The notes: generated by a model not told the origin, from the sequence alone. A stretch of 64,000 nt of DNA from Chloroflexota bacterium (GCA_009840355.1 VXNZ01000025.1:62001-126000), one strand, 5' to 3'. Counted from the first letter of the stretch, positions 1 through 64,000 are shown. Made by a program: numbers and translations.

Positions 1-428
1 ACGGCGACCTTAACGGCGACGGTTACCTTGACCTGATTGGCACGAACAGCAAGGGCAGCCTGTGGGAGGACTCGCGGCAGGTGTCGTTCAGCGAGGCGGG
101 CGGACCGATATTCGTGTGGATGAATCCGGGCGGCAACAACCGTTGGATTGCGCTGCGCCTCAAGGGCAGGATGGCAATCGACGGCACGGGCAGCAACGCC
201 GACGGCATCGGCGCGCGCGTGTACGTCAGCGCGGGCGGGATGACACAGGTGCAAGAGGTTCGTGCCGGTTCGAGCTACCTATCTATGGACAGCGTGGAGC
301 TGGAGTTTGGGCTGGGACGCTCCAACAGCGTTGACTGGATCGAGGTACACTGGCCAAGTGGTCGCACGCAGATGCTTGAAGATGTTGACGCCAACCAAGT
401 GCTGGAAATAGTGGAGCCGGCACAGTAG
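1..428 (+). CDS. FG-GAP/VCBS repeat protein with ASPIC/UnbV domain, 3' end only
   Basis: The gene enters from the left edge; the frame is open from base 3. The first visible residues, GDLNGDGYLDLIGTNS, are a calcium-binding FG-GAP/VCBS blade motif. They are followed by an ASPIC/UnbV domain: a Trp-Ile-Ala-Leu strand, the SNADGIGARV motif, a GSSYLS motif, FGLG and WPSGR, ending with a conserved NQVLEIVEP tail. Proteins of this CRTAC1-like type are usually secreted beta-propellers with an N-terminal signal, which would lie outside the window. A GTG at 81 is internal and not a start. Its substrate or partner cannot be told from sequence. It converges on the binding-protein gene at 512. Confidence 0.85.
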   Translation, partial: GDLNGDGYLDLIGTNSKGSLWEDSRQVSFSEAGGPIFVWMNPGGNNRWIALRLKGRMAIDGTGSNADGIGARVYVSAGGMTQVQEVRAGSSYLSMDSVELEFGLGRSNSVDWIEVHWPSGRTQMLEDVDANQVLEIVEPAQ

Positions 429-511
429 TTTATCGCCGGCGAATATCTCAATTCACTGCGTTGTAACGCCATATTCAGACCGCCCTACGCCGCTGAATCA
501 CTCGGTCAACC

Positions 512-2125
512 CTACTGTGCCAAGCGTGTTATTGTCTCGAAGTGGAGATCGGAAGACGTGCCGTTGGTGGGCTGCCAACCGATTAGGGTTTGCTTGACAG
601 CGTAGGTGTCGTGCCGCCAGAAGATCGGGATTGCCCAGAACTCGGCGTATGTCTTGCGGTTCAACGCCTGCAGGGTCAGATTGCGCTCGTCGTCGTTGAC
701 GGCGGCTTGTATCTGGTTGAGCATCGCGTCCGCAACGTCGGGCGCGTAGTAGGTCAGCATCGCGCCGTCCGCGCCGCTCATGTAGCGCCGGACACTGTTG
801 ATGTCGCCTCCGGGCCGCGACGGCTGCGCGCCATGTAGCACCGGCGCAGGCGCAAAATCGTCGAAGAGCTGCGGTCGGGGCATGAATAGTGGTTGCACTG
901 CGGGCCACTCCGTCGGCACGACTTCCGCATTGATGCCGACTTCGCGCCAGTCTTCAACAATCATCTCATTGATGAGCGGCATTTCAGATAGACCGTAGGC
1001 GACGAGGGAGATTAGCTTCACTGTCTCGCCCGCGTATCCGGATTGCGCCAATTGCGCTCGCGCTTCGTCCGGGTCGTATGGATATGTCGGCAGGTCTTCA
1101 ATGTAGCCGGGCGAAACCGGAGTGAAGAGCGCCGAACCCGTCGCCACGCTTGCGGCTTCCGGCGGGTACGCAGATGCGACAATCTCCGGCATGTTCACGC
1201 CGATTGCGAGCGCCTTGCGGAACTCTAGGCTGGATGTCAGGAAGTCGGTGTCGTAGCTCATGAAGAAGCGCAGCGCGGTGGACACTACATGCTTTGGACC
1301 GTCGATCCTGTAATCATTCTCTCTGACGTGCTCGAATGCGTCCGTGCCGATTGGCGCGATGTCAACGCTGCCAGCCTCTAACAGCGCGATTCGTTGTGGC
1401 TCTTCCGGCACCAGCGTGATGTCAAGCGTGTCGAACGGCGAGATGCGCTCGGCGTTCCAATATACCGCGTTGGATTCAAAGTGAACGGATTCGCCGAGCG
1501 ATTTTGAGCCGTAGAGCCAGGGACCGCTGCCAATCGGCGCGGTGTTCAGCGCGGAAGGATTGTCGCCCAGTACATGCGCGGGCAGCAGGGGCATGTCGCC
1601 CTCCACCGGCGCGAGCAAGCCCACAAACACCACATCGGGGCTGGCGAGGCGCAGCGTAACATTACGGTTGTCCACCACATCCACGCCTGCGACGGTGGTC
1701 TTCACGTTGCCGCACACGCCGCATGTCGCGTCCTCGCGGAAGTAATACTCGAGGCTGGTGCGCACATCCTCCGCGATGACAGGCTTGCCGTCGTGCCACT
1801 GCGCGTTCTCGCGGATAGTGAGCGTGAACGCATCGGCGGTCGGGCTTACCTCCCAATCGCTTATCAGCCCAAACCGGGTGTCCAGCCTGCCTTCGCCGTT
1901 AACGCCGGCTAGGTGATCGTAAAGATGCCCGTGATATTTCAATCCATCCTGATTATCCAGCGACGGGTCAAGGGTCTCCGCGCTGAACGATGACAGCGCC
2001 ACACGCAATCCGCCGCTGGTGTTAGGTGTCAATCCCAAGTCGAAAAATGTGTACGCGAGAGCGACCACGATAGCGGCTACAACCACCAGCGCGGCTACGA
2101 TGATAAGCAAAAGTCTGTTCGTCAT
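512..2125 (-). CDS. ABC transporter substrate-binding protein, family 5 (oligopeptide/nickel type)
   Basis: A 537-residue protein with an N-terminal hydrophobic stretch (about residues 4-28) and no lipobox cysteine, so it is probably held in the membrane by an uncleaved anchor or cleaved by ordinary signal peptidase. The body has the SBP_bac_5 layout: an early 'ETLDPSLDNQDG' strand, WHDGKPVIAEDVRTSLEYY, and LDITLVPEEPQRIALLEAG. This family captures peptides, nickel chelates, opines or sugars for an ABC importer. No permease or ATPase gene lies beside it, so it is an orphan here and the ligand is unknown. The ATG at 2125 is the natural start. Confidence 0.85.
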   Translation of the reverse strand: MTNRLLLIIVAALVVVAAIVVALAYTFFDLGLTPNTSGGLRVALSSFSAETLDPSLDNQDGLKYHGHLYDHLAGVNGEGRLDTRFGLISDWEVSPTADAFTLTIRENAQWHDGKPVIAEDVRTSLEYYFREDATCGVCGNVKTTVAGVDVVDNRNVTLRLASPDVVFVGLLAPVEGDMPLLPAHVLGDNPSALNTAPIGSGPWLYGSKSLGESVHFESNAVYWNAERISPFDTLDITLVPEEPQRIALLEAGSVDIAPIGTDAFEHVRENDYRIDGPKHVVSTALRFFMSYDTDFLTSSLEFRKALAIGVNMPEIVASAYPPEAASVATGSALFTPVSPGYIEDLPTYPYDPDEARAQLAQSGYAGETVKLISLVAYGLSEMPLINEMIVEDWREVGINAEVVPTEWPAVQPLFMPRPQLFDDFAPAPVLHGAQPSRPGGDINSVRRYMSGADGAMLTYYAPDVADAMLNQIQAAVNDDERNLTLQALNRKTYAEFWAIPIFWRHDTYAVKQTLIGWQPTNGTSSDLHFETITRLAQ

Positions 2126-2230
2126 GCGCCTTCAATCTCAGTTGATTTAGATTCTTTTGGATACGAAATCGGCATAATTGGCATCCTGAAATAGATAAGA
2201 GTTGCCTGATTACCCTGCCCTATTCCGCGC

Positions 2231-3226
2231 CTATCCCGCGGGCTTCATTCCAGCGGGTTTCATTGGCAGCACTGTAATGGAGTCGCCCTGAAAGTTGGCG
2301 ACCCACATGGTATCACTAATTTGCAATAGCGCGTGAGGTCCTCTCCCGACTTCGAGCGTATCAAGCAATGTGCCGTCCATGTCCAAGCGCGTAACGGTGT
2401 TGTCCAGAAAGTTGGCGACCCAGATGCTGTCCGCGGCGTGAACCACGGCGGTTGGCCATCTGCCGACGGGGTATTCGCCCAGCACTGCGCCGTCGTCGCT
2501 GAGCTTGACCACGCTATTCTTGGACGCGACCGTGACCCAGATAGACTCTCCGTCAAATTCGATCGCAGTGCCTCCCCCGCCCCAAGCTTCGGAGCGTCCT
2601 TTGGGCCATTCTGCGACCTTGAACGAGCCGGTCAGATCGCCCGCCTTGTCCAGCCGGTCAACCATCGTGCTGCCCATGCTCGCGACCCAAACTTCGCCGC
2701 CGTCGTGCGTAATCGCCCATGGCGACGGGTGATAACCAGGAATGCGAACCGTCCGCGCAGCAGTGCCATCCAAGCCGACTTTCGTGACCGAATTGCCCCA
2801 GGACGCCGCCACCCAGACGCTCTCACCATCAAAGGTCATCGCGGCGGGCGATGTGTCCGGAGTACCAATGCTCACAGTATCGATGACTTCGCCGTCCATG
2901 TTCAATTTCAGGATGGAGTTTACCGCGCTCCTCCCGACCCACATATGCTCGCCGTCAAATGCGAGCGCGCGGGGATAATCTTCGATGGGAAAGTCAACGA
3001 CATTCTGCCCGTCGATGGTGTACTTCGAGACCTTCAGCGCGCCGAAGAACGCCACCCAGACGTGCTCGCCATCGAACGCCATAAAGCGCGGTCCTTGCTC
3101 GGTTTCGATGGTCTGCGGCACTGATTGCGCGCCTTCGCCTACGAAGAACATACCGCAGCCGGTAAAGGCGAATAGCGCTAACACCGATATGGCGCATAGT
3201 GCGGCAGAGTTCAATCGCACCATCAT
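2231..3226 (-). CDS. Lipoprotein beta-propeller of the NHL/Vgb-like type
   Basis: Start chosen at ATG 3226 (or the adjacent ATG 3223), which gives an N-terminus MMVRLNSAALCAISV followed by a hydrophobic core and a lipobox-like FTGC, so it is a predicted lipoprotein. The mature part is a series of roughly 40-residue repeats, each with a variant of 'AFDGEHVWVA' followed by a 'V.K...DG' strand, as in NHL and virginiamycin-B-lyase-like propellers. At least six blades can be followed. The catalytic residues of true Vgb lyases cannot be assigned, so only a binding or scaffold role is supported. It lies 105 bp upstream of the binding-protein gene on the same strand. Longer in-frame starts upstream would spoil the signal peptide. 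Confidence 0.75.
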   Translation of the reverse strand: MMVRLNSAALCAISVLALFAFTGCGMFFVGEGAQSVPQTIETEQGPRFMAFDGEHVWVAFFGALKVSKYTIDGQNVVDFPIEDYPRALAFDGEHMWVGRSAVNSILKLNMDGEVIDTVSIGTPDTSPAAMTFDGESVWVAASWGNSVTKVGLDGTAARTVRIPGYHPSPWAITHDGGEVWVASMGSTMVDRLDKAGDLTGSFKVAEWPKGRSEAWGGGGTAIEFDGESIWVTVASKNSVVKLSDDGAVLGEYPVGRWPTAVVHAADSIWVANFLDNTVTRLDMDGTLLDTLEVGRGPHALLQISDTMWVANFQGDSITVLPMKPAGMKPAG

Positions 3227-3531
3227 CCCCGTTATGAGCGAAGTTGTGTACGATTGCGTCAATGCGAAGTAGGAGTTGGGAATGAAATAAAGACTTGCTT
3301 GCACGGAATTGACGGTAACATGTGGGCATTGGGAGCGTCAATGTCAGAGATGTGTCGTCGTTTTCGCCTGATTCAAGATGCTGCTGCAAATGTCCATTCC
3401 ACCCTATAGATGAGGTTGACAGGGGCATGTAATGATTTCCGTAACCAACATCACAAGTTTAGCCACGCGACGTACCGAAAGTGGCAGATTAACACGCTGA
3501 AAATCCACGATTATCCCTAGGGCAAATGTAT

Positions 3532-3537
3532 TACAAT
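3532..3537 (+). promoter_or_regulatory. Possible -10 box for selB
   Basis: TACAAT, 42 bases before the selB ATG. No good -35 hexamer stands at 16-18 bases upstream, so this is a weak call supported mainly by position in a 270-base gap. Confidence 0.3.
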
Positions 3538-3578
3538 GATAGGTGGCAAGCAGCAGTGCGAATTACGGAGTGGCAGCA

Positions 3579-5441
3579 ATGTATGTCATTGGAACGGCTG
3601 GGCATGTTGACCATGGCAAATCGACGCTGGTCGAGGCACTGACGGGCATTGATCCGGACCGGCTGCGCGAGGAGAAAGAGCGCGGCCTGACCATCGACCT
3701 CGGCTTTGCGTGGCTGCAGCTACCGAGCGGCAACGAAACGAGCATCGTCGATGTGCCGGGACACGAGCGCTTCGTGAACAATATGCTCGCGGGCGTGGGC
3801 GGCATTGACCTGGCGCTGCTCGTGGTCGCGGCAGACGAGTCCGTGATGCCGCAGACTCGCGAACATCTGGCGATACTCGACCTGCTGCGCGTAGAGCGCG
3901 GACTCGTCGCGGTCACCAAGCGCGACCTCGTGGATGAAGACTGGCTCGAACTGGTGATTGCGGACGTGGAAGACACTCTCAAAGACACAATGCTCGAAAG
4001 TGCGGCGATATACCCCGTGTCCGCGATGACCGGTGAGGGTTTACCGGAACTCATCGCCTCCATCGACACGATGCTCGACGACACGCCGCCCAAGCGCGAT
4101 GTCGGACGGCCGCGCCTACCGATAGACAGGGCATTCACGATTTCGGGATTCGGCACGGTCGTCACCGGCACACTCATTGACGGCAAGATAAGCACAGGGC
4201 AGGATGTCGAACTCGTGGTCACCGGCAAGTCCACGCGCATACGCGGCTTGCAGACACACAAGAAGGGGCAGACCGAAGCGCAGCCCGGCACGCGCGTCGC
4301 AGCCAATATCATCAACATATCCCAGGACGAGGTAGCGCGCGGCGAGGTGCTGACGACCGAGGGATGGATGCGCCCAACGGACGCGATGGATGTGCGCCTG
4401 CGCGTGATACCGGACGCGCCGCACGCGCTACGCCACAATATGTACATCACCGTCCATACGGGCAGCAGCGAGGTCGTAGGGCGGCTACGGCTGCTCGAAC
4501 GCGACGTGCTCGAGCCGGGCGAGACGGGCTGGGCACAGTTGAAATTGGAATCTCCGCTCGCCGTCGTGAAGGGCGACTATTATGTCATCCGCTCCAATCG
4601 CACCACGCTCGGCGGCGGCAACATCGTGGAAACACACGCGCGGCGGCATCGTCGCGGACATGCGCCCACTATCGAACGCCTTGAGATGATGGAACTCGGT
4701 TCTACGCAAGACATACTGCTGAAGACCATCGAAACATCCGAGCCGAGCGAGTTCCGCGTGCTTGTAAATCGCGCCAACATGGACGAGAACACGGTCAAGT
4801 CCGAATTGGAGACGATGGCAACAGATAGCCTTGTCGTTAAATTGGGAATCGGTGACATCGGACAGGGTAGCATCCTGTACAGCGCGGGCGGATGGAACGG
4901 CGTCGTGGAAAAGACACAGCAATCGTTGGACGCGTACTACCGGCAATTTCCATTGCGGCGCGGCGCTCCCAAGGAAGAGTTACGCAGCAGGCTGGGAATG
5001 TCGGCGCAGGTGTTCAATCTTGCCTTCGCACGCTTGCAAGAGCAGGCAATCGTGGAAGAAGACGGCGCGCTCGCACGACTGCCCGGCTACGAACCGACGC
5101 TCAACGATGTGCAGAACAAGCAGGTCGCCGCATACCTGCAAACGCTCGAATCCGATCCATTCTCGCCGCCGACGGACGAGCCGCTAGACGACGAAGTGCT
5201 GAACCTTCTAGACGAACAGGGCAAAGTCGTTCGTGTCAGCGAAACGGTCGTGTATTCAGCAGACGCGTACGCCGAAATGGTGAAAATAATATCCGACTAC
5301 ATCCGTGACAACAGCGAGATAAGCGTGGCAGATGTGCGCGATGTGCTGGGCACAAGCCGAAAATACGCACTTGCGCTAATGGACTACCTGGACCACAAGC
5401 GCATCACCCGCCGCGTGGGCGACACACGGGTGCTACGGTGA
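3579..5441 (+). CDS. selB: Selenocysteine-specific translation elongation factor SelB
   Basis: GTPase that delivers Sec-tRNA to UGA codons in selenoprotein mRNAs. The N-terminus [16 protein letters not shown] carries the G1 P-loop; G3 is DVPGHE and G4 is TKRD, in place of the usual NKxD. EF-Tu-like domains II and III follow ('[13 protein letters not shown]', 'RGLQTHKK'), then the SelB-specific C-terminal winged-helix array ending with '[21 protein letters not shown]'. The start at ATG 3579 has a GGAG eight bases upstream; a GTG at 3543 would add 12 residues with no homology. Length 620 residues is normal for SelB. No selA, selD, selC or recognisable selenoprotein gene is in the window, so its clients lie elsewhere. 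Confidence 0.95.
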
Positions 5442-5533
5442 TGGCTATGTGCGATTTTGCGACGGTGATGGCGAAAACTAGAACGCATCGCTAACAACCG
5501 GACACGCTGACATGATGCTCGCCAACAGGACAA

Positions 5534-6745
5534 ATGATGGCACTCGACTTAACTCGCACGGCTATTCAGATTGATGACATGGCGGCTTCGCTCAGGGCGG
5601 GGCGCGCCGATTGGCACGCGCGGCTTGAGAGCGCAAGGGCTGCTGCGTTCAAGTTCGATCCGGTCGTGTATTCGGCTAAGCTAGGGCAGGCGGAGACGGA
5701 CTTAGACTGGGTTGTGCCGGATGTGTATGATCGGCTCGATGTGTCTTATGCGCCACCGCCGCTGCCACGCGATTACATCGTCGTGGGCGTGGACGGGTCG
5801 CACGTCGATGTGAGTCGGCATCTGCCTGCGCACTGCTACCTTATCAACATCGGCGGAATGACGCTCCGCTACGGCAGCGCCCCCGATGCGCAGGTTTTCA
5901 GCACGCCGCGCCTTTACGCTAATGCCGATGATCTGGTCATTCGCGACAGGGATGCGCCGTATCGCGAAGAAACGATTAGCGGTGCGCTGCTCGACGCCAA
6001 GCGTGCTGTTGAAGAACTTGCAGGGCTGCTCGAAAGACTGCGTGAGTCGCCGCCGGACATACCCGCAGTAGGGCTGATAGACGGCTCGCTGATTCTGTTC
6101 GGCATGCACCGGCATCCGCCTTTCGTCGTGCGCAATCTCGTCGAAGAAGGATATGTCGTGCTGTTAGACGAACTGCGTCAGTTATCGCTAGAGCGACCGC
6201 TTGCCATCGCGAGCTACATAAGCCTGCCGCGCAGTATGGAAGTGGTCAATGCGCTGCGCCTAGCGGTCTGCCCATATCCCGTCGCGGCCTGCGACCGCCA
6301 GTGCGGCGTAAAGCGCATCGGCGAGCGCCCATGCGATTTGGAAGTAGGCGGCGTACTCGACAGGCTGCTCTTCGATGATTTCCTCGGATTGGGCGAGCGG
6401 ACGGCGGCGTTCGGCAGCAACGCGGCAATCGTGCGAGACCGCTATGGCGGGCACGGCGTGTCTTTCTTCTATGTGAAAACCGAAGAGGAAATCGGGCGCG
6501 TGGAAGTGCCGGACTGGGTTGCCGAAGACGAAGCGCTGCTGGGCGTGGTGCATTCGCTGGTCGTGGAGCAGTGCCGCCTTGGACTGGGCTACCCTGTCGC
6601 GCTGAAAGAGGCACACGAGCAGGCGGTCGTAACCGGCGCGGATAGGCAGTACTTCGTGGCACTGATCGAAGACGCGCTCGAACAGCAAGGGCTGCCCGTC
6701 TATTCGTCCGAGAAGAACATATCGAAAATTAGGCGTTGGATTTAG
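5534..6745 (+). CDS. nurA: NurA-family 5'-3' nuclease
   Basis: A 403-residue NurA-domain protein. NurA resects DNA ends together with the HerA translocase; the HerA gene is the second one downstream. Visible catalytic elements are the acidic strand VVGVDGSH (Asp 87), the second acidic strand GLIDGSL (Asp 183), and the family's conserved end 'SSEKNISKIRR'. A four-cysteine patch, CPYPVAACDRQC plus a later PC, resembles the Cys-rich stretch I associate with bacterial NurA proteins. An AGGA stands just before two adjacent ATGs (5534 and 5537); either may be used. It lies 92 bp after selB. Confidence 0.85.
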   Translation: MMALDLTRTAIQIDDMAASLRAGRADWHARLESARAAAFKFDPVVYSAKLGQAETDLDWVVPDVYDRLDVSYAPPPLPRDYIVVGVDGSHVDVSRHLPAHCYLINIGGMTLRYGSAPDAQVFSTPRLYANADDLVIRDRDAPYREETISGALLDAKRAVEELAGLLERLRESPPDIPAVGLIDGSLILFGMHRHPPFVVRNLVEEGYVVLLDELRQLSLERPLAIASYISLPRSMEVVNALRLAVCPYPVAACDRQCGVKRIGERPCDLEVGGVLDRLLFDDFLGLGERTAAFGSNAAIVRDRYGGHGVSFFYVKTEEEIGRVEVPDWVAEDEALLGVVHSLVVEQCRLGLGYPVALKEAHEQAVVTGADRQYFVALIEDALEQQGLPVYSSEKNISKIRRWI

Positions 6746-6770
6746 TTGCCGAGACAATCTCATAGATTCC

Positions 6771-6806
6771 CTATCTGCCCCTATTGGGAGAAGGAAGGAA
6801 CGGGTA
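6771..6806 (+). repeat. Dispersed imperfect-dyad repeat, copy 1
   Basis: Contains GCCCCTATTGGGAGAAGG followed by AGGAACGGG. It fits a degenerate intergenic family whose consensus here is roughly TCCTTCCCC - TTCAA - GGGGAAGG followed by TTAGGATGGGG. Other copies are at 15566, 25731, 55125 and 63241. Confidence 0.4.
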
Positions 6807-6852
6807 TGACTTGGCATCAATTATGCCGCCTCCCAAGTATAATGGCGACAAT

Positions 6853-7488
6853 ATGACGGACGACAGTATGACAGATCAATACGCAACTGCCAGTGAACCG
6901 CAAACGGACAACAAGCGCAGGATGGGCGAGGTAATGGACGCATCGACGTCCGAGTTCACGGCGCAGTGCTACCGACTGTACGACGCGCCGGAGATTGGCA
7001 GCTTGGTGATGTGCGGGCAGGATGCCCCGGTGTACGGCATCGTGTACGAGGCTACGACGCAGAGCATCGATCCGGGCCGCGCCGCGATCCCTCGTGGAAT
7101 GCACGCGGAGAGCGAGGCGGATGTGCTGCATGACAATCCGCAGATTGAACGCCTGCTGTGCACGAAGTTTAGCGCTGTCGTGGTGGGCTACCGCGATGGT
7201 GATGCAGTCCGCCGCTATCCGCCGCTTATCGCGCCGCGCATCTTCTCGTTCGTGTGCGAGTGCGACGACGATGAGTTGGCAGAGTTTAGCAGCTCGCACG
7301 AGTTTCTGGCCCTTCTGCTCGCCGCTCCCACAGGTTCTCAAGACCATGTAATCGCGTCCTTCCTGCGGCGGGCAAGCGCGGCGAACACGGATTCGCATGG
7401 CTATCTCGTCAGCGCGGGCAAGAGCCTCGCCACAATGTTGCCCGGACAACTGCAGCGGCTCAGCGGCATTCTACGGAGTCTGGCGTAA
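6853..7488 (+). CDS. HAS-barrel-like protein between NurA and HerA
   Basis: About 211 residues from ATG 6853 (in-frame alternatives at 6823 and a TTG at 6784). The N-terminal 40 residues are low-complexity and polar. A core then reads as a small beta barrel: 'CYRLYDAPEIGSLVMCG', 'VYGIVYEATTQSIDPGR', a stretch of acidic and helical residues, and 'KFSAVVVGYRDGDAVRRYPP'. This resembles the HAS barrel that precedes the ATPase in HerA proteins, in stand-alone form. The C-terminal half is helical. Lying between nurA and herA, it probably works with them, for example as an adaptor for complex loading. That is inference; no catalytic motif is visible. Confidence 0.65.
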   Translation: MTDDSMTDQYATASEPQTDNKRRMGEVMDASTSEFTAQCYRLYDAPEIGSLVMCGQDAPVYGIVYEATTQSIDPGRAAIPRGMHAESEADVLHDNPQIERLLCTKFSAVVVGYRDGDAVRRYPPLIAPRIFSFVCECDDDELAEFSSSHEFLALLLAAPTGSQDHVIASFLRRASAANTDSHGYLVSAGKSLATMLPGQLQRLSGILRSLA

Positions 7489-7619
7489 TCACCGTCGCAT
7501 ACTTCCTTTACCTATTGAAACGGCAAGTCTAGGATGGCGATGATAACGGCGTTGAACACTTCAATTCAGTAATTCAGGCTGGCACGAACGATTCGACCGT
7601 ATGGAAATAGGAGTTCGGA

Positions 7620-9293
7620 ATGAACGGCTCAATGAACACAAACGGCGCAGTCAACGGCTTTACAGCATTCCCGGACGGTCGGGTACCGCTTGGCACGGTT
7701 GTCGCCGGCTCGCTGAGCGACGGCATACAAGTGCGACTTGACGACGGCGTGTCAGTGGAAGACATGAAGGTCGGCACATTCATCAGCATACAGGGACAGC
7801 GCCATCGCTTCTTGGGCGTGCTGACCGAAATTGAACTGGAATCAACAGATGACGGCATCGCCGCCACGCCGCCGGATACGTCCAGCCCACTCTTGTCGCA
7901 GGTGCTGAGCGGCACAATCGCGTACAACAGCCTGACGGTCGAGCCGATGCTCACCGTCAGCGCGGACGCCGAGAATCCGGTTAAGCCCGCGAAGACCATA
8001 CCGCCGCACTTTTCGCGCGTGTCGCAGGCATCAGAGGAAGACATTCAGACCGTGTTCGGCGGCGAGGAGCAAGGGCATTTCTACATCGGCAATCCGATGG
8101 ATATGGAAGCGCGGCTGTGCCTCAACATGGACGAGCTGGTGAAGCGCAGCAACGGCGTGTTCGGCAAGAGCGGTACGGGCAAGACATTCCTGACGCGCCT
8201 GCTGCTCATCGGCATCCTGCAACACGGCATTGCCAGCAACCTGATATTTGATATGCACGGCGAATACGGCTGGCGCGGTTCCAGCGAGCACACCACTGAG
8301 GTCAAAGGACTTAAGCAGCTCTTTGGATCGAAAGTCGCCGTGTTCTCACTGGATCCGGAGAACGACAGAAATCGCAGATTAACACCCGACTATCAGATTA
8401 GAATCGGATATGAAGAAATCGAGCCGGAAGATGTGGCAATACTCAAGGATGCTTGGGGGCTGTCTGAAATCGCCGCGGAATCCGCATATTCGCTCCGACA
8501 GATTCTCGGGGCCGGTTGGGTCAGCGAGTTTATGAGTTACCCCGCCGGCGAAGAGTTCAACGAGCTCGCGCAACGGGTCGGCGTGCCTGCAAGCACGCTG
8601 AACGCGCTCCGCAGCCGCTTGCGACCACTGACACGCTACGAATTCATGACGGAAGGCAAAGGCAACAACTCGGTGCGCGAGATAATGAACTACCTGCAGG
8701 CCGGGAAGCATGTCGTCCTGGAGTTTGGCAAGCACGGCAACGACATTGGCGCGTACCTGCTGATAGCGAACATGCTGACGCGGCGCATCCACGAGCAGTA
8801 TGTGCGAATGTCCGAGCAGGCGAGCGCCGACCCTACACAGCAGCCGCGTCCGCTGGTCATCACCATCGAAGAGGCGCACCGGTTCCTCAGCCCCGCCATC
8901 GCCAGAAACACCATATTCGGCAACATCGCGCGTGAGATGCGCAAGTACAACGTTACGCTGCTAGTGGTGGACCAGCGACCGAGCGGCATCGACGACGAAG
9001 TTATGAGCCAGCTCGGCACAAAGATCGCCTGCCTGCTGGATAACGAAAAAGACACGGACGCCGTGTTGTCCGGCGTGTCCGGTAGCCGCAAGCTGCGAAC
9101 CGTGCTGGCGCGGCTTGAGTCCAACCGCCAGGCACTCGTCTTCGGGCACGCGCTTCCGATGCCCGTCGTAATCCAGACACGCGAGTACGGCACCCCGGAT
9201 TCGTATCGCGAACTCGGCGTAATAGATGACGAAGAACGGCAGGCGCAGACGCAGCGTGATGTTGATGCGTTGTTCGGTGCCGCATCATGCTAG
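7620..9293 (+). CDS. herA: HerA-family DNA translocase ATPase
   Basis: 557 residues. Residues 20-75 form an N-terminal HAS-barrel-like domain ('GTVVAGSLSDGIQVRLDDG'). The RecA-like HerA/FtsK-type ATPase follows: Walker A GKSGTGKT at 182-189, the DMHGEYGW segment, Walker B 'LVITIEEAHRFL', and a sensor region DQRPSGIDDEVMSQ. HerA forms a hexameric ring that drives NurA along DNA ends. The ATG at 7620 is preceded by AGGAG. The nurA, HAS-barrel and herA genes sit in that order on one strand with gaps of about 110 and 130 bp, consistent with a shared function. Known mainly from archaea, the pair also occurs in some bacteria. Confidence 0.9.
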   Translation: MNGSMNTNGAVNGFTAFPDGRVPLGTVVAGSLSDGIQVRLDDGVSVEDMKVGTFISIQGQRHRFLGVLTEIELESTDDGIAATPPDTSSPLLSQVLSGTIAYNSLTVEPMLTVSADAENPVKPAKTIPPHFSRVSQASEEDIQTVFGGEEQGHFYIGNPMDMEARLCLNMDELVKRSNGVFGKSGTGKTFLTRLLLIGILQHGIASNLIFDMHGEYGWRGSSEHTTEVKGLKQLFGSKVAVFSLDPENDRNRRLTPDYQIRIGYEEIEPEDVAILKDAWGLSEIAAESAYSLRQILGAGWVSEFMSYPAGEEFNELAQRVGVPASTLNALRSRLRPLTRYEFMTEGKGNNSVREIMNYLQAGKHVVLEFGKHGNDIGAYLLIANMLTRRIHEQYVRMSEQASADPTQQPRPLVITIEEAHRFLSPAIARNTIFGNIAREMRKYNVTLLVVDQRPSGIDDEVMSQLGTKIACLLDNEKDTDAVLSGVSGSRKLRTVLARLESNRQALVFGHALPMPVVIQTREYGTPDSYRELGVIDDEERQAQTQRDVDALFGAASC

Positions 9294-9649
9294 AATGCAG
9301 GCGATTCGATTGTAATGTACAATTCCTCAAACATCACTAGGAGTACTCGTGCCTGCGGAACGAATTCACGGCTGTGATTGAACGTGACGGTGACTAGTAT
9401 CGGGGCGTACTTGCTGACGCAATGCGGGAAACGGCCACTGTTGAATAAGATAAAGGGCATTGCTCCGGCACTTTCGTCGCCAAGGCTGCCATTTGAAACG
9501 CGAAGGGCATTCGCATTCACTGTGGCAAAACCCGTCAACCGGTCCGTTCGAAGCAGTCCTTCGACATAGTGAAATATCCACCCAATTGGCTGGAAAGATT
9601 TGCAGAAACTTGTCAATTCCTGAAATTGGCGGATGAAAGGAGATTTGCG
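9294..9649. other. Gap without a supported gene
   Basis: 356 bases between herA and the MOSC gene. A 63-codon plus-strand frame at 9378-9569 has no ribosome binding site and no family resemblance. I see no clear promoter, hairpin or repeat. The last 15 bases carry the MOSC gene's AAGGAG. Confidence 0.5.
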
Positions 9650-10207
9650 ATGGCAACCTTACAACACCTGACGACGGAGCAGCTCGAGGCCGGGCTGGGC
9701 GAGATAACGGACGCGCCGAAAGATTCAGGCGTGGTGCATCTCATCGTGCGGCGGCCGGAGACTCTGGGACGCGAGGTAATTGACGAAGGACAGCTCGATA
9801 CGGTCGAGGGGCTGGTCGGCGATAACTGGAAGGCTCGCGGCAGCGGGCAGACCGCGGACGGCTCCGCTGATCCCGAATGCCAGATTACGATTATGAACTC
9901 CCGCGTTACAGACCTAGTAGCGCAGGACAAAGACCGATGGCACCTGGCCGGCGACCAGTTCTATGTCGAAATGGACATCAGCAGGGAGAATCTACCACCG
10001 GGAACCAGGCTCGCTATCGGCGAGGCGGTGCTGAAAGTGTCCGACAAGCCTCACACGGGCTGCGGCAAGTTCGTGGAGCGATTCGGCGCGGACGCCATGA
10101 AGTTCGTGAACTCGTCTGTCGGACGTGAACTGTGCTTGCGGGGCATCAACACCTGGGTTATTCAGCCCGGCAAAGTAGCCGTGGGCGATGTGGTGCGGAA
10201 ACTCTAA
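9650..10207 (+). CDS. MOSC-domain protein
   Basis: 185 residues from ATG 9650, which has AAGGAG eight bases upstream; the frame is open further upstream but without a better start. The MOSC signature is present: a 'RPETLGREVIDEG' start, then 'DKPHTGCGKFVERFG' with the conserved cysteine that binds the molybdenum-cofactor sulfur, and the terminal 'GKVAVGDVV' barrel strand. MOSC proteins carry or transfer sulfur or act as small molybdoenzymes. The window also holds a molybdenum hydroxylase (CoxL-like, 51496), but the two are far apart. Its tail overlaps the convergent dehydratase gene by four bases. Confidence 0.85.
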   Translation: MATLQHLTTEQLEAGLGEITDAPKDSGVVHLIVRRPETLGREVIDEGQLDTVEGLVGDNWKARGSGQTADGSADPECQITIMNSRVTDLVAQDKDRWHLAGDQFYVEMDISRENLPPGTRLAIGEAVLKVSDKPHTGCGKFVERFGADAMKFVNSSVGRELCLRGINTWVIQPGKVAVGDVVRKL

Positions 10208-11382
10208 ACCGCGCGCGCTTCCAGCCAATCAGTGGTGATTTCCAGTCCGAAGCCGGGCGCGTCGCTAGGGGTTAGATAGCCGTCTTTGATTACCGGCGTT
10301 CCGGGCAGAACGACCATATCTTCCAGCGGGACGCCCGGCGGCGATACGCCCTCGGAACGCTCGCCCCAGGCGATGGCGGGCATTGCGTAAGACAAATGCT
10401 GCCCGTATGGGTAGTTCATCCCGCCGTGCGCGATAACTGTAATGCCGTGTGCCTCCGCGATGTGGCAGATGCGCATTATCGCGGTTATGCCGCCGACCCA
10501 CGCCACATCGGGCTGCATTATGTCCACTATGCCCTGCCCTGCGGCAAGCGCAAACGGGTGGATCGTGTGCCAGTGTTCGCCGGTCGCGAGTATCTGGTGC
10601 GGTACGCGCTGGCGCACCTTGATGTAGCTATCAAAGTCGTACGGCGGCAGGTAGTCTTCCAGCCACTTAAGCCGGTAAGGGCGCAGCGCTTCGGACAATC
10701 GCACGACATACTCGGTGTTCAGCGAGATCCATGCGTCCAGCATCAGTTCGACGTCATCGCCAATCTGCTCCCGCGTGCGGGCGACGAGTTCCACATTCTT
10801 GTTCAGCCCTTCGATGCCTTCGTTGGGACCGTGCGGTAGGAACAGCTTCACCGCCTTGAATCCGAGCTCCAAGAACCAGTCGATGCTATTGGCCACGCCG
10901 TAGGAAGTGTCGGTGTTGCTTGCGTAGCAGAAAATCTTGTCCTTCTGCGGACCGCCGAGCAATTCATAGACCGGCACGCCGAGCAGCTTGCCCTTGAGGT
11001 CCCAGAGGGCGTTGTCCACGGCGCTAATGGCGTAGCTCGCCAAGCCGACATTGCCATACGCCGTCGTGGAGCGTTGCATCATGTCCCAAGCCTTCTCGGT
11101 CGCCATGCAATTCTGACCGACAAGAATCGGCGCGAACTGGTCGTTGATAATGGCGTTGACCGGCGCGGCGTTGATGGTGATGCCCAGCCCCCAAGTGCCG
11201 TCTTCGGCGGTAACCACGCAGGCGGTTCTGCCCCACGGCGCGCTGAAGTCGGATTTGCTGAACTCCGTGTACATCATCGTGGGGCTGACCCAATCGGGCA
11301 CATCCAGCTTCGGCACTCGTGGCGCGGTGCTTGGGCTTGGTGCAAGGTTGACGGATACGGCTCGGACTGACTTGATTTTCAT
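10204..11382 (-). CDS. Enolase-superfamily dehydratase, L-rhamnonate-dehydratase-like
   Basis: 392 residues from ATG 11382, preceded by GGAG; an in-frame TTG at 11400 is less likely. The mandelate racemase/muconate lactonizing fold is clear: a capping domain, 'FKAVKLF' with the KxxK base region, metal ligands in LMLDAWISL, 'WLEDYLPP' and LATGEHWH, and the catalytic-His strand VIAHGGMNYPYG. The ligand pattern and the 'Asp-Ala-Trp-Ile-Ser-Leu' strand are closest to L-rhamnonate dehydratase. Substrate remains open, because the superfamily covers many sugar acids. It is probably cytosolic and magnesium-dependent. A second, different member lies at 14265. Confidence 0.8.
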   Translation of the reverse strand: MKIKSVRAVSVNLAPSPSTAPRVPKLDVPDWVSPTMMYTEFSKSDFSAPWGRTACVVTAEDGTWGLGITINAAPVNAIINDQFAPILVGQNCMATEKAWDMMQRSTTAYGNVGLASYAISAVDNALWDLKGKLLGVPVYELLGGPQKDKIFCYASNTDTSYGVANSIDWFLELGFKAVKLFLPHGPNEGIEGLNKNVELVARTREQIGDDVELMLDAWISLNTEYVVRLSEALRPYRLKWLEDYLPPYDFDSYIKVRQRVPHQILATGEHWHTIHPFALAAGQGIVDIMQPDVAWVGGITAIMRICHIAEAHGITVIAHGGMNYPYGQHLSYAMPAIAWGERSEGVSPPGVPLEDMVVLPGTPVIKDGYLTPSDAPGFGLEITTDWLEARAV

Positions 11383-11497
11383 TGCGGATTCTCCAGTCAA
11401 AAGTATTGGCGAAGATGCTGGTAAAAGTATTGCGCCGGATTTTGCAATCGCGAGTTATCGGATAGCGTCCTGGCAGGTCTAATCGACGATAAGGCGG

Positions 11498-11860
11498 CTA
11501 TATTCCAAGCATGTGCAAGCGGTCGTCGTCGATGCCGAAGTGGTGGGCGACTTCGTGGACAACGGTGGTCTGCACCTCGCGGATGATGTCTTCGTCCGTC
11601 TCGCAGATGGACTCGATGGGCTGCTGGAACAGAGTAATCTTGTCCGGCAGCACCATATCGTAGAAGTGCCGCTCGGTGAGGGGCAACCCCTCGTACAGCC
11701 CCAGCAGAATCTGGTCGTCTTCGATGCCGGAGCCGACGAGTTGCTCCCTGCTGGGCGCCTCGTCCACGACAATATCCACATTATCGAGGCGAGCCCGCAG
11801 ATCTTCAGGGATACGGTCAAGCGCCTGCACGACGAGGCGTTCAAATTCGGTGCGTGTCAT
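11498..11860 (-). CDS. Zincin-like metallopeptidase family protein (Zincin_1)
   Basis: 120 residues, starting with MTRTEFERLVVQALDRIPEDL, the conserved opening of this small family. The zinc motif is 'VVHEVAHHFGIDDDRL': HExxH with a downstream Asp as the likely third ligand. The middle has ILLGLYEGLPLTER and 'PDKITLFQQPIE'. The full length matches the family, so it is a minimal catalytic domain; physiological substrates are not known. It is the last gene of a minus-strand cluster with the two nuclease-like genes upstream (gap of 57 bp). Confidence 0.85.
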   Translation of the reverse strand: MTRTEFERLVVQALDRIPEDLRARLDNVDIVVDEAPSREQLVGSGIEDDQILLGLYEGLPLTERHFYDMVLPDKITLFQQPIESICETDEDIIREVQTTVVHEVAHHFGIDDDRLHMLGI

Positions 11861-11917
11861 GGGTGAAAGTGTAGCAGGATTGGCGTTAATGGGGCAAGGA
11901 AAAGACGGCGTTTTCAG

Positions 11918-13408
11918 TTAGCCGCATCCGTGTGCCAGTGCCATGAGCGCCTTACGCAGTTCCACCATTGCCAGAGTGTCGCGGGCGCAGTAAGCGCGCA
12001 AGTTGTCGAATATCTGACGCCTCTCCCCTGCATCGGCAGTTGCCACGGCGCGAGCATACCAGACTGATGCCATTCGCCCATCGGCAACTTCCAAGTCGTC
12101 GTAGCCCATACCGGGCGCAATTATCGGCAGCACGGATTTGAGTGAGAATGAACCTCGAAAGCCGGGATGGTAGTAACCGCTTCTCACAATCGGCAGCAGG
12201 TCAACAAGGCGCGCGATAATGTCTTCAAGCGCATTGGCATATTGCGGGAAGGCAGCCGCAAGCGCATTTAGCTGGATTCGCTCAAATCTCGAATACACGC
12301 AGATGCTGCCTTCGCCACCAAGGGCTTCAAGCAACCATTCCACGAGCAGAGGGCGCGGGTCGCTGTTGTCTTCGTGCATGTATTCCGTATGCTCGGGCGG
12401 CCTCCCGTACGTCTCTTTGTGGACGGAAAACAGAAACGGGATTTGGTCGTAGGGGCGTGTGCCGGCGAACCGTGGGATGGCAGGCTGAAAGGTCTCGAAG
12501 TCAAGATGGCGCACGGGCGGCGTTATTTCGGCAAGCGAACTCGCTAAGTCGCCATGCACAGTGTCGCGTCCATCCCGCACAGATTGGTGGATGATGGATT
12601 GCAGCCGGTTGAGCGGGAAGCCGCCTGGAACGTCGCGCACTTCGGTAATGCCCATGGCTTCGAGTTCTTCACGGCGATTGATCCTGATACCGTTCAGTTC
12701 GCCGATGCCGTGTTCGGGTTGTGGGGTGTCTTGCGTGCAATGCTCATAGTACGGGCAGACATAGGGCTTCAGACAGTGCTGACCGGGCGCGATGTCGGGG
12801 GCATCGTCTGCGGCAAGCATAGCCTGCATGTCAACTACATCCGCTCCGACGCTTTCGAGCAACGCATCCGCCTCGTCGAGCACCGGATGAAACTTGAACA
12901 AGGCATCAAGGTCAAGTCGAAGCCCGTCGTAGATGTAATCGCGGTTGAGAGTGAGCACGCCCGCATCCTGCACATCCAGCCCGGCGCCTCGCAGCACCCA
13001 TAGCTGCACGGCCGCATCGAGAATATGCTCATCCTTACAGCGCGTGGTCGATTTGACTTCAACCATACGCCAGCCGCCATCGGGCAAACGCTCAAGCACA
13101 TCGACGCGCGACAGAACGTTGTCGTGCTGGAATGCCGGCTCAAACAGGGCGGCAGCGGTGTCTGCCTCGATGAGACGCTGCGTTTCGGCGAGCGCGGCGG
13201 GTATGTTGCGGTAGTCTTGCGCTATCAGATGACCGCCGGGGTAACGCTCACGCGCCAGGTCTCCGACCTCGTGGCCTGTGTTGAATGTCGCCTGCTGCAC
13301 CTCGATTATGGGCGGCATTAGATGCCGTTCGTGGACATCGTACCAGAGGCGCAGGTGGCACTGGTTGCCGGACATGAAGCGGGATTTCGAGAGGCGGTGT
13401 TGGGGCAA
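11918..13408 (-). CDS. Cas4-like PD-(D/E)XK nuclease fused to a DEDD exonuclease-like DUF2779 domain
   Basis: 496 residues. The N-terminal half looks like a Cas4/AddB-type nuclease: Asp 103 and 'VEVKST' (Glu 117, Lys 119) form the PD-(D/E)XK core, and four cysteines (C17, then C212, C218, C223) are placed to bind a [4Fe-4S] cluster. The C-terminal half (about 295-496) has an RNase H-like DEDD pattern, starting with 'HLDFETF' (Asp 303, Glu 305) and ending with 'YCARDTLAMVEL', as in DUF2779 proteins. The start is TTG 13408 with AAGG upstream; ATG 13375 would cut close to C17. Known relatives are poorly characterised. The pairing suggests single-strand DNA or RNA end processing (inference). Confidence 0.8.
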   Translation of the reverse strand: MPQHRLSKSRFMSGNQCHLRLWYDVHERHLMPPIIEVQQATFNTGHEVGDLARERYPGGHLIAQDYRNIPAALAETQRLIEADTAAALFEPAFQHDNVLSRVDVLERLPDGGWRMVEVKSTTRCKDEHILDAAVQLWVLRGAGLDVQDAGVLTLNRDYIYDGLRLDLDALFKFHPVLDEADALLESVGADVVDMQAMLAADDAPDIAPGQHCLKPYVCPYYEHCTQDTPQPEHGIGELNGIRINRREELEAMGITEVRDVPGGFPLNRLQSIIHQSVRDGRDTVHGDLASSLAEITPPVRHLDFETFQPAIPRFAGTRPYDQIPFLFSVHKETYGRPPEHTEYMHEDNSDPRPLLVEWLLEALGGEGSICVYSRFERIQLNALAAAFPQYANALEDIIARLVDLLPIVRSGYYHPGFRGSFSLKSVLPIIAPGMGYDDLEVADGRMASVWYARAVATADAGERRQIFDNLRAYCARDTLAMVELRKALMALAHGCG

Positions 13409-13435
13409 TGCGAATCAGCCTTAACTCTTCGTTGT

Positions 13436-14071
13436 CTAGCGGGGTGGACTTTTCGCAGGGTTTTCTCTCCATTTTCGCAGATAGCCTGCGAACAAGCCGC
13501 CCATATCGCCTTGACTTTCAACGATTTCGGCGAATTCGGCGAAGTAGATGTATTTGAAACCATCGACTTTGTTTTTCTTACACGGACGGGGCTGAATATA
13601 GACTACTTCAGGCTTGATGCGTAATTTAGGTAGGTCAGCTTCTAATTCACGCAGGGCACTTAGTAGGTGACGATATTTCTCCTTTTGTTCACTCCTCTGT
13701 GAGATTTTGGTTATGTCAGCCAGGGTCTCATCAACGTCTTTTTTCATAGCCCTTTTGAGATAGCATGCCTGCTCCTTGCTAATGGATGCCATATCTGTCT
13801 TGAGTTCAATCAGAAAGGCACACTCACCATTATCCGATAGGGCGAAGAAGTCAACATTGTTGGATTGGTTGTTGTCCTCTTTTTTAAGAGGAAACTGCGG
13901 TATTACCTGCGGCTTAATTTTTACGCCATCTTTCTTGAAATGGGATTCCAGCACTGTCGGCAAGAACAGCGCAAAGAACACTTCTGATCGGGCTTCGAGC
14001 GGGAAGGCGGGGAAGTGCCGCCACTTATCGAGCAAGCCGAAGAAGTCGTTCATGGTTGGACGCGTTGTCAT
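13436..14071 (-). CDS. Putative PD-(D/E)XK nuclease-like protein
   Basis: 211 residues, ATG at 14071 with AGAGG upstream. I do not recognise the family by name. Residues 74-91 show the restriction-fold signature: Asp 74 in 'NNVDFFALSD', then a strand 'CAFLIELKTDM' with Glu 89 and Lys 91. The rest is charged and helical with many lysines. Its coding sequence is visibly richer in A and T than its neighbours, which suggests recent acquisition. It begins 27 bp upstream of the Cas4-like fusion in the same direction, so the two may be co-transcribed. It could be an accessory nuclease of a defence or mobile-element system, but no partner methylase is present. Confidence 0.6.
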   Translation of the reverse strand: MTTRPTMNDFFGLLDKWRHFPAFPLEARSEVFFALFLPTVLESHFKKDGVKIKPQVIPQFPLKKEDNNQSNNVDFFALSDNGECAFLIELKTDMASISKEQACYLKRAMKKDVDETLADITKISQRSEQKEKYRHLLSALRELEADLPKLRIKPEVVYIQPRPCKKNKVDGFKYIYFAEFAEIVESQGDMGGLFAGYLRKWRENPAKSPPR

Positions 14072-14264
14072 AGCAACCTCTCTTTAATTCGCACGTTGCG
14101 TTACCATAACACGCCGCAAAGCAACCGTCTCCGTCGAAGTCCCTGATCTTTTGCCAATTCTGAACTCATCCCAATGTAGCGAATGCGGTTGCTCCCGCTT
14201 GACCGACCCCGCATACTTCGCTATCGTATGTGCGGCTATCTGAAATTAGTGGGGGACGAATGAT

Positions 14265-15434
14265 ATGAAGGTTACCGCCATCAAGAGTTATGCTTGCGAG
14301 GACGATGAAGGCAAGTTGTATTTCATCGCGAAGGTGGAGACGGACGAGGGCATTTATGGGCTCGGCGAGGTGGGCATTCCGCGCTGGGGCAATGCGGTCG
14401 CAAGCGCGATTGAACACCTGTCGCAGCTTGTCATCGGGCAGGATCCGTTCGGCACGGAACGGCTTTGGCAGCACATGTTCCGCGGCGGGTTCTTTCCGGC
14501 GGATAAGGTCTATTGCTGCGCGATAAGCGCGATTGACATCGCCCTGTGGGACATCAAGGGCAAGGCGCTGGGCATGCCCGTGTACAAGCTGCTCGGCGGA
14601 CCGGTGCGCGACAAAGTCGTGTCGTATTCGCACACGCAGGGCAGCACGACCGAAGAATTGGTCGAAAACAGCAAGCGCGCGGTCGCGGAGGGCTGGAAGT
14701 TCGCGCGGTGGGGCTTGCCGGAGACCGGCGGTGTGTTCGAGTATCAGGGGATGGACGGACGCTTAGAACCTGTGGAATCGATGCGAATCGCAGAGGAGCA
14801 GATGGCGCTGGTGCGCGAGGCGGTCGGGCCGGACATTCAACTTTGCCTAGATGTGCACACGCGCCTTGATATGGCACACACCGTTGCACTGTGCAAGACG
14901 CTGGAGCCGTATCGCCCGTTCTTCATCGAAGACCCGCTGCGCTCTGAAAATCCGGCGAGCTACCGCACACTCGCGCGGCATGTGTCGTTGCCTATCGCGG
15001 CGGGCGAGCAGTGGGCGAGCAAGTGGCCATTCCGCGAAGTCATCGAGGAAGAACTGATAAACTACGCGCGCATCGATCTGTGCATCGTGGGCGGGCTGAC
15101 TGAGGCGCTGAAGATTACGCACTGGGCAGAGGCGCACTACATCGACATCGTGCCGCATAACCCGCTCGGTCCGGTCAGCGCGGCGGCGTGCGTCAACCTG
15201 TGCATGGCGTCAACGAATGTCGGCGTGCAGGAGATGCCACGCCGACCCAGGACTTACGCGACCGAGTTGTTCCCGCAGCAGATTGACTGGGAAGACGGCT
15301 ATAGCTTCGTGCCGCCGGACGCAGTCGGTCTCGGCGTGGATTTCGACGAGGAAGCGGTGAAAGCGCGCGTCGTGGACCCGACAGGCTGGCCGCCGCAGCT
15401 GCAACGCAACGACGGCGCGTTCACGAACTGGTAG
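14265..15434 (+). CDS. Enolase-superfamily dehydratase, D-galactonate-dehydratase-like
   Basis: 389 residues. N-terminal capping domain MKVTAIKSYACEDDEG, barrel with metal-ligand strands 'LCLDVHTRLD', 'FFIEDPLRSE' and 'IAAGEQWAS', and the catalytic histidine strand 'DIVPHNPLGPVSAAA', which is typical of the galactonate dehydratase branch. The KxK position reads 'WKFARWG', a variant. This differs clearly from the rhamnonate-like gene at 10204, so the two are not recent duplicates. A sugar-acid dehydration role is likely; the exact sugar is not decidable. Confidence 0.8.
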   Translation: MKVTAIKSYACEDDEGKLYFIAKVETDEGIYGLGEVGIPRWGNAVASAIEHLSQLVIGQDPFGTERLWQHMFRGGFFPADKVYCCAISAIDIALWDIKGKALGMPVYKLLGGPVRDKVVSYSHTQGSTTEELVENSKRAVAEGWKFARWGLPETGGVFEYQGMDGRLEPVESMRIAEEQMALVREAVGPDIQLCLDVHTRLDMAHTVALCKTLEPYRPFFIEDPLRSENPASYRTLARHVSLPIAAGEQWASKWPFREVIEEELINYARIDLCIVGGLTEALKITHWAEAHYIDIVPHNPLGPVSAAACVNLCMASTNVGVQEMPRRPRTYATELFPQQIDWEDGYSFVPPDAVGLGVDFDEEAVKARVVDPTGWPPQLQRNDGAFTNW

Positions 15435-15565
15435 AGCGTCAACTTTACAATTGATTAAGCAGTGATTCCGACTTAGACTATGTTTGCCAATGCGCGCGAC
15501 GACATATTTCGGGCGGATACACTACCAAGGAATATTGAATAATAAGAATGGGGTGAAAGCAAGAT

Positions 15566-15601
15566 TGCCCCAATCCCAACCTTGCCCTTGAAGGGAAGGA
15601 A
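15566..15601 (-). repeat. Dispersed imperfect-dyad repeat, copy 2
   Basis: On the minus strand reads TTCCTTCCCTTCAAGGGCAAG followed by GTTGGGATTGGGG, fitting the same family as copies at 6771, 25731, 55125 and 63241. It lies between the dehydratase and RAM-domain genes. Confidence 0.45.
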
Positions 15602-15639
15602 CAGCAAAGAACGCGTGCCGAGAGCCGTGGAGGGATTTA

Positions 15640-15870
15640 ATGGTCAAGGCGTATGTGCTAATTGAGGCGAGAGCAGGGGCTTCTAGGAATCTCCTGCGAA
15701 ATCTGGGCGACAAGCCGAGTGTCGTAAGCGCGTCTCGCGTTACGGGACCGTACGACATTATTGCGGTCGTGCAGGAAGAGGATCTGGAGCAGGTTCATGT
15801 ACTGGTTACTGAGCAGATCCACAGCATGCAAGGCGTGCTCAGGACGACGACGATGGTTGCCGTGGGTTAG
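15640..15870 (+). CDS. Stand-alone Lrp/AsnC ligand-binding (RAM) domain protein
   Basis: 76 residues, start ATG 15640 after GGAGGG. It consists only of the alpha-beta RAM sandwich ('KAYVLIEA', a 'VVSASRVTGPYDIIAVV' strand pair, 'TTTMVAVG' at the end). It lacks the HTH domain of Lrp/AsnC regulators. Such stand-alone domains form rings that bind amino acids and may act on other regulators or enzymes. Nothing in the context names its partner. Confidence 0.85.
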   Translation: MVKAYVLIEARAGASRNLLRNLGDKPSVVSASRVTGPYDIIAVVQEEDLEQVHVLVTEQIHSMQGVLRTTTMVAVG

Positions 15871-15984
15871 GGCTTCGAGCGCTATTGGGGACAGTAAGCG
15901 CGACAGCCGCCTTTTTGACACTATCATAGCACCCAGCGAATTATGATATTGATGGGGACGCAAAGAAAGGCGGGAATCGCCGCG

Positions 15985-16650
15985 CTATTCAGTAACGCCC
16001 TCGGGGTCGTCTAGGTCGTCGATGTCGTCCCATTGGTTTTCGGAGTTGCGCCTGCGATGCCCTATAGATGCGTGTATCAGCACCATTGCGGCTATGAAGC
16101 CAATGCCGACTGCCATCTGAAATGCCTGGCCGTCTTGGGCGAAGCCTAACGGATTGAATCGCGAGAGCCAAATGAGCGCGGCGACGCCGGCAACTGTACC
16201 CATCAGTGAGGTGTAAGGCAATTTCTGGCCGCCGAGTGTAACTATGGCAGCTATGACGGCGGCAATAAAGCCGTATACGGGGAACAGGGCAATCATTGCG
16301 CCGCCGAGTGGGGCGATGCCGTCTCCGCCGCGGAAGCCGGTGAATATAGACTTCCAGTGCCCAGCGACCATAGCGAAGCACGGCAGAAGTAGCCAAGCGT
16401 CGTCAACCTGCATCTGGCGCGCCGCAAGTATGGCGACGGCGCCCTTGGCAATATCGCCGATGAGCACCTGTCCGCCCGGCACATTACCCACCTGCCGCCG
16501 TACATTCGACGCGCCCGGCAGTCCCGTGCCAACGTTGAATATGTCCACATTGCGCCGGCGGCTCACCCATACCGCAATGGGCAACGCGCCGAGCAGGTAG
16601 CCGATTAGCGTGGAAAGTATGACGCCCGTGAACAGGTTAAAGTCTATCAA
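15985..16650 (-). CDS. plsY: Glycerol-3-phosphate acyltransferase PlsY
   Basis: 221 residues, a membrane acyltransferase that uses acyl-phosphate, made by PlsX, to acylate glycerol-3-phosphate at sn-1. Family motifs: 'LLGALPIAVWVSRRR' followed by 'GTGLPGASNVRRQVG' (motif 1), 'GDIAKGAVAIL' (motif 2), and 'AGHWKSIFTGFRGGDGIA' (motif 3; GFRGGDG in place of FKGGKG). Five or so membrane helices. The C-terminal 25 residues are acidic (DDIDDLDDPEG) and probably cytosolic. The partner plsX is at 35892. Confidence 0.85.
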   Translation of the reverse strand: MIDFNLFTGVILSTLIGYLLGALPIAVWVSRRRNVDIFNVGTGLPGASNVRRQVGNVPGGQVLIGDIAKGAVAILAARQMQVDDAWLLLPCFAMVAGHWKSIFTGFRGGDGIAPLGGAMIALFPVYGFIAAVIAAIVTLGGQKLPYTSLMGTVAGVAALIWLSRFNPLGFAQDGQAFQMAVGIGFIAAMVLIHASIGHRRRNSENQWDDIDDLDDPEGVTE

Positions 16651-16696
16651 GGTACTGGGTCTCTTGGCACAAGGGCTGGGACTATTCAGGAATTAC

Positions 16697-16726
16697 ATTA
16701 TCATTATATTGCATAAAAATTAACAA
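16697..16726 (-). promoter_or_regulatory. Candidate promoter for plsY
   Basis: On the minus strand, TTGTTA, 18 bases, GATAAT, in an AT-rich stretch 47-76 bases upstream of the plsY start. An overlapping TATAAT at 16703-16708 lacks a good -35. Confidence 0.4.
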
Positions 16727-16895
16727 AGTATGAATTTCGGCGTGGTTTCCCCGAGATATTCGGCGATTTTCGCAATGCTTACGCCTTGATTAGCGAATTG
16801 GATGGACGATAGGCAATTTATGCTCCCATCCTAATTCCACTGCCGGAGAGGAATAGACATGCCTCTATCGCCGTTGTGATCCAGCGCATTCGCTT

Positions 16896-17882
16896 CTAAA
16901 AGTCGAAGTTTGTGCCTACGCCCAGCTCTACCGCTTGCTGATAGACATGGTAGGCGGTCGAAATGTCTTGGATGGACAGACCTACGCTCTTGAACAGCGT
17001 TATCTCGTCGTCGCTCTCTCTGCCCTGCTTTGCCCCGGTTACGAGGTCGCCAATCTCGCCATAGATGTCGTCCGGCGACAGCGCACCCTCTTCGATTGGC
17101 ATCTGAATGTCGCCCGCTTCCACTAGGCAGGCATCCTTCTGATCGCAGATGATCTTGGACTTCACCACGCTCGCGGTGTCGAGTTCGCGCAATCCGGGCG
17201 CGTGCGAGCCGATGGCGTTGATGTGCAAGCCGGCGGGCAGCCAAGCGCCGTCCACGATTGGCGTCGCAGCCGTCGTCGCCAGCGCGAGTATATCCACGCT
17301 CTCCACGACTTCCTGCACGCTGCTCGCCAAGTTCACCGTCACGCCGGTCTTCGCCGCGATGTCGTCCGCGAACTGCTGCTGCGCCTCAGGCGGGTCCATC
17401 GAGAAGCACAGAATGCTGTCCAGATTGCGCGCGGTCGCCATGCCCTCGCACTGCGCGCGCGCCTGCACACCCATGCCAAGCACGCCCGCGACCTTCGCAT
17501 CCTCACGCGCGAGATACTTCGTGGCGAGACCGGACACGCCGCCGGTGCGCATCGCAGTGATGAATCCGCCGTCCATAACCGAGATTGTCCGCCCTGTTTC
17601 CACATCCAGCAGGATGATAGACGCCAATGTGCTGGGCATGCTGAACTTCGCGGGATTGTCCTTGAAGACTGTAACCGCCTTGATACCGATCGTGCCCATG
17701 CCTTGCAGGTGTGCGGGCATGAAGCCGTACCAGCCGTTGTGCGCGGGGTCGGCCATCACCGTGCGCGGGGGCATTGCGGCGTCCCCGGACGCGAGTTCGC
17801 CGAATGCGCGCTCCAGCAGCGCGATAGTATCGCTCATAGTGAGCAATCCCTGAATCGTCTCTCGGTTTAGCAGCAACGCCAT
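16896..17882 (-). CDS. Ornithine cyclodeaminase / mu-crystallin family protein
   Basis: 328 residues from ATG 17882, preceded by GGAGG at a normal distance; an upstream in-frame start has no such site. Features: 'LLNRETIQGLLTM' N-terminus, the substrate-loop 'GIKAVTVF', 'MRTGGVSGLATKYLA', and the NAD-binding GVLGMGVQARAQ. Family members are ornithine cyclodeaminases, alanine dehydrogenases or ketimine reductases; the sequence does not separate these. A TTGCAT/TACAAT promoter is upstream and recQ diverges from it. Confidence 0.85.
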   Translation of the reverse strand: MALLLNRETIQGLLTMSDTIALLERAFGELASGDAAMPPRTVMADPAHNGWYGFMPAHLQGMGTIGIKAVTVFKDNPAKFSMPSTLASIILLDVETGRTISVMDGGFITAMRTGGVSGLATKYLAREDAKVAGVLGMGVQARAQCEGMATARNLDSILCFSMDPPEAQQQFADDIAAKTGVTVNLASSVQEVVESVDILALATTAATPIVDGAWLPAGLHINAIGSHAPGLRELDTASVVKSKIICDQKDACLVEAGDIQMPIEEGALSPDDIYGEIGDLVTGAKQGRESDDEITLFKSVGLSIQDISTAYHVYQQAVELGVGTNFDF

Positions 17883-17937
17883 TTCTCGCCTCCAGAGCAA
17901 TTGTCGTTTGGACTATGGTAAATGAAATGCCGCTTTT

Positions 17938-17965
17938 ATTGTATCCCAATACGATTCAGATGCAA
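17938..17965 (-). promoter_or_regulatory. Sigma-70-like promoter for the ornithine cyclodeaminase homologue
   Basis: Minus strand: TTGCAT (17965-17960), 16-base spacer, TACAAT (17943-17938). It lies 56 bases upstream of the start codon. Confidence 0.55.
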
Positions 17966-18119
17966 GTTTGTGCGCGGCGAATATAGTATCATCCATTGTG
18001 TTCCTTTTCCCGTCAAGCGAGGAAGTTTAGGATAGGGATGAAACCGCCAACTCATCACATTGACGAATTACCGCACATTCTAAGTTGCGCTCCTTTACAG
18101 CAGAAAGTAAATTGAAGAT

Positions 18120-20381
18120 ATGCAAGAACTCCTACGCCAATACTTCGGTTATGACGAGTTCCGGCCTCTACAAGAAGAGATCATCGACAGCGTTCTGCGC
18201 GGTCGTGACACGCTCGTGATTATGCCTACCGGCGGCGGTAAGTCGTTGTGCTACCAGCTGCCCGCGCTGAAATTCGACGGCATAACACTGGTGGTATCGC
18301 CGCTGATTGCGCTGATGAAAGACCAGGTGGACGCGCTCAAGGCGAACGGCATCGCCGCGGAGTTCATCAACAGCACGCTAACATTCGCCGAAATCCGCCA
18401 CGTACAAGAGCTGGCGTACAGCGGCAATCTAAAGATACTGTACCTGGCACCGGAGCGACTTGCACTGCCCGACTTCCAGGCGTTCCTGAGGGGATTGGGT
18501 GTCAGCCTTGTGGCCGTGGACGAAGCACACTGCATATCAGAGTGGGGGCACGATTTCCGGCCGGACTACTACACGCTCGGCGACTTGCGGCGCAACATGC
18601 CCGATGTGCCGTTCATCGCGCTGACGGCGACCGCGACCGAGCGCGTGCGGCGCGACATCGTTTCGCAACTTGGCTTGCGAGCGAACCAAGAATACATCGC
18701 CAGCTTCGACCGCCCAAACTTGCGCTACGATGTGCGCCCAAAACGACAAGCGTTTGCGCAGTTGACCGATTTGCTCCGCGAGCGTAAGGGCGAATCCGCG
18801 ATTATCTATTGCTTCTCGCGCAATGACACGGAAGAATTGGCGGACAATCTGCGGCGGCAAGGCTTCAACGCGCTGCCGTACCACGCAGGCATGGATGCCG
18901 ATGCGCGGCGCGTCAACCAAGAGCGGTTCATCCGCGATGAGGTTGACATTATCGCCGCGACAATCGCGTTCGGCATGGGCATTGACAAGCCCGATGTGCG
19001 GCTGGTCGTGCACCAGGAATTGCCGAAAACGCTCGAGGCGTACTACCAGCAGACCGGACGCGCGGGACGGGACGGACTGCAGAGCGATTGCGTGCTCTTC
19101 TACTCGTATGGGGACAAAATCAAGCAGGACTTTTTCATCGAGCAGATTCGAGACGCCGCAGAGCAGCGGAACGCGCAGCAGAAATTGGCGCAGGTCATCG
19201 AATACTGCCAACTGAACACTTGCCGCCGACGTTTCTTGCTGGACTACTTCGGTGAAGCGATTGATGCGAGCGCTGGGGACTGCGGCGGCTGCGACGTATG
19301 CCTAGCCGAGCGCGAAGACTTTGACGCCACGATTATCGCGCAGAAGATTATGTCAGCGGTGATACGCACGGGGGAACGGTTTGGCGCGGGATACATCTCG
19401 TTGGTGCTACGCGGCTCCAAGGCGGAGCGGGTCATCAGACTTGGGCACGACAAGCTCAGCGTGTACGGTATCGTAAACGACTACGCAGACGGCGACATCC
19501 GCGAAATCTGCAGCATGCTGCTCGACACCGGCATGCTCTGCAATACCAGCACTGAGTACGCGACGCTAGGCGTAACGGCTGAGGGACGGGAGTTCCTGAA
19601 AACCCGCAACGAACTGACACTCAGCCGCAGGAAGAAGCAAGCAGCCGCCACAAGCAGCGGTACAGCGCGCAGACAGAAAGGTGCGGCAGAATACGACACG
19701 GCGCTGTTTGAACGCCTGCGCGCACTACGTCGTCGCATCGCATCCGAATCAGCCGTACCGCCCTATGTAGTATTCGGCGACGCTACATTGCAGCAGATGG
19801 CAAGCCGGATCCCGCAAGACTTAAACGCCATGTCGCGTATATCCGGCGTTGGCGCAGTGAAGCTACAGCGCTACGGCGACGAATTTCTGTCCGAGATATT
19901 GGGCTATGCCCAGGAGCACAATATCACCGCCAACACGGGAATGAGACGGCTTGAATACGCGGCCAGTGACGATGGGTTGCGCGAATCCACCTACGACAGC
20001 ACTCTGCGCCTGCTATCGAACGGGCTTTCAGTTGAAGAAGTGGCGCGTCAGCGTGGGCTTGCCACAGACACAATCATGGGACACATAGACCGGCTAGTCG
20101 AATCGGGAGAAGATATAGACTTGCGGCTTTACTTGCCACCGCCTGAGCGTACAAGAAGGATCCAAGATGCTATGCTCGCATCGGATTCCAAAAGCCTAGT
20201 TCCTGTAAAAGAAGCGTTGGGCGAGGATTACAGCTACGGGGAATTGCGTATCGTTCGCGCCTTCATGAATCAACAGGCAACTCATGACTCTGACGAATCC
20301 AAGTCATACAGCGTGGAGAAAATTCGCCAAGAAGACCCATCGGCGTATGAGAAGGGACCCAAGAAGAATACGATGAGTTGA
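18120..20381 (+). CDS. recQ: ATP-dependent DNA helicase RecQ, C-terminal tail frameshifted
   Basis: 753 residues. Superfamily 2 helicase core with Walker A 'MPTGGGKSLCYQLP', DEAH box 'VAVDEAHCISEWGHDFRPDY', motif VI 'QTGRAGRDG', then the RQC zinc site (C..C with CGGCDVC), winged helix and an HRDC domain ('MASRIPQDLNAMSRISGVG'). An HTH_40-type module follows at about 620-700. The reading ends with a non-family tail, EKGPKKNTMS, at TGA 20379-20381. In the -1 frame the sequence goes on for another 35 or so codons with a helix-turn-helix (see the separate entry). RecQ unwinds DNA during recombination and fork repair. The core is intact and it is likely functional even if the tail is lost. Confidence 0.93.
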   Translation: MQELLRQYFGYDEFRPLQEEIIDSVLRGRDTLVIMPTGGGKSLCYQLPALKFDGITLVVSPLIALMKDQVDALKANGIAAEFINSTLTFAEIRHVQELAYSGNLKILYLAPERLALPDFQAFLRGLGVSLVAVDEAHCISEWGHDFRPDYYTLGDLRRNMPDVPFIALTATATERVRRDIVSQLGLRANQEYIASFDRPNLRYDVRPKRQAFAQLTDLLRERKGESAIIYCFSRNDTEELADNLRRQGFNALPYHAGMDADARRVNQERFIRDEVDIIAATIAFGMGIDKPDVRLVVHQELPKTLEAYYQQTGRAGRDGLQSDCVLFYSYGDKIKQDFFIEQIRDAAEQRNAQQKLAQVIEYCQLNTCRRRFLLDYFGEAIDASAGDCGGCDVCLAEREDFDATIIAQKIMSAVIRTGERFGAGYISLVLRGSKAERVIRLGHDKLSVYGIVNDYADGDIREICSMLLDTGMLCNTSTEYATLGVTAEGREFLKTRNELTLSRRKKQAAATSSGTARRQKGAAEYDTALFERLRALRRRIASESAVPPYVVFGDATLQQMASRIPQDLNAMSRISGVGAVKLQRYGDEFLSEILGYAQEHNITANTGMRRLEYAASDDGLRESTYDSTLRLLSNGLSVEEVARQRGLATDTIMGHIDRLVESGEDIDLRLYLPPPERTRRIQDAMLASDSKSLVPVKEALGEDYSYGELRIVRAFMNQQATHDSDESKSYSVEKIRQEDPSAYEKGPKKNTMS

Positions 20382-20488
20382 AGCGACTGCACGACACGGG
20401 ATTGAGCGTATCGGAACTTGCGGAACGCTTTGGTCGCAATCATGGCGCAATCCGGTCAAGATTGCGAAAACTCTTGCATGATGAATAA
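20352..20488 (+). pseudogene. Out-of-frame C-terminal HTH segment of recQ
   Basis: Reading one base back from the recQ frame gives TQEEYDELKRLHDTG, then LSVSELAERFGRNHGAIRS, then a short basic end and TAA at 20486-20488. This is a helix-turn-helix of the kind found at the ends of bacterial helicases. It is coding-like right up to the shift, and the recQ frame itself becomes meaningless there. A one-base deletion, real or in the assembly, between about 20345 and 20365 explains both. No heptameric slippery site is visible. Confidence 0.65.
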
Positions 20489-20515
20489 CAGATGACTAAC
20501 CCATCAGGAGACTGC

Positions 20516-21550
20516 ATGAAATTCGGAGACTTCCTATTTCCTGAAAGCAGGACGCCGGACACCGATTACCAAGTTGTGAATGATGCGCTTGCCGAGACGG
20601 AGTTGGCGGAGCGTCTGGACTACCATTCCGTCTGGCTTGGCGAGCATCATTTTGACGGGGTCTGCACCTACGCGGACCCGATGGCATTTGGCGGTGCAGT
20701 GGTGGCGCGGACTAAGCGGGTGCGCGTGGGCTTCTCGGCGGTGCAGACGGCGTTTCACCATCCGGTCAGACTCGCTGAGCAAATCGCGCTGCTAGACAAC
20801 CTGAGCGGCGGTCGAATAATGGTTGGCACGGCTCGGGGGTCGGCGTTCAATCGGTATGAGTATCGCGGGTACGGAGTGAAGTATGAGGACGCTCAATCGC
20901 GGCTGCTCGAAGCGGAGCGGATATTGGTGAAGGCGTGGTCGGGCGAGCGCGTTCATCACAAGGGGACACACTGGGATATGGAGATTCCGGTACTGCGCCC
21001 TAAGGTCGTACAGAAACCGTACCCGCCGCTGATACGCGCAATCGCGAGCGAAGGGTCGCTGCTGGATATGGCAAGACAGGGCAGGCCCTTCATGCTGTCG
21101 ATGCAGCCTGTGGACAAGGTACAGCGCATGTTCGACATGTATCGCGGCGCGATGTCGGATGCGGGGTACGATGACGATGCCGTCGCAAGGGCTACATCCA
21201 ACTGCTGGATTTGGTTCAACGGCGTGGTAGCGGCTACGGACGCAGAGGCGGCAGAGATTGCGCGTCCGGCATACGCGGATAGCATGCGGCATATACTGGG
21301 TGGGCGCGTGAGGATGAACACCGCTGCCGAGCAAGCGGAGGTGGAAACGATATACGCTGGTTCGGACGCAGGCCCTGAGGATGACCTTGTGTACGGCTCG
21401 CCGGATACGGTATCGGAAGCAGTAGCTGCGCTCCGAGATGCCGGCGCGGGCGGAGTGATGATCCAGTTTCGGATTGGCGACATGTCGTGGGGCGCAATGG
21501 AGAGCAGCATGCGGCTGTTCGCGGAGCAGGTGATGCCGCGATTCACCTAA
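20516..21550 (+). CDS. LLM-class flavin-dependent oxidoreductase (luciferase-like)
   Basis: 344 residues from ATG 20516 with CAGGAG upstream; an earlier ATG at 20492 lacks a site. It has the luciferase-like TIM barrel: MKFGDFLFPESRTP, 'LDYHSVWLGEHHFD', 'RTKRVRVGFSAVQTAFHHP' and 'LDNLSGGRIMVGTARG'. Members use FMN or F420 to oxidise organic compounds, often with C-C, C-N or C-S cleavage. The substrate is unknown. Followed by an ABM-domain monooxygenase 86 bp downstream, a plausible functional partner. Confidence 0.88.
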   Translation: MKFGDFLFPESRTPDTDYQVVNDALAETELAERLDYHSVWLGEHHFDGVCTYADPMAFGGAVVARTKRVRVGFSAVQTAFHHPVRLAEQIALLDNLSGGRIMVGTARGSAFNRYEYRGYGVKYEDAQSRLLEAERILVKAWSGERVHHKGTHWDMEIPVLRPKVVQKPYPPLIRAIASEGSLLDMARQGRPFMLSMQPVDKVQRMFDMYRGAMSDAGYDDDAVARATSNCWIWFNGVVAATDAEAAEIARPAYADSMRHILGGRVRMNTAAEQAEVETIYAGSDAGPEDDLVYGSPDTVSEAVAALRDAGAGGVMIQFRIGDMSWGAMESSMRLFAEQVMPRFT

Positions 21551-21636
21551 GGGGCTACTAACATCGATGAACAGGATGGACAGGATGGGACAGTGGAAAT
21601 ATAATGCGGATTATTCTATGAACAAGGGAGAGATAC

Positions 21637-21978
21637 ATGCACGCGATATTTGTAACGATAAACATCAAGCCGGGCTTCCGCGAGCAGTTCAAAGAGGCGA
21701 GCCTTGGGGACAGCCAGGGCAGCGTCAGGGATGAGCCGGGCTGCATGCGGTTCGACATCCTCGAGGACAAGACGAACCCTAATCGGTTCTACCTGTATGA
21801 AGTCTATGTGGACGAAGACGCGCACATGGTCGCGCACCGCAACGCGCCGCACTACAAGAAGTGGCGCGAGACCGTGCAGGACATGTTCGACGGCGATACA
21901 CAGGCGATCCCGATGAACACCGTCTTCCCATCGGACGGCGGCTGGCAGGCACAGAAGCCGGGCTTACTCAACTGGTAG
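21637..21978 (+). CDS. Antibiotic biosynthesis monooxygenase (ABM) domain protein
   Basis: 113 residues with the ferredoxin-like ABM fold: 'HAIFVTINIKPGFREQF', 'GSVRDEPGCMRFDILED', 'NRFYLYEVYVDEDAHMVAHRNAPHY' (split here for length into two adjacent strands) and a C-terminal tail ending in PGLLNW. GGGAG precedes ATG 21637. These small cofactor-free enzymes oxidise quinols or act as LsrG-like isomerases. Which applies here is not known. Confidence 0.85.
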   Translation: MHAIFVTINIKPGFREQFKEASLGDSQGSVRDEPGCMRFDILEDKTNPNRFYLYEVYVDEDAHMVAHRNAPHYKKWRETVQDMFDGDTQAIPMNTVFPSDGGWQAQKPGLLNW

Positions 21979-22090
21979 CAGGCTATTGCCGCCCATATAA
22001 TGCCGTGGTCCGGTACGGATTGTGGTTATTCGTGGCAAGGCGTATATTGTCGTCAGAGACGGTGCGCCAAAGCACCGGTTAGGTGAGAAC

Positions 22091-23053
22091 ATGACAGGAA
22101 AACAGACGCACCGCAACAATTCCCATAATCGAACAAGTGTTGAATTCGACAAGGACATGATGGACGCGGCCGTAATTCCGGGGGGAGATTACATTCCGGA
22201 TTCGGAGCCGCTTGAAGACCCGATAAGTATAGCCCCTTATGACCGCGCCAGATACTTCAGGGAGAACATCTACCCCTACGCCGAGCGCATGCCAAGGCGA
22301 GAGTATGAGTCTCAGAAGCAAGCCCTTCAGATAGAGCTTATGAAGCTTCAGAACTCTATGAGGGAGACCGGCGACAGGGCGATTATCCTCTTCGAGGGGC
22401 GAGACGCAGCGGGCAAGGGTGGCACAATCAGACGCTTCATGGAGCACTGGAATCCGCGGACGGCACGCGTCGTGGCGCTGGACAAGCCATCCGAAGTGGA
22501 AGCCGGTCAATGGTACTTCCAGCGCTACATCCGCCACTTCCCCACTTCGGGCGAGGTTGTCTTGTTTGACCGCTCGTGGTACAACCGCGCGGGAGTCGAG
22601 CGTGTGATGGGTTTCTCCTCCGATCCTGACTATAGGCTGTTCATGCGGCACGTGCCTATGCTGGAGCGCATGATTGTTGACAGCGGCATCAAGCTCATCA
22701 AGCTGTACTTTTCGGTCAGCCAGAAGGAGCAGCTAAGGAGATTCCAGTCGCGTTCCAGCGATCCGCTGAAGCAGTGGAAGGTAAGTCCAGTCGATATTAG
22801 GTCGATAGACAAGTGGCGGGAGTACACGGAGGCGAAGGAAGCGATGTTTCTGCTGACGAACTTCGAGGTCGCGCCGTGGACCATCATCAAATCGGACGAC
22901 AAGAAGCGCGCGCGCATCAACGCGATGCGGCATCTAGTCAATGTAATGGACTATCAAGGCAAAGACCCGGATGTCGCGCACGCGCCGGATCCGTCCATCG
23001 TAGCCTATTCGCACGAAGTCTATACGGCAGGTGCGCCAATTCAACAGGACTAG
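22091..23053 (+). CDS. ppk2: Polyphosphate kinase 2 family protein
   Basis: 320 residues from ATG 22091; the open frame starts earlier but without a ribosome binding site. PPK2 uses polyphosphate to phosphorylate nucleotides. Walker A is 'FEGRDAAGKGGTI', the lid/base motif 'FPTSGEVVLFDRSWYNRAGVE' is Walker B with the family Arg, and 'SDDKKRARINAMRHL' is at the C-terminus. The length and the complete single domain suit PPK2 class I, which makes GTP or ATP from GDP or ADP. The first 45 residues are polar and variable. Confidence 0.9.
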   Translation: MTGKQTHRNNSHNRTSVEFDKDMMDAAVIPGGDYIPDSEPLEDPISIAPYDRARYFRENIYPYAERMPRREYESQKQALQIELMKLQNSMRETGDRAIILFEGRDAAGKGGTIRRFMEHWNPRTARVVALDKPSEVEAGQWYFQRYIRHFPTSGEVVLFDRSWYNRAGVERVMGFSSDPDYRLFMRHVPMLERMIVDSGIKLIKLYFSVSQKEQLRRFQSRSSDPLKQWKVSPVDIRSIDKWREYTEAKEAMFLLTNFEVAPWTIIKSDDKKRARINAMRHLVNVMDYQGKDPDVAHAPDPSIVAYSHEVYTAGAPIQQD

Positions 23054-23119
23054 CAGCGCGCGGCGCACGGCACAATGCCGTCAGTCGGCGCGTCAATTTA
23101 CCATACATTCCTACTAATC

Positions 23120-23177
23120 GTCCCTTCTTTCTTGACTGGAAATCCATCGGAAATCCGCGATAGAAGAAGGGACTTTT
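23120..23177 (+). terminator. Candidate hairpin terminator after ppk2
   Basis: GTCCCTTCTT pairs with AAGAAGGGAC at 23164-23173, followed by TTTT. The 30-odd base loop holds a direct repeat of GGAAATCC. The loop is long for a standard terminator, so this may also be a repeat element. Confidence 0.4.
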
Positions 23178-23215
23178 CGTGTCCAAAATCTGATGCAATC
23201 GCGTCCTAGCTCCCC

Positions 23216-23244
23216 TTGACAAATCGCTACAAATGTTCTGCAAT
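23216..23244 (+). promoter_or_regulatory. Sigma-70-like promoter for the BNR-repeat gene
   Basis: TTGACA, 17-base spacer, TGCAAT, 59 bases before the ATG at 23303. A perfect -35 hexamer. One arm of a 12-base inverted repeat lies in the spacer (next entry). Confidence 0.6.
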
Positions 23245-23285
23245 GTATGCAGGAACCACATAAATGCAATTTAAGAACATTTGTA
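23228..23285. promoter_or_regulatory. 12-base inverted repeat across the promoter and leader
   Basis: TACAAATGTTCT at 23228-23239 and its exact reverse complement at 23274-23285, 34 bases apart. The first arm overlaps the promoter spacer; the second is just before the ribosome binding site. Two binding sites for a regulator or an RNA hairpin are both possible. Confidence 0.45.
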
Positions 23286-23302
23286 AAACGAGAGGTCAAG
23301 CG

Positions 23303-24436
23303 ATGTCGCAGAAGAATGGGGTTAGCAAGCCGGATGTGGCGCTGCTTGTGGGCACACGAAAGGGCGCGTTCGTGCTGTCGAGCGATAGCAAGCGCAAGAA
23401 GTGGGAGTTGTCCGAGGTGTACTGCCGCGGCGGCGATGTGTACCACTTCGTGCAGGACCGGCGCAACGGCGGCACAGTGTACGCCGCGGTCAACTAAACG
23501 GTATGGGGCGCTGAGGTGCACATCAGCGAAGACTTGGGCGGCACTTGGCGCACGGCAGAAAATCCGCCCAAGTTCGAGAACAGGGACGGTAAGACTCTCA
23601 ACAAGATTTGGCACATCGCGCCCGGCCGCGCGAGCGAGCCCGGCGTGCTTTACGCCGGCGCAGATCCGGCATCGCTGTTTCGCAGCAACGACGACGGCGA
23701 GAACTGGGAAGAAATTCGCAGCGTCGCCGACCATCCGACGAACGAGCACTGGTTTGGCGGAATGGGCGGACTTTGCTTGCACAGCATCGCCCTCGACGAG
23801 CGCAATCCAGCGCGAATGTGGGTCGGCATGTCAGCGGTGGGCGTATTCGGCACGAGAGACGGCGGCGAGACATGGACGCCGCAGAACAAGAATGTCCGCG
23901 CCGACTTCATACCTGGCGCAGAAGACCCAGAGTACGGGCAGTGTCCACATAAAGTGCTCAGTCATACGGCGCGGGAAGGCTTGATTTACCAACAGAACCA
24001 TTGTGGCGTGTATCGCACGGACGACGGCGGAGACACGTGGCACGACATCACAGATGGCTTGCCGTCGAGGTTCGGCATGGCGCTTGGCTTGCACCCGCAC
24101 GACGCCGATACGCTCTATGTGCTGCCCGAAGACAATGTGCTCGCGGATGGCGAGGTTGGCGGCGATTTTCGCATCGTCAGCGGCAACAAGTTCCGCGTGT
24201 TCCGCAGCCGCGACGGTGGCAGAAACTGGGAGGCACTAACGAACGGCTTGCCGCAGAAGAATGCCTACTTGCACAGCATGCGCGAAGGCATGGCGACCGA
24301 CTTGCTCGGTCCGTGCGGCGTCTATCTCGGCACGACTAACGGGCAAATCTTCTACAGCCGCGACGAAGGTGACAGCTGGGAGCTGATGATAGACAACCTG
24401 CCGCCCATCAACTCCCTTGAAGTGGCGCACTTCTAA
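23303..24436 (+). pseudogene. BNR/sialidase-like repeat protein interrupted by an in-frame TAA
   Basis: From ATG 23303 (GAGG upstream) the frame reads a beta-propeller of the BNR/VPS10 type: an opening 'VALLVGTRKGAFVLSSD', then repeated Asp-box units such as 'SRDGGRNWEAL', 'TDDGGDTWHDI' and 'SRDEGDSWELM'. A TAA at 23495-23497 interrupts it after 'GTVYAAVN'. The same frame continues without a gap as 'TVWGAEVHISEDLGGTW' to 24436, and family proteins are continuous across this point. No insertion or deletion is needed: a single base change explains it. TAA is not a recoding codon for selenocysteine or pyrrolysine. An internal restart would lose the first blade. The full protein would be 377 residues, resembling WD40/YVTN-like exo-sialidase-fold proteins without a clear enzyme assignment. 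Confidence 0.8.
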
Positions 24437-24572
24437 TCGCTTGTATGCAGCGTATTTGCCCGACCGCAATTGAAGATTTCTCCCACATATTGACCTTTTA
24501 CCTTCCCTTCCCCTCGCTGAGGCTGACAGGACTAGGCAAATGGTGCAATTGAAGGCGGAAGGCACGCCGTAA

Positions 24573-24600
24573 GTAGGGGCGACCGGCCGGTCGCCCCTAC
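24573..24600. repeat. 28-base perfect palindromic repeat, copy A
   Basis: GTAGGGGCGACCGG followed at once by its exact reverse complement. It lies between the convergent BNR and LLM genes and could serve as a hairpin on either strand. An imperfect second copy is at 47728. Similar intergenic palindromes are scattered in many bacterial genomes. Confidence 0.75.
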
Positions 24601-24645
24601 GAACGAAATCAAATTTTTAAATTTTTGACAAAGACAAAGAGTATA

Positions 24646-25665
24646 TTATTTATAGAACGATTGATTGACATAATGGTTTTCATGTTCGCGCAGAAGCGTC
24701 AGCTGGCGCAGTACCCTGTCCTGAGGCAAGCCGGGCCATTGCATGCGGAAGATAATGTAGTTCGCGCCTAGTTCGGATTCATAGCGGCGTATTTCGTCCA
24801 CGATGTCGCTCGGCGAGCCTATCAGGAAGCGGTCGCGTGCCAAGTCCTCAAACGGCACGCGGAAGCTCTCCTCACCGGGCAGCGCCTTGTCCTGCCCCCA
24901 CGATGCGTAAGCAGCGTACTTGCTTTCGAGATACGGGCGGCTCTCGGCTATCGCAGTCGCGCGGTCTTCGGCGACATACATTTCGCGGAACATCGGCATT
25001 GCGTCCGGCGCAGTCTTCCCTACCCTGTCCAACTCGGCATTGTACACCGCAATCTGCCGGTCAATAGTGGACATCGTGGCGTGTGGGTTGATAAACCACG
25101 GATTGCCCCAGCGAGCGGCGCGGCGAATGGCGACATCGTTGTTCGCCGCAACCCATATCGGCGGGTGCGGCTTGCGTGTGGGACGCGTTACGGGCCGCAC
25201 TTTGGGCAGCCGATAATACTTGCCGTCATACTCCACCTCGTCTTCCGTCCAGAGCAGCTTCATCAATTCAAGCGATTCGCGCAGCCGTCCTACGCGCTCG
25301 TTGGACTTGATACCGAACGCGGCAAACTCTTCGTCGCGATAGCCCAACCCGACACCGAAGATAAAGCGTCCATTGCAGATGGCGTCCATCGTGGCGACAT
25401 TCTCAGCGATGTCAACCGGGTTGTGCAGCGGCACGAGTATGACGGCGGCGGCAATCTCCATATCGCCGGCGTCCGCAGCCATGCGCGCTAAGAACGGTAG
25501 CGTCGCGGGCTGTGCGTACGGCGCGGACAGGAAGTGCTGGCCGGTACAGATGAGGTCGAAGCCGGCATCGCGCGCAGCGCGCACCTGGGCTACGCTGTCG
25601 TCAATCTGCCGGGCGAGCGATTCTTCGGGCGATATTTGCACCCCTAGGAATATGCCGAATTTCAT
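24646..25665 (-). CDS. LLM-class flavin/F420-dependent oxidoreductase
   Basis: 339 residues with AGGA before ATG 25665. Luciferase-like motifs: MKFGIFLGVQISPEES, 'GFDLICTGQHFLSAPYAQP', 'VILVPLHNPVDIAENVATMD' and 'GRFIFGVGLGYRDEEFAAFG'. The 'HPPIWVAANNDVAIRRAARWG' segment is the phosphate-binding region. Sequence differs clearly from the LLM protein at 20516. The substrate is unknown. Confidence 0.88.
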   Translation of the reverse strand: MKFGIFLGVQISPEESLARQIDDSVAQVRAARDAGFDLICTGQHFLSAPYAQPATLPFLARMAADAGDMEIAAAVILVPLHNPVDIAENVATMDAICNGRFIFGVGLGYRDEEFAAFGIKSNERVGRLRESLELMKLLWTEDEVEYDGKYYRLPKVRPVTRPTRKPHPPIWVAANNDVAIRRAARWGNPWFINPHATMSTIDRQIAVYNAELDRVGKTAPDAMPMFREMYVAEDRATAIAESRPYLESKYAAYASWGQDKALPGEESFRVPFEDLARDRFLIGSPSDIVDEIRRYESELGANYIIFRMQWPGLPQDRVLRQLTLLREHENHYVNQSFYK

Positions 25666-25730
25666 GGTTTCGTCCTTTCGGGTTCGTTTCTACCCTTACA
25701 TGGGATAGATAGGATGGAGAGGATATTCAC

Positions 25731-25765
25731 CTCCATCCTAACCTTCCCCCTTGATGGGGAAGGGA
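25731..25765 (-). repeat. Dispersed imperfect-dyad repeat, copy 3
   Basis: Minus strand CCTTCCCCATCAAGGGGGAAG, then GTTAGGATGGAGG. Best-preserved copy of the family; it may also act as a hairpin after mutL, although no T-run follows. Confidence 0.5.
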
Positions 25766-25771
25766 CTTAGG

Positions 25772-27541
25772 CTATCGCCGGCCGAATTCGCGTTCTAGGC
25801 GGCTGCCGCTCAGGTGGATTATAGTTGGGCGGCCGTGCGGGCAAGTGTGCGGCTGAGCGCACTGCTCCAACTGCCGTGTCAAAGCGTTCATCTCTTCGTG
25901 CGTCATGACTTTGCCCGCTCGAATGGCTGAATGGCATGCTAACGAGTGCGCAGCATGGTCCATCCATGACTCCACTACACCGCCCTGCGCCATTTCGTCC
26001 AGAAAGTCAATGAAGGCCTTAGCCGGGTTTTCGCCCGCAAGTATGGTTGGAACGCCGCGAATGACATACACACTGCCGCCAAACGGCTCCACTAGCAGCC
26101 CAAGATTGGCGAATAACTGCATGTGCGTCTGCGCTAATTCCTGCTGCTTCGGGTCCAGCTCGACCGTGAGTGGCTCCAGGAGGCTCTGTGATTGCGGCTC
26201 GCTGGCTGCCGCGTCCGCCTTAATGCGCTCGTACATCACGCGCTCGTGCGCCGCATGTTGGTCGATGAGATACATGCCGTCCGGACCCTCAGCCACGATG
26301 TAGGTGGACTGCACCTGTCCCAGAACGCGTAGCACCGGGAGCGCCTGTCTGGGTGTCAACGCCGAATCTGCCTCGTTCACGGAAACATCGGGCGGCGCGA
26401 CCCCGTCGTCCCTTTGTTCTACGCTGCCAGGGTCGCGTTCGAACGGCTCAATGGGCCAAAAATGACGGTTCGACCGGCCCGACTCTGCCGGATACGGATA
26501 TGAAGCCGGTGGGTAAGACTGCCCGACTCGGCGCATCGCCGGCACTGGCGAGTGTGCGGTCAGCGTTTGGCGCACTGCGCGTTGAATCGCGGAGAACACT
26601 CTGTCTCCGTTGCGAAAGCGCACCTCGGTCTTGGACGGGTGCACATTCACATCGACCAGATCGTAGTCCAGTGCGATGTTGACGACCGCGAGCGGATAGC
26701 GCCGCTCCATCATGAAGCCATGATACGCCCGCTCCAGCGCGTACGACAGCATTCGGCTTTGCACCCAGCGGCGATTAACGAAGAAGCTCATATAGCCGCG
26801 ATTTGCTCTGTTGAGGTTAGGTTGGCTGACCATACCGCTGACCACACTGATGCCCGTCCGTTCGTCTTCACAATCAATATCCAGCATTGATTCGGCGACA
26901 CTCAAGCCGTGAACGGCCGCGACCGCCTCGCGCAGGCTTCCGCTGCCGGGCGTGAGCACCGATTTGCCGACTGACTTCAGGGCAAAGCGCACTTCGGGAT
27001 ACGCGAGAGCGTAGCGCGTAACGAGATTCTGTATGTGCGAAGTCTCGGTGGCGTTGGTTCGCAGGAACTTGCGTCGGGCAGGCACATTGCGGAAAAGCTG
27101 CCGCACAGTCATCACTGTGCCGGACGACGCACCCTGACGCTGCTTGTCAACTATGCGCCCTTCGTCCAAGTCGAGGCGCGTGCCGGATTCTTCATCCACA
27201 TGCCGCGTTACGACAGAAATGCGCGCGACAGACGCGATGCTGGGCAATGCCTCGCCGCGAAAGCCGAGTGTAGGAATGGCTTCCAAATCGGATGCGCCCG
27301 TGAGTTTGCTGGTGGCGAAGCGCTGGAATGCCAATTCCACTTCTTCGTGGGGAATGCCGTGCCCGTTGTCCGCGACCCGAATCTGCTCTACGCCGCCGCC
27401 GCTAATTTCCACCGAAATTTCGGTCGAGCCGGCGTCGAGCGCATTTTCCACAAGCTCCTTGACGACCGATGCCGGTCGCTCGATAACCTCGCCGGCGGCA
27501 ATCATCGAGGATACTTTGTCTGGGAGTTGTCGTATCGGCAT
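25772..27541 (-). CDS. mutL: DNA mismatch repair protein MutL
   Basis: 589 residues. N-terminal GHKL ATPase: 'ELVENALDAGSTEI', DNGHGIP, 'TLGFRGEALPSIASV' and 'RNVPARRKFL'. A proline-rich linker is followed by a C-terminal dimerisation/endonuclease domain with the metal-binding motif DQHAAHERVMYE, plus ACHSAIRAG and CPHGRPTI, so nicking activity is expected. The start ATG 27541 overlaps the stop of the upstream HAD gene (TAATG), which suggests translational coupling; the longer open frame is not needed. No mutS1 gene is in the window; MutS2 at 40533 is not its normal partner. Confidence 0.95.
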   Translation of the reverse strand: MPIRQLPDKVSSMIAAGEVIERPASVVKELVENALDAGSTEISVEISGGGVEQIRVADNGHGIPHEEVELAFQRFATSKLTGASDLEAIPTLGFRGEALPSIASVARISVVTRHVDEESGTRLDLDEGRIVDKQRQGASSGTVMTVRQLFRNVPARRKFLRTNATETSHIQNLVTRYALAYPEVRFALKSVGKSVLTPGSGSLREAVAAVHGLSVAESMLDIDCEDERTGISVVSGMVSQPNLNRANRGYMSFFVNRRWVQSRMLSYALERAYHGFMMERRYPLAVVNIALDYDLVDVNVHPSKTEVRFRNGDRVFSAIQRAVRQTLTAHSPVPAMRRVGQSYPPASYPYPAESGRSNRHFWPIEPFERDPGSVEQRDDGVAPPDVSVNEADSALTPRQALPVLRVLGQVQSTYIVAEGPDGMYLIDQHAAHERVMYERIKADAAASEPQSQSLLEPLTVELDPKQQELAQTHMQLFANLGLLVEPFGGSVYVIRGVPTILAGENPAKAFIDFLDEMAQGGVVESWMDHAAHSLACHSAIRAGKVMTHEEMNALTRQLEQCAQPHTCPHGRPTIIHLSGSRLEREFGRR

Positions 27542-27981
27542 TATCCTTCGTCCTGCGCGCGCCGCCTGCCGCCACGATACGCCTTGTGGTCGGACTTGCC
27601 GCGCTCTGCGACATCGCAAATCGTCTGATAGATTTCGTCCATCTCGTTGTCTTTGGCGTTACGGAAGTAGTACGGCCGGCAGATAAAGCCGCCGAAGTGC
27701 CGCACGATTTCCGGATGGTCGTCGATGATGAAGTCCGGCGGCGTAAAGACACCAAGCCCGGGCAAAGCCGCATCAAAGTCTTCAAGCGGCTTCTGGAAGA
27801 CCTTAGTAACATAGTCCGCAAGGCCGAAGCGGCGCACTTCCGCAGTGCGAATGCCCACGCCCGACCAGATAAAGACCTCGTGTCCGTCCGCCACCAGTTT
27901 GCCGAAAGTTTCGGCGGTATTGCGGCGCAGGCTGCCATCCGCGCCCATGATTGTGTAATCCACGTCGAAGAATATGTTCAT
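27541..27981 (-). CDS. HAD-superfamily phosphatase-like protein
   Basis: 146 residues. MNIFFDVDYTIMG carries the nucleophile and acid/base aspartates of the HAD DxD motif; 'VFIWSGVG' provides the motif II Ser, and 'DFIIDDHPEIV' the motif IV acidic residues. The single core domain lacks a large cap. The C-terminus is very basic (YRGGRRRAQ). It is translationally coupled to mutL, but a repair role is not implied by family. Substrate unknown. Confidence 0.7.
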   Translation of the reverse strand: MNIFFDVDYTIMGADGSLRRNTAETFGKLVADGHEVFIWSGVGIRTAEVRRFGLADYVTKVFQKPLEDFDAALPGLGVFTPPDFIIDDHPEIVRHFGGFICRPYYFRNAKDNEMDEIYQTICDVAERGKSDHKAYRGGRRRAQDEG

Positions 27982-28185
27982 GGAAAGTTTGTAGTCTTTA
28001 GTGATTAGAGGTTAGCAATTAGTTGTCGCGCCAGGCATAGGGAAATATACCGCCTAGCATCATATAATATCATGGCTGGGATATGGCAATGAATGTCTTA
28101 TGCGCGTAACTTTTCGCAATGCTCGATGCGGCAGCATAAACCGACTGTTCAGAATAGACAATCACATTATGGGCAACAAACCAGT

Positions 28186-28460
28186 ATGGCAACTAGCGCA
28201 AACGGGCTGGCATTCAACAGCGACGGAAATAAGATATTCTCCGACACTCCCATACCACCGGGCGAGCATTTAGAAGAAGAGATAGAGTACATCAGGATGA
28301 CGGAGCGGAGCTTGCCGACAGGCTGGGCGTTTCAACATAAGTGGTGGGGGAAATAATCAGAGGCGAAACGCAGGTGAGGTGATACCGACGCGTGTCGCAG
28401 AACGGGAACGGTAGGCAGCAGATCGGAGTGTGGAGAGCGTCCCGGTTCGCTCGTGAGGAA
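28186..28460 (+). pseudogene. Decayed HigA/XRE-family antitoxin
   Basis: From ATG 28186 the frame gives 'TPIPPGEHLEEEIEYIRMT', the standard HigA opening. At about 28300 one base is missing and the match continues in another frame as AELADRLGVST. It then meets TAA at 28338-28340 and goes on in that frame as VVGEIIRGETQV before TGA at 28380-28382. Family members read this as one continuous helix-turn-helix of about 100 residues. So one frameshift and one nonsense change (likely from a Lys codon) have broken it. The remaining sequence to about 28460 is too decayed to align by eye. No toxin gene could be recognised upstream. Confidence 0.75.
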
Positions 28461-28516
28461 TCATGATAAACTTCGCCTATCGTAACCTTAATCAATACAG
28501 TTCGGGTTGAGCAGTT

Positions 28517-29809
28517 ATGCCGGTCACAGCGCGTTATCAGAATTCGTGGACAGAGCGCAACATTGACGCAGTTGCGCATTGCTTTGACCACGCCTTTGCG
28601 AATGTCTTGGAAGCAGAGTTCAAGCGGATTACAACTGATATGAGTCCGCCCGATATTGTCAGTTACGTGAATAGGTCAAGAGTCAGCATAGACCTTCTCA
28701 AGAACAGTGGAAATTCACCCGACTATCAGAATCCGATGGTCGCATTGCAATATGTGCTGCGATACCAATTAAGTCACATCAATTTGGCTTATTCTCTGAT
28801 CAAGAGCACCCAAACTGAGAATGAAGCTGCAAACATGGACGATTTACAAGTAGTGGACCTTGGAGCTGGCTCTTTATCTATGGCTTTCGGCTTGGTACTG
28901 GCAGTGGCGGACGCTCTGGAATCGGGCGTACAAGTTAAGCAAATACGAATGGATTGCATCGACACATCAACGACTATGATGGATTTAGGCGTCGAATTGG
29001 CGAATGCCTTTTACGCTCGTGCTAAAAGGGAAGATTTAGAACCGCTGGTTCAAGCTTTCAATCGCGTGAAAGTTGAGCGGTACACTGACTGGCGTAGTGT
29101 GAACAGACTTGACGACTACCACGGATATTCCAAATACTGGCTAAGTGCATTGCACACCTTTTACGATGAATCAGAGGCCGATATCTATACGGCGCTATCA
29201 GACATGAGCAGTGGCTCTGAGCCGATTGAGGTATTTATTACATGTCACTCCGGTAAGGCTGATATAGTCGAACGAGTTTGGCCTCGAAATGTTACCCCAT
29301 ACTACAAGTGTATAGACCCAATTTTGAAGTTTACTGGTGACATAGAACATAGCCATGTCGGGAAGGTAGCTATTGACAACGGTTTGTGGCAGTCACACTG
29401 GGGACCGCGTATCTTTGGTGGCTTCAAGACTGGAGACTTAGTAGCTTTCACCACTAGCAGAATGTCAAACATAGATGAGCAAGACATACCCATCACTCGC
29501 CTTGAGCAACTAGCCTTATTGGATGCCGACCTTGCCATAAAGATCAAAGAATTACAGCAACATCGGAATAAAGTTCGCGCAGACATCCGAGATGCCATTG
29601 GCGATGACCCGTGCGAATACATCATAGAAGGCACAGAAACTAATATGACGACAACTATCAAACTGACTCAACATGAACGGACATCTGTCAATCGCAATCT
29701 CCTAGAATCGCTTGCTGTGGAACGATTTGGAGACGCTGGAAACGAACTTATAAGAGATAGTATAGACACAAAGCAATTGACAAGATTGCAAATCAAAGTT
29801 GAAAATTGA
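28517..29809 (+). CDS. Putative SAM-dependent methyltransferase-like protein of unknown family
   Basis: 430 residues, not recognised by family. Around residue 115 it has a Rossmann-like motif I, LQVVDLGAGSLSMAFGLVLA, and about 30 residues later 'RMDCIDTSTTMMDLG', which fits the acidic motif II loop of class I methyltransferases. The N-terminal 100 residues are helical (with 'ALQYVLRYQLSHINLAYSL'). Later come EVFITCHSGKAD and a C-terminal helical charged region with a coiled-coil look ('LAIKIKELQQHRNKV'). Coding sequence is visibly more A/T-rich than neighbours, with a broken antitoxin just upstream and a radical SAM gene 50 bp downstream. This points to acquired DNA. The substrate is unknown. 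Confidence 0.55.
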   Translation: MPVTARYQNSWTERNIDAVAHCFDHAFANVLEAEFKRITTDMSPPDIVSYVNRSRVSIDLLKNSGNSPDYQNPMVALQYVLRYQLSHINLAYSLIKSTQTENEAANMDDLQVVDLGAGSLSMAFGLVLAVADALESGVQVKQIRMDCIDTSTTMMDLGVELANAFYARAKREDLEPLVQAFNRVKVERYTDWRSVNRLDDYHGYSKYWLSALHTFYDESEADIYTALSDMSSGSEPIEVFITCHSGKADIVERVWPRNVTPYYKCIDPILKFTGDIEHSHVGKVAIDNGLWQSHWGPRIFGGFKTGDLVAFTTSRMSNIDEQDIPITRLEQLALLDADLAIKIKELQQHRNKVRADIRDAIGDDPCEYIIEGTETNMTTTIKLTQHERTSVNRNLLESLAVERFGDAGNELIRDSIDTKQLTRLQIKVEN

Positions 29810-29859
29810 CACGAGGCACTATGTGAAAACACTGGTACCGCATCCTTGGACAGGCTCAC

Positions 29860-30870
29860 ATGACTCAATCCACACCAGCAGACGATACTCCCCTGCAGCA
29901 GTCCCCTCCGAAAATTGGACAGGCGAACATATCTTATTCGCCTACAAGGGATATTCTTACACGCGCTACCGGCTTCATGGACGCCTACGACTTCACGCTG
30001 AATCCGTACAGCGGCTGCTCGTTTGGCTGCTCATACTGCTACGCTGCGTTCTTCAGTACGACCGCCGACGAGCGCGACAATTGGGGCAAGTGGGTTCGCG
30101 TCAAAGACAATGCAATTGACCTAATGCGAAAGAAGATAAAGGGCAAGCACAAGGACAAGAACGGTAATTGGAAACCGAACAACGAAAGCCTCATATACAT
30201 GAGCAGCGTTACCGACCCGTATCAGCCAATCGAGCGCAGGTTAGAGTTAACACGCGGCTTGTTGAAGATTCTGGCAAGCCAAGATGAGCCTCCTCAAGAG
30301 ATAGGAACTACGAAGGCGCTCTTTGAGTTGAATGCGCCGTACAAGACTGATGAAGCACGCCACAAGCCCAAGCTCGTGGTGCAGACGCGCAGCCCTGATG
30401 TCGTGCGCGATGTTGACTTGTTTCAGCAGATTGAAGCCAACGGCGGGCGCGTGCAGGTGAATATGACCGTTACCACCGACGACGAAGACATACGGCGCAC
30501 ATTCGAGCCGTTCTGTCCGTCCAATATGGCGCGGCTTAAGGCAATAGGCGAGGTTAGCAACGCTGGCGTACAAACCTGCATCACGATGACGCCGTTGCTG
30601 CTTGTCAGCCAGCCTTACGCCTTCGTCGAAAGCCTGCTAGATACTGGCGTCGAGAAGTTCATCGCCCAGCCATTCCACTTCGCGCGCGGCAAGTTCGTTG
30701 CAAGCACGCGGGAAAGAGCATTCGACATGATGGCGGAAAAACTCGGCTGCGCCCGCTCGGAGTTTCAGCGCACATACATGGAACACTACGACCAAGTATT
30801 CGCCGTACTGCGCGACGGGCTGCCTAATTTGGGTGAAGGCAAGGGCGGCTTCAAACCTCCTTTCCAATAG
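29860..30870 (+). CDS. Radical SAM protein of the Rv2578c/PA0069 (SplB-like) family
   Basis: 336 residues. The cluster motif is NPYSGCSFGCSYCYA, i.e. CxxxCxxC for a [4Fe-4S] cluster that cleaves S-adenosylmethionine. Family landmarks include 'ISYSPTRDILTRATGFMDAY' before it and 'YMSSVTDPYQPIERRLELTR' after. The function of this family is unsettled; resemblance to spore photoproduct lyase has suggested DNA-related chemistry, but this is not shown. ATG at 29860 follows GGACAGG. Lies 50 bp after the methyltransferase-like gene, so the two are probably co-transcribed. Confidence 0.85.
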   Translation: MTQSTPADDTPLQQSPPKIGQANISYSPTRDILTRATGFMDAYDFTLNPYSGCSFGCSYCYAAFFSTTADERDNWGKWVRVKDNAIDLMRKKIKGKHKDKNGNWKPNNESLIYMSSVTDPYQPIERRLELTRGLLKILASQDEPPQEIGTTKALFELNAPYKTDEARHKPKLVVQTRSPDVVRDVDLFQQIEANGGRVQVNMTVTTDDEDIRRTFEPFCPSNMARLKAIGEVSNAGVQTCITMTPLLLVSQPYAFVESLLDTGVEKFIAQPFHFARGKFVASTRERAFDMMAEKLGCARSEFQRTYMEHYDQVFAVLRDGLPNLGEGKGGFKPPFQ

Positions 30871-30902
30871 TACAATAGCCTTTTGAATTAGGAGACCCTA
30901 CA

Positions 30903-31862
30903 TTGTGGAATAGACCAACACTACACGATGTCATAGACGCGCGGGGACGTATTGCGCCGTATATCACGCGCACTCCCCTGCACCACTACCTTTCGCTCGA
31001 CAAACTGCTGGATGCCGAAGTTTGGGTGAAGCACGAGAACCACCAGCGTCTTGGCGCGTTCAAGATGCGCGGCGGCATCAACCTGCTGTCGCGCCTGTCG
31101 GACAAAGAGAAGGGGCGCGGTGTCATCACGGCGTCGTCCGGCAATCACGGGCAATCCATCGCATACGCGGCGGGCATTCTGGGCATCAAGTGCATCGTCT
31201 GCGTGCCGGAAGGCGCGAACCCCGGCAAGGTGGCGTCCATCGAAAGCCTAGGCGCGCAGGTCATTCACCACGGGCCATACTTCGACATGTCCAACGAATA
31301 CGCGCAGCGGCTTGCCAAGGAAGAGGGCTATCGTTATGTCCACGCGGTCAACGAACCTTTGCTCATCGCGGGCGTCGGCACATACACGTTGGAGATTATG
31401 GAAGACCTGCCCGATGTGGACTACATCATCGTGCCTCTTGGCGGCGGCAGCGGCGCGTGCGGAGCTTGTATCGCTTCTAAGAGCGTCAACCCGAATGTGA
31501 AGGTTATCGCAGTGCAGGGAGAGCGAGCGCCGGCAGCTTATCTGTCGTGGAAAGCCGGCGAAATCGTCCAAGCGCCAATGGAATCGAAGGCGGAAGGCTT
31601 GGCAACGGGGCAAGGCTTCGAACTGACGCAAGGTATATTGCGCGATATGCTGGACGACTTCGTTCTGGTGTCCGACGAGGAGATGGAACGCGCAATCGTG
31701 CTGCACTTGGAGCACACGCACAACCTAACCGAACACGCGGGGGCGGCGTCCCTGGCAGGCGCGCTGAAAATCAAGGACAGGCTGCGCGGCGAAAAGGTCG
31801 CGCTAGTGATGAGCGGCGGCAACCTGTCGCTGGAACACCTGCGGGCGGCATTGCAAGCGTAA
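30903..31862 (+). CDS. PLP-dependent threonine/serine dehydratase family protein
   Basis: 319 residues, TTG start at 30903 with AGGAG eight bases before. Fold type II PLP enzyme: the Schiff-base lysine is Lys 54 in 'LGAFKMRGG', the substrate/cofactor loop is 'ASSGNHGQSIAYAA', the phosphate loop is 'GGGSGACGAC', and the ring contact 'SGGNLS' is near the end. It lacks an ACT regulatory domain, so it resembles the catabolic or racemase-like type. It could be threonine dehydratase or serine racemase; the two cannot be told apart here. Confidence 0.85.
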   Translation: MWNRPTLHDVIDARGRIAPYITRTPLHHYLSLDKLLDAEVWVKHENHQRLGAFKMRGGINLLSRLSDKEKGRGVITASSGNHGQSIAYAAGILGIKCIVCVPEGANPGKVASIESLGAQVIHHGPYFDMSNEYAQRLAKEEGYRYVHAVNEPLLIAGVGTYTLEIMEDLPDVDYIIVPLGGGSGACGACIASKSVNPNVKVIAVQGERAPAAYLSWKAGEIVQAPMESKAEGLATGQGFELTQGILRDMLDDFVLVSDEEMERAIVLHLEHTHNLTEHAGAASLAGALKIKDRLRGEKVALVMSGGNLSLEHLRAALQA

Positions 31863-31897
31863 TCGAATAGCGCGGCGACTGGCGATATATGGCTGAA

Positions 31898-31947
31898 CAT
31901 CGCTGAAAATCAAGGACAGGGCTGCGGCAAAAGGGCCGCGGTCAAGT
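31898..31947 (+). repeat. Decayed duplicate of the dehydratase 3' coding segment
   Basis: GCTGAAAATCAAGGACAG here repeats the same bases at 31761-31778 within the dehydratase, and the next 25 bases are also similar (GCTGCGGCAAAAGG versus GCTGCGCGGCGAAAAGG). The copy lies after the stop codon and is not coding. Confidence 0.6.
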
Positions 31948-32028
31948 CCTAGCATGTGGTGTGAGAAGTCGTCAATATTCCTACTGCCTGCCGCGCCACT
32001 TTAACTTCTCCACTGTATAACTTTCGTA

Positions 32029-32161
32029 TCACGCAAGATTCCTCAGCACAGCCATCACTTGCGGCGCAGACTCTCCACCGGCGGCGATCGCGCGTTGAGC
32101 GGGGATCGGGCACTTGCGCCAACGCCCCAAGCAGGCTTTCTCCCAATCCTTCCGTACTCAT
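32029..32161 (-). mobile_element. ISAs1-family transposase remnant
   Basis: Minus strand from 32161: 'SLLGALAQVPDPR' matches the conserved N-terminus of ISAs1/H-repeat transposases. Less than 60 bases on, in the +1 frame, 'SAPQVMAVLRNLA' followed by a stop matches the C-terminal region. The 300 or so residues that should separate these, including the DDE site, are gone. No terminal repeats found. Confidence 0.6.
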
Positions 32162-32222
32162 AGCCCCAGCCTAACACTTGTCGGAAATAGCCGAGAGTCC
32201 TTGAGAGTCGCATCCACCATGA

Positions 32223-32251
32223 TTGACGATTGACGGCATTCGCAATAGAAT
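32223..32251 (+). promoter_or_regulatory. Sigma-70-like promoter for iscA/erpA
   Basis: TTGACG, 17-base spacer, TAGAAT, followed by AGGAGG at 32292 and the ATG at 32303. Strong match to consensus. Confidence 0.65.
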
Positions 32252-32302
32252 GTAGGCAGAACACTTGCTTATCGACATGAGCAGATCAGCCAGGAGGCAG
32301 CT

Positions 32303-32653
32303 ATGGCGCGAGTACAACCTGAACCACTAAGCATAACCATCACGCCGGACGCGGCAGAGCATGTGCGGCAGTTCGCAGTGGATATGGGTAAACCCGGCTG
32401 CAATCTGCGCGTTGCCGTCAAGGGCGGCGGCTGCTCCGGACTCACCTACGACCTCGACCTCGTGGACAGCCCCGGCGAAAACGACAAGATTATCACCAGC
32501 CACGGGTTGGAGCTTTATGTGGACAAGAAGTCGTACATATTCCTCGCCGGCACGGAGTTGGACTACTCCGGCGGGCTGAACGGCAAGGGCTTCGTCTTCA
32601 ACAATCCCAACGCGAAGACCGCCTGCGGCTGCGGCACATCGTTCAGCGTCTAG
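32303..32653 (+). CDS. A-type iron-sulfur carrier (IscA/ErpA/HesB)
   Basis: 116 residues. The three family cysteines are present at 44 ('GGGCSGLTY') and at 108 and 110 ('TACGCG'), with the 'YSGGLNGKGFVFNNPNA' strand. These bind a Fe-S cluster for delivery to apo-proteins. A fourth cysteine (33) is extra. A strong promoter precedes it and a hairpin terminator follows, so it is mostly its own unit. The next gene, a YgfZ homologue, belongs to the same pathway. Confidence 0.93.
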   Translation: MARVQPEPLSITITPDAAEHVRQFAVDMGKPGCNLRVAVKGGGCSGLTYDLDLVDSPGENDKIITSHGLELYVDKKSYIFLAGTELDYSGGLNGKGFVFNNPNAKTACGCGTSFSV

Positions 32654-32695
32654 GGACGGACAGAGGGCGCTGCCCAGTGATAGATTGATATTCGG

Positions 32696-32730
32696 GACCG
32701 CCTCTTGGCCGGAGGCGGTCTGTTCTATTT
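32696..32730 (+). terminator. Rho-independent terminator after iscA/erpA
   Basis: GACCGCCTC (32696-32704), seven-base loop, GAGGCGGTC (32712-32720), then TGTTCTATTT. Nine perfect base pairs and a T-rich tail. Confidence 0.75.
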
Positions 32731-32745
32731 CAGGAGGATATAGCG

Positions 32746-33747
32746 ATGGCGCAGAGTGGAACGCTTGAAATGCCGGCAGCCGTCTATTCTACGGTGCGAG
32801 AAGAGTACGACGCCCTGACTAAAGGCGTCGCTCTGGTTGATCGTTCGCATCTCGGGCGGCTGAAGGTGAGCGGCGCGGACGCCATAGACTTGCTCAATCG
32901 CCTGTCAACAAACAAGCTAGACGATCTCGCAGTCGGCGATGTGATGGGCACCGTCTTGACGACAAACAAGGGACGCATCATCGATTTGCTCTATGTCTTG
33001 CGCCAAGACGACCACCTGCTCGTCATAACCGGTCCCGATACCTGCCAGAGGGTCGCCGAGTGGATCGACTTCTACACATTTATTGAAGATGTCGTTGTGG
33101 AAGATGTGTCGGACAGCACCGCAATACTCTCGCTCGTCGGCGCGAGTGTGCCGCACAAATTTGCAGGACTCTCCGATGTCCCACCGTTCAGTTCCGTTTC
33201 AGATTCATTTGGCAACATTGACACACTCGTACTTCGCACAGACTTCCTCGGCGGGTTCGCCTGCGACCTCATCGTTGCCGCAGAAGATGAAGAAGCGCTA
33301 TGCGCGACGCTGACAGAGTTCGGCGCGCTGCCGGTTGGTTCGGATGCGCTGGAAGTTACGCGGGTTGAGCGCGGCGTCGCCGGATATGGCAGCGAACTCT
33401 GCGAAGACTACAACCCGCTAGAAGCAGGACTGATAGACTTCATCAGCTTCAACAAGGGCTGCTACATCGGGCAAGAAGTCGTCGCGCGCCTGAACACCTA
33501 CGACAAAGTGCAACGAAAACTAGCCCGCCTATCGATGCAATCCAGCGTTCCCGAACTCCCATCCGACCTTCTGCACGACGGCAGAAAAATCGGCGCGCTC
33601 ACCACAGCAGTCGCCCGGCACGACAGTGACGGTGTCGTCGGATTGGGGTATGTCAGAAATGCGTACGCCGAAGTAGGCGAGAGGCTGCTGACGGCCGACG
33701 GCAATGAAGTCGTCGTAGAACGCGTGCCGCAAGCCAGGGAAGAGTAA
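32746..33747 (+). CDS. ygfZ: YgfZ/GcvT-like folate-binding protein for Fe-S cluster assembly
   Basis: 333 residues with AGGAGG before ATG 32746. The hallmark KGCYIGQEVVARL (K-G-C-Y-x-G-Q-E) identifies the YgfZ/IBA57 branch rather than the glycine-cleavage aminomethyltransferase. N-terminal 'VDRSHLGRLKVSGADAIDLL' is the GcvT fold. YgfZ helps maintain certain [4Fe-4S] enzymes together with A-type carriers; the gene directly upstream is such a carrier. The terminator between them (ending only 16 bp before this start) implies partial read-through or a separate promoter. Confidence 0.9.
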   Translation: MAQSGTLEMPAAVYSTVREEYDALTKGVALVDRSHLGRLKVSGADAIDLLNRLSTNKLDDLAVGDVMGTVLTTNKGRIIDLLYVLRQDDHLLVITGPDTCQRVAEWIDFYTFIEDVVVEDVSDSTAILSLVGASVPHKFAGLSDVPPFSSVSDSFGNIDTLVLRTDFLGGFACDLIVAAEDEEALCATLTEFGALPVGSDALEVTRVERGVAGYGSELCEDYNPLEAGLIDFISFNKGCYIGQEVVARLNTYDKVQRKLARLSMQSSVPELPSDLLHDGRKIGALTTAVARHDSDGVVGLGYVRNAYAEVGERLLTADGNEVVVERVPQAREE

Positions 33748-33775
33748 TTATGCCGGTCGTCAGCCTGTCTAGGCG

Positions 33776-34231
33776 TCAGTCAATCATTGCTTCTATGAGA
33801 ACGGCGCTATGCGCGGCGCGGGCTAGGTCGTCTGTGTTCAGCGTCACGTCGGCATTCAGTCGGACATAATGATATACGGCATCCTGTGGGAAACGGCGCA
33901 GGTAGATTTCAAGTGCGGGGCGGACGGTTTCGGGATCGTCGAATATGGCGATCGCCATACAGGATACGGTCTTGCCGGCAACATGCAGCGTAACTCTTGC
34001 GCCGCCTGCCATGTTGCGCCACCATCGCGTTCTCTGCGATGTGAAGCAGCGTATCGTGTCCTCGCTCCGAATGTATCTCACAGGCGTCGTATAGATGCAC
34101 CCGCTGCCGCGCCCTGTGAATGTAAGCAGCATGATGTTGCCGCTGAACAGGAAATGCAGGGGAGATTTGAGCACGAGCGCCATCAGAGGATTGATGACCG
34201 CGAACCACTTTCTGCCGAGTCTCATAGTCAA
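33776..34231 (-). CDS. Deazaflavin (F420)-dependent nitroreductase-family protein (Ddn-like)
   Basis: 151 residues. Split-barrel family signature 'LLTFTGRGSGCIYTTPVRYI' (Ddn-type 'T.GRrSG..r.tPv') is clear, and 'RWWRNMAGGARVTL' follows. These proteins bind F420 or act as small reductases. The ATG at 34231 overlaps the fabL stop codon (ATGA), so translation is coupled to the enoyl reductase, an interesting context for a reductase. Confidence 0.8.
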   Translation of the reverse strand: MTMRLGRKWFAVINPLMALVLKSPLHFLFSGNIMLLTFTGRGSGCIYTTPVRYIRSEDTIRCFTSQRTRWWRNMAGGARVTLHVAGKTVSCMAIAIFDDPETVRPALEIYLRRFPQDAVYHYVRLNADVTLNTDDLARAAHSAVLIEAMID

Positions 34232-34983
34232 GCCAGCAGCGTATATCCTCCGTCCACTACGATGACTTGTCCGCGAATCATCGCCGCGTCTTCGGTGCAG
34301 AGGAATGCTACTACTCGGGCGATGTCCTGCGATCTTACTATGCGGCCGACGGGCGTGTTACGGCCGGATTCGAGCATGCTTTCGCGGTTGGGGAAGTGCT
34401 CTAGCGCGCCGGTTTCTACATAGCCGCCGGAGACTGCGTTCACCGATATGTTCTTCGGCGCGAGTTCCACGGCTAAATAGCGCGTGAGCGATTCGAGTGC
34501 AGCCTTTGATGTGCCAACGGAGAAGTAATACGGCAGCACCTTGTGCGAACCCTGACTGGTGATGTTCACGATGCTGCCGCCATTGGGCATTATCTTGGAC
34601 GCTTCGATGGAGCACAGCCACGGCGCTTTGGCATTCACGTTCAGCGTCCAATCCCAGTGCTTTTCCTCAAGCTCGGACGCAGATCGCTGCACGCCGGATG
34701 CCGCGTTGTTCACCAGCACGTCTATGTCGCCGTAGGTCTCACGCACCTGCTCGAACAACTCGCGAATCTTCTCCGAATCGCCGAGATGGGCGCGCACTCG
34801 CAGGCAGCGCACGCCGAGGGCTTCTATCTCGGATTGCGTCTCTGCGGCTGCCTTGTGGCTGCGAATATAATTGAAGGCGATGTCCGCGCCGCGCGCCGCG
34901 AACTCCATCGCGATCGCTTTGCCGATGCCCCTAGAGCCGCCGGTCACCAGAACCGTCTTGCCTGCGAAATCTGCCCTGTCCAT
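34228..34983 (-). CDS. fabL: Enoyl-ACP reductase III (FabL) type short-chain dehydrogenase
   Basis: 251 residues. Cofactor site 'VLVTGGSRGIGKAIAMEF'. Tell-tale FabL features rather than FabG are 'NNAASGVQRSASELEEKHWD', 'KAALESLTRYLAVELAPK', 'NAVSGGYVETGALEHFPNRE' and 'RGQVIVVDGGYTLL'. The catalytic Tyr/Lys appear as Y-x6-K at 'YYFSVGTSKAAL', the spacing typical of FabI/FabL. Reduces trans-2-enoyl-ACP in type II fatty-acid synthesis. It lies in a minus-strand run with plsX and fabG. Confidence 0.88.
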   Translation of the reverse strand: MDRADFAGKTVLVTGGSRGIGKAIAMEFAARGADIAFNYIRSHKAAAETQSEIEALGVRCLRVRAHLGDSEKIRELFEQVRETYGDIDVLVNNAASGVQRSASELEEKHWDWTLNVNAKAPWLCSIEASKIMPNGGSIVNITSQGSHKVLPYYFSVGTSKAALESLTRYLAVELAPKNISVNAVSGGYVETGALEHFPNRESMLESGRNTPVGRIVRSQDIARVVAFLCTEDAAMIRGQVIVVDGGYTLLA

Positions 34984-35057
34984 CGCCGTTCCAAGCCGAC
35001 TTGAATCTCACGCTTGTATCGCTGCCGATATAGCCCGGCCGATATAGCGCAAGCACA

Positions 35058-35828
35058 CTATATCGCCATACCGCCATCGACGCTGATAATCTGACCTGTA
35101 ACGTAGCTCGCCTTCTCGCTGGCTAGGTAGCCGACCATGTTCGCAATGTCCTCAGTGTTGCCGAACTTGCCCTGCGGAATCCAAGTCATAATCGTGTCTT
35201 TCTGCCGCTGCGTCAGCCCCGCCACAGTCTCCGTACTGATGTAGCCCGGAGTTACGGCGTTGACCGTGATGTTGCGTGTGGCGACTTCTTTAGCGAGCGA
35301 CTTCGTGAATCCGATGATGGCGGCTTTGGATGACGAGTAGTTCGTCTGGCCGACATTGCCGCGAATGCCCACGACCGAACCAATGTTGATGACGCGCCCC
35401 CAGCGTTCCCTGACCATGTGCCGCAAAGTCGCGCGCGTGCAGAAGAATGTGCCGTTGAGGTTGACGCCCATGACGCGGTGCCACTGCTCGTCGGACATGC
35501 GCATCAGCAGCCCGTCGTTGATGATGCCCGCGTTGTTCACCAGAATGTTCACACCGCCCCACTTGTCGTTGACCTTGTCCACCATCGCATTGACATGATC
35601 GAGGTCGCTCACATCAGCATGCACCGCGAACGCATCGCCCCCCATCTCGGTTATGGTTTGCACGACCTCTTGCGCTTCGGACTTGGACGAGTTGTAGTTC
35701 ACCGCGACATTGACGCCCAGCCGGGCGAGTTCGAGGCTTATCGCCCTGCCAATGCCCTTCGATGCGCCGGTTACGAGTGCCGTCTTGCCTTCAATATCCG
35801 AGATGCCGTCGATGTCCGAGTTGCTCAA
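35058..35828 (-). CDS. fabG: 3-oxoacyl-ACP reductase FabG
   Basis: 256 residues, TTG start at 35828 with CAGGAG at good spacing. 'ALVTGASKGIGRAISLELA' binds NADPH; the catalytic set is Ser in 'NIGSVVGIRGNVGQTNYSSSK' (Y-x3-K), and 'NNAGIINDGLLMRM' and the C-terminal 'SYVTGQIISVDGGMAI' are classical FabG. It reduces 3-oxoacyl-ACP in fatty-acid elongation. Between plsX (63 bp) and fabL (74 bp). Confidence 0.9.
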   Translation of the reverse strand: MSNSDIDGISDIEGKTALVTGASKGIGRAISLELARLGVNVAVNYNSSKSEAQEVVQTITEMGGDAFAVHADVSDLDHVNAMVDKVNDKWGGVNILVNNAGIINDGLLMRMSDEQWHRVMGVNLNGTFFCTRATLRHMVRERWGRVINIGSVVGIRGNVGQTNYSSSKAAIIGFTKSLAKEVATRNITVNAVTPGYISTETVAGLTQRQKDTIMTWIPQGKFGNTEDIANMVGYLASEKASYVTGQIISVDGGMAI

Positions 35829-35891
35829 TTTGGCTCCTGCCTATCAGTCATTTGCAATGGTGTCGTCGGAAGAATGGCGCGTGCGAGATGT

Positions 35892-36917
35892 CTAATTGTC
35901 TTGCACTCTGCCGAAGACCTCTGCCATTTCCTCGTTCAGCTTGGGGATAAAATCGATGTCGTGGGCGAACTTGGCGGTGGCGATCGCGCGCTGCACAGCG
36001 ACGGCGTCCCCCGCACCGTGTCCGACTATGCTGATGCCGTTTACGCCGAAAATCGGACCGCCGCCGGCCGACCCAACGATGTTGGTCAGACCGCGAAGTT
36101 CTTCCAACACGGCGTCAACTTCCGCGTCTCCAAACTTGTCTCGCAACGCATTGTTCAGGTGCGAGGACAGCGCGCCGCCAAGCCCCTCGGTGAGCTTCAT
36201 CACTATGTTGCCCACGAAGCCGTCGCACACGACCACTTCCGCCTTGCCGGCTGCTAGGTCGTCGCCCTCGATGTTGCCGATGAAGCGCAGTCCGCTCTTT
36301 TCGAGCAGTTCGGTCGCCTCGCGCACTTGGCGATTGCCCTTGCCCGCTTCCGCGCCAACGCTGAGTAACGCGACACGCGGCTCGCCGATGCCCCAGAACT
36401 GCCGCGCGAACACATCGCCGATGACCGCGAAACTGAGCATCTGCGTAGGGCGGCAATCAACATTCGTGCCAAGATCGATGATGAATGTGTTGGGCGACAC
36501 GCCAACGACCGGTCCGCCGAGCGCCGGGCGGTCAACGCCTTCGGACAGCCCGAGTATCACCGCCGCCGACGCCATCGTACCGCCGGTCGATCCCATAGAG
36601 ACCGCCGCGTGTGCCTTGCCCTGCTTCACCAATCCGGTCGCAACGATTATGGACGCGCGCGGCTTTTGCCTGAGAGCCAACGCAGGCGCTTCGCCTTCGA
36701 CTATTACGCCCTCCGACGGCACGGGCATAATCGGCAGATTCGCCGTGTCGTGCTTGGCAAGCTCAGCCTGCACCTGTTCAGGATCGCCGACAAGCAGTAT
36801 CTGCACGCCACCTTGTTTCGCCGCCGCTACTGCGCCTTCAACCACTTCGGCGGGCGCGTTGTCGCCGCCCATAGCGTCAACGGCTATGCGAACCGGCATA
36901 TCTGTTGTGGTCAAGTC
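35892..36917 (-). CDS. plsX: Phosphate acyltransferase PlsX
   Basis: 341 residues from TTG 36917, which has AGGAG at eight bases; ATG 36899 also fits and starts directly at MPVRIAVDAMGGDNAP. PlsX converts acyl-ACP to acyl-phosphate for PlsY (gene at 15985). Motifs: 'AVDAMGGDNAP', 'AAVSMGSTGGTMASAA', 'RPALGGPVVG', 'VCDGFVGNIVMKLTEGL' and 'GVNGISIVGHGAGDAVAV'. The open frame runs upstream over the hotdog gene's end but this is not needed. Confidence 0.92.
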   Translation of the reverse strand, partial: DLTTTDMPVRIAVDAMGGDNAPAEVVEGAVAAAKQGGVQILLVGDPEQVQAELAKHDTANLPIMPVPSEGVIVEGEAPALALRQKPRASIIVATGLVKQGKAHAAVSMGSTGGTMASAAVILGLSEGVDRPALGGPVVGVSPNTFIIDLGTNVDCRPTQMLSFAVIGDVFARQFWGIGEPRVALLSVGAEAGKGNRQVREATELLEKSGLRFIGNIEGDDLAAGKAEVVVCDGFVGNIVMKLTEGLGGALSSHLNNALRDKFGDAEVDAVLEELRGLTNIVGSAGGGPIFGVNGISIVGHGAGDAVAVQRAIATAKFAHDIDFIPKLNEEMAEVFGRVQDN

Positions 36918-36933
36918 ATACTCTCCTGTGGCG

Positions 36934-37356
36934 TTAGGCGCCGTTCGCGATACGCACGACCGCGTTTCCGTTGATTGCGATGTCTCCGTTGTCTTTGCGC
37001 ACGCCGACGGCACAGTTCAATTCCCGCGCATCGTCGAATTCGCTGACCTTCCTGACACTGCCGAATGTCGCAATGGTCTCGCCCGGATATACCGGACCGC
37101 GAAAGCGCACCTTCAGGCTGCCGCTGTTGAGCCAGTCCTCGCCGAATGCCGTCGTCAGCATCTCGGATATGGACGCGAGAATCATCATACCATGCGCGAT
37201 TGTGCCGTCGAGCGTCGTGCCGCCGAAGTCAGCACCGGCGGCAAACTCGGCATCGAGATGTATCGGGTTATGGTCGCCCGCCGCGTCCGCGTATCGCGCA
37301 ATCTGCGGCTGCGTTATCGTCTTTTCAATTATGGGCAGCGTGTCGCCTTGCTGCAT
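36934..37356 (-). CDS. MaoC-like (R)-hydratase/dehydratase, catalytic hotdog subunit
   Basis: 140 residues with the hydratase-2 motif: 'ARYADAAGDHNPIHLD', then a glycine-rich 'FGGTTLDGTIAHGMMILA'. The Asp and His of 'GDHNPIH' are the catalytic pair. Ends 16 bp before plsX. Given its place beside plsX, fabG and fabL, and no fabZ in view, it is a good candidate for the 3-hydroxyacyl-ACP dehydratase. A second, non-catalytic-looking hotdog gene lies just upstream. Confidence 0.8.
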   Translation of the reverse strand: MQQGDTLPIIEKTITQPQIARYADAAGDHNPIHLDAEFAAGADFGGTTLDGTIAHGMMILASISEMLTTAFGEDWLNSGSLKVRFRGPVYPGETIATFGSVRKVSEFDDARELNCAVGVRKDNGDIAINGNAVVRIANGA

Positions 37357-37523
37357 TTCCTGTCCATTCTACGGCAAGACAATGCCACCATGCCGTCATC
37401 ATTGCTCTTGTGTCTGTTGCTGAATAATTCGCGCTGAATATCTTGTGCCGAACATCTTATTCAATAGTCGTAGGATGTGCCTGTGCCAATATGATCCGAT
37501 ATGACAAATGCCGCCAGCGTACA

Positions 37524-37922
37524 TCACACGGGCAGCATAATCGTACTTTTGCCTTCCATCACCACACTGCCGTTTTCGCCCGCCGCAATCATGTTGACCA
37601 CAAGAAAGCGGAAATTGCGCCGCACCGAGTTCTGCGCCACTGTCGCGCTGCAATCTAATGTTGCCCCCACGGGCACGGCAACGCCAAAGCCGAGTTCTTG
37701 GCTGGCGTGAATCGTGCCGCCGGGAATTTGCAGCGCGTTTATGACGGCGCTAAGGGAGAGCGCGGCGATAGCCATCGGGGGAACGAGCGGCGCGCCTGCG
37801 GCGTCCGTGGGACTGCTGCGGTCGTCCACCGCTGCGGTGTACGCGCTCACCGATTCGGTGTCCATGGTGATGGATTGGCTGGTCAGCGGCTGCCCGGCTT
37901 CCAGCGTGGCATAGTCAATCAT
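37524..37922 (-). CDS. Hotdog-fold MaoC_dehydratas_N-like protein
   Basis: 132 residues from ATG 37922; the long open frame upstream has no resemblance to the family. The fold is recognisable from 'IDYATLEAGQPLTSQSITM', 'VSAYTAAVDD' and 'APLVPPMAIAALSLSAVI', with 'IHASQELGFGVAVPVGATL' later. The D-H catalytic pair of true hydratases is absent. It resembles the HadA/HadC-type partner subunit that holds the acyl chain beside a catalytic HadB. The catalytic partner would be the gene at 36934, 167 bp downstream. Confidence 0.65.
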   Translation of the reverse strand: MIDYATLEAGQPLTSQSITMDTESVSAYTAAVDDRSSPTDAAGAPLVPPMAIAALSLSAVINALQIPGGTIHASQELGFGVAVPVGATLDCSATVAQNSVRRNFRFLVVNMIAAGENGSVVMEGKSTIMLPV

Positions 37923-38022
37923 TCGCGGGGATGCCCTCGATGGCGCAAAAGTATCCCCTAGATTATAGACAGGTAAGGGTTGCAACGCAACGAAATAGGC
38001 ATGCTTCACGCCGAACCGCAGG

Positions 38023-38352
38023 CTACTTCGGCGGCAGCGACAAAGCAAACTCCAGCCCCCGCTCAACCCAGTTCGCAAGGTCGCCGTCAGAGGAAATGCC
38101 GTCAACCCCAACGACTACGAACCCGTGCATCGGCCTCCCCGTAAAGTCCATTTCGCGCGCATGCGGCAGTCGTAGCGCATCTTCGTATCGCTCCGCTCCC
38201 ACCCGAACGATAACCTCGTTGCCCATCACGCCGCCCAGCATATTGCCATGCGCCATAAAACAAAGTCCACCGAACATCTTGCGCTCCACGATGCCCGACC
38301 GTTCTCCTAGCGACTGCCGAATACGCAGCGCAAGTTCTTCGTTGTACGCCAA
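38023..38352 (-). CDS. TfoX N-terminal domain family protein
   Basis: 109 residues: 'ERKMFGGLCFMAHGNMLGGV' is the core signature, followed by 'VRVGAERYEDAL' and 'GRPMHGFVVV'. In gammaproteobacteria TfoX/Sxy controls competence, but stand-alone N-terminal-domain proteins are widespread without a known role. Lies 18 bp after the LarA-like gene. Confidence 0.85.
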   Translation of the reverse strand: MAYNEELALRIRQSLGERSGIVERKMFGGLCFMAHGNMLGGVMGNEVIVRVGAERYEDALRLPHAREMDFTGRPMHGFVVVGVDGISSDGDLANWVERGLEFALSLPPK

Positions 38353-38370
38353 TCTGCCCCTCGCTTGCGC

Positions 38371-39813
38371 CTACTCCGCCGTTACACGCGGAATGAAATG
38401 GCGATGCCGCTGCATCAGCGTTATGCTTGCCTGATTACCAAGTTCCGCTTCGGCTGCAGCTACTGCGTCTTCGACCGTTTCGAATGCTTCGTAGCCCATG
38501 CGCCGCGCCGCGTCCGTATCGCGCACGCCGGCGAACATTATACGGCTGAGGTAGCGCTTCGGTATGCCTGAACTGTTCCACATGAAGAACGGGTGCGAGC
38601 CATGGTATGCGTGCCCATATCGATAGCCGTGTATGAACTCCGGCCGATGCGCGAACTCTTCGACATAGTTTTCCCAAAGCCAGTACGGGTCGGTCTCCTG
38701 TGTCAGAAGCTTGTCGTAGAACTCCTTGTACGGCGCGAACCGCCGCGCGTCAAACTGCGCTGTCAGTGGATGCGCCAGGATCGCTATGCCGCCTTCGCGC
38801 ACCAGCGGCGTGCCTTGGAACTGCATAACCGTGTTCGCCATCGCCTGATTCGACGCAAGGATCGGGTTCACAGTGGAGAACTTGGAGTAGCACTCGTTCC
38901 AGTTCGCCACGCCAGCCACCAGAATGTCGGACTGCCCTTGCACATCCACGACCTGTTGCTCTTGGATCGCCGCGAGCGTGTATGGGTGCACTTCGGTCGG
39001 ATGCCCACCGTTGATTTCGATTATGTCCTTGCGCGGCTCGGAGTTGTCGTACACCGATTCTATCGTGAATACGCGCCGTCCCTTCGCCTCAAGCGCCTGC
39101 TTTATCAGTGCGCCTTGCTCCCATACTAGCTTCTTGAACGCCGAGTTCTTCGGATCGTCAACCGATTGCCCGCTCGCGATGGGCCAAGGGCGGTGATGAT
39201 GGCGGATGCTCTTGAAAGTGCCAAGCCCTACGGCGGTCGATTTCCATCCGCCGTTGAATGGCGCCCACATCGTGTTCAGGTAGATGAACTGGTCGGCGTC
39301 CAAAATCGCGCGATTCACTTCTACATCGAAACCCCGGCGCGTATAGCCGAGATGGACTATCTGCGACGGGTCTTCGGCGTCGTGGCAGTACAGGTTATTG
39401 TACCCGAACTGCAACACCAGCCGCCTGCCGAGGAATGTTTCCATCTCGGTGCGGCTCAGCTTGCGATGCAGCCCTTGCGACAGCAGCAGTGTGATGTTGC
39501 CCAGTGGCACGCCCGCCTTGCGCAGCTCTTCCACGACGACTTCGATTGCCGTCCGGCGAAAGTCTGTGCGCTGCGTGCGGAAGTACGCGCCCGATGCATC
39601 GTCGAACGCGATGACGACCTTCGACTTGCCGTTCACCAGCTTATGCAGCGGTTCGTGCGCGGTCGGATTTGCGATGACCTCGCGCACGCGCTCCGCGACA
39701 TCCGGAAGCGCGGGCAGCGGTCGCTTACCCTCGATAACGCGTGTCCGCTCCGGCAACGCCGCGCTGATGTATCCGTCGCCGTAAGCAATGTGGTGTGTCT
39801 GTGTAGCTGCCAT
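38371..39813 (-). CDS. LarA/DUF2088-domain protein
   Basis: 480 residues from ATG 39813 (AGGA upstream; the frame upstream is noncoding). The N-terminal DUF2088 region has 'KVVIAFDDASGAYF' (the family's D-D-x-S/T) and 'LLLSQGLHRKLSRTEMETFLG' (family 'GtHR..t.eE...lG'). Then 'VGLGTFKSIRHHHRPW' and a C-terminal half with 'HPLTAQFDARRFAPY'. LarA is a nickel-pincer lactate racemase, but no larB, larC or larE is nearby, so another racemase or epimerase role is possible. Confidence 0.7.
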   Translation of the reverse strand: MAATQTHHIAYGDGYISAALPERTRVIEGKRPLPALPDVAERVREVIANPTAHEPLHKLVNGKSKVVIAFDDASGAYFRTQRTDFRRTAIEVVVEELRKAGVPLGNITLLLSQGLHRKLSRTEMETFLGRRLVLQFGYNNLYCHDAEDPSQIVHLGYTRRGFDVEVNRAILDADQFIYLNTMWAPFNGGWKSTAVGLGTFKSIRHHHRPWPIASGQSVDDPKNSAFKKLVWEQGALIKQALEAKGRRVFTIESVYDNSEPRKDIIEINGGHPTEVHPYTLAAIQEQQVVDVQGQSDILVAGVANWNECYSKFSTVNPILASNQAMANTVMQFQGTPLVREGGIAILAHPLTAQFDARRFAPYKEFYDKLLTQETDPYWLWENYVEEFAHRPEFIHGYRYGHAYHGSHPFFMWNSSGIPKRYLSRIMFAGVRDTDAARRMGYEAFETVEDAVAAAEAELGNQASITLMQRHRHFIPRVTAE

Positions 39814-40164
39814 CGTTCGTCCTGTCTCGCCTGTCTTGTGATGCGACAATTGTATTGGGGCTATGGGCTTCGCACAAATAAAACCGATCGCAAAGAAGGT
39901 ATTACTTGCACGAAAATCGCGGTCGTCCAAGAAAGCACCGTTTCCTTCGTGGAACAGCTCGCCTCCGCCTATCATACATTGTTGGCGACAGGTTCGGCAC
40001 GCATGGACAAGATGTTTGCAATTGGGTTGTGTGGACATTTTGGGGATATGCTATGTTCAAAGCATGGCAGAAACAAGACTAACTACTGCTCTGAATATCT
40101 GAAGATACACGATTTTCTTCTCTCCTACGCCAGAGTGTATGTCAAATAGGAGAGCGGGTGTAAG

Positions 40165-40317
40165 AACTTCATAGAGGCAATTGTCCGGATTAACAGAACA
40201 AGTGCGACGTGGAGAGACCTGTCGGAGAAGTTCGGGTAGTCTAATAGCGAGTTCAGGGGTTTCATGCGCCGGAATGCAAACGGCGTTCGGGAGCGGATGT
40301 ACCTGACTTTCAATTAA
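40165..40317 (+). mobile_element. IS5-type (DUF4096) transposase remnant
   Basis: One frame reads NFIEAIVRINRTSATWRDLSEKFG, given here in two parts as NFIEAIVRINRTSA and TWRDLSEKFG, then a TAG, then SEFRGFMRRNANGVRERM and TAA. Transposases of the IS5/IS427 group have 'FIEAvLw..RTGapWRDLPerFG.W..vy.rfrrW...GvwerL'. The order and spacing match, with one nonsense codon. About 50 codons survive; no terminal inverted repeats were seen. Confidence 0.55.
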
Positions 40318-40495
40318 GACTCTGACATGGAAAATCTGTTGATAGACATCGCTAGAAGGGAGCAAGTCACGCAGGAGTTAGGCAGAACCGGGAATGAGCG
40401 CAGGATTCGGCATAGTGCGTTTTAGAATGCTCACATCTTAATCACACGCCTGTCCTGAACTACTCAAATCAATGGGTCTAAAGGCGGGAATAGTA

Positions 40496-40526
40496 TTACA
40501 CCCATCCCCACAAATCCTGATAAAAT
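40496..40526 (+). promoter_or_regulatory. Possible leaderless promoter for mutS2
   Basis: TAAAAT at 40521-40526 ends six bases before the mutS2 ATG, so transcription would begin at the A of the start codon. No Shine-Dalgarno is visible. The only -35-like hexamer is TTACAC with a long 19-base spacer. Confidence 0.35.
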
Positions 40527-40532
40527 GGTTCA

Positions 40533-43043
40533 ATGCAACAACGGGTGTACACGGAAGAATCAGAAGTCGAAGACGGCAGGTCTGCGTTGCGGGATAGAGC
40601 GCAGGCTCTGCTGGAGTTCGATGTCATACGCGCGCGGGTGGCGGAGCGCGCCACTTTCTTTCCCGCGCGGCAACTCGCCCTAAAATTGCGCCCGTCGTAT
40701 GACGACTACGAAGTCGCTATGCTGCAGCAAGAGACAGCAGAGGGTCGCGCGGTGCTTGACGAGGCGGGCGAGGTGGATATGTTCTGCCCTGACGACATCG
40801 AAGAATCGGTCGTGCGCGCGTCCATCGGCGGCATTCTTACGGGCATGGAATTGCTCGCCGTCGCGCAGACTATCGATGTGCAGGCGCGCGCGAAATCCGG
40901 CGTCCTCGCGGTGCGACAGCATGTCCCGCTGCTCGCTGATTTCGCCGAAAGCATACCCAATCTGAGCGAATTGACGCGGCAGATTCGCGGGCGCATCGGC
41001 GACAGGGGCATAGTGCGCGACGATGCCACGCACACGCTCCGCGCGCTACGCAGCCAGATACGGCAAGCATACCAGCGCGTTACAAACTCGCTGAATTCGC
41101 TGATTCAGAGCGCGCAGTCGGACAACGCGCTGCAAGACAATGTGATTTCGGTGCGCAACGACCGCCTAGTCGTGCAAGTCAAGGCGGAGATGCGCAGCCG
41201 CGTACCAGGCATCGTCCACGACGCGTCCAACACCGGCGCGACGCTGTTCGTCGAACCGTTCTCCACCGTCGAAATTGGCAACACTTGGCGCGAACTCGCA
41301 CTCGCGGAAGAGCGCGAAATTCGCAAAGTGCTGCGCGACCTTTCCACGCTCGTTGGCGAATTGGCGCGCGACATTCAGCGCGGCAGCGAACTGACGGCAC
41401 GCCTTGACCTGATACTGGCGCGTGCGCGTTATAGCTACGGCATTCGCGGTGTTCGACCATTGTCGCCCGCCGAACTCGCGCCGGGCGCTTCGGCGCCTGC
41501 CGCATCCGGCACAGTCGCCAAGCCTAGCGATGCAAACTCCGATGATGACACGGACAGCAAAGAGCAATCGGCAGTCGATATGCGCGTGCGGCTCATCAAC
41601 GCGCGGCATCCGATGCTGGGCAGGGATGTCGTGCCGGTCAATGTGAGCGTTGGTCCGGACTGGTCGGTGCTTGTGGTTACTGGTCCGAACACGGGCGGCA
41701 AAACGGTGGCAATGAAGACGGTCGGGTTGCTCGCGCTAATGCACCAAGCGGGCTTGCAGATACCGGCGGACGATGGAAGCGTGCTGCCCACATTCGACGG
41801 CGTGTACGCCGATGTGGGCGACCAGCAGAGCATCGAACAGTCCGTGTCCACATTCAGTTCGCACATGCGCAATGTCATCGAGATTCTCGGCGCGGCGACT
41901 CCCGAATCGCTCATATTGCTGGACGAACTCGGCACCAGCACGGACGCTGAAGAGGGATCGGCTCTCGCGCGGGCGATTCTCGAAGACTTGGCGGGCAGAA
42001 AGGTGTCCACGATAGCGACCACGCATCATCGCAGCGTGGCGGCGTTCGCGGAGACTTCGCCGGGCATGATGAATTCCAGCGTGCAGTTGGACGCCGATTC
42101 GCTGACGCCGACATATCATCTGACACTGGGGATACCCGGCCGTAGCTACGCAATGGCGATCGCCGCAAGCCTAGGGCTGCCGGAGCACATCTTGGAGAAT
42201 GCGCAGGGCGCTATTGAGCCGCAATACCTGCGCTTCGAAGACTGGCTGACCGAGTTGCAGCGCGAGCGCAATCAGCTGCAAGCGCTGCTGCTAGATGCGG
42301 AGCAGTCGCGCGGCAAGGCGGACGCACTTCGCCAGCAACTGGACGAGCAGATTGAATATCTGATAACGCACCGCGACGATATGGTAGAGGGCTTGCGGCG
42401 CGGCGTATTGGCGCAGTTCGACGAGACGCAGCGCAGGCTGAAAGCAGCAGAAGCATCGCTTTCGTGGGGAACGCCTGCCGGTTCGTCCGGCGTCGTGCAA
42501 ACGGAAGACGCGCGCGAGGACATCCGACGCCTGCGCGAGGAGATTGCGGCAGAACGCGCAGCCGTGCCGCCGTCAACGCCCGTCCGTGAGATGCCGCATG
42601 AATTGGAAGTCGGTGACAAAGTGTTCGTGCGCGGGCTGAATCTCGGCGGCGTGCTCGTGTCGTTGCCGGAAAACGGCAGCGACGCCGAGGTTGGCATCGG
42701 CAATGTGCGAATTCAGGTGCAGCCGTCTCGCCTATCGCTAATTGAACAGCAGCCCGAACAATCTAAGCCGGAGGTCAGCATCAAGATAGGACCGATGCTA
42801 GATTCAACCGAGCTGGATGTGCGCGGAATGCGCGCCGACGAATCGCTTGCCGAGCTTGAACTGTTCTTGGACAAGGCAGTGCGCGACGGGTTCAACTCTG
42901 TGCGCGTGATACATGGGCGCGGCAAGGGCATCCTGCGAAACGCAGTTCGAGAACATCTGACGAGGCACCCGCTGGCAAGGTCGTTCGAAGCAGAGGCACG
43001 AGAGCGCGGCGGCGACGGCGCGACTCTGGTACATCTGGCATAG
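40533..43043 (+). CDS. mutS2: Endonuclease MutS2
   Basis: 836 residues. Lacks the mismatch-recognition domain of MutS1. Core with 'VRNDRLVVQVKAEMRSRVPG' and 'DASNTGATLFVEP', the ATPase with Walker A 'VVTGPNTGGKTVAMKT', Walker B 'LILLDELGTSTDAEEGSAL' and TTHH, then a coiled coil. A C-terminal Smr nuclease domain has 'ELDVRGMRADESLAEL' and 'VRVIHGRGKGILRNAV'. MutS2 acts on branched DNA and, in some bacteria, on collided ribosomes. It forms a tight run with the DUF192 gene (4 bp gap) and fmt. Confidence 0.95.
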   Translation: MQQRVYTEESEVEDGRSALRDRAQALLEFDVIRARVAERATFFPARQLALKLRPSYDDYEVAMLQQETAEGRAVLDEAGEVDMFCPDDIEESVVRASIGGILTGMELLAVAQTIDVQARAKSGVLAVRQHVPLLADFAESIPNLSELTRQIRGRIGDRGIVRDDATHTLRALRSQIRQAYQRVTNSLNSLIQSAQSDNALQDNVISVRNDRLVVQVKAEMRSRVPGIVHDASNTGATLFVEPFSTVEIGNTWRELALAEEREIRKVLRDLSTLVGELARDIQRGSELTARLDLILARARYSYGIRGVRPLSPAELAPGASAPAASGTVAKPSDANSDDDTDSKEQSAVDMRVRLINARHPMLGRDVVPVNVSVGPDWSVLVVTGPNTGGKTVAMKTVGLLALMHQAGLQIPADDGSVLPTFDGVYADVGDQQSIEQSVSTFSSHMRNVIEILGAATPESLILLDELGTSTDAEEGSALARAILEDLAGRKVSTIATTHHRSVAAFAETSPGMMNSSVQLDADSLTPTYHLTLGIPGRSYAMAIAASLGLPEHILENAQGAIEPQYLRFEDWLTELQRERNQLQALLLDAEQSRGKADALRQQLDEQIEYLITHRDDMVEGLRRGVLAQFDETQRRLKAAEASLSWGTPAGSSGVVQTEDAREDIRRLREEIAAERAAVPPSTPVREMPHELEVGDKVFVRGLNLGGVLVSLPENGSDAEVGIGNVRIQVQPSRLSLIEQQPEQSKPEVSIKIGPMLDSTELDVRGMRADESLAELELFLDKAVRDGFNSVRVIHGRGKGILRNAVREHLTRHPLARSFEAEARERGGDGATLVHLA

Positions 43044-43047
43044 CGCT

Positions 43048-43788
43048 ATGTTCGTCCGTATCGCGACTTTCGCTGCCGCATTCATCCTGTTAGCATCCGT
43101 CGCGGCATGCGCGTCAAACAACGGCCAGCCCGTAACACAGCCCGCGACGGCAATGGCAACAACAACTGCCACAACTGCCACGCCACCGCCTGCCGTTCTG
43201 CCCGCCCCTAAACACACGCCATTGCCAAGCGCGACTCGAACCGCATTGCCTACCGCTACAATGACGCCTGCGCCAACCTCTACACCTGCGCCAACTGCGA
43301 CATCCACACCAATTCCCACGCCAACGTCCGAGCCGACAGTCACGCCGACTCCTACACCAACAGGTCCCTACTTGACCATTGACGACGCCAGATTCAGCGT
43401 CTTGATCGCCGACACTCCAGCGCTCCGCAGCAAAGGCTTGGGCGAACGGGACAACCTGCCGGAGCAGACGGGCATGCTGTTCATCTTTGAGACCGGATAC
43501 GCATCATCGTTCTGGATGAAAGGTATGCGCTTCCCGCTAGATTTCATATGGGTCGGCGAAGACTGCACCGTAGTCTATCTTACTGAAAACGTGCAGCACG
43601 CCTCGCCCGACACCCCATCTTCGCAACTGGCGATATATCAGTCTGCCGTGCCCGCCGCATATACATTCGAGATAAACGCCGGCGAAGTGAGCGACTTCGG
43701 AATCGAAATTGGCAATAGCGTACAATTCCACAACATCGAATCGGACTTCGCCATGTGCTGCGAAGACGGGGTGTGCGATGGCAACTAG
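43048..43788 (+). CDS. DUF192 lipoprotein with a Thr/Pro-rich stalk
   Basis: 246 residues. N-terminal signal with lipobox LASVAAC, then about 85 residues of Thr/Pro/Ala-rich low-complexity linker (repeats of 'TPTPTP' style), then a DUF192 domain: 'FSVLIADTPALRSKGLGER', 'TGMLFIFETGYASSFWMKGM' and 'PLDFIWVGEDCTVVYL'. A cysteine cluster 'MCCEDGVC' is near the C-terminus. DUF192 function is uncertain. The gene starts four bases after mutS2 and its end overlaps the fmt start. Confidence 0.85.
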   Translation: MFVRIATFAAAFILLASVAACASNNGQPVTQPATAMATTTATTATPPPAVLPAPKHTPLPSATRTALPTATMTPAPTSTPAPTATSTPIPTPTSEPTVTPTPTPTGPYLTIDDARFSVLIADTPALRSKGLGERDNLPEQTGMLFIFETGYASSFWMKGMRFPLDFIWVGEDCTVVYLTENVQHASPDTPSSQLAIYQSAVPAAYTFEINAGEVSDFGIEIGNSVQFHNIESDFAMCCEDGVCDGN

Positions 43789-44785
43789 CGCGGATAATGG
43801 CGTGGATAATGGCGCGGGACTGCGAGTCGTCTTCATGGGCACGCCTGAGTTTGCGGTGCCGGCTCTCGATGCACTGCTTCAGGTGGGCTGCGAAATCACC
43901 GGCGTCTATACGAAGCCTGATAGGCGTTCCGGGCGCGGCAGACGACTCACCGCGCCGCCGGTAAAGCAGGCGGCAATTGAACGCGGGCTGTCTGTTTTTC
44001 AGCCCGCATCGCTCAGGCGCGACGCGGAGGCACGCGCGCAACTTGCCGCGCTGCAGCCCGATGTCATCGTTGTGGTTGCGTATGGGTTGTTCCTGCCCGC
44101 CGACACGCTCGCAGTCCCGCCATTGGGCGCGCTGAATCTGCACCCGTCTTTGCTCCCGAAGTATCGCGGTCCGTCGCCGGTGGCGTCCGCGATATTGAAT
44201 GGCGATACGACGACCGGCGTTACGCTGATGCGCTTGGACGAGGGCATGGATTCCGGGCCAATCATCGCCCAGCGCGATACGCAGATTGGCGCAGAAGAGA
44301 CGACCGCAGATCTGACGCCGCGCCTGTTCAAGATTGGCGCGCAACTACTCGCCGAATGCCTTCCTCAATGCCGTGATGGCGCAGCCAATGCGATGCCGCA
44401 GCGCGAAGCGGACGCGACGATTACCCGATTGCTTACGCGCGAAGATGGAGCAATCGACTGGACGAATTCGGCGGATCACATTGCGCGGCAGGTGCGAGCA
44501 TATCATCCTTGGCCCGGCAGCTTCACGCGCTGGAACGGCAGACAGCTAAAGGTGCATCAGGCAACGGCTATCGGTATCGGCGCGTTCGAAGAATTGGGCG
44601 ATGAGTCATTTGAACGGCAAGAGCCGGGCGAGGTTGTCGAGAATCCGCAGGGCATCGCAGTCGTGTGTGGGGATGACTTGCTGCTGCTACTGCGCTTGCA
44701 GATAGAAGGGCGGCAGGCGACAGACATCGACGACTTCGTGCGCGGATACCGCGATTTCCCGGGTTCACGTCTCGGCTCTACCTGA
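43778..44785 (+). CDS. fmt: Methionyl-tRNA formyltransferase
   Basis: 335 residues from ATG 43778, overlapping the end of the DUF192 gene by 11 bases. Formylates initiator Met-tRNA using 10-formyl-THF. Motifs: 'RVVFMGTPEFAVPALDAL', 'LNLHPSLLPKYRGPSPV' (Asn and His of the active site) and 'TGVTLMRLDEGMDSGPII' (catalytic Asp). The C-terminal OB-like domain is complete, starting around 'DWTNSADHIARQVRAYHPWP'. Confidence 0.93.
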   Translation: MATSADNGVDNGAGLRVVFMGTPEFAVPALDALLQVGCEITGVYTKPDRRSGRGRRLTAPPVKQAAIERGLSVFQPASLRRDAEARAQLAALQPDVIVVVAYGLFLPADTLAVPPLGALNLHPSLLPKYRGPSPVASAILNGDTTTGVTLMRLDEGMDSGPIIAQRDTQIGAEETTADLTPRLFKIGAQLLAECLPQCRDGAANAMPQREADATITRLLTREDGAIDWTNSADHIARQVRAYHPWPGSFTRWNGRQLKVHQATAIGIGAFEELGDESFERQEPGEVVENPQGIAVVCGDDLLLLLRLQIEGRQATDIDDFVRGYRDFPGSRLGST

Positions 44786-44843
44786 TATAATCGGCGCAAT
44801 AACACTCATAGACACGGTCAATTTCAAACGGCAGAGGTGCGAC

Positions 44844-46040
44844 ATGGACAAGGCGCTTTCGGGAGTGAAGATACTGGATATGAGCCGCGTGCAAGCGGGT
44901 CCGTCGTGCGCCCAGTTGCTGGCGTTTCTTGGCGCGGATGTCATCAAGTTGGAGGACACCGTCGGCGGCGACAACACGCGCTGGGAGCAGGCGCACATCG
45001 ACGGCGTGGACAGCGTGTATTACACCATCTTCAATAACAACAAGCGCGCCATCACGCTCAACCTCAAGACAGAGCGCGGCAAGCAGCTGTTCGAGAAGCT
45101 AGTGCTGTGGGCGGATGTCGTGCTGGAAAATTTCTCGAAGGGAGTGATGGAGCGGCTCGGCATCGGCTACTCTCGACTGAACGAAATCAACCCGCGCGTC
45201 ATCCACGCGAGCATAAAGGGCTTTGGCGAATATGGTCCCTGGAGCGAATATCGCAGCTTCGAAGTGGCGGCGCAGGCGACGGGCGGTGCGATCGCATCCA
45301 ACGGGTTCGCAGACTTACCACCGATACCGTCGCCAATCGGCGCGGGCGACTCCGGCACGGGCTTGCACACCGCTATCGGTATTCTCGCGGCGCTGCGGCA
45401 ACTCGACAACTCTGGCGAAGGCCAGCACCTCGAAGTGTCAATGCAGGACGGCATCGTCAACCTAATGCGCTATCGACTGATACGCAGCCTGTCGCTCGGC
45501 ACACCGAACGAGCGCCCCGGTGACCGCGGCGGCAGAGGCATTCCGATGATATTCCCTTGCGCTCCCGGCGGCCCCGACGACTATGTGATGATTCACCTCG
45601 CGGGCGCACTCTGGGAGACGGTACTCGCCGTCATAGGCCGCGCGGACCTGATTGGCGACGAGCTGTATTCGACGGAAGAGATGCGTGCGGAGCGGGGCGA
45701 CGACATTATGGAAATCGTCAGCGGCTGGACTATGCAGCACCACAAGTACGCGGCGATGGAAGCGCTGGCGGCGGCGGGCGTCTGGTGCGGCGCGGTCATC
45801 AGCCCGGAGGAAGTACTGTCCAACGAGCATCTGGCGGCGCGAGATATGGTCGTGGATGTGGACGACCCGGCGCGCGGCGAATATCAGATGATTGGCTGCC
45901 CTATCAAGTTAGACAAGTCGCCCGTCGAAGTAGAACCCGCGCCGCTCTACAGCGAGCATACGGACGACATCCTGACGGAAATGCTGGATGTGTCGGCGGA
46001 TGAGCTGCCGGAGCTTAGGGAGCAGGGTGTGATAGTTTAG
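44844..46040 (+). CDS. CaiB/BaiF-family (class III) CoA transferase
   Basis: 398 residues with GAGGTG before ATG 44844. 'LSGVKILDMSRVQAGPSCAQ' opening, 'FNNNKRAITLNLKTERGKQL', and 'GAGDSGTGLHTAIGILAAL', whose Asp is the catalytic nucleophile in this family. Transfers CoA between acids, e.g. in carnitine, oxalate or aromatic catabolism. SAR202-like bacteria carry many of these. The acyl substrate is unknown. Confidence 0.9.
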   Translation: MDKALSGVKILDMSRVQAGPSCAQLLAFLGADVIKLEDTVGGDNTRWEQAHIDGVDSVYYTIFNNNKRAITLNLKTERGKQLFEKLVLWADVVLENFSKGVMERLGIGYSRLNEINPRVIHASIKGFGEYGPWSEYRSFEVAAQATGGAIASNGFADLPPIPSPIGAGDSGTGLHTAIGILAALRQLDNSGEGQHLEVSMQDGIVNLMRYRLIRSLSLGTPNERPGDRGGRGIPMIFPCAPGGPDDYVMIHLAGALWETVLAVIGRADLIGDELYSTEEMRAERGDDIMEIVSGWTMQHHKYAAMEALAAAGVWCGAVISPEEVLSNEHLAARDMVVDVDDPARGEYQMIGCPIKLDKSPVEVEPAPLYSEHTDDILTEMLDVSADELPELREQGVIV

Positions 46041-46125
46041 CTAGCCATTCATCCATGGGGAATTCCTCGAAGGAAAATTGCAGCTGAACGGCGTCTGTGC
46101 ATCGAAAATGTACCCGCAGTCCATA

Positions 46126-46506
46126 CTAGCGCACATCCCAGTAATCTTCCACTCGCACGGCTTCGTCTTCGCCGGGCCAAGGTGGGATGGTAACTATGAT
46201 GAATTGCAGGGGTTCGTCTCTGGTGTTGCGGAATTGGAAGTGCGTGCCGACTGTGATGTTTAGGGAGGTGCCCGGCTGTACATCCACGACGGATTCCGCG
46301 GACTCGCTCTTGCGCCAGACTTGACCTCGACCTTGCAGGAAGTACCAGACTTCTTCGACGGTGCGGTGCCTTACGGCGGCTGATGTCGCGCCGCTTGGCA
46401 GTGTGCAATGAACCATGCTGCCACCGCTCACGGCGACGAGTTCGCGTATCTCGGAGCCATCCGGCGCGAGCACAGTAAGTTCGCTTGCTAGTGAAATTGT
46501 ATCCAT
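46126..46506 (-). CDS. Cupin-domain protein
   Basis: 126 residues. Cupin motif 1 region 'HRTVEEVWYFLQGRGQVW' and motif 2 'PGTSLNITVGTHFQFRNT'. The metal ligands are partly kept (His, Glu; second-motif His). The ATG overlaps the dinB stop codon (TGATG), so the two are translationally coupled. Role unknown. Confidence 0.85.
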   Translation of the reverse strand: MDTISLASELTVLAPDGSEIRELVAVSGGSMVHCTLPSGATSAAVRHRTVEEVWYFLQGRGQVWRKSESAESVVDVQPGTSLNITVGTHFQFRNTRDEPLQFIIVTIPPWPGEDEAVRVEDYWDVR

Positions 46507-47585
46507 CAGCCAAAACCCGTGAATCTGAGTTGGCGCGGCTCTTCGGGATGCGCCTCGGATTGTTCGAAGCCGGACACGCCAACACCAATAAGCCTAAAAC
46601 GCCTACGCCCGTATAGTTCGGCGCGCAGCAGTTCGCCGGCGGGCTGCGACAGGTCTGTGGCAGATTGTACCGAGTACGGCAGCGTGCGCTGACGGGTGAA
46701 TGTCGTGAAGTCCGACAGGCGCAGCTTGAGCTTGACCGTGCGCCCTTGCAGTTGCTTGCGCCGCAGTTGCTGCGCGACACGCTGGCTAAGACGGTCCACC
46801 ACCTCTTGAAGCGCGTCCGGGTCTCCGATGTCCTGTGCGAATGTCGTTTCTGCGCTGACGGACTTTGTCTCGCGGCTGACAACGACTGGGCTGTCGTCAA
46901 TGCCACACGCGAACCGCTGCATCTGCTCGCCATGCTTACCAAAATTCTCCCGCAGCCAGTCCGCGTCGCACTCTGCGATGTCCGAGATGGTCTCAATACC
47001 AGCCGCTATGAGCCGTTCGGCGGTCTTCGGTCCGACACCCCACAGGTCGCGTATCGGCAGCGGCGCGAGGAATACCCGCTCTTCCCCCGGCGCCACGACG
47101 GTCAGACCGTCCGGCTTGTCCATGTCGGACGCTATCTTGGCGACGGATTTGGTTGTCGCCACGCCGATCGATATGGTCAGACCTAGCTCGTTCTTGACGC
47201 GGCGTTTGAGCGCGGCTGCGATTTCGGCGGGCTGGTTGTCATCTTCCACGACAGCGGTTACATCGAGATACGCTTCATCTAGCGAGAGTGGCTCAACGAG
47301 TGGCGTCAGGTCGCGGAATATGGACATCACATCGCGCGATATTTCACGGTATCGTTCAAATCGCGCGCCAACGCGGATTGCTTGGGGACATAACCGCTGC
47401 GCGGTTCGCATCGGCATTGCGGAGCGCACGCCAAATTCGCGCGCCTCGTAAGATGCGGACGCGACTACGCCACGCCCTTCTGCGCTGCCGCCGACAACGA
47501 CCGGCTTGCCGCGTAAGTGCGGTCTGTCCAGCTGTTCGACGGACGCGTAGAAGGCGTCGAAGTCTGCGTGAAGTATATGGCGCAT
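46506..47585 (-). CDS. dinB: DNA polymerase IV (DinB)
   Basis: 359 residues from ATG 47585, preceded by GAGGT; other ATGs upstream add unrelated residues. Y-family translesion polymerase: 'HILHADFDAFYASVEQ' with the first catalytic Asp, 'VEPLSLDEAYLDVT' with Asp/Glu, the HhH segment 'LWGVGPKTAERLIAAGIET', and a little-finger domain. The final 'RQLRFTGF' may be a weak beta-clamp binding tail. Confidence 0.93.
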   Translation of the reverse strand: MRHILHADFDAFYASVEQLDRPHLRGKPVVVGGSAEGRGVVASASYEAREFGVRSAMPMRTAQRLCPQAIRVGARFERYREISRDVMSIFRDLTPLVEPLSLDEAYLDVTAVVEDDNQPAEIAAALKRRVKNELGLTISIGVATTKSVAKIASDMDKPDGLTVVAPGEERVFLAPLPIRDLWGVGPKTAERLIAAGIETISDIAECDADWLRENFGKHGEQMQRFACGIDDSPVVVSRETKSVSAETTFAQDIGDPDALQEVVDRLSQRVAQQLRRKQLQGRTVKLKLRLSDFTTFTRQRTLPYSVQSATDLSQPAGELLRAELYGRRRFRLIGVGVSGFEQSEAHPEEPRQLRFTGFG

Positions 47586-47727
47586 GTGCTTGACCTCATC
47601 CGCCATATTACAACGAAACGACGCGCCGGTTAAAGGGGAATTGCGAGTTTCTTGACGGCGCAGCATGAGAGAAATGAGCGGGGTCAGCGGGGCATGTATT
47701 GCTTTCCGTAACCAATATGCGTTCTTC

Positions 47728-47755
47728 GTAGGGGCGACCGGTCGGTTACCCCTAC
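47728..47755. repeat. 28-base palindromic repeat, copy B
   Basis: Begins GTAGGGGCGACCGG as copy A at 24573, but the right half is GTCGGTTACCCCTAC-like with three changes that loosen the palindrome. It lies between the dinB start and the ThDP-enzyme end. Confidence 0.7.
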
Positions 47756-47859
47756 CGTCATTGTACCCCGCCCATTCACTCTCAAAGTACACATACCCCA
47801 GTCAGCCCAGGAAGGGGAATGAATTATTGAATAAAGAACATATGAAAGCGATGAAGGGG

Positions 47860-49524
47860 CTATACAGCGCCGTCTATGGATATGTCTAGCACGGCCGGCT
47901 TGCCTAGCGCGATAGCGTCGCGCAAGGCTGGGGCGATTTCGGTGGGGTCGGATATCTTGATGCCGTGCACGCCCATTGCGTTCGCGATTGCGGCGATGTC
48001 GAATGGTGTGGGGAAATCCATGGCGATATACTCGCTTTGGGGAATTTCTTCGCCCAAGATTTCGCGTTTGTACAGGTTCATGTTCAACTTGAGCACCCGA
48101 TACGCGCGATTGTTGCAAATGACATAGACAACCGGAATGTCGGAGTTCGCGGCCGTCCACAGTGCTTGTACGGTCATCATCGCGCTGCCGTCGCCGATTA
48201 TGCCGATAACTGGCCTATCGGGATTCGCCATCTTCGCACCCATCGTGCCGCCCATTCCCCAGCCGAGCGCGCCGCCGGTGATTCCTATCAAACTGCCCGG
48301 TTCATCGAAATCCAGCGCGCCAAATATGGACGTGCGTGTGGTAACGGAATCATCAACGACAATCGCGTCGTCGGGCAGTGCGGCTGCAATCTCGGTCATC
48401 ATGCGCTCGGCGGACATCGGATTGATGTCCTTACGCGATTCGAGCCGCGCCTGCCAAGCCGCTTGCTGCGCTGCCTTCTCTTCAGCGACCGATGCGGCGC
48501 GTCCTATCGCCGCCTCTCTTGCCGCGCCGCTCATTCGCAGTTCGAGCGCATCGGCGAGTGCGGACATAGCAGTGCGCGGGTCTGCGACGATACCAACTTC
48601 TGTCGGCTCAGTCCTGCCTATATGCGTGGAGTCCGCGTCTATGTGAATCAAGTTTACTTCCGGATTCAGCACGCTGCCCGAAAAGTAGAAGTACCCCGGG
48701 AATACCGGCGTGCCGACCGCTACGACGGCGTCCGCGTCCGCCAGCAGCGCCTTGTCATCCGGCATGGTGGGGTTTGCCATGCCGAGATACTGTGGATGAC
48801 TGGTCGGGAAGTTCACATGCGAGTAGAAGCTGGCATAAACCTTCGCGCCAAGTGTCTCGGCTAGGCGCGCTGCCTCCCCGGATGCGTGGGATCGCCCTAC
48901 ACCGTCGCCGACAATCAGCACCGGATTCGCGGAGCCTGCGAGGATGTTCGCGGCTTCGTCAATAGCGTTCGCATCGGGGGCAGTGCGCGAGTATGTCTTG
49001 TGCGACGGCACTATGCTCACTTCCGCTTCATCGTCCAGCGCGTTCGCGGAGAAGGCGACATACACGGGACCCATCGGCGGCGTCTTCGCCTCGTTGAATG
49101 CGCGGCGCATCACGCTCGGCACTTGCTCCGGGTGTGTTACCTCGGCGCTCCACTTGCAGAATTGGCTGACCATCTCCACAAGATTCGTGCGCCCCTCGGC
49201 GAGCTTGCGGATGTCCTTGTTCGCGGAAGTCAGGACGAGCGGTGTGTTGCCCTCGGCGGAGTTGGCGAGCAGGCTAATACCGTTGGCTAGGCCGGTCTCG
49301 ATGTGCAAGTTGACGAACGCAGGCTCGCCGCGATGGCGGGCATACGCGTCCGCCATGCCCATCGCCGCACCTTCCTGCGTGGTGAGCATGTAGCGAATGC
49401 CCGGGTAGTCCTCCAACTCGTCGAGGATCGGCCCTTCGCTCGTGCCCGGATTGCCGAAAATATACTCGACGCCTTCCGCCCGGAGCATTTCCATAAGCGC
49501 GCGCTTTCCCGTCATTCTTGGCAT
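47860..49524 (-). CDS. Thiamine-diphosphate-dependent decarboxylase/synthase family enzyme
   Basis: 554 residues in the three-domain POX fold. N-terminal 'VEYIFGNPGTSEGPILDEL' and 'LTTQEGAAMGMADAYAR' with the catalytic glutamate; central domain 'ANPVLIVGDGVGRS'; C-terminal ThDP motif 'IIGDGSAMMTVQALWTAANS' to 'CNN'. It resembles benzoylformate decarboxylase and acetolactate-synthase-like proteins. No small regulatory subunit is adjacent, which argues against true acetolactate synthase. Substrate unknown. Confidence 0.85.
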   Translation of the reverse strand: MPRMTGKRALMEMLRAEGVEYIFGNPGTSEGPILDELEDYPGIRYMLTTQEGAAMGMADAYARHRGEPAFVNLHIETGLANGISLLANSAEGNTPLVLTSANKDIRKLAEGRTNLVEMVSQFCKWSAEVTHPEQVPSVMRRAFNEAKTPPMGPVYVAFSANALDDEAEVSIVPSHKTYSRTAPDANAIDEAANILAGSANPVLIVGDGVGRSHASGEAARLAETLGAKVYASFYSHVNFPTSHPQYLGMANPTMPDDKALLADADAVVAVGTPVFPGYFYFSGSVLNPEVNLIHIDADSTHIGRTEPTEVGIVADPRTAMSALADALELRMSGAAREAAIGRAASVAEEKAAQQAAWQARLESRKDINPMSAERMMTEIAAALPDDAIVVDDSVTTRTSIFGALDFDEPGSLIGITGGALGWGMGGTMGAKMANPDRPVIGIIGDGSAMMTVQALWTAANSDIPVVYVICNNRAYRVLKLNMNLYKREILGEEIPQSEYIAMDFPTPFDIAAIANAMGVHGIKISDPTEIAPALRDAIALGKPAVLDISIDGAV

Positions 49525-49585
49525 ATTTCAGACCTTTCGCTATCGAATAATCGTCTTTGAATGGAAGCATATTCGACATTACATG

Positions 49586-50281
49586 TTACGAAGCGTTTCG
49601 TGGGTGTGTCGGATAAGCCAATGTTCCCCAAATATCCGAGTCAGGGTTCATTGCTATGTCGCACCGCATTACATCCAAGATAGCAGGGACAAGAATTGAC
49701 ATCAGAATTGCGCCGTCTTGAATCTGTCCTCTTCCCACGCCTACCGCGTAGGTAGTGCCACCATGGAAAACTTGATTACGGAGTGTATAGAGACGATTAA
49801 AAACCAGCCTGAGGACAGTACCCACGTTACGATTTCTGTGGGGTTTAAGTTCCTCATTCACTCTTGATGTGTCTCTCTTGAATCTGGCCTGCCAATCGTG
49901 GTCTTCAGGCATGCCTTTTCTAACCCAATCCCAGTAGGGTTCGTAAATGTACTTGTTACCCACCAAACCAATGACAATCGGGCTATGCCGATTCCAAAGA
50001 GTGTCACCAATCACGCCATCTTCATCTCTATCCACTATCTCCTTCAGAAAATTCATGAAACGATAAGATTCAACGTATTCTCGATCTTCTGAGTTTAGCC
50101 TAGAACCTTCATCCCCATAAGCGGAATTGAACGCAATCCATAATGCGATGAATTTTTCGTCATCCGATATTCCCTCCCGTCGGCTCAACTCCACCCAACT
50201 ATCAGCGCGCCTGATGCGATGCCTATTCTGCGTACTCTGATCTCTAATGTGTTCATTTTCCGTCCGCTGATTGAATATCAT
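49586..50281 (-). CDS. HEPN-domain protein
   Basis: 231 residues from ATG 50281, which has GGAGG six bases upstream. The helical N-terminal half has 'KFIALWIAFNSAYG', and 'LRNQVFHGGTTY' holds the R-x4-H motif (Arg 168, His 173, with Asn after Arg) that is the RNase centre of HEPN toxins and effectors. It ends with a long helix 'GAILMSILVPAILDVM'. HEPN proteins serve in toxin-antitoxin and abortive-infection systems. No MNT-type antitoxin gene is next to it. A/T-richer than the flanking genes. Confidence 0.65.
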   Translation of the reverse strand: MIFNQRTENEHIRDQSTQNRHRIRRADSWVELSRREGISDDEKFIALWIAFNSAYGDEGSRLNSEDREYVESYRFMNFLKEIVDRDEDGVIGDTLWNRHSPIVIGLVGNKYIYEPYWDWVRKGMPEDHDWQARFKRDTSRVNEELKPHRNRNVGTVLRLVFNRLYTLRNQVFHGGTTYAVGVGRGQIQDGAILMSILVPAILDVMRCDIAMNPDSDIWGTLAYPTHPRNAS

Positions 50282-50350
50282 CGGAAACCTCCAAGTGCCG
50301 CGCATACTCAACCTGCTAACTGAATGACCGAGATACTGAATAACTTGTCA

Positions 50351-51247
50351 TTATATCTTCGCCAGAATCTCTTCAATCGACTGCTTGCGAAAGCGTTCTA
50401 GGTCGTCCGCGTCTTTGATGATGGCGCCGAGCGTGCGATCTACGGCTTCGTAGTCCAGGTGGTCGAGATGCAGCACGACCATGGCGCGCGCCCAGTCGAG
50501 CGTTTCGGCGATGCCGGGCACTTTGTCCAGCCCTGTGCGGCGCGCGCTGTCCACGAAGCGCACGACCTGCCGCGCAAGCTTATCTTCGATGCCGTCCACC
50601 TTCGCGCGGACGATGCGCAGTTCCTTGTCGATGTCCGGGTAGTCTATCCACAGATACAGACATCGGCGGCGGAGCGCGTCCGAGAGGTCGCGCGTGCGAT
50701 TAGAAGTGAGCACGACGAACGGCGGGTGCTGCGCCCGTATCGTGCCAATTTCCGGTATCGTAGCTTGAAACTCGGACAGCACTTCAAGCAGGAATGCCTC
50801 GAATTCTTCGTCGGCGCGGTCAACTTCGTCAATCAGCAGCACGGGCTGCTTTTCAGGCTCGGTTAGCGCGGCGAGCAGCGGGCGCTTGAGCAAGAACGAC
50901 TCACTGAAGATTTCCTCCTCGCGTTGTTGCACGGAAGTTTCGGCGTTCTCGTTCAGCTTTATCCATAGCATCTGGCGCTGGTAATTCCATTCGTACAGCG
51001 CGGTAGAAACATCCAATCCTTCGTAGCACTGCAGGCGGATGAGACGCGTGTCCAGCAGGCGCGCCATCACATTGGCGATCTCGGTCTTGCCCACACCGGC
51101 GCGTCCTTCAATGAGCAGCGGGCGTTGGAGCGTCTGTGCCATGTAGATGGAAGTGGCAATTGCGGGGTCGCCGACGTAGTTTTCGTACGCGAGTCGGTCT
51201 AGGATGTCGCGTATGGGGTCGTGAGATGGATCGTGGGTTTGTGACAA
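50351..51247 (-). CDS. MoxR-family AAA+ ATPase (CoxD-like)
   Basis: 298 residues, TTG start at 51247 with AGGA upstream. Walker A 'LLIEGRAGVGKTEIANVMA', Walker B 'PVLLIDEVDRADEEFEAFLLE', sensor 'FVVLTSNRTRDLSDALRRRC'. CoxD-like MoxR ATPases help insert the sulfur/copper-molybdenum centre of CO dehydrogenase-type enzymes. The hydroxylase gene just upstream makes that role likely here. It may also have its own promoter because a terminator lies between. Confidence 0.85.
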   Translation of the reverse strand: MSQTHDPSHDPIRDILDRLAYENYVGDPAIATSIYMAQTLQRPLLIEGRAGVGKTEIANVMARLLDTRLIRLQCYEGLDVSTALYEWNYQRQMLWIKLNENAETSVQQREEEIFSESFLLKRPLLAALTEPEKQPVLLIDEVDRADEEFEAFLLEVLSEFQATIPEIGTIRAQHPPFVVLTSNRTRDLSDALRRRCLYLWIDYPDIDKELRIVRAKVDGIEDKLARQVVRFVDSARRTGLDKVPGIAETLDWARAMVVLHLDHLDYEAVDRTLGAIIKDADDLERFRKQSIEEILAKI

Positions 51248-51405
51248 GGTTTTTCCTGTAAAGCGTGGATTTGCCAGTTGCTATTGGTATCCGGATAGAG
51301 CACGAGAGTTGCGGGGAGTGGCGATTCCCCCTACCTGTTCAGATTTGCACCGCCTTGATGTGAAATGTACTTTGACATCGACGTCGTAGATGTGCCCAAT
51401 TCGGC

Positions 51406-51440
51406 AAAAGGGGGCAGGTTGATTGTATGACCTGCCCCCT
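51406..51440 (-). terminator. Rho-independent terminator of the CoxL-like gene
   Basis: AGGGGGCAGGT (51409-51419) and its exact complement ACCTGCCCCCT (51430-51440) with a 10-base loop; on the minus strand the stem is followed by a TTTT run. It is 56 bases after the CoxL-like stop codon. Confidence 0.8.
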
Positions 51441-51495
51441 GTCTTTGCCAACTATACCGGGTCGTCTTTGCGGACGCGCCGGTGTGGATGTCGCT

Positions 51496-53841
51496 TTACG
51501 CGTCTTGCATTATGCGCCAGACCTTTTCTGCCTTAGCGGGCATGTCCAGGTGCTTGACGCCGAGATGCGACAGCGCGTCCACGACAGCGTTGATGACAGC
51601 GGGCGATGCGGCGATTGTGCCGGTCTCGCCTGCGCCCTTAACTCCGAGCGGGTTGGTTGGCGACGGCGTTACCGTGCGGGCGGTCTCGAACGCTGGCAGG
51701 CTTGCGGCTTGCGGCACTGCGTAGTCGAGCATGCTGCCCGTGATAAGCTGACCGTCGTCGTCGTACACGCCTTCTTCCCAGAGCGCCTGTCCGATGCCCT
51801 GCGCCACGCCGCCGTGCACCATGCCCTCGACAATCATCGGGTTGATGACATTGCCCACATCGTCAACCGCGACGTATCGCAGCACAGATACATCGCCCGT
51901 GTCCGCGTCAACTTCGACGGTGCAGATGTGCGTGCCAAAGGGCCAGGTGAAGTTTTCCGGGTCATAGATGCTGGTCGCTTCCAAACCCGGTTCGACGCCT
52001 TCGGGCAGACCGTCGTACCAGTACGCGGCGAGCGCGACCTCTTGGAACGACTTCGCCTCTGCAGGCGCGCCTTGAACGAAGAGTTGACCGTCCTCGTACA
52101 CGATGTCTTCCGGCGATGCTTCGAGCATGTGCGCCGCAATCTGCTTCGCCTTGTCCTTGATTTTCTCGACGCTCATGTGGATGGCAGTGCCGCCCACGAC
52201 CGCGCTGCGGCTGCCGAATGTGCCGGTGCCCTGCTGCACCTGCGCTGTGTCGCTCTCCACGACTTCGACATCCTCGACCGGCACACCCAGCTCGGACGCC
52301 GCCAATTGGGCGAATGTCGTCTCGTGTCCTTGCCCGTGTCCGGACGAGCCGCTGTACACGGTTACCTTGCCGGTGGGATGCACGCGGACGAGCGAACTTT
52401 CCCAGACGCCTGCGCGCGCGCCGAGCGAGTATGCGACCGCAGACGGCGCCATACCGCAAATTTCGACATAGGTGGACAAGCCGACGCCAATGTACCTGCC
52501 CTGCTCTCGCGCTTCCGCCTGTTCCTTGCGAAAGTCGTCGTAGCCGATCATCGAGAGTGCGAGGTCGAGCGCGTTCTCGTAGTCGCCGCTGTCGTAGCTG
52601 ACACCGGTCGCCACTTCGTAACCGTCCTCGAACGGCTCGATGAGATTCTTTCGGCGCACTTCTGCCGGATCCATTCCAATCTCGGCTGCGAACCTGTCGA
52701 GCATGCGCTCAACGACATAGGTCGCTTCCGGCCTGCCCGCGCCGCGATAGGCATCAACAGGCGTTGTGTTCGTGAACACGCCGATGACCTTACAGTGCAC
52801 ATTTTCAATCTTGTATGGGCCGACCAGCATCAGCCCGAACAGGTATGTCGGAATGGCAGGCGCGAAGGTGGACAGGTATGCGCCCATATTAGCGTATATC
52901 GTGCCCTGAATACCTGTAATGGTGCCGTCGCGGTTGCCCATTATCTCCCAGTCGCCGATGTGGTCGCGGCCGTGCGTAGTGGCGAGGTAGTTTTCCTGCC
53001 GCTCTTCAATCCACTTGATCGGGCGGCCAATCTGCTTCGCCGCGACAAACGCGATAACCTCTTCGGCGTACAGGTAAAGTTTGCAGCCAAAGCCGCCGCC
53101 GACATCGGGCGCAACCACGCGAATCTGATGCTCAGGATGCCCGGTAACTAGCGCGAGCAGCAGGCGAACCAGATGCGGAATCTGCGACGAGGTCCAAACC
53201 GTAACCTGATTTGTGCCGGGGTTATAGTCCGCGACGACAGCCCTGCCCTCCATGGAGTTAGGGATGAGGCGCTGATTGACGATTCGCTCAGAAACTCGTA
53301 CCTCTGCGGATGCGCCGGCGGCTTCCATATCGCCGCCGCCGACTTCCCACTCGAAGCCGACGTTATTCGGCGCGGAATCGTGCACCTGCGCCGCGCCGTC
53401 CTTCGTGGCGAGCTCGGCGTTGACGGCTGCCGGCAGCACATCGTAGCCGACTTCGACCAGTTCGGCGGCATCGGCTGCTGCGGACGCGCTATCTGCTATG
53501 ACGGCGACAACGGCATCGCCAACGCAGCGCACCTTGCCGATTGCCAGCGGCGGATGTGGCACTTCGATGGTATCCGGCACGACCCAGCCGCACGGCAACC
53601 CGATTTCCTCGCCGATGTCTTCGCCGGTGAGGACCGCGACCACGCCGTCAGCGGCGCTTGCTGCTGTCGTGTCTATGCCGGTAATGTTGGCGTGGGCATA
53701 CGGACTGCGAACGAGCGCCATGTGCAGCATTCCCACGAGCTTGATGTCATCTACATAAGTGCCTCTGCCAGTAATCAGGCGTGGGTCCTCGCGTCGCTTG
53801 ATGCTGGCGCCAAAGGCGGCGGATGGAGTAGCGGTAGTCAT
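51496..53841 (-). CDS. Molybdenum hydroxylase large subunit, CoxL form II/xanthine dehydrogenase type
   Basis: 781 residues from ATG 53841 with AAGGAG upstream. 'GASIKRREDPRLITGRGTYVDD' is the usual start of this family. 'PDVGGGFGCKLYLY' and the active-site loop 'AYRGAGRPEATYVVE' mark the form II CoxL type; form I (true aerobic CO dehydrogenase) has AYRCSFR. The catalytic glutamate is in 'GVKGAGETGTIAASPA'. Such enzymes need FAD (CoxM) and 2Fe-2S (CoxS) subunits, neither of which lies next to it. Likely oxidises a heterocycle or aldehyde rather than CO. A terminator follows. Confidence 0.9.
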   Translation of the reverse strand: MTTATPSAAFGASIKRREDPRLITGRGTYVDDIKLVGMLHMALVRSPYAHANITGIDTTAASAADGVVAVLTGEDIGEEIGLPCGWVVPDTIEVPHPPLAIGKVRCVGDAVVAVIADSASAAADAAELVEVGYDVLPAAVNAELATKDGAAQVHDSAPNNVGFEWEVGGGDMEAAGASAEVRVSERIVNQRLIPNSMEGRAVVADYNPGTNQVTVWTSSQIPHLVRLLLALVTGHPEHQIRVVAPDVGGGFGCKLYLYAEEVIAFVAAKQIGRPIKWIEERQENYLATTHGRDHIGDWEIMGNRDGTITGIQGTIYANMGAYLSTFAPAIPTYLFGLMLVGPYKIENVHCKVIGVFTNTTPVDAYRGAGRPEATYVVERMLDRFAAEIGMDPAEVRRKNLIEPFEDGYEVATGVSYDSGDYENALDLALSMIGYDDFRKEQAEAREQGRYIGVGLSTYVEICGMAPSAVAYSLGARAGVWESSLVRVHPTGKVTVYSGSSGHGQGHETTFAQLAASELGVPVEDVEVVESDTAQVQQGTGTFGSRSAVVGGTAIHMSVEKIKDKAKQIAAHMLEASPEDIVYEDGQLFVQGAPAEAKSFQEVALAAYWYDGLPEGVEPGLEATSIYDPENFTWPFGTHICTVEVDADTGDVSVLRYVAVDDVGNVINPMIVEGMVHGGVAQGIGQALWEEGVYDDDGQLITGSMLDYAVPQAASLPAFETARTVTPSPTNPLGVKGAGETGTIAASPAVINAVVDALSHLGVKHLDMPAKAEKVWRIMQDA

Positions 53842-54165
53842 ACACAATTCTCCTTGCGGTAGTTAATGTCCTCCCAAAAGAACAACTTTCGCTCTTCCTC
53901 AATAGTAGCGCGACACCCAGTCGCCTACTTGAGGCGTACTCTACATTAACAAGCGCCTTAAGGCAATACCGCGTGGTGGGGATATGGACTACGGAATGGT
54001 CACTTATACAAATCTACAGGCAATAGCGAGACATGGCGTCCATCATCCTCTCGTAACTCCGGATATAGGGACACGGCAAAATCCCTGTCATTTCGCTGCG
54101 CTGCGGTTCGGAATAACAGAGCGCGAGGATATTCGAATGGGTGCTACAACGATGCAGGATCAGCG
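53842..54165. other. Gap without a supported gene
   Basis: 324 bases upstream of the CoxL-like gene. Around 54087-54121 an imperfect palindrome runs CTGTCATTTCGCTGCG to CGGAATAACAG, a common type of bacterial intergenic repeat. An 88-codon plus-strand frame at 53984 runs into xerD antisense and is not supported. Confidence 0.5.
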
Positions 54166-55095
54166 CTATTCCTCTTTCCCATCCCGCCTAGATCTTGGAT
54201 GCGCCGCCATGTACACCTGCTTCGCCTGGGCATTGGTTACATGGGTATAGATTTGCGTGGTGGCGGGGGTAGCGTGACCCATTAGCTCTTGGACTACGCG
54301 CAGGTCTGCGCCGCCTTCCAGGAGGTGCGTGGCGTAGGAATGGCGCAGCGTGTGCGTATGCACGCCTTCCGGCAGCGCCGCCTTCATGCTGTATCGCCGC
54401 ACCTTTTCTTGGATGCTGCGCTGGCTTAGTCTGCCACCGAATCGGTTTAGGAACAGAGTGAAGTCGCTGCCTTTGCCTGCTAGTTTGGGACGGCCGTCTC
54501 GCAGATATAGCGACAGCGCGTTCTTCGCGGTCTGCCCTATAAGCACCACGCGCTCTTTGGAACCCTTGCCGCGCACGCGAATCTCGCGCGTGGACAGGTT
54601 GAGGTCGGTTACGCGCAGGTTGCTCGCCTCGCTGACGCGCAACCCCGCACCGTAGATTACTTCGAGCAGCGCTTGGTCGCGCAGACCGGTCGGCTTGGCG
54701 GTGTCCGGCGTGTCCATCAGCCTGTCTGCCTGTTCCTGGGACAGGAAGCGGGGCAGCCGCTTTGGCACACGCATCATGCCGCGCTTGGGCAGCGGGTCGC
54801 CTTCAATGATGCCTTTGCGCGACAGCCACTTCAAGAATGTGCGCAGCGTGCTGAGCTTGCGCGATACGCTATGCCGGACATAGCCTAATTCGGTAAGCCA
54901 CGCAAGATAGCCGCGCAGTGTGATTCGGTCGAGCTCGTGCATTTCGTCGATGCCCCTCGCGCACATGAACTCGTGCAGCGGCTGCAAGTCCGCCTTATAG
55001 TTGCGGATAGTCAAGCCCGCCAAGTCTTTTTCTGCTCGCAGGTGCGTCTCGAAGTCCGCGATGAGTGTTTGCCATCTATTGTCGTCCATATCCAT
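54166..55095 (-). CDS. xerD: Tyrosine recombinase XerC/XerD
   Basis: 309 residues. SAM-like core-binding N-terminus with 'AEKDLAGLTIRNYKADL', then catalytic residues: Arg in 'VIYGAGLRVSEASNL', Lys in 'VRGKGSKERVV', His-x-x-Arg in 'HTHTLRHSYATHLLEGGAD', His in 'LMGHATPATTQIYTHV' with the tyrosine nucleophile. Resolves chromosome dimers at dif. No phage genes are adjacent, which supports a housekeeping Xer rather than an integrase. Confidence 0.92.
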   Translation of the reverse strand: MDMDDNRWQTLIADFETHLRAEKDLAGLTIRNYKADLQPLHEFMCARGIDEMHELDRITLRGYLAWLTELGYVRHSVSRKLSTLRTFLKWLSRKGIIEGDPLPKRGMMRVPKRLPRFLSQEQADRLMDTPDTAKPTGLRDQALLEVIYGAGLRVSEASNLRVTDLNLSTREIRVRGKGSKERVVLIGQTAKNALSLYLRDGRPKLAGKGSDFTLFLNRFGGRLSQRSIQEKVRRYSMKAALPEGVHTHTLRHSYATHLLEGGADLRVVQELMGHATPATTQIYTHVTNAQAKQVYMAAHPRSRRDGKEE

Positions 55096-55404
55096 AACCT
55101 CATCTTAAATGCCGCTCGAATTGTCCATTCCTTCTTGTGGGAGAAGGTAGAATGAGGGAGTGTTATGATGGGAGCAAATCCATTCACATCTGTCGCCATC
55201 TGATGAACATACAAAGGCTATCGGGCGCTATCCCTCACTTTCAAGCGGCGTTGTAGTCTATGATGGGGCTTTTTGGCATGCGGCGGCATACTGCGACGCG
55301 CTCTGCTAACATTGATAGGTCATGCTGGCAAAGCGCTGGGCGCGTCTTGCCAGTGAAGTGCCGCTAGTTTATTGGGCTATTGGGCGCATTCGGGAGATTC
55401 ATAT
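55096..55404. other. Gap between divergent xerD and the exporter operon
   Basis: 309 bases. Holds dispersed-repeat copy 4 at 55125 and, at 55325-55353, a short hairpin (CTGGCAA with TTGCCAG enclosing GCGC/GCGC) in the leader of the adaptor gene. No gene seen. Confidence 0.5.
55125..55160 (+). repeat. Dispersed imperfect-dyad repeat, copy 4
   Basis: CATTCCTTCTTGTGGGAGAAG followed by GTAGAATGAGGGAG. Same family as at 6771, 15566, 25731 and 63241. Confidence 0.4.
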
Positions 55405-57702
55405 ATGGTCAATCGGGCACAGTTGGGCGGCGGACGCTTGCGGCGAAGGTTGCTGATTATTCTTGCTTGCGTCGCCATCGTCGCGGTCGTGGGCTACGGC
55501 GCGCTGAGCCGGTTCACGGGATTGCCACCGTTCGGCGCCGCAGACGGCGAGGCGGGGTTGGCGGAGAACGAACGGCTGATACCTGCGCGCGATGGAACCT
55601 TGCAGACGCAAATCTCCATCAACGGAAGCATCACATTCACCAACACGGAAGATTTGGTCTTTGGCGCTATCGGCTTCGTGGACGAAATCCTAGTCAACGA
55701 AGGCGAAGTGGTAACCGCTGGACAGCCGCTCGCACGCCTAGACACCGAGAGCACGGCAGACCTGGGACTCGCAATCGCCCAAGCGCGTATGGAGCACGCT
55801 GACGCGCTGCTGGCGCTTGAAGACGCGAAGCAGCCCAAGACGCAAATTGCCGATGCGGAGAAGGCTATAGTTGACGCCGCGCTCGCGCTGCACGACGAGC
55901 AAGAAGCCCTACACGAGCTCCTCAACCCCAAGCGGGAACTCATAGCGCAGGCGGAATCGGAAATCGCGGACGCCGAACTGCAAGCGCAGACTGCGCAAGA
56001 GACGCTAGATGAACTGCTGACGCCCAAGCCCGAAGTCATCGCCGCGGCAGAAGATGCCGTTGCGCAGGCTAGGGTCGTACTGCGAGACGCGGAACTCGCG
56101 CTTGACGGCGACCTCGCCGATGCGATGAACGCGCTTGAGATTGCCGAGCGCGACCTTGCCGTAGCGGAGCAGAACGCGATGGCGCTCAGCGACAACGCCC
56201 TGACCACCGCGCAGAACACATACGACGAACGGCTGCACGACTACGCCAATGTAATATACAAGTGGACGGGTATAACCGCCACCGATGAGGACTTGGACAT
56301 GACGCCGCAGGACTTCTTCGCGTCCGTAGCGTTCGACCCGGAGCAGGTGTTCACGCGCGACTACGACTACTTGTTTCCCAACGCGCGGCTCGAAGACAAC
56401 CCGGACACGCGCTGGAACGAGTTGAAGATATTCGGCTGGATGGCGCTCTACCCCACCAGCAACCAGATTCAGACGCGCTGCGACCATTACACATACGGAC
56501 CCATCCGTCAGTCCGACACTGCCAGCACGAATGGCGATTTCTGCGTTGAGCGCGATATGCGCAACGCACACGACAGCCTCGCCGCCGCGCGCAACGACCT
56601 CGAAGAGCGACAGGCGCAGCACAACGCAAGCGTGTCGTCGGCGCAGTCCGCACTGACACAGGCAGAACAGGCGCGAGACGAAGCACAAGAGGCGCTGGAC
56701 AGGCTGACTGACGGCAATATTGAAGCGACTCAATTGCAGACGCACTACGACAAGGCGCTGGCAGACTACAACGCGGCGCAAGAGCATTTGGACGAATTGA
56801 ACAACCCCGACTCTGTCGAAGTGGAGCGCGCGCGCAAGCAGGTCGAACTTGAGCAAGCGAACCGCGACGCTGCCGAAGACGCGCTCGACACGCTGTACAG
56901 TCCGGACGCACAAGAGGTCGCGGCGCTGCGCGGCAATGTGGAACACGCGCAAGTCAAGCTCGATGACGCCAATACCGCATTGCAGGAACTGATGGACCGG
57001 CGCGAGTTGGACGTCGAACTGCGCGTGGGCGAAGTGGCAGCGGCGCAAGCGCGCATCAGCGCGGCGACGCGGCGCTTCGAAGACACCACGTTAAAAGCAC
57101 CATGGGACGGTTACATCGCGTCCATCCCCGTCGAGGCAGGACAGGACATTGAACGGTACGAAGTGATAATGACCGTCATCAACTCAGGCATCGTGAACAT
57201 AGAAGGCGCGGTGGACGAGATTGATGTGCTGTCGTTGCAGCGCGAGGCGTCGGCAATCGTTACCATAGACGCCTTGCCCGACCAAGAATTCGAGGGCGTC
57301 ATCGCGGACATAAGCTCAACCGCGACGAACGAACAGGGCGTCGTAACCTTCGATGTCATCATACGCGTGGATGTGCCGGAAGGCGTGGTGCTGCAAGAAG
57401 GGCTGAGCGCGGTTGCACAAGTCGGCACATCGGAAGTCAGCGGCATCGTGATACCGCTGCAAGCGGTGCAGTACGGTGAAGACGGCGCTTACGTGCGCGT
57501 GGAAGACTCGGACGGCGCAATCGTTGAGCGCACGGTGAGGTTGGGCGAGAGCGACGGCTTCTACACCATAGTGAACAACGGTCTGTCCGCAGGCGAGCGC
57601 ATTGTGATGCAGGCGCTTGACGAAAGAGATCTCGAAGATGGCGAATTCAGGCCACGAAGATTTGGCGGCGGAGGCGGAGGTCCACGCCCTCGTAGGCCAT
57701 AA
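55405..57702 (+). CDS. HlyD/MacA-like membrane-fusion adaptor with a long coiled coil
   Basis: 765 residues from ATG 55405 with GGGAG upstream. A basic N-terminus and one membrane helix (about 16-36), a split biotinyl-lipoyl domain (halves near 70-110 and 555-600), then HlyD beta-barrel segments. Between them runs a very long alpha-hairpin, with 'LLNPKRELIAQAESEIADA' and 'LLTPKPEVIAAAEDAVAQA' units repeated. It is interrupted at about 270-380 by a non-helical insert with two cysteines ('TRCDHYTYGP' and 'DFCVERD'). The C-terminus is Gly/Arg/Pro-rich. Usual MacA is about 370-400 residues, so this is roughly twice as long. It pairs with the ATPase and permease downstream. Confidence 0.85.
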   Translation: MVNRAQLGGGRLRRRLLIILACVAIVAVVGYGALSRFTGLPPFGAADGEAGLAENERLIPARDGTLQTQISINGSITFTNTEDLVFGAIGFVDEILVNEGEVVTAGQPLARLDTESTADLGLAIAQARMEHADALLALEDAKQPKTQIADAEKAIVDAALALHDEQEALHELLNPKRELIAQAESEIADAELQAQTAQETLDELLTPKPEVIAAAEDAVAQARVVLRDAELALDGDLADAMNALEIAERDLAVAEQNAMALSDNALTTAQNTYDERLHDYANVIYKWTGITATDEDLDMTPQDFFASVAFDPEQVFTRDYDYLFPNARLEDNPDTRWNELKIFGWMALYPTSNQIQTRCDHYTYGPIRQSDTASTNGDFCVERDMRNAHDSLAAARNDLEERQAQHNASVSSAQSALTQAEQARDEAQEALDRLTDGNIEATQLQTHYDKALADYNAAQEHLDELNNPDSVEVERARKQVELEQANRDAAEDALDTLYSPDAQEVAALRGNVEHAQVKLDDANTALQELMDRRELDVELRVGEVAAAQARISAATRRFEDTTLKAPWDGYIASIPVEAGQDIERYEVIMTVINSGIVNIEGAVDEIDVLSLQREASAIVTIDALPDQEFEGVIADISSTATNEQGVVTFDVIIRVDVPEGVVLQEGLSAVAQVGTSEVSGIVIPLQAVQYGEDGAYVRVEDSDGAIVERTVRLGESDGFYTIVNNGLSAGERIVMQALDERDLEDGEFRPRRFGGGGGGPRPRRP

Positions 57703-57785
57703 GTTACTTGCCGGAGGCTTGAGCTTCGCTTCCATCCTGCTTTTCCCTTCGAATGGACGGCTGGGCGATGGCAATAGGATTTACG

Positions 57786-58496
57786 ATGATAGAAGTTGTC
57801 GACGTGCAGAAGATATACACGATGGGCACTGTGGAAGTGCCTGCGCTGGCGGGCGTCAGCCTGTCCATTGCACGCGGCGAGATGGTCGCCATTATGGGCG
57901 CGAGCGGCTCCGGCAAGTCCACACTGATGAACATTCTAGGCTGCCTTGATGTGCCTACCGCCGGCGAGTACATCCTTGACGGCGAGTACATCGGCGCGAC
58001 ATCGGACGGACGCCTCGCCGAGATTCGAAACAGTAAAATCGGCTTCGTGTTCCAGACATACAACCTATTGCCAAGACTAAGCGCACTCAGCAATGTGGAA
58101 TTGGCGCTAATGTACGGCAGGCGACCGCATAGACGCACGTCCGCAATCGACGCGTTGGAGCGCGTTGGCCTGGGCGACCGCATCCGGCACAAGCCTACTG
58201 AACTTTCTGGCGGTCAGCAGCAGCGCGTTGGCATAGCGCGGGCTATCGTGAAATCACCGGCGCTCCTGCTTGCCGACGAGCCGACCGGCAACCTCGACTC
58301 GCGCTCCGGCGACGAGATTATGGACATACTTGGCGGGCTGCACGCGGAGGGGATTACTGTGATAATCGTTACGCATGAGCCGGAAATAGCCGAGCGCGCC
58401 AACCGCGTCATCACGATGCGCGACGGAATAATAATGTCCGATACGAGCGTGAATGGGCAGCATAGCAGTTCGTCAAGCGGACAGGCGATGCGATGA
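57786..58496 (+). CDS. ABC transporter ATP-binding protein, MacB/LolD type
   Basis: 236 residues from ATG 57786 (an ATG at 57768 is also possible). Walker A 'GASGSGKSTLMNILGCLD', Q-loop 'FVFQTYNLLPRLSAL', signature 'LSGGQQQRVGIARAI', Walker B 'LLLADEPTGNLDSRSGDEI' and H-loop His in 'TVIIVTHEPEIAE'. This is the type VII (mechanotransmission) transporter group. Its stop overlaps the permease start (ATGA). Confidence 0.92.
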   Translation: MIEVVDVQKIYTMGTVEVPALAGVSLSIARGEMVAIMGASGSGKSTLMNILGCLDVPTAGEYILDGEYIGATSDGRLAEIRNSKIGFVFQTYNLLPRLSALSNVELALMYGRRPHRRTSAIDALERVGLGDRIRHKPTELSGGQQQRVGIARAIVKSPALLLADEPTGNLDSRSGDEIMDILGGLHAEGITVIIVTHEPEIAERANRVITMRDGIIMSDTSVNGQHSSSSSGQAMR

Positions 58497-59722
58497 ACGC
58501 ACTAGACATCATCAGAACGGCGCTCGTATCGCTCGGCGGCAGCAAGCTACGGTCGGGTTTGACGCTGCTGGGCATCATCATCGGCATCACGGCGGTAACG
58601 GTGCTGATGTCCATCGGACGCGGCGTGCAGGACAACATCACTTCGCAAATTCAGGCGCAGGGGACAAACCTGCTGTTCGTCAGCTCGAACAGCAATTCTC
58701 TGACGCTAGAAGACGCCGAGGCGCTGACAGACCCGGTGCTCGCGCCATCAGTGAAGGCGGTCGCGCCGCAAATTAGCTTCAATGGGCAGATAGTCGCCGG
58801 TCGTGAGAACACGAACGCGCAGCTCATTGGCGTAACGCCGGAATACGCCGGCGTGCGGAATGTGAGCGTGGGCGAAGGACAGTTCGTCAACCCCGCGCAT
58901 ATCAACAACATCCTCGATGTCGCCGTGCTGAGCGCGTCCGTCAGCGAGACGCTATTCGGCGCCGGTGCTGAGGCGGACGCCGTCGGCGAGCGCATTCGCA
59001 TCAACGGGCGGCAGTTCACAGTCATCGGCGTGCTTGAGGACACGGGCGCGACATTCTTCGGCTTCGGCGATCAGGCGTACATCCCGATTTCGACCGCGCA
59101 CTACCGCATGTCGCGAGAGCGCACCACGAGCGGCGAAATCGTGGTCAGCACCATAGACGCGCAGGCGACAACGCAAGAGTCGATTGCCGACGCCGAGCTG
59201 GAGATTGCGTCCATCCTGCGTCTGCGCCACCGCATAACCGGCGACAACGATTTCGATGTAGATACGCTGCAAGACCTCATCGACACGGTTACGCAGATTA
59301 CGACCATCCTGGTGCTGTTCCTAGGCACGGTCGCGGGAATATCGCTGCTGGTGGGCGGCATAGGCGTGATGAACATCATGCTGGTATCCGTAACGGAACG
59401 CACGCGTGAGATTGGCATTCGCAAGGCGATGGGCGCGAAACGGCGCGACATTCTGTTGCAGTTCGTAACAGAGGCGATATTCCTAACCACGAGCGGCGGC
59501 ATCATAGGCTTGCTATTGAGTTTCACGATGTCTCCCCTCACCAACTTGATAGTAAACGCAGTAGGCAGAGGCGAAGGCAGCCCACTGGGCACGATTGTGT
59601 TCCACGCAGATGTGGCGCTGCTCGCGCTCGCCGTGTCCGCAATTGTCGGGCTGGTGTCCGGCATATATCCGGCGCTACGGGCGGCGCGCATGCACCCGAT
59701 TGACGCGCTGCGGTATGAATAG
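58493..59722 (+). CDS. ABC transporter permease, MacB/FtsX type
   Basis: 409 residues. N-terminal transmembrane helix ('SGLTLLGIIIGITAVTVL'), a large extracytoplasmic MacB_PCD domain (about 55-280), then the FtsX domain with three helices, including 'SVTERTREIGIRKAMGAKR', the coupling motif. Ends 'ARMHPIDALRYE'. With the adaptor and ATPase it forms a tripartite exporter; in a single-membrane lineage it would span one membrane. Substrate unknown. It converges with the next gene, 16 bp apart. Confidence 0.92.
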   Translation: MNALDIIRTALVSLGGSKLRSGLTLLGIIIGITAVTVLMSIGRGVQDNITSQIQAQGTNLLFVSSNSNSLTLEDAEALTDPVLAPSVKAVAPQISFNGQIVAGRENTNAQLIGVTPEYAGVRNVSVGEGQFVNPAHINNILDVAVLSASVSETLFGAGAEADAVGERIRINGRQFTVIGVLEDTGATFFGFGDQAYIPISTAHYRMSRERTTSGEIVVSTIDAQATTQESIADAELEIASILRLRHRITGDNDFDVDTLQDLIDTVTQITTILVLFLGTVAGISLLVGGIGVMNIMLVSVTERTREIGIRKAMGAKRRDILLQFVTEAIFLTTSGGIIGLLLSFTMSPLTNLIVNAVGRGEGSPLGTIVFHADVALLALAVSAIVGLVSGIYPALRAARMHPIDALRYE

Positions 59723-59738
59723 CGTTGTCTGCCTAGCG

Positions 59739-60791
59739 TTATTCGCCGGCGTCCGCTCCGGCTAGGCGGCGCAGCGATAGGTTGCCTGCCCATAGGAATA
59801 CTTGACCTAGCAGTATCATCGGCAGCAGCAGGGCGAAGTGGCTTATGGCGGCGAAGGCGGCGGCGGACGCCCTGTCCACCATTGCCAGCGGCAGCAGGAC
59901 TAGCGTCTCGCGGGCTATCAGCTCGAATAGGCCGATGCCACCGGGCGATGACGGTATCGAGCTGCCTATGTTTGCGAGCGCAGTTACGAGCACCATCGCG
60001 GCGGCGAGATGCCACAGATTGTCGTAGATGTGGTGAAAGCCGAATGAGTAGCCGATAAGGTAGAACAACCCCGTCTCGAACGCCCACACCGGCACGGACA
60101 GGGCGAACAGCCACAGTATCTTGCGCAGGCTTGTCAGCGGCGCGAATCCGGCTAGAAAATAGTCCACGATATGCATCGCGCGGTCGCGTGGGAAGCGGCG
60201 CGGCAGTGGCTTCATAAGCGCGATGGCTAGATTGCGCGTGCGTTTCGGCCAGCGCGACAGCATCAGCATCACGCCGAACGCCGCCACGAACGGCAGCACA
60301 AGCGCAGCGGCAAGCAGCGGTGGCGCAATACCCGACAATTCGCCGAAGCCTGCCGTCAGTCCGCCAAGCGGCACGAATATCGCCACCGCCGCGACGAACA
60401 ACAGCAGTGTAAGCGCGTCGAACACACGCTCAATGAATATCGTGGCGAGCGCGGAACTCTTGCTGACCTGCTCTCGTTCGCCGAGATAGTAGCTACGCAC
60501 GACTTCGCCTAGCCGCATCGGGAGCAGGTTGTTTGCCATATAGCCAATGACGACGACCGGGAACAGGCGGCGATTGCTGATGGGCTTGATATGCAGTAGC
60601 AGCGCCTGCCAGCGCATCGTGCGAAAGACCACACCCACCAAGTACAGTGCGACCGCCGGCGCGACATATAGATAGTTCGCGTCGGCGAGCGCGTCCACCA
60701 TGTGGGCGAAGTCCACCGTGACGAAGAACAGGGCAATTAGCATTACGCTGAGCGCCAGTCCAATCCAGAACTTGCCGGCTGTGAACAACAT
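59739..60791 (-). CDS. Flippase-like LPG-synthase transmembrane domain protein (UPF0104)
   Basis: 350 residues from ATG 60791 with AAGGA upstream. Eight or so membrane helices. 'RTMRWQALLLHIKP', 'VVIGYMANNLLPMRLGEVVRSYYLGE', read here as two adjacent motifs, and 'IFIERVFDALTLLL' are the conserved loops; 'SSIPSSPGGIGLFELIA' is typical near the end. Lacks the catalytic synthetase domain of MprF, so a lipid flippase-like role is likely but unproven. Confidence 0.85.
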   Translation of the reverse strand: MLFTAGKFWIGLALSVMLIALFFVTVDFAHMVDALADANYLYVAPAVALYLVGVVFRTMRWQALLLHIKPISNRRLFPVVVIGYMANNLLPMRLGEVVRSYYLGEREQVSKSSALATIFIERVFDALTLLLFVAAVAIFVPLGGLTAGFGELSGIAPPLLAAALVLPFVAAFGVMLMLSRWPKRTRNLAIALMKPLPRRFPRDRAMHIVDYFLAGFAPLTSLRKILWLFALSVPVWAFETGLFYLIGYSFGFHHIYDNLWHLAAAMVLVTALANIGSSIPSSPGGIGLFELIARETLVLLPLAMVDRASAAAFAAISHFALLLPMILLGQVFLWAGNLSLRRLAGADAGE

Positions 60792-60917
60792 TCTTTCCTT
60801 TAGGCGGGGAAATAGGCGGGAAGAGCCGCGCAATCAAGGATATTCCCTGTAGCGCGGCTGCGGCAAGACAATTGTCGTAACTATAAGCCTGAATAGTCTC
60901 AAACAGGAGTACGCCGC

Positions 60918-61826
60918 CTATTGCAATGTCCCCGGCGGGTAATGTTCCAACCACCACTTGGCAATCTCGTCGCGGCGAGCGAACCAGACGCCGGGATGGC
61001 TGCGCGCGTACTGAATAAATCGGTCAAGCGCACGGGAACGAGCCGGTCTTCCGGCTATGCGGCAGTGCAAGCCAATAGACATCATCTTGGGATGCGTGCG
61101 CCCTTCTTCGTACAGCACGTCGAATGTGTCCTTCAGGTACTCATAGAAGTCGCCCACGCTGTTGAGTCCGCCTCGCCAGAAACGCGCGTCGTTTGTCTCG
61201 AAGCTATATGGCAGCACGAGCCACGGCTTGCCGAGCACGGGTGTGTAGTACGGTAGGTCGTCGTTCAGCACGCCGCTGTCGTAGATGAACCCGCCCTCGC
61301 CGGCGACCAGTTCGCGCGTGTTGACGCTTGGTCCGTATCGCGTGAACCAACCGACCGGACGCTCGCCCGTCGTCTGCTGCAACGATTCGACGGTCTTCTT
61401 GATGGCAGCAGCCTCTTCGTCGCGCGGCATGCTGTGGTACTCTTCCCATCGGTAGCCGTGTCCGCAGACTTCGTGTCCGCGCTCGACCACCGCTAGGGCG
61501 ACCTCAGGGTTGCGCTCGAACGCCAGCGCGCAGCAGAAGAACGTGCTCTTTATGCCGTACTTGTCGAACATGTTCATAAGGCGCCAAACACCTACGCGGC
61601 TGCCATACTCGAAGAACGATTCGTTGTACAGGTCGCGCTGGTCGAGCGGCACCGGCGACGGCACTTCGTTGTTAGTTTCGTGCGCAGGGTCGCCGTCCAG
61701 CAGCGATTTCTCGCTGCCCTCTTCGTAGTTCACGACGACCGAGATGGCAATGCGCGCGTTTCCGGGCCACTCGATAACGGGCGGGTTCGCGCCGTAGCCG
61801 ATGAAGTCTCGTTGTGGGTTGGGCAT
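60918..61826 (-). CDS. puuE: Polysaccharide-deacetylase-fold protein, allantoinase PuuE-like
   Basis: 302 residues with GGAGGA before ATG 61826. 'ISVVVNYEEGSEKSLLDGD' and 'SFFEYGSRVGVWRLMNMFDK' are the PuuE-type opening. Then 'IKSTFFCCALAFERNP' and 'GHEVCGHGYRWEEYHSM' hold the NodB metal/catalytic residues, and 'GWFTRYGPSVNTRELV' and 'SIGLHCRIAGRPARSRAL' follow. PuuE hydrolyses allantoin in purine catabolism. Relatives may deacetylate other amides. No other purine-catabolism gene is beside it. Confidence 0.8.
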   Translation of the reverse strand: MPNPQRDFIGYGANPPVIEWPGNARIAISVVVNYEEGSEKSLLDGDPAHETNNEVPSPVPLDQRDLYNESFFEYGSRVGVWRLMNMFDKYGIKSTFFCCALAFERNPEVALAVVERGHEVCGHGYRWEEYHSMPRDEEAAAIKKTVESLQQTTGERPVGWFTRYGPSVNTRELVAGEGGFIYDSGVLNDDLPYYTPVLGKPWLVLPYSFETNDARFWRGGLNSVGDFYEYLKDTFDVLYEEGRTHPKMMSIGLHCRIAGRPARSRALDRFIQYARSHPGVWFARRDEIAKWWLEHYPPGTLQ

Positions 61827-62145
61827 GGTTGAGTCCTCCCTAGTGTTGGCGCTGTTTATGGACGCTTGTTTATGGGTGCCAATGTTGAAGGTTGATTGCC
61901 GAGAGCCAGAGTATGATTGGCGATTTCGTTATAGCGGGATATTGACGATTCTATATCCTTCGCTGCGTTAAGGGACACAAAGGGCGGCGACCGTGTGCAG
62001 CGCCGACAGTGCAATATGGATTGCAAGGAAGCCCTGAAAACTGCGATAATACCACAATAAGCGCTCGGTTCCTGGGCTGCGCAGTGTTGCGCGCTCGATT
62101 TCCAGCGCGGTTCTCTAGCATACCTGACGATATGAGAGTAAGCGA
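61827..62145. other. Gap without a supported gene
   Basis: 319 bases between the divergent deacetylase and siroheme decarboxylase genes. An antisense frame overlapping it continues across the decarboxylase gene and is a shadow. No clear promoter motif or repeat. Confidence 0.5.
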
Positions 62146-63174
62146 ATGACGACTAGTACATCGACTATGGACCTTGTTGACCGCAAGATTCTGAATGTCA
62201 TACAGACACGCTTTCCGCTCGTGGAAAAGCCGTTCGAGGCGGTGGGCGGCGAGATTGGCATTCCGGAGAGCGAAGTAATCGAGCGCGTCGCCGAAATGAA
62301 GAGCAAGAATGTGGTGCGGCAAATCAGCGCCATCTTCGACACGCGGCGGCTGGGCTACAAGACCACGCTGGTGGCGATGCGCCTGCCCGCAGACGAACTC
62401 GACGCGGCGGCGCAGGTCATCAACGAACACCCGGGCGTTAGCCACAACTACGCGCGCAACGGGCACTTCAACCTGTGGTTCACACTCGCCGTACCGCCCT
62501 ATGAAGACCTCGCCGAAAGCGTCGAAGCAATGGCGCAGCGGACGAACGCCGAGTCGTACCGTCTGATGCCGACCATCAAGTTCTTCAAGATTGGCGTGAA
62601 CTTCGACATGGTGAAGGAAGAAGGCGCGGCGAAGAAATACTACAGCCCGGACGGCTACGACCGCTCCGGAGCCGTTGCCGAGGACTGGAACAGGGCGATG
62701 CCCGTGTCCGACTTCGAGATAGAAGTCATCCGCGAGCTGCAAGAGGATGTACCGCTAGTATCTCGACCGTTCAGCCCAATGTCTGAACGGCTGGGCATTT
62801 CGCTGCAAGAGATGTTCGACATCGCCGATTCGTTCCAAGAGCGCGGGCTGATGCGCAGATTCTCCGCGGTGCTGCACCATCGCAGGGCAGGCTTCCGCTC
62901 GAACGCGATGGCGGTGTGGAAGGTGCCGTCCGAGCGCGCCATAGAAGTGGGCAACATCATGGCGCAGTCTCGCTGGGTTACGCACTGCTACGAACGGCCG
63001 ACATTCCCCGACTGGCCCTACACGCATTTCACGATGATTCACGCCACTTCGCAAGACACTTGCGAAGATGTGGCGGCAGAACTGTCCGAAGCGACCGGCA
63101 TCGACGATTATATGCTGCTGTACAGCACGCGCGAGTATAAGAAGACGCGGGTGCGTTATTTCGTGGAGTCGTAA
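62146..63174 (+). CDS. ahbAB: Siroheme decarboxylase, fused AhbA-AhbB
   Basis: 342 residues made of two AsnC/Lrp-like halves. The first (about 1-165) has 'ERVAEMKSKNVVRQISAIFD' and 'GVSHNYARNGHFNLWFTLA', the second (about 185-342) 'FQERGLMRRFSAVLHHRRAG' and 'WVTHCYERPTFPDWPYTHF'. The substrate-binding His/Arg and Tyr motifs of AhbA and AhbB/NirDL-type enzymes are in place. Decarboxylates siroheme to 12,18-didecarboxysiroheme in the alternative heme route or heme d1 synthesis. Usually two separate genes; here one chain. Precorrin-2 dehydrogenase follows. Confidence 0.85.
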   Translation: MTTSTSTMDLVDRKILNVIQTRFPLVEKPFEAVGGEIGIPESEVIERVAEMKSKNVVRQISAIFDTRRLGYKTTLVAMRLPADELDAAAQVINEHPGVSHNYARNGHFNLWFTLAVPPYEDLAESVEAMAQRTNAESYRLMPTIKFFKIGVNFDMVKEEGAAKKYYSPDGYDRSGAVAEDWNRAMPVSDFEIEVIRELQEDVPLVSRPFSPMSERLGISLQEMFDIADSFQERGLMRRFSAVLHHRRAGFRSNAMAVWKVPSERAIEVGNIMAQSRWVTHCYERPTFPDWPYTHFTMIHATSQDTCEDVAAELSEATGIDDYMLLYSTREYKKTRVRYFVES

Positions 63175-63240
63175 CGCGCCAGCCGCTTCGTAGGGAAGGG
63201 CACTTCGTATGGGCGCTTCGCTTGGGGATGGCGCGATTTT

Positions 63241-63280
63241 CCTCCATCCTATCCCTCCTACATCGGGAGATGGGACTTGA
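63241..63280 (-). repeat. Dispersed imperfect-dyad repeat, copy 5
   Basis: Minus strand TCCCATCTCCCGATGTAGGAG then GGATAGGATGGAGG, fitting the family at 6771, 15566, 25731 and 55125. Lies in the 134-base gap between the two siroheme-pathway genes. Confidence 0.4.
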
Positions 63281-63307
63281 GAACAGAATGAGTAGGAAAG
63301 GACCTTA

Positions 63308-64000
63308 ATGCCTGCGTACTATCCGGTATTCATAGATGTCAAGAACAGGTGCTGCGTCGTCATTGGCGGCGGCAACATCGGCGAAGAAAAGGTCGTCAAG
63401 CTGCTGGACTGCTACGCGGATGTGGTCGTCATCAGCCCGGAAGTCAACGAAGGCGTGCAAAGCCTCGCGGATGGCGGCGAAATCGTCTGGCACCAGCGCG
63501 AGTACGAAGTTGGTGATCTGAAGGGCGCATTCATCGCCATCGCAGCGACCGACGACAACGCAGTGAACCGTGCCATCGCCAAGGAAGCCAACGAGCACAA
63601 CGTGCTGCTGAATGTAGTTGATGTAACGCACCTTTGCACATTCATCGCGCCGTCGGTGGCGACTCGCGGCAATGTTACCGTTGCGGCATCGACGGGCGGC
63701 GCGAGTCCGGCTCTCGCGCGCAAGTTCCGCGAGTTGCTCAACGGCAGCCCCATGGATTCGAGCTACCCGCTCATGGACTATGCTGAACTTGCTCCTCTGC
63801 TTGCCGATGTGCGCGCTGAGATTCGCCGCAAGGGCATCACTATCGCCAGTGATCACTGGCAGGCGTGCATCACCGACGGATTGCTCAACGCCGTGCTAGA
63901 CGGCAGATACGACGAAGCGCGCGCAATGCTGATGTCAGACATCATGAGGGGCGTCGGCTGCGACTGCGAGCCGGGCGTCTGCAAGATTTACGAAGAGAAG
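63308..64000 (+). CDS. Precorrin-2 dehydrogenase / sirohydrochlorin ferrochelatase (Met8/CysG N-terminal), 3' end missing
   Basis: Open for 231 codons to the right edge with no stop; start ATG 63308 after AGGAAAGGA. 'YYPVFIDVKNRCCVVIGGGN' is the NAD-binding opening, with the G-G-G-N loop, then 'IAIAATDDNAVNRAI' and 'LLNVVDVTHLCTFIAPSVA', the latter holding the likely catalytic Asp. 'ASTGGASPALARKFRELL' is a family landmark. A C-terminal cysteine-rich stretch, 'GVGCDCEPGVCKIYEEK', is unusual and may bind metal. Makes sirohydrochlorin/siroheme, the substrate of the enzyme upstream, so the two likely form a pathway operon. Confidence 0.9.
   Translation, partial: MPAYYPVFIDVKNRCCVVIGGGNIGEEKVVKLLDCYADVVVISPEVNEGVQSLADGGEIVWHQREYEVGDLKGAFIAIAATDDNAVNRAIAKEANEHNVLLNVVDVTHLCTFIAPSVATRGNVTVAASTGGASPALARKFRELLNGSPMDSSYPLMDYAELAPLLADVRAEIRRKGITIASDHWQACITDGLLNAVLDGRYDEARAMLMSDIMRGVGCDCEPGVCKIYEEK

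Follow-up and report, generated by a model that had tools for sequence, protein, structure and literature searches.

Gene content of the locus

The window, a 64,000-nucleotide stretch of contig C25, comes from a SAR202-like Dehalococcoidia genome (Chloroflexota) of 3.28 Mb. Three genes follow one another on its + strand, in the order NurA, a middle gene and HerA (Table 1, positions counted from the first letter of the window). In a comparison of 14 named loci retrieved by a narrow alignment around the cluster, the closest named relatives were Chloroflexi bacterium SB0664_bin_29 and SAR202 / Dehalococcoidia MAGs.

Both flanking genes were identified by Pfam. NurA matched PF09376 at 64.5 bits, above the curated cut-off of 21. 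The DUF87/RecA-like ATPase core of HerA scored 94.5 bits (cut-off 23.2) and its N-terminal HAS barrel, PF09378, scored 28.9 bits (cut-off 25.2), confirming the preliminary description, which stated that HerA already has a HAS barrel of its own. The best score against the NCBIfam HerA equivalogs was 81.6 bits for a cut-off of 800; the protein encoded in the window is therefore a divergent translocase of the HerA family that falls outside these equivalogs. A PDB sequence search with NurA returned spurious matches only, and drHerA, which carries the acidic triad D78, E80 and D81, was not among the sequence matches.

Directly 5' of NurA, a gene at 3543-5441 (+) encodes a SelB-like selenocysteine-specific elongation factor (PF00009, SelB winged helices). 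Two genes lie 3' of HerA on the opposite strand, encoding a zincin-like metallopeptidase (PF06262; 11498-11860, -) and a DUF2779 protein with weak similarity to RNase_H_2 (11918-13408, -).

Table 1 Features of the NurA-HerA cluster in the window
Feature	Position	Strand	Evidence
NurA nuclease, 403 aa	5534..6745	+	PF09376 E 1.4e-17; two DGS acidic motifs in the translation
Middle gene, predicted stand-alone HAS-barrel protein, ~211 aa, start uncertain	6784..7488	+	Conserved frame, AlphaFold2 model, fold matches
Middle protein, predicted barrel domain, residues 23-137 (from ATG 6853)	6919..7263	+	Model strands; fold alignment
Middle protein, barrel loop and alpha1, residues 72-101	7066..7155	+	Model topology; conservation
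Middle protein, predicted C-terminal five-helix domain, beyond the HAS barrel	7264..7488	+	Model of the domain alone
HerA translocase, 557 aa	7620..9293	+	PF01935 E 1.3e-26
HerA, own HAS barrel, Pfam-matched part, residues 25-77	7692..7850	+	PF09378 28.9 bits

The middle frame is a conserved gene outside known families

The stop codon of the middle gene is found at 7486-7488. Its start is uncertain and could be TTG 6784, ATG 6823, ATG 6853 or ATG 6868; relatives begin to align at about 6919, where the conserved core starts. The frame was kept in 49 of 60 relatives (30-83% identity). Almost all matches had it open, and a single one of the conserved relatives showed an internal stop. This conservation, together with the recurring order NurA - middle gene - HerA, excludes a chance ORF.

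No Pfam or NCBIfam family was matched by the middle protein, even at E 1, and searches against PHROGs and the PADLOC models returned no match either. No catalytic family was found, which agrees with the earlier observation that the protein has no obvious catalytic motif. A search of plasmids with the middle protein found nothing. The window protein had no PF09378 match in Pfam; weak matches to this family were found for 9 of 29 relatives (best E 0.003). Alignment of the middle family with the HerA N-terminus by hhalign gave E 0.007-0.01, and the best value obtained with shuffled columns of another family was 0.007 (n = 40). The sequence similarity between the two barrels is thus within the range of chance, and the equivalence of the docking loop proposed below is drawn from the fold and not from sequence.

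The middle protein is predicted to form a HAS-type barrel

PDB sequence searches were uninformative, both with the middle-family profile (chance lipase matches only) and with the diverged homologue X described below (no matches), and a comparison of folds was therefore needed. An AlphaFold2 model of the middle protein alone, built with 15 sequences, showed a beta barrel followed by a five-helix tail (pLDDT 84, pTM 0.77). Strands are predicted at residues 23-71 and 102-136, separated by a low-confidence loop with short helices (residues ~72-100), the five helices following the second set of strands.

All 50 Foldseek matches listed against the PDB were HerA or the HerA-like protein TdpA (best E 6.6e-7). 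They came from Thermococcus HerA-NurA, Sulfolobus HerA, Deinococcus HerA, SIR2-HerA, DUF4297-HerA and the TdpA component of TdpAB. With VIA-align 2, N-terminal domains of the HerA family filled ranks 1 to 24 (best Z 13.8, rmsd 3.0, 113 aligned residues), and F1-ATPase barrels came next with Z ~10. The barrel of the middle protein aligned to residues ~1-140 of HerA with Z 10-14. The model therefore indicates a HAS-type barrel fold, one that is not evident by sequence alone; since HerA and then F1-ATPase barrels were the best fold matches, the preliminary description was right to call a stand-alone, HAS-barrel-like protein between NurA and HerA. The full model compared with viral proteins gave nothing significant.

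The loop and alpha1 region (residues 72-101) contains conserved D-P-x-R, R-G and N-P-Q motifs in a part of the model with low confidence. In Thermococcus kodakarensis HerA, NurA is contacted via the alpha1 helices of the HAS domains and the loops preceding them (PMC12977600). The loop and alpha1 of the middle protein may be the topological counterpart of this archaeal docking loop and helix. Stronger conservation was expected for a docking loop than for the remaining barrel; the loop proved to be as conserved as the strands and not more so. The C-terminal helical domain was modelled alone with a pLDDT of 89.4, and its comparison with solved structures gave no convincing match (best Z 6.1, within the range of helical bundles).

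NurA, the middle protein and HerA co-occur across the Chloroflexota

All searches were compared over one set of 301 Chloroflexota genomes. The middle protein was present in 115, NurA in 187 and the HerA type of the window, counting strong matches, in 118. NurA was found in 114 of the 115 genomes encoding the middle protein and this HerA type in 113; because of the relatedness among these genomes, Fisher p-values on these numbers overstate independence. In 73 of the 113 genomes the middle gene preceded HerA on the same strand by at most 2 kb, commonly with a gap of 0-100 bp. The order NurA - middle gene - HerA seen in the window recurs in other Chloroflexota. Of the two outcomes that the preliminary description named as refuting it, absence of a barrel fold and lack of a conserved order, neither was obtained. 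In the other 40 genomes, the middle gene and HerA were separated by more than 5 kb or were encoded on different contigs or strands; the middle gene adjoined NurA in at least 29 of these, as read from the listed positions. Co-retention of unlinked genes is the stronger point, because position cannot explain it.

Five genomes had the HerA type of the window and no match to the middle protein. In one of them (G096), a wider profile revealed a diverged copy beside HerA (E 1e-15), and in two (G195 and G235) HerA was located at a contig end. In the remaining two (G083 and G297), HerA was in assembled sequence and no middle gene was detected beside it or elsewhere.

In several loci, other genes were inserted between NurA and the middle gene (L064, L069, L070, L071 and L112) or between the middle gene and HerA (L106). 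By eye, these resembled acetyltransferases, flavodoxins or ferredoxins, methyltransferases and a four-helix protein. They were rejected as parts of the machine, being mutually unrelated and different between genomes.

The broad and mostly single-copy presence across the phylum would be more in keeping with a housekeeping function than with mobile defence.

A diverged homologue accompanies a second HerA type and occurs on haloarchaeal plasmids

Most NurA-bearing genomes without the middle protein were found to carry another gene of about 200 codons, X, usually beside a second, diverged HerA type and often between it and NurA. Comparison of the middle family with X by hhalign gave a probability of 97.6 and E 4.3e-12 over 172 columns; the best value in 40 column shuffles was 0.007, and reversal gave 0.27. 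Profile comparison thus indicates that the two families are homologous over their length.

X matched 59 of the 301 Chloroflexota genomes. One of these matches (E 1e-3) was the middle protein itself and was excluded from the combined counts. Either form was present in 169 of the 187 NurA genomes; only three genomes had one of them without NurA, and only one had both. Their distribution tracks that of the two HerA types. In some genomes (e.g. G109), the X-HerA genes and NurA were on different contigs. At one locus with the second HerA type (L146, G151:C1:600500-613500; HerA E 4e-69), the upstream neighbour of about 380 aa was not recognised by the X profile and is possibly a further-diverged or a different partner.

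Searches of phages and of viral contigs with X found nothing. Four haloarchaeal plasmids were matched by the X profile with E 3e-17 to 8e-9, and a second X query confirmed these matches; X is annotated as 'hypothetical protein' on all four. On the plasmids of Natrinema zhouii, Halobaculum marinum and archaeon DL31, the genes encode in order a metallophosphoesterase, an SMC-family ATPase, NurA, X and an ATP-binding protein, an order that we read as Mre11-Rad50-NurA-X-HerA. On the Halorussus salilacus plasmid, the start of the record cuts off the NurA side of the locus. These copies carry all four genes of the archaeal mre11-rad50-nurA-herA operon, with the same nuclease-translocase pair, and differ from it in that X separates nurA from herA. 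In the Haloferax volcanii genome used as a control, PF09376 (NurA) scored above its cut-off; according to a review, this species lacks both HerA and NurA (PMC7776575).

Collectively, the co-occurrence and the conserved order across the phylum and on haloarchaeal plasmids strongly support a partnership of NurA, the middle protein and HerA as one machine. They back the partner role that had been suggested for the middle protein and support the proposal that the cluster encodes an incompletely described machine. The two specific roles put forward in the preliminary description, adaptor and loader, are both still hypothetical.

Possible role of the middle protein

HerA HAS domains are the NurA-binding element: they surround the exit of the DNA channel as a collar, to which the NurA dimer is bound with an overall 6:2 stoichiometry (PMC9960219, PMC12977600). 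The solved NurA-HerA complexes of D. radiodurans (PDB 7f6d, 7wrw and 7wrx) and T. kodakarensis (9x1l and 9x1m) resemble the products of the window in that NurA and HerA are likewise clustered and HerA has an N-terminal HAS barrel and an ATPase core. Unlike the cluster in the window, they have been described as two-component 6:2 assemblies without a third HAS-barrel protein. The anti-phage systems SIR2-HerA (Nezha) and DUF4297-HerA, whose HerA chains were among the best fold matches, also consist of a HerA ring with a docked effector; they are two-component effectors, whereas the cluster in the window combines NurA with a third barrel protein. The middle protein shares its predicted barrel fold with the PF09378 domains of HerA and F1-ATPase (Z 9-14). 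In contrast to the proteins that carry these domains, it is separate, lacks an ATPase, has a helical tail and is not called by Pfam.

A HAS-like fold, kept in the company of HerA in Chloroflexota and on haloarchaeal plasmids, suggests that the middle protein is probably the missing third part of the machine. We therefore hypothesize, with slightly better than even confidence, that the product of the middle gene is a dedicated third subunit whose HAS barrel serves as an adaptor between HerA ring and NurA dimer. The protein would be a HAS barrel without an ATPase, with a helical tail instead. From the known contacts between HerA HAS domains and NurA and from the conserved loop at the same place of the barrel, we infer that its docking site is the HAS-barrel collar of the HerA hexamer, the place at which double-stranded DNA leaves the ring and NurA binds. 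The free barrel would join the collar or stack on it and contact NurA, fitting the six-fold ring to the dimer and thereby positioning or gating the nuclease. The helical tail could hold the protein on NurA, HerA or another factor. This adaptor mechanism is suggested by homology to the NurA-docking domain, and binding, place in the complex and effect are all putative. More tentatively, and with a probability a little short of even, the third subunit may be obligate in the NurA-HerA systems of Chloroflexota and of some haloarchaeal plasmids, its free HAS barrel providing a mixed or second collar between motor and nuclease.

Several observations weigh against a dedicated third subunit. In Deinococcus and Thermus, the genes of NurA and HerA have been described as a pair, with no third gene accompanying them (PMC5448004, PMC9960219). 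The putative docking loop is conserved only to the same degree as the remainder of the barrel, and the sequence similarity of the middle protein to the barrel of HerA does not exceed chance. G083 and G297 have the HerA type with no middle gene detected.

Alternatively, the barrel could mimic the HerA collar and act as a regulator or competitor, binding NurA or capping HerA so that the nuclease is held off until a break is engaged, and then being displaced. NurA by itself is able to cut single-stranded DNA (PMC9960219, PMC12977600), the middle protein shares its fold with the NurA-binding domain, and its gene remains beside NurA in most genomes where HerA is not close. For a mere inhibitor, however, one would predict easier loss or a distribution matching that of NurA, and the two forms follow the HerA types instead; we consider this role rather unlikely.

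It is quite improbable that the middle protein is a loader that opens the HerA hexamer or nucleates it on a DNA end, in the manner of clamp and helicase loaders, and then leaves. No ATPase or DNA-binding motif was recognised in it, although a barrel resembling those of the collar might slot into the HerA ring, and a heptameric loading form of HerA has been proposed (cited in PMC12977600).

The separate and conserved helical domain, for which neither HerA nor any other solved fold gave a convincing match, could also make the protein a bridge, its barrel on HerA or NurA and its tail on Mre11-Rad50/SbcCD, SSB, RecJ or RecA. Deinococcus HerA binds RecJ (PMC4663267), and Mre11-Rad50 is encoded within the same haloarchaeal operon. 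In the Chloroflexota loci inspected, by contrast, no further gene was conserved beside the trio and the inserts varied by genome, and this possibility appears very improbable.

That the middle gene is a degenerate duplicate of the HerA N-terminus, kept by chance position and without functional link, is scarcely credible and already largely refuted: the two share a fold, but the middle protein is conserved over its full length down to ~30% identity, shows no sequence-level closeness to HerA of the same genome, is co-retained when unlinked to HerA and has a homologue at the same place in archaea.

The third component gives a direct handle on two open questions (PMC12977600), the matching of the six-fold HerA ring with a NurA dimer and the choice between end resection and destruction of foreign DNA. 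No description of a third HAS-barrel component of NurA-HerA was found in the open literature searched, a coverage that did not extend to the 2004 superfamily survey. As such a component is encoded in nearly all NurA-bearing Chloroflexota and in the haloarchaeal operons, two-protein reconstitutions would miss part of the system there. The proposal also provides a hypothesis for a 'hypothetical protein' family of Dehalococcoidia and many other Chloroflexota.

Even the two-component form has yet to be assigned to the repair of breaks or to an attack on foreign DNA (PMC12977600). The genome of the window also encodes an AddAB-like pair, two adjacent large PDDEXK_1 proteins (G000:C26:40741-45040), and SbcD (G000:C29:24172-24954), indicating that NurA-HerA is not the sole end-processing system in this bacterium.
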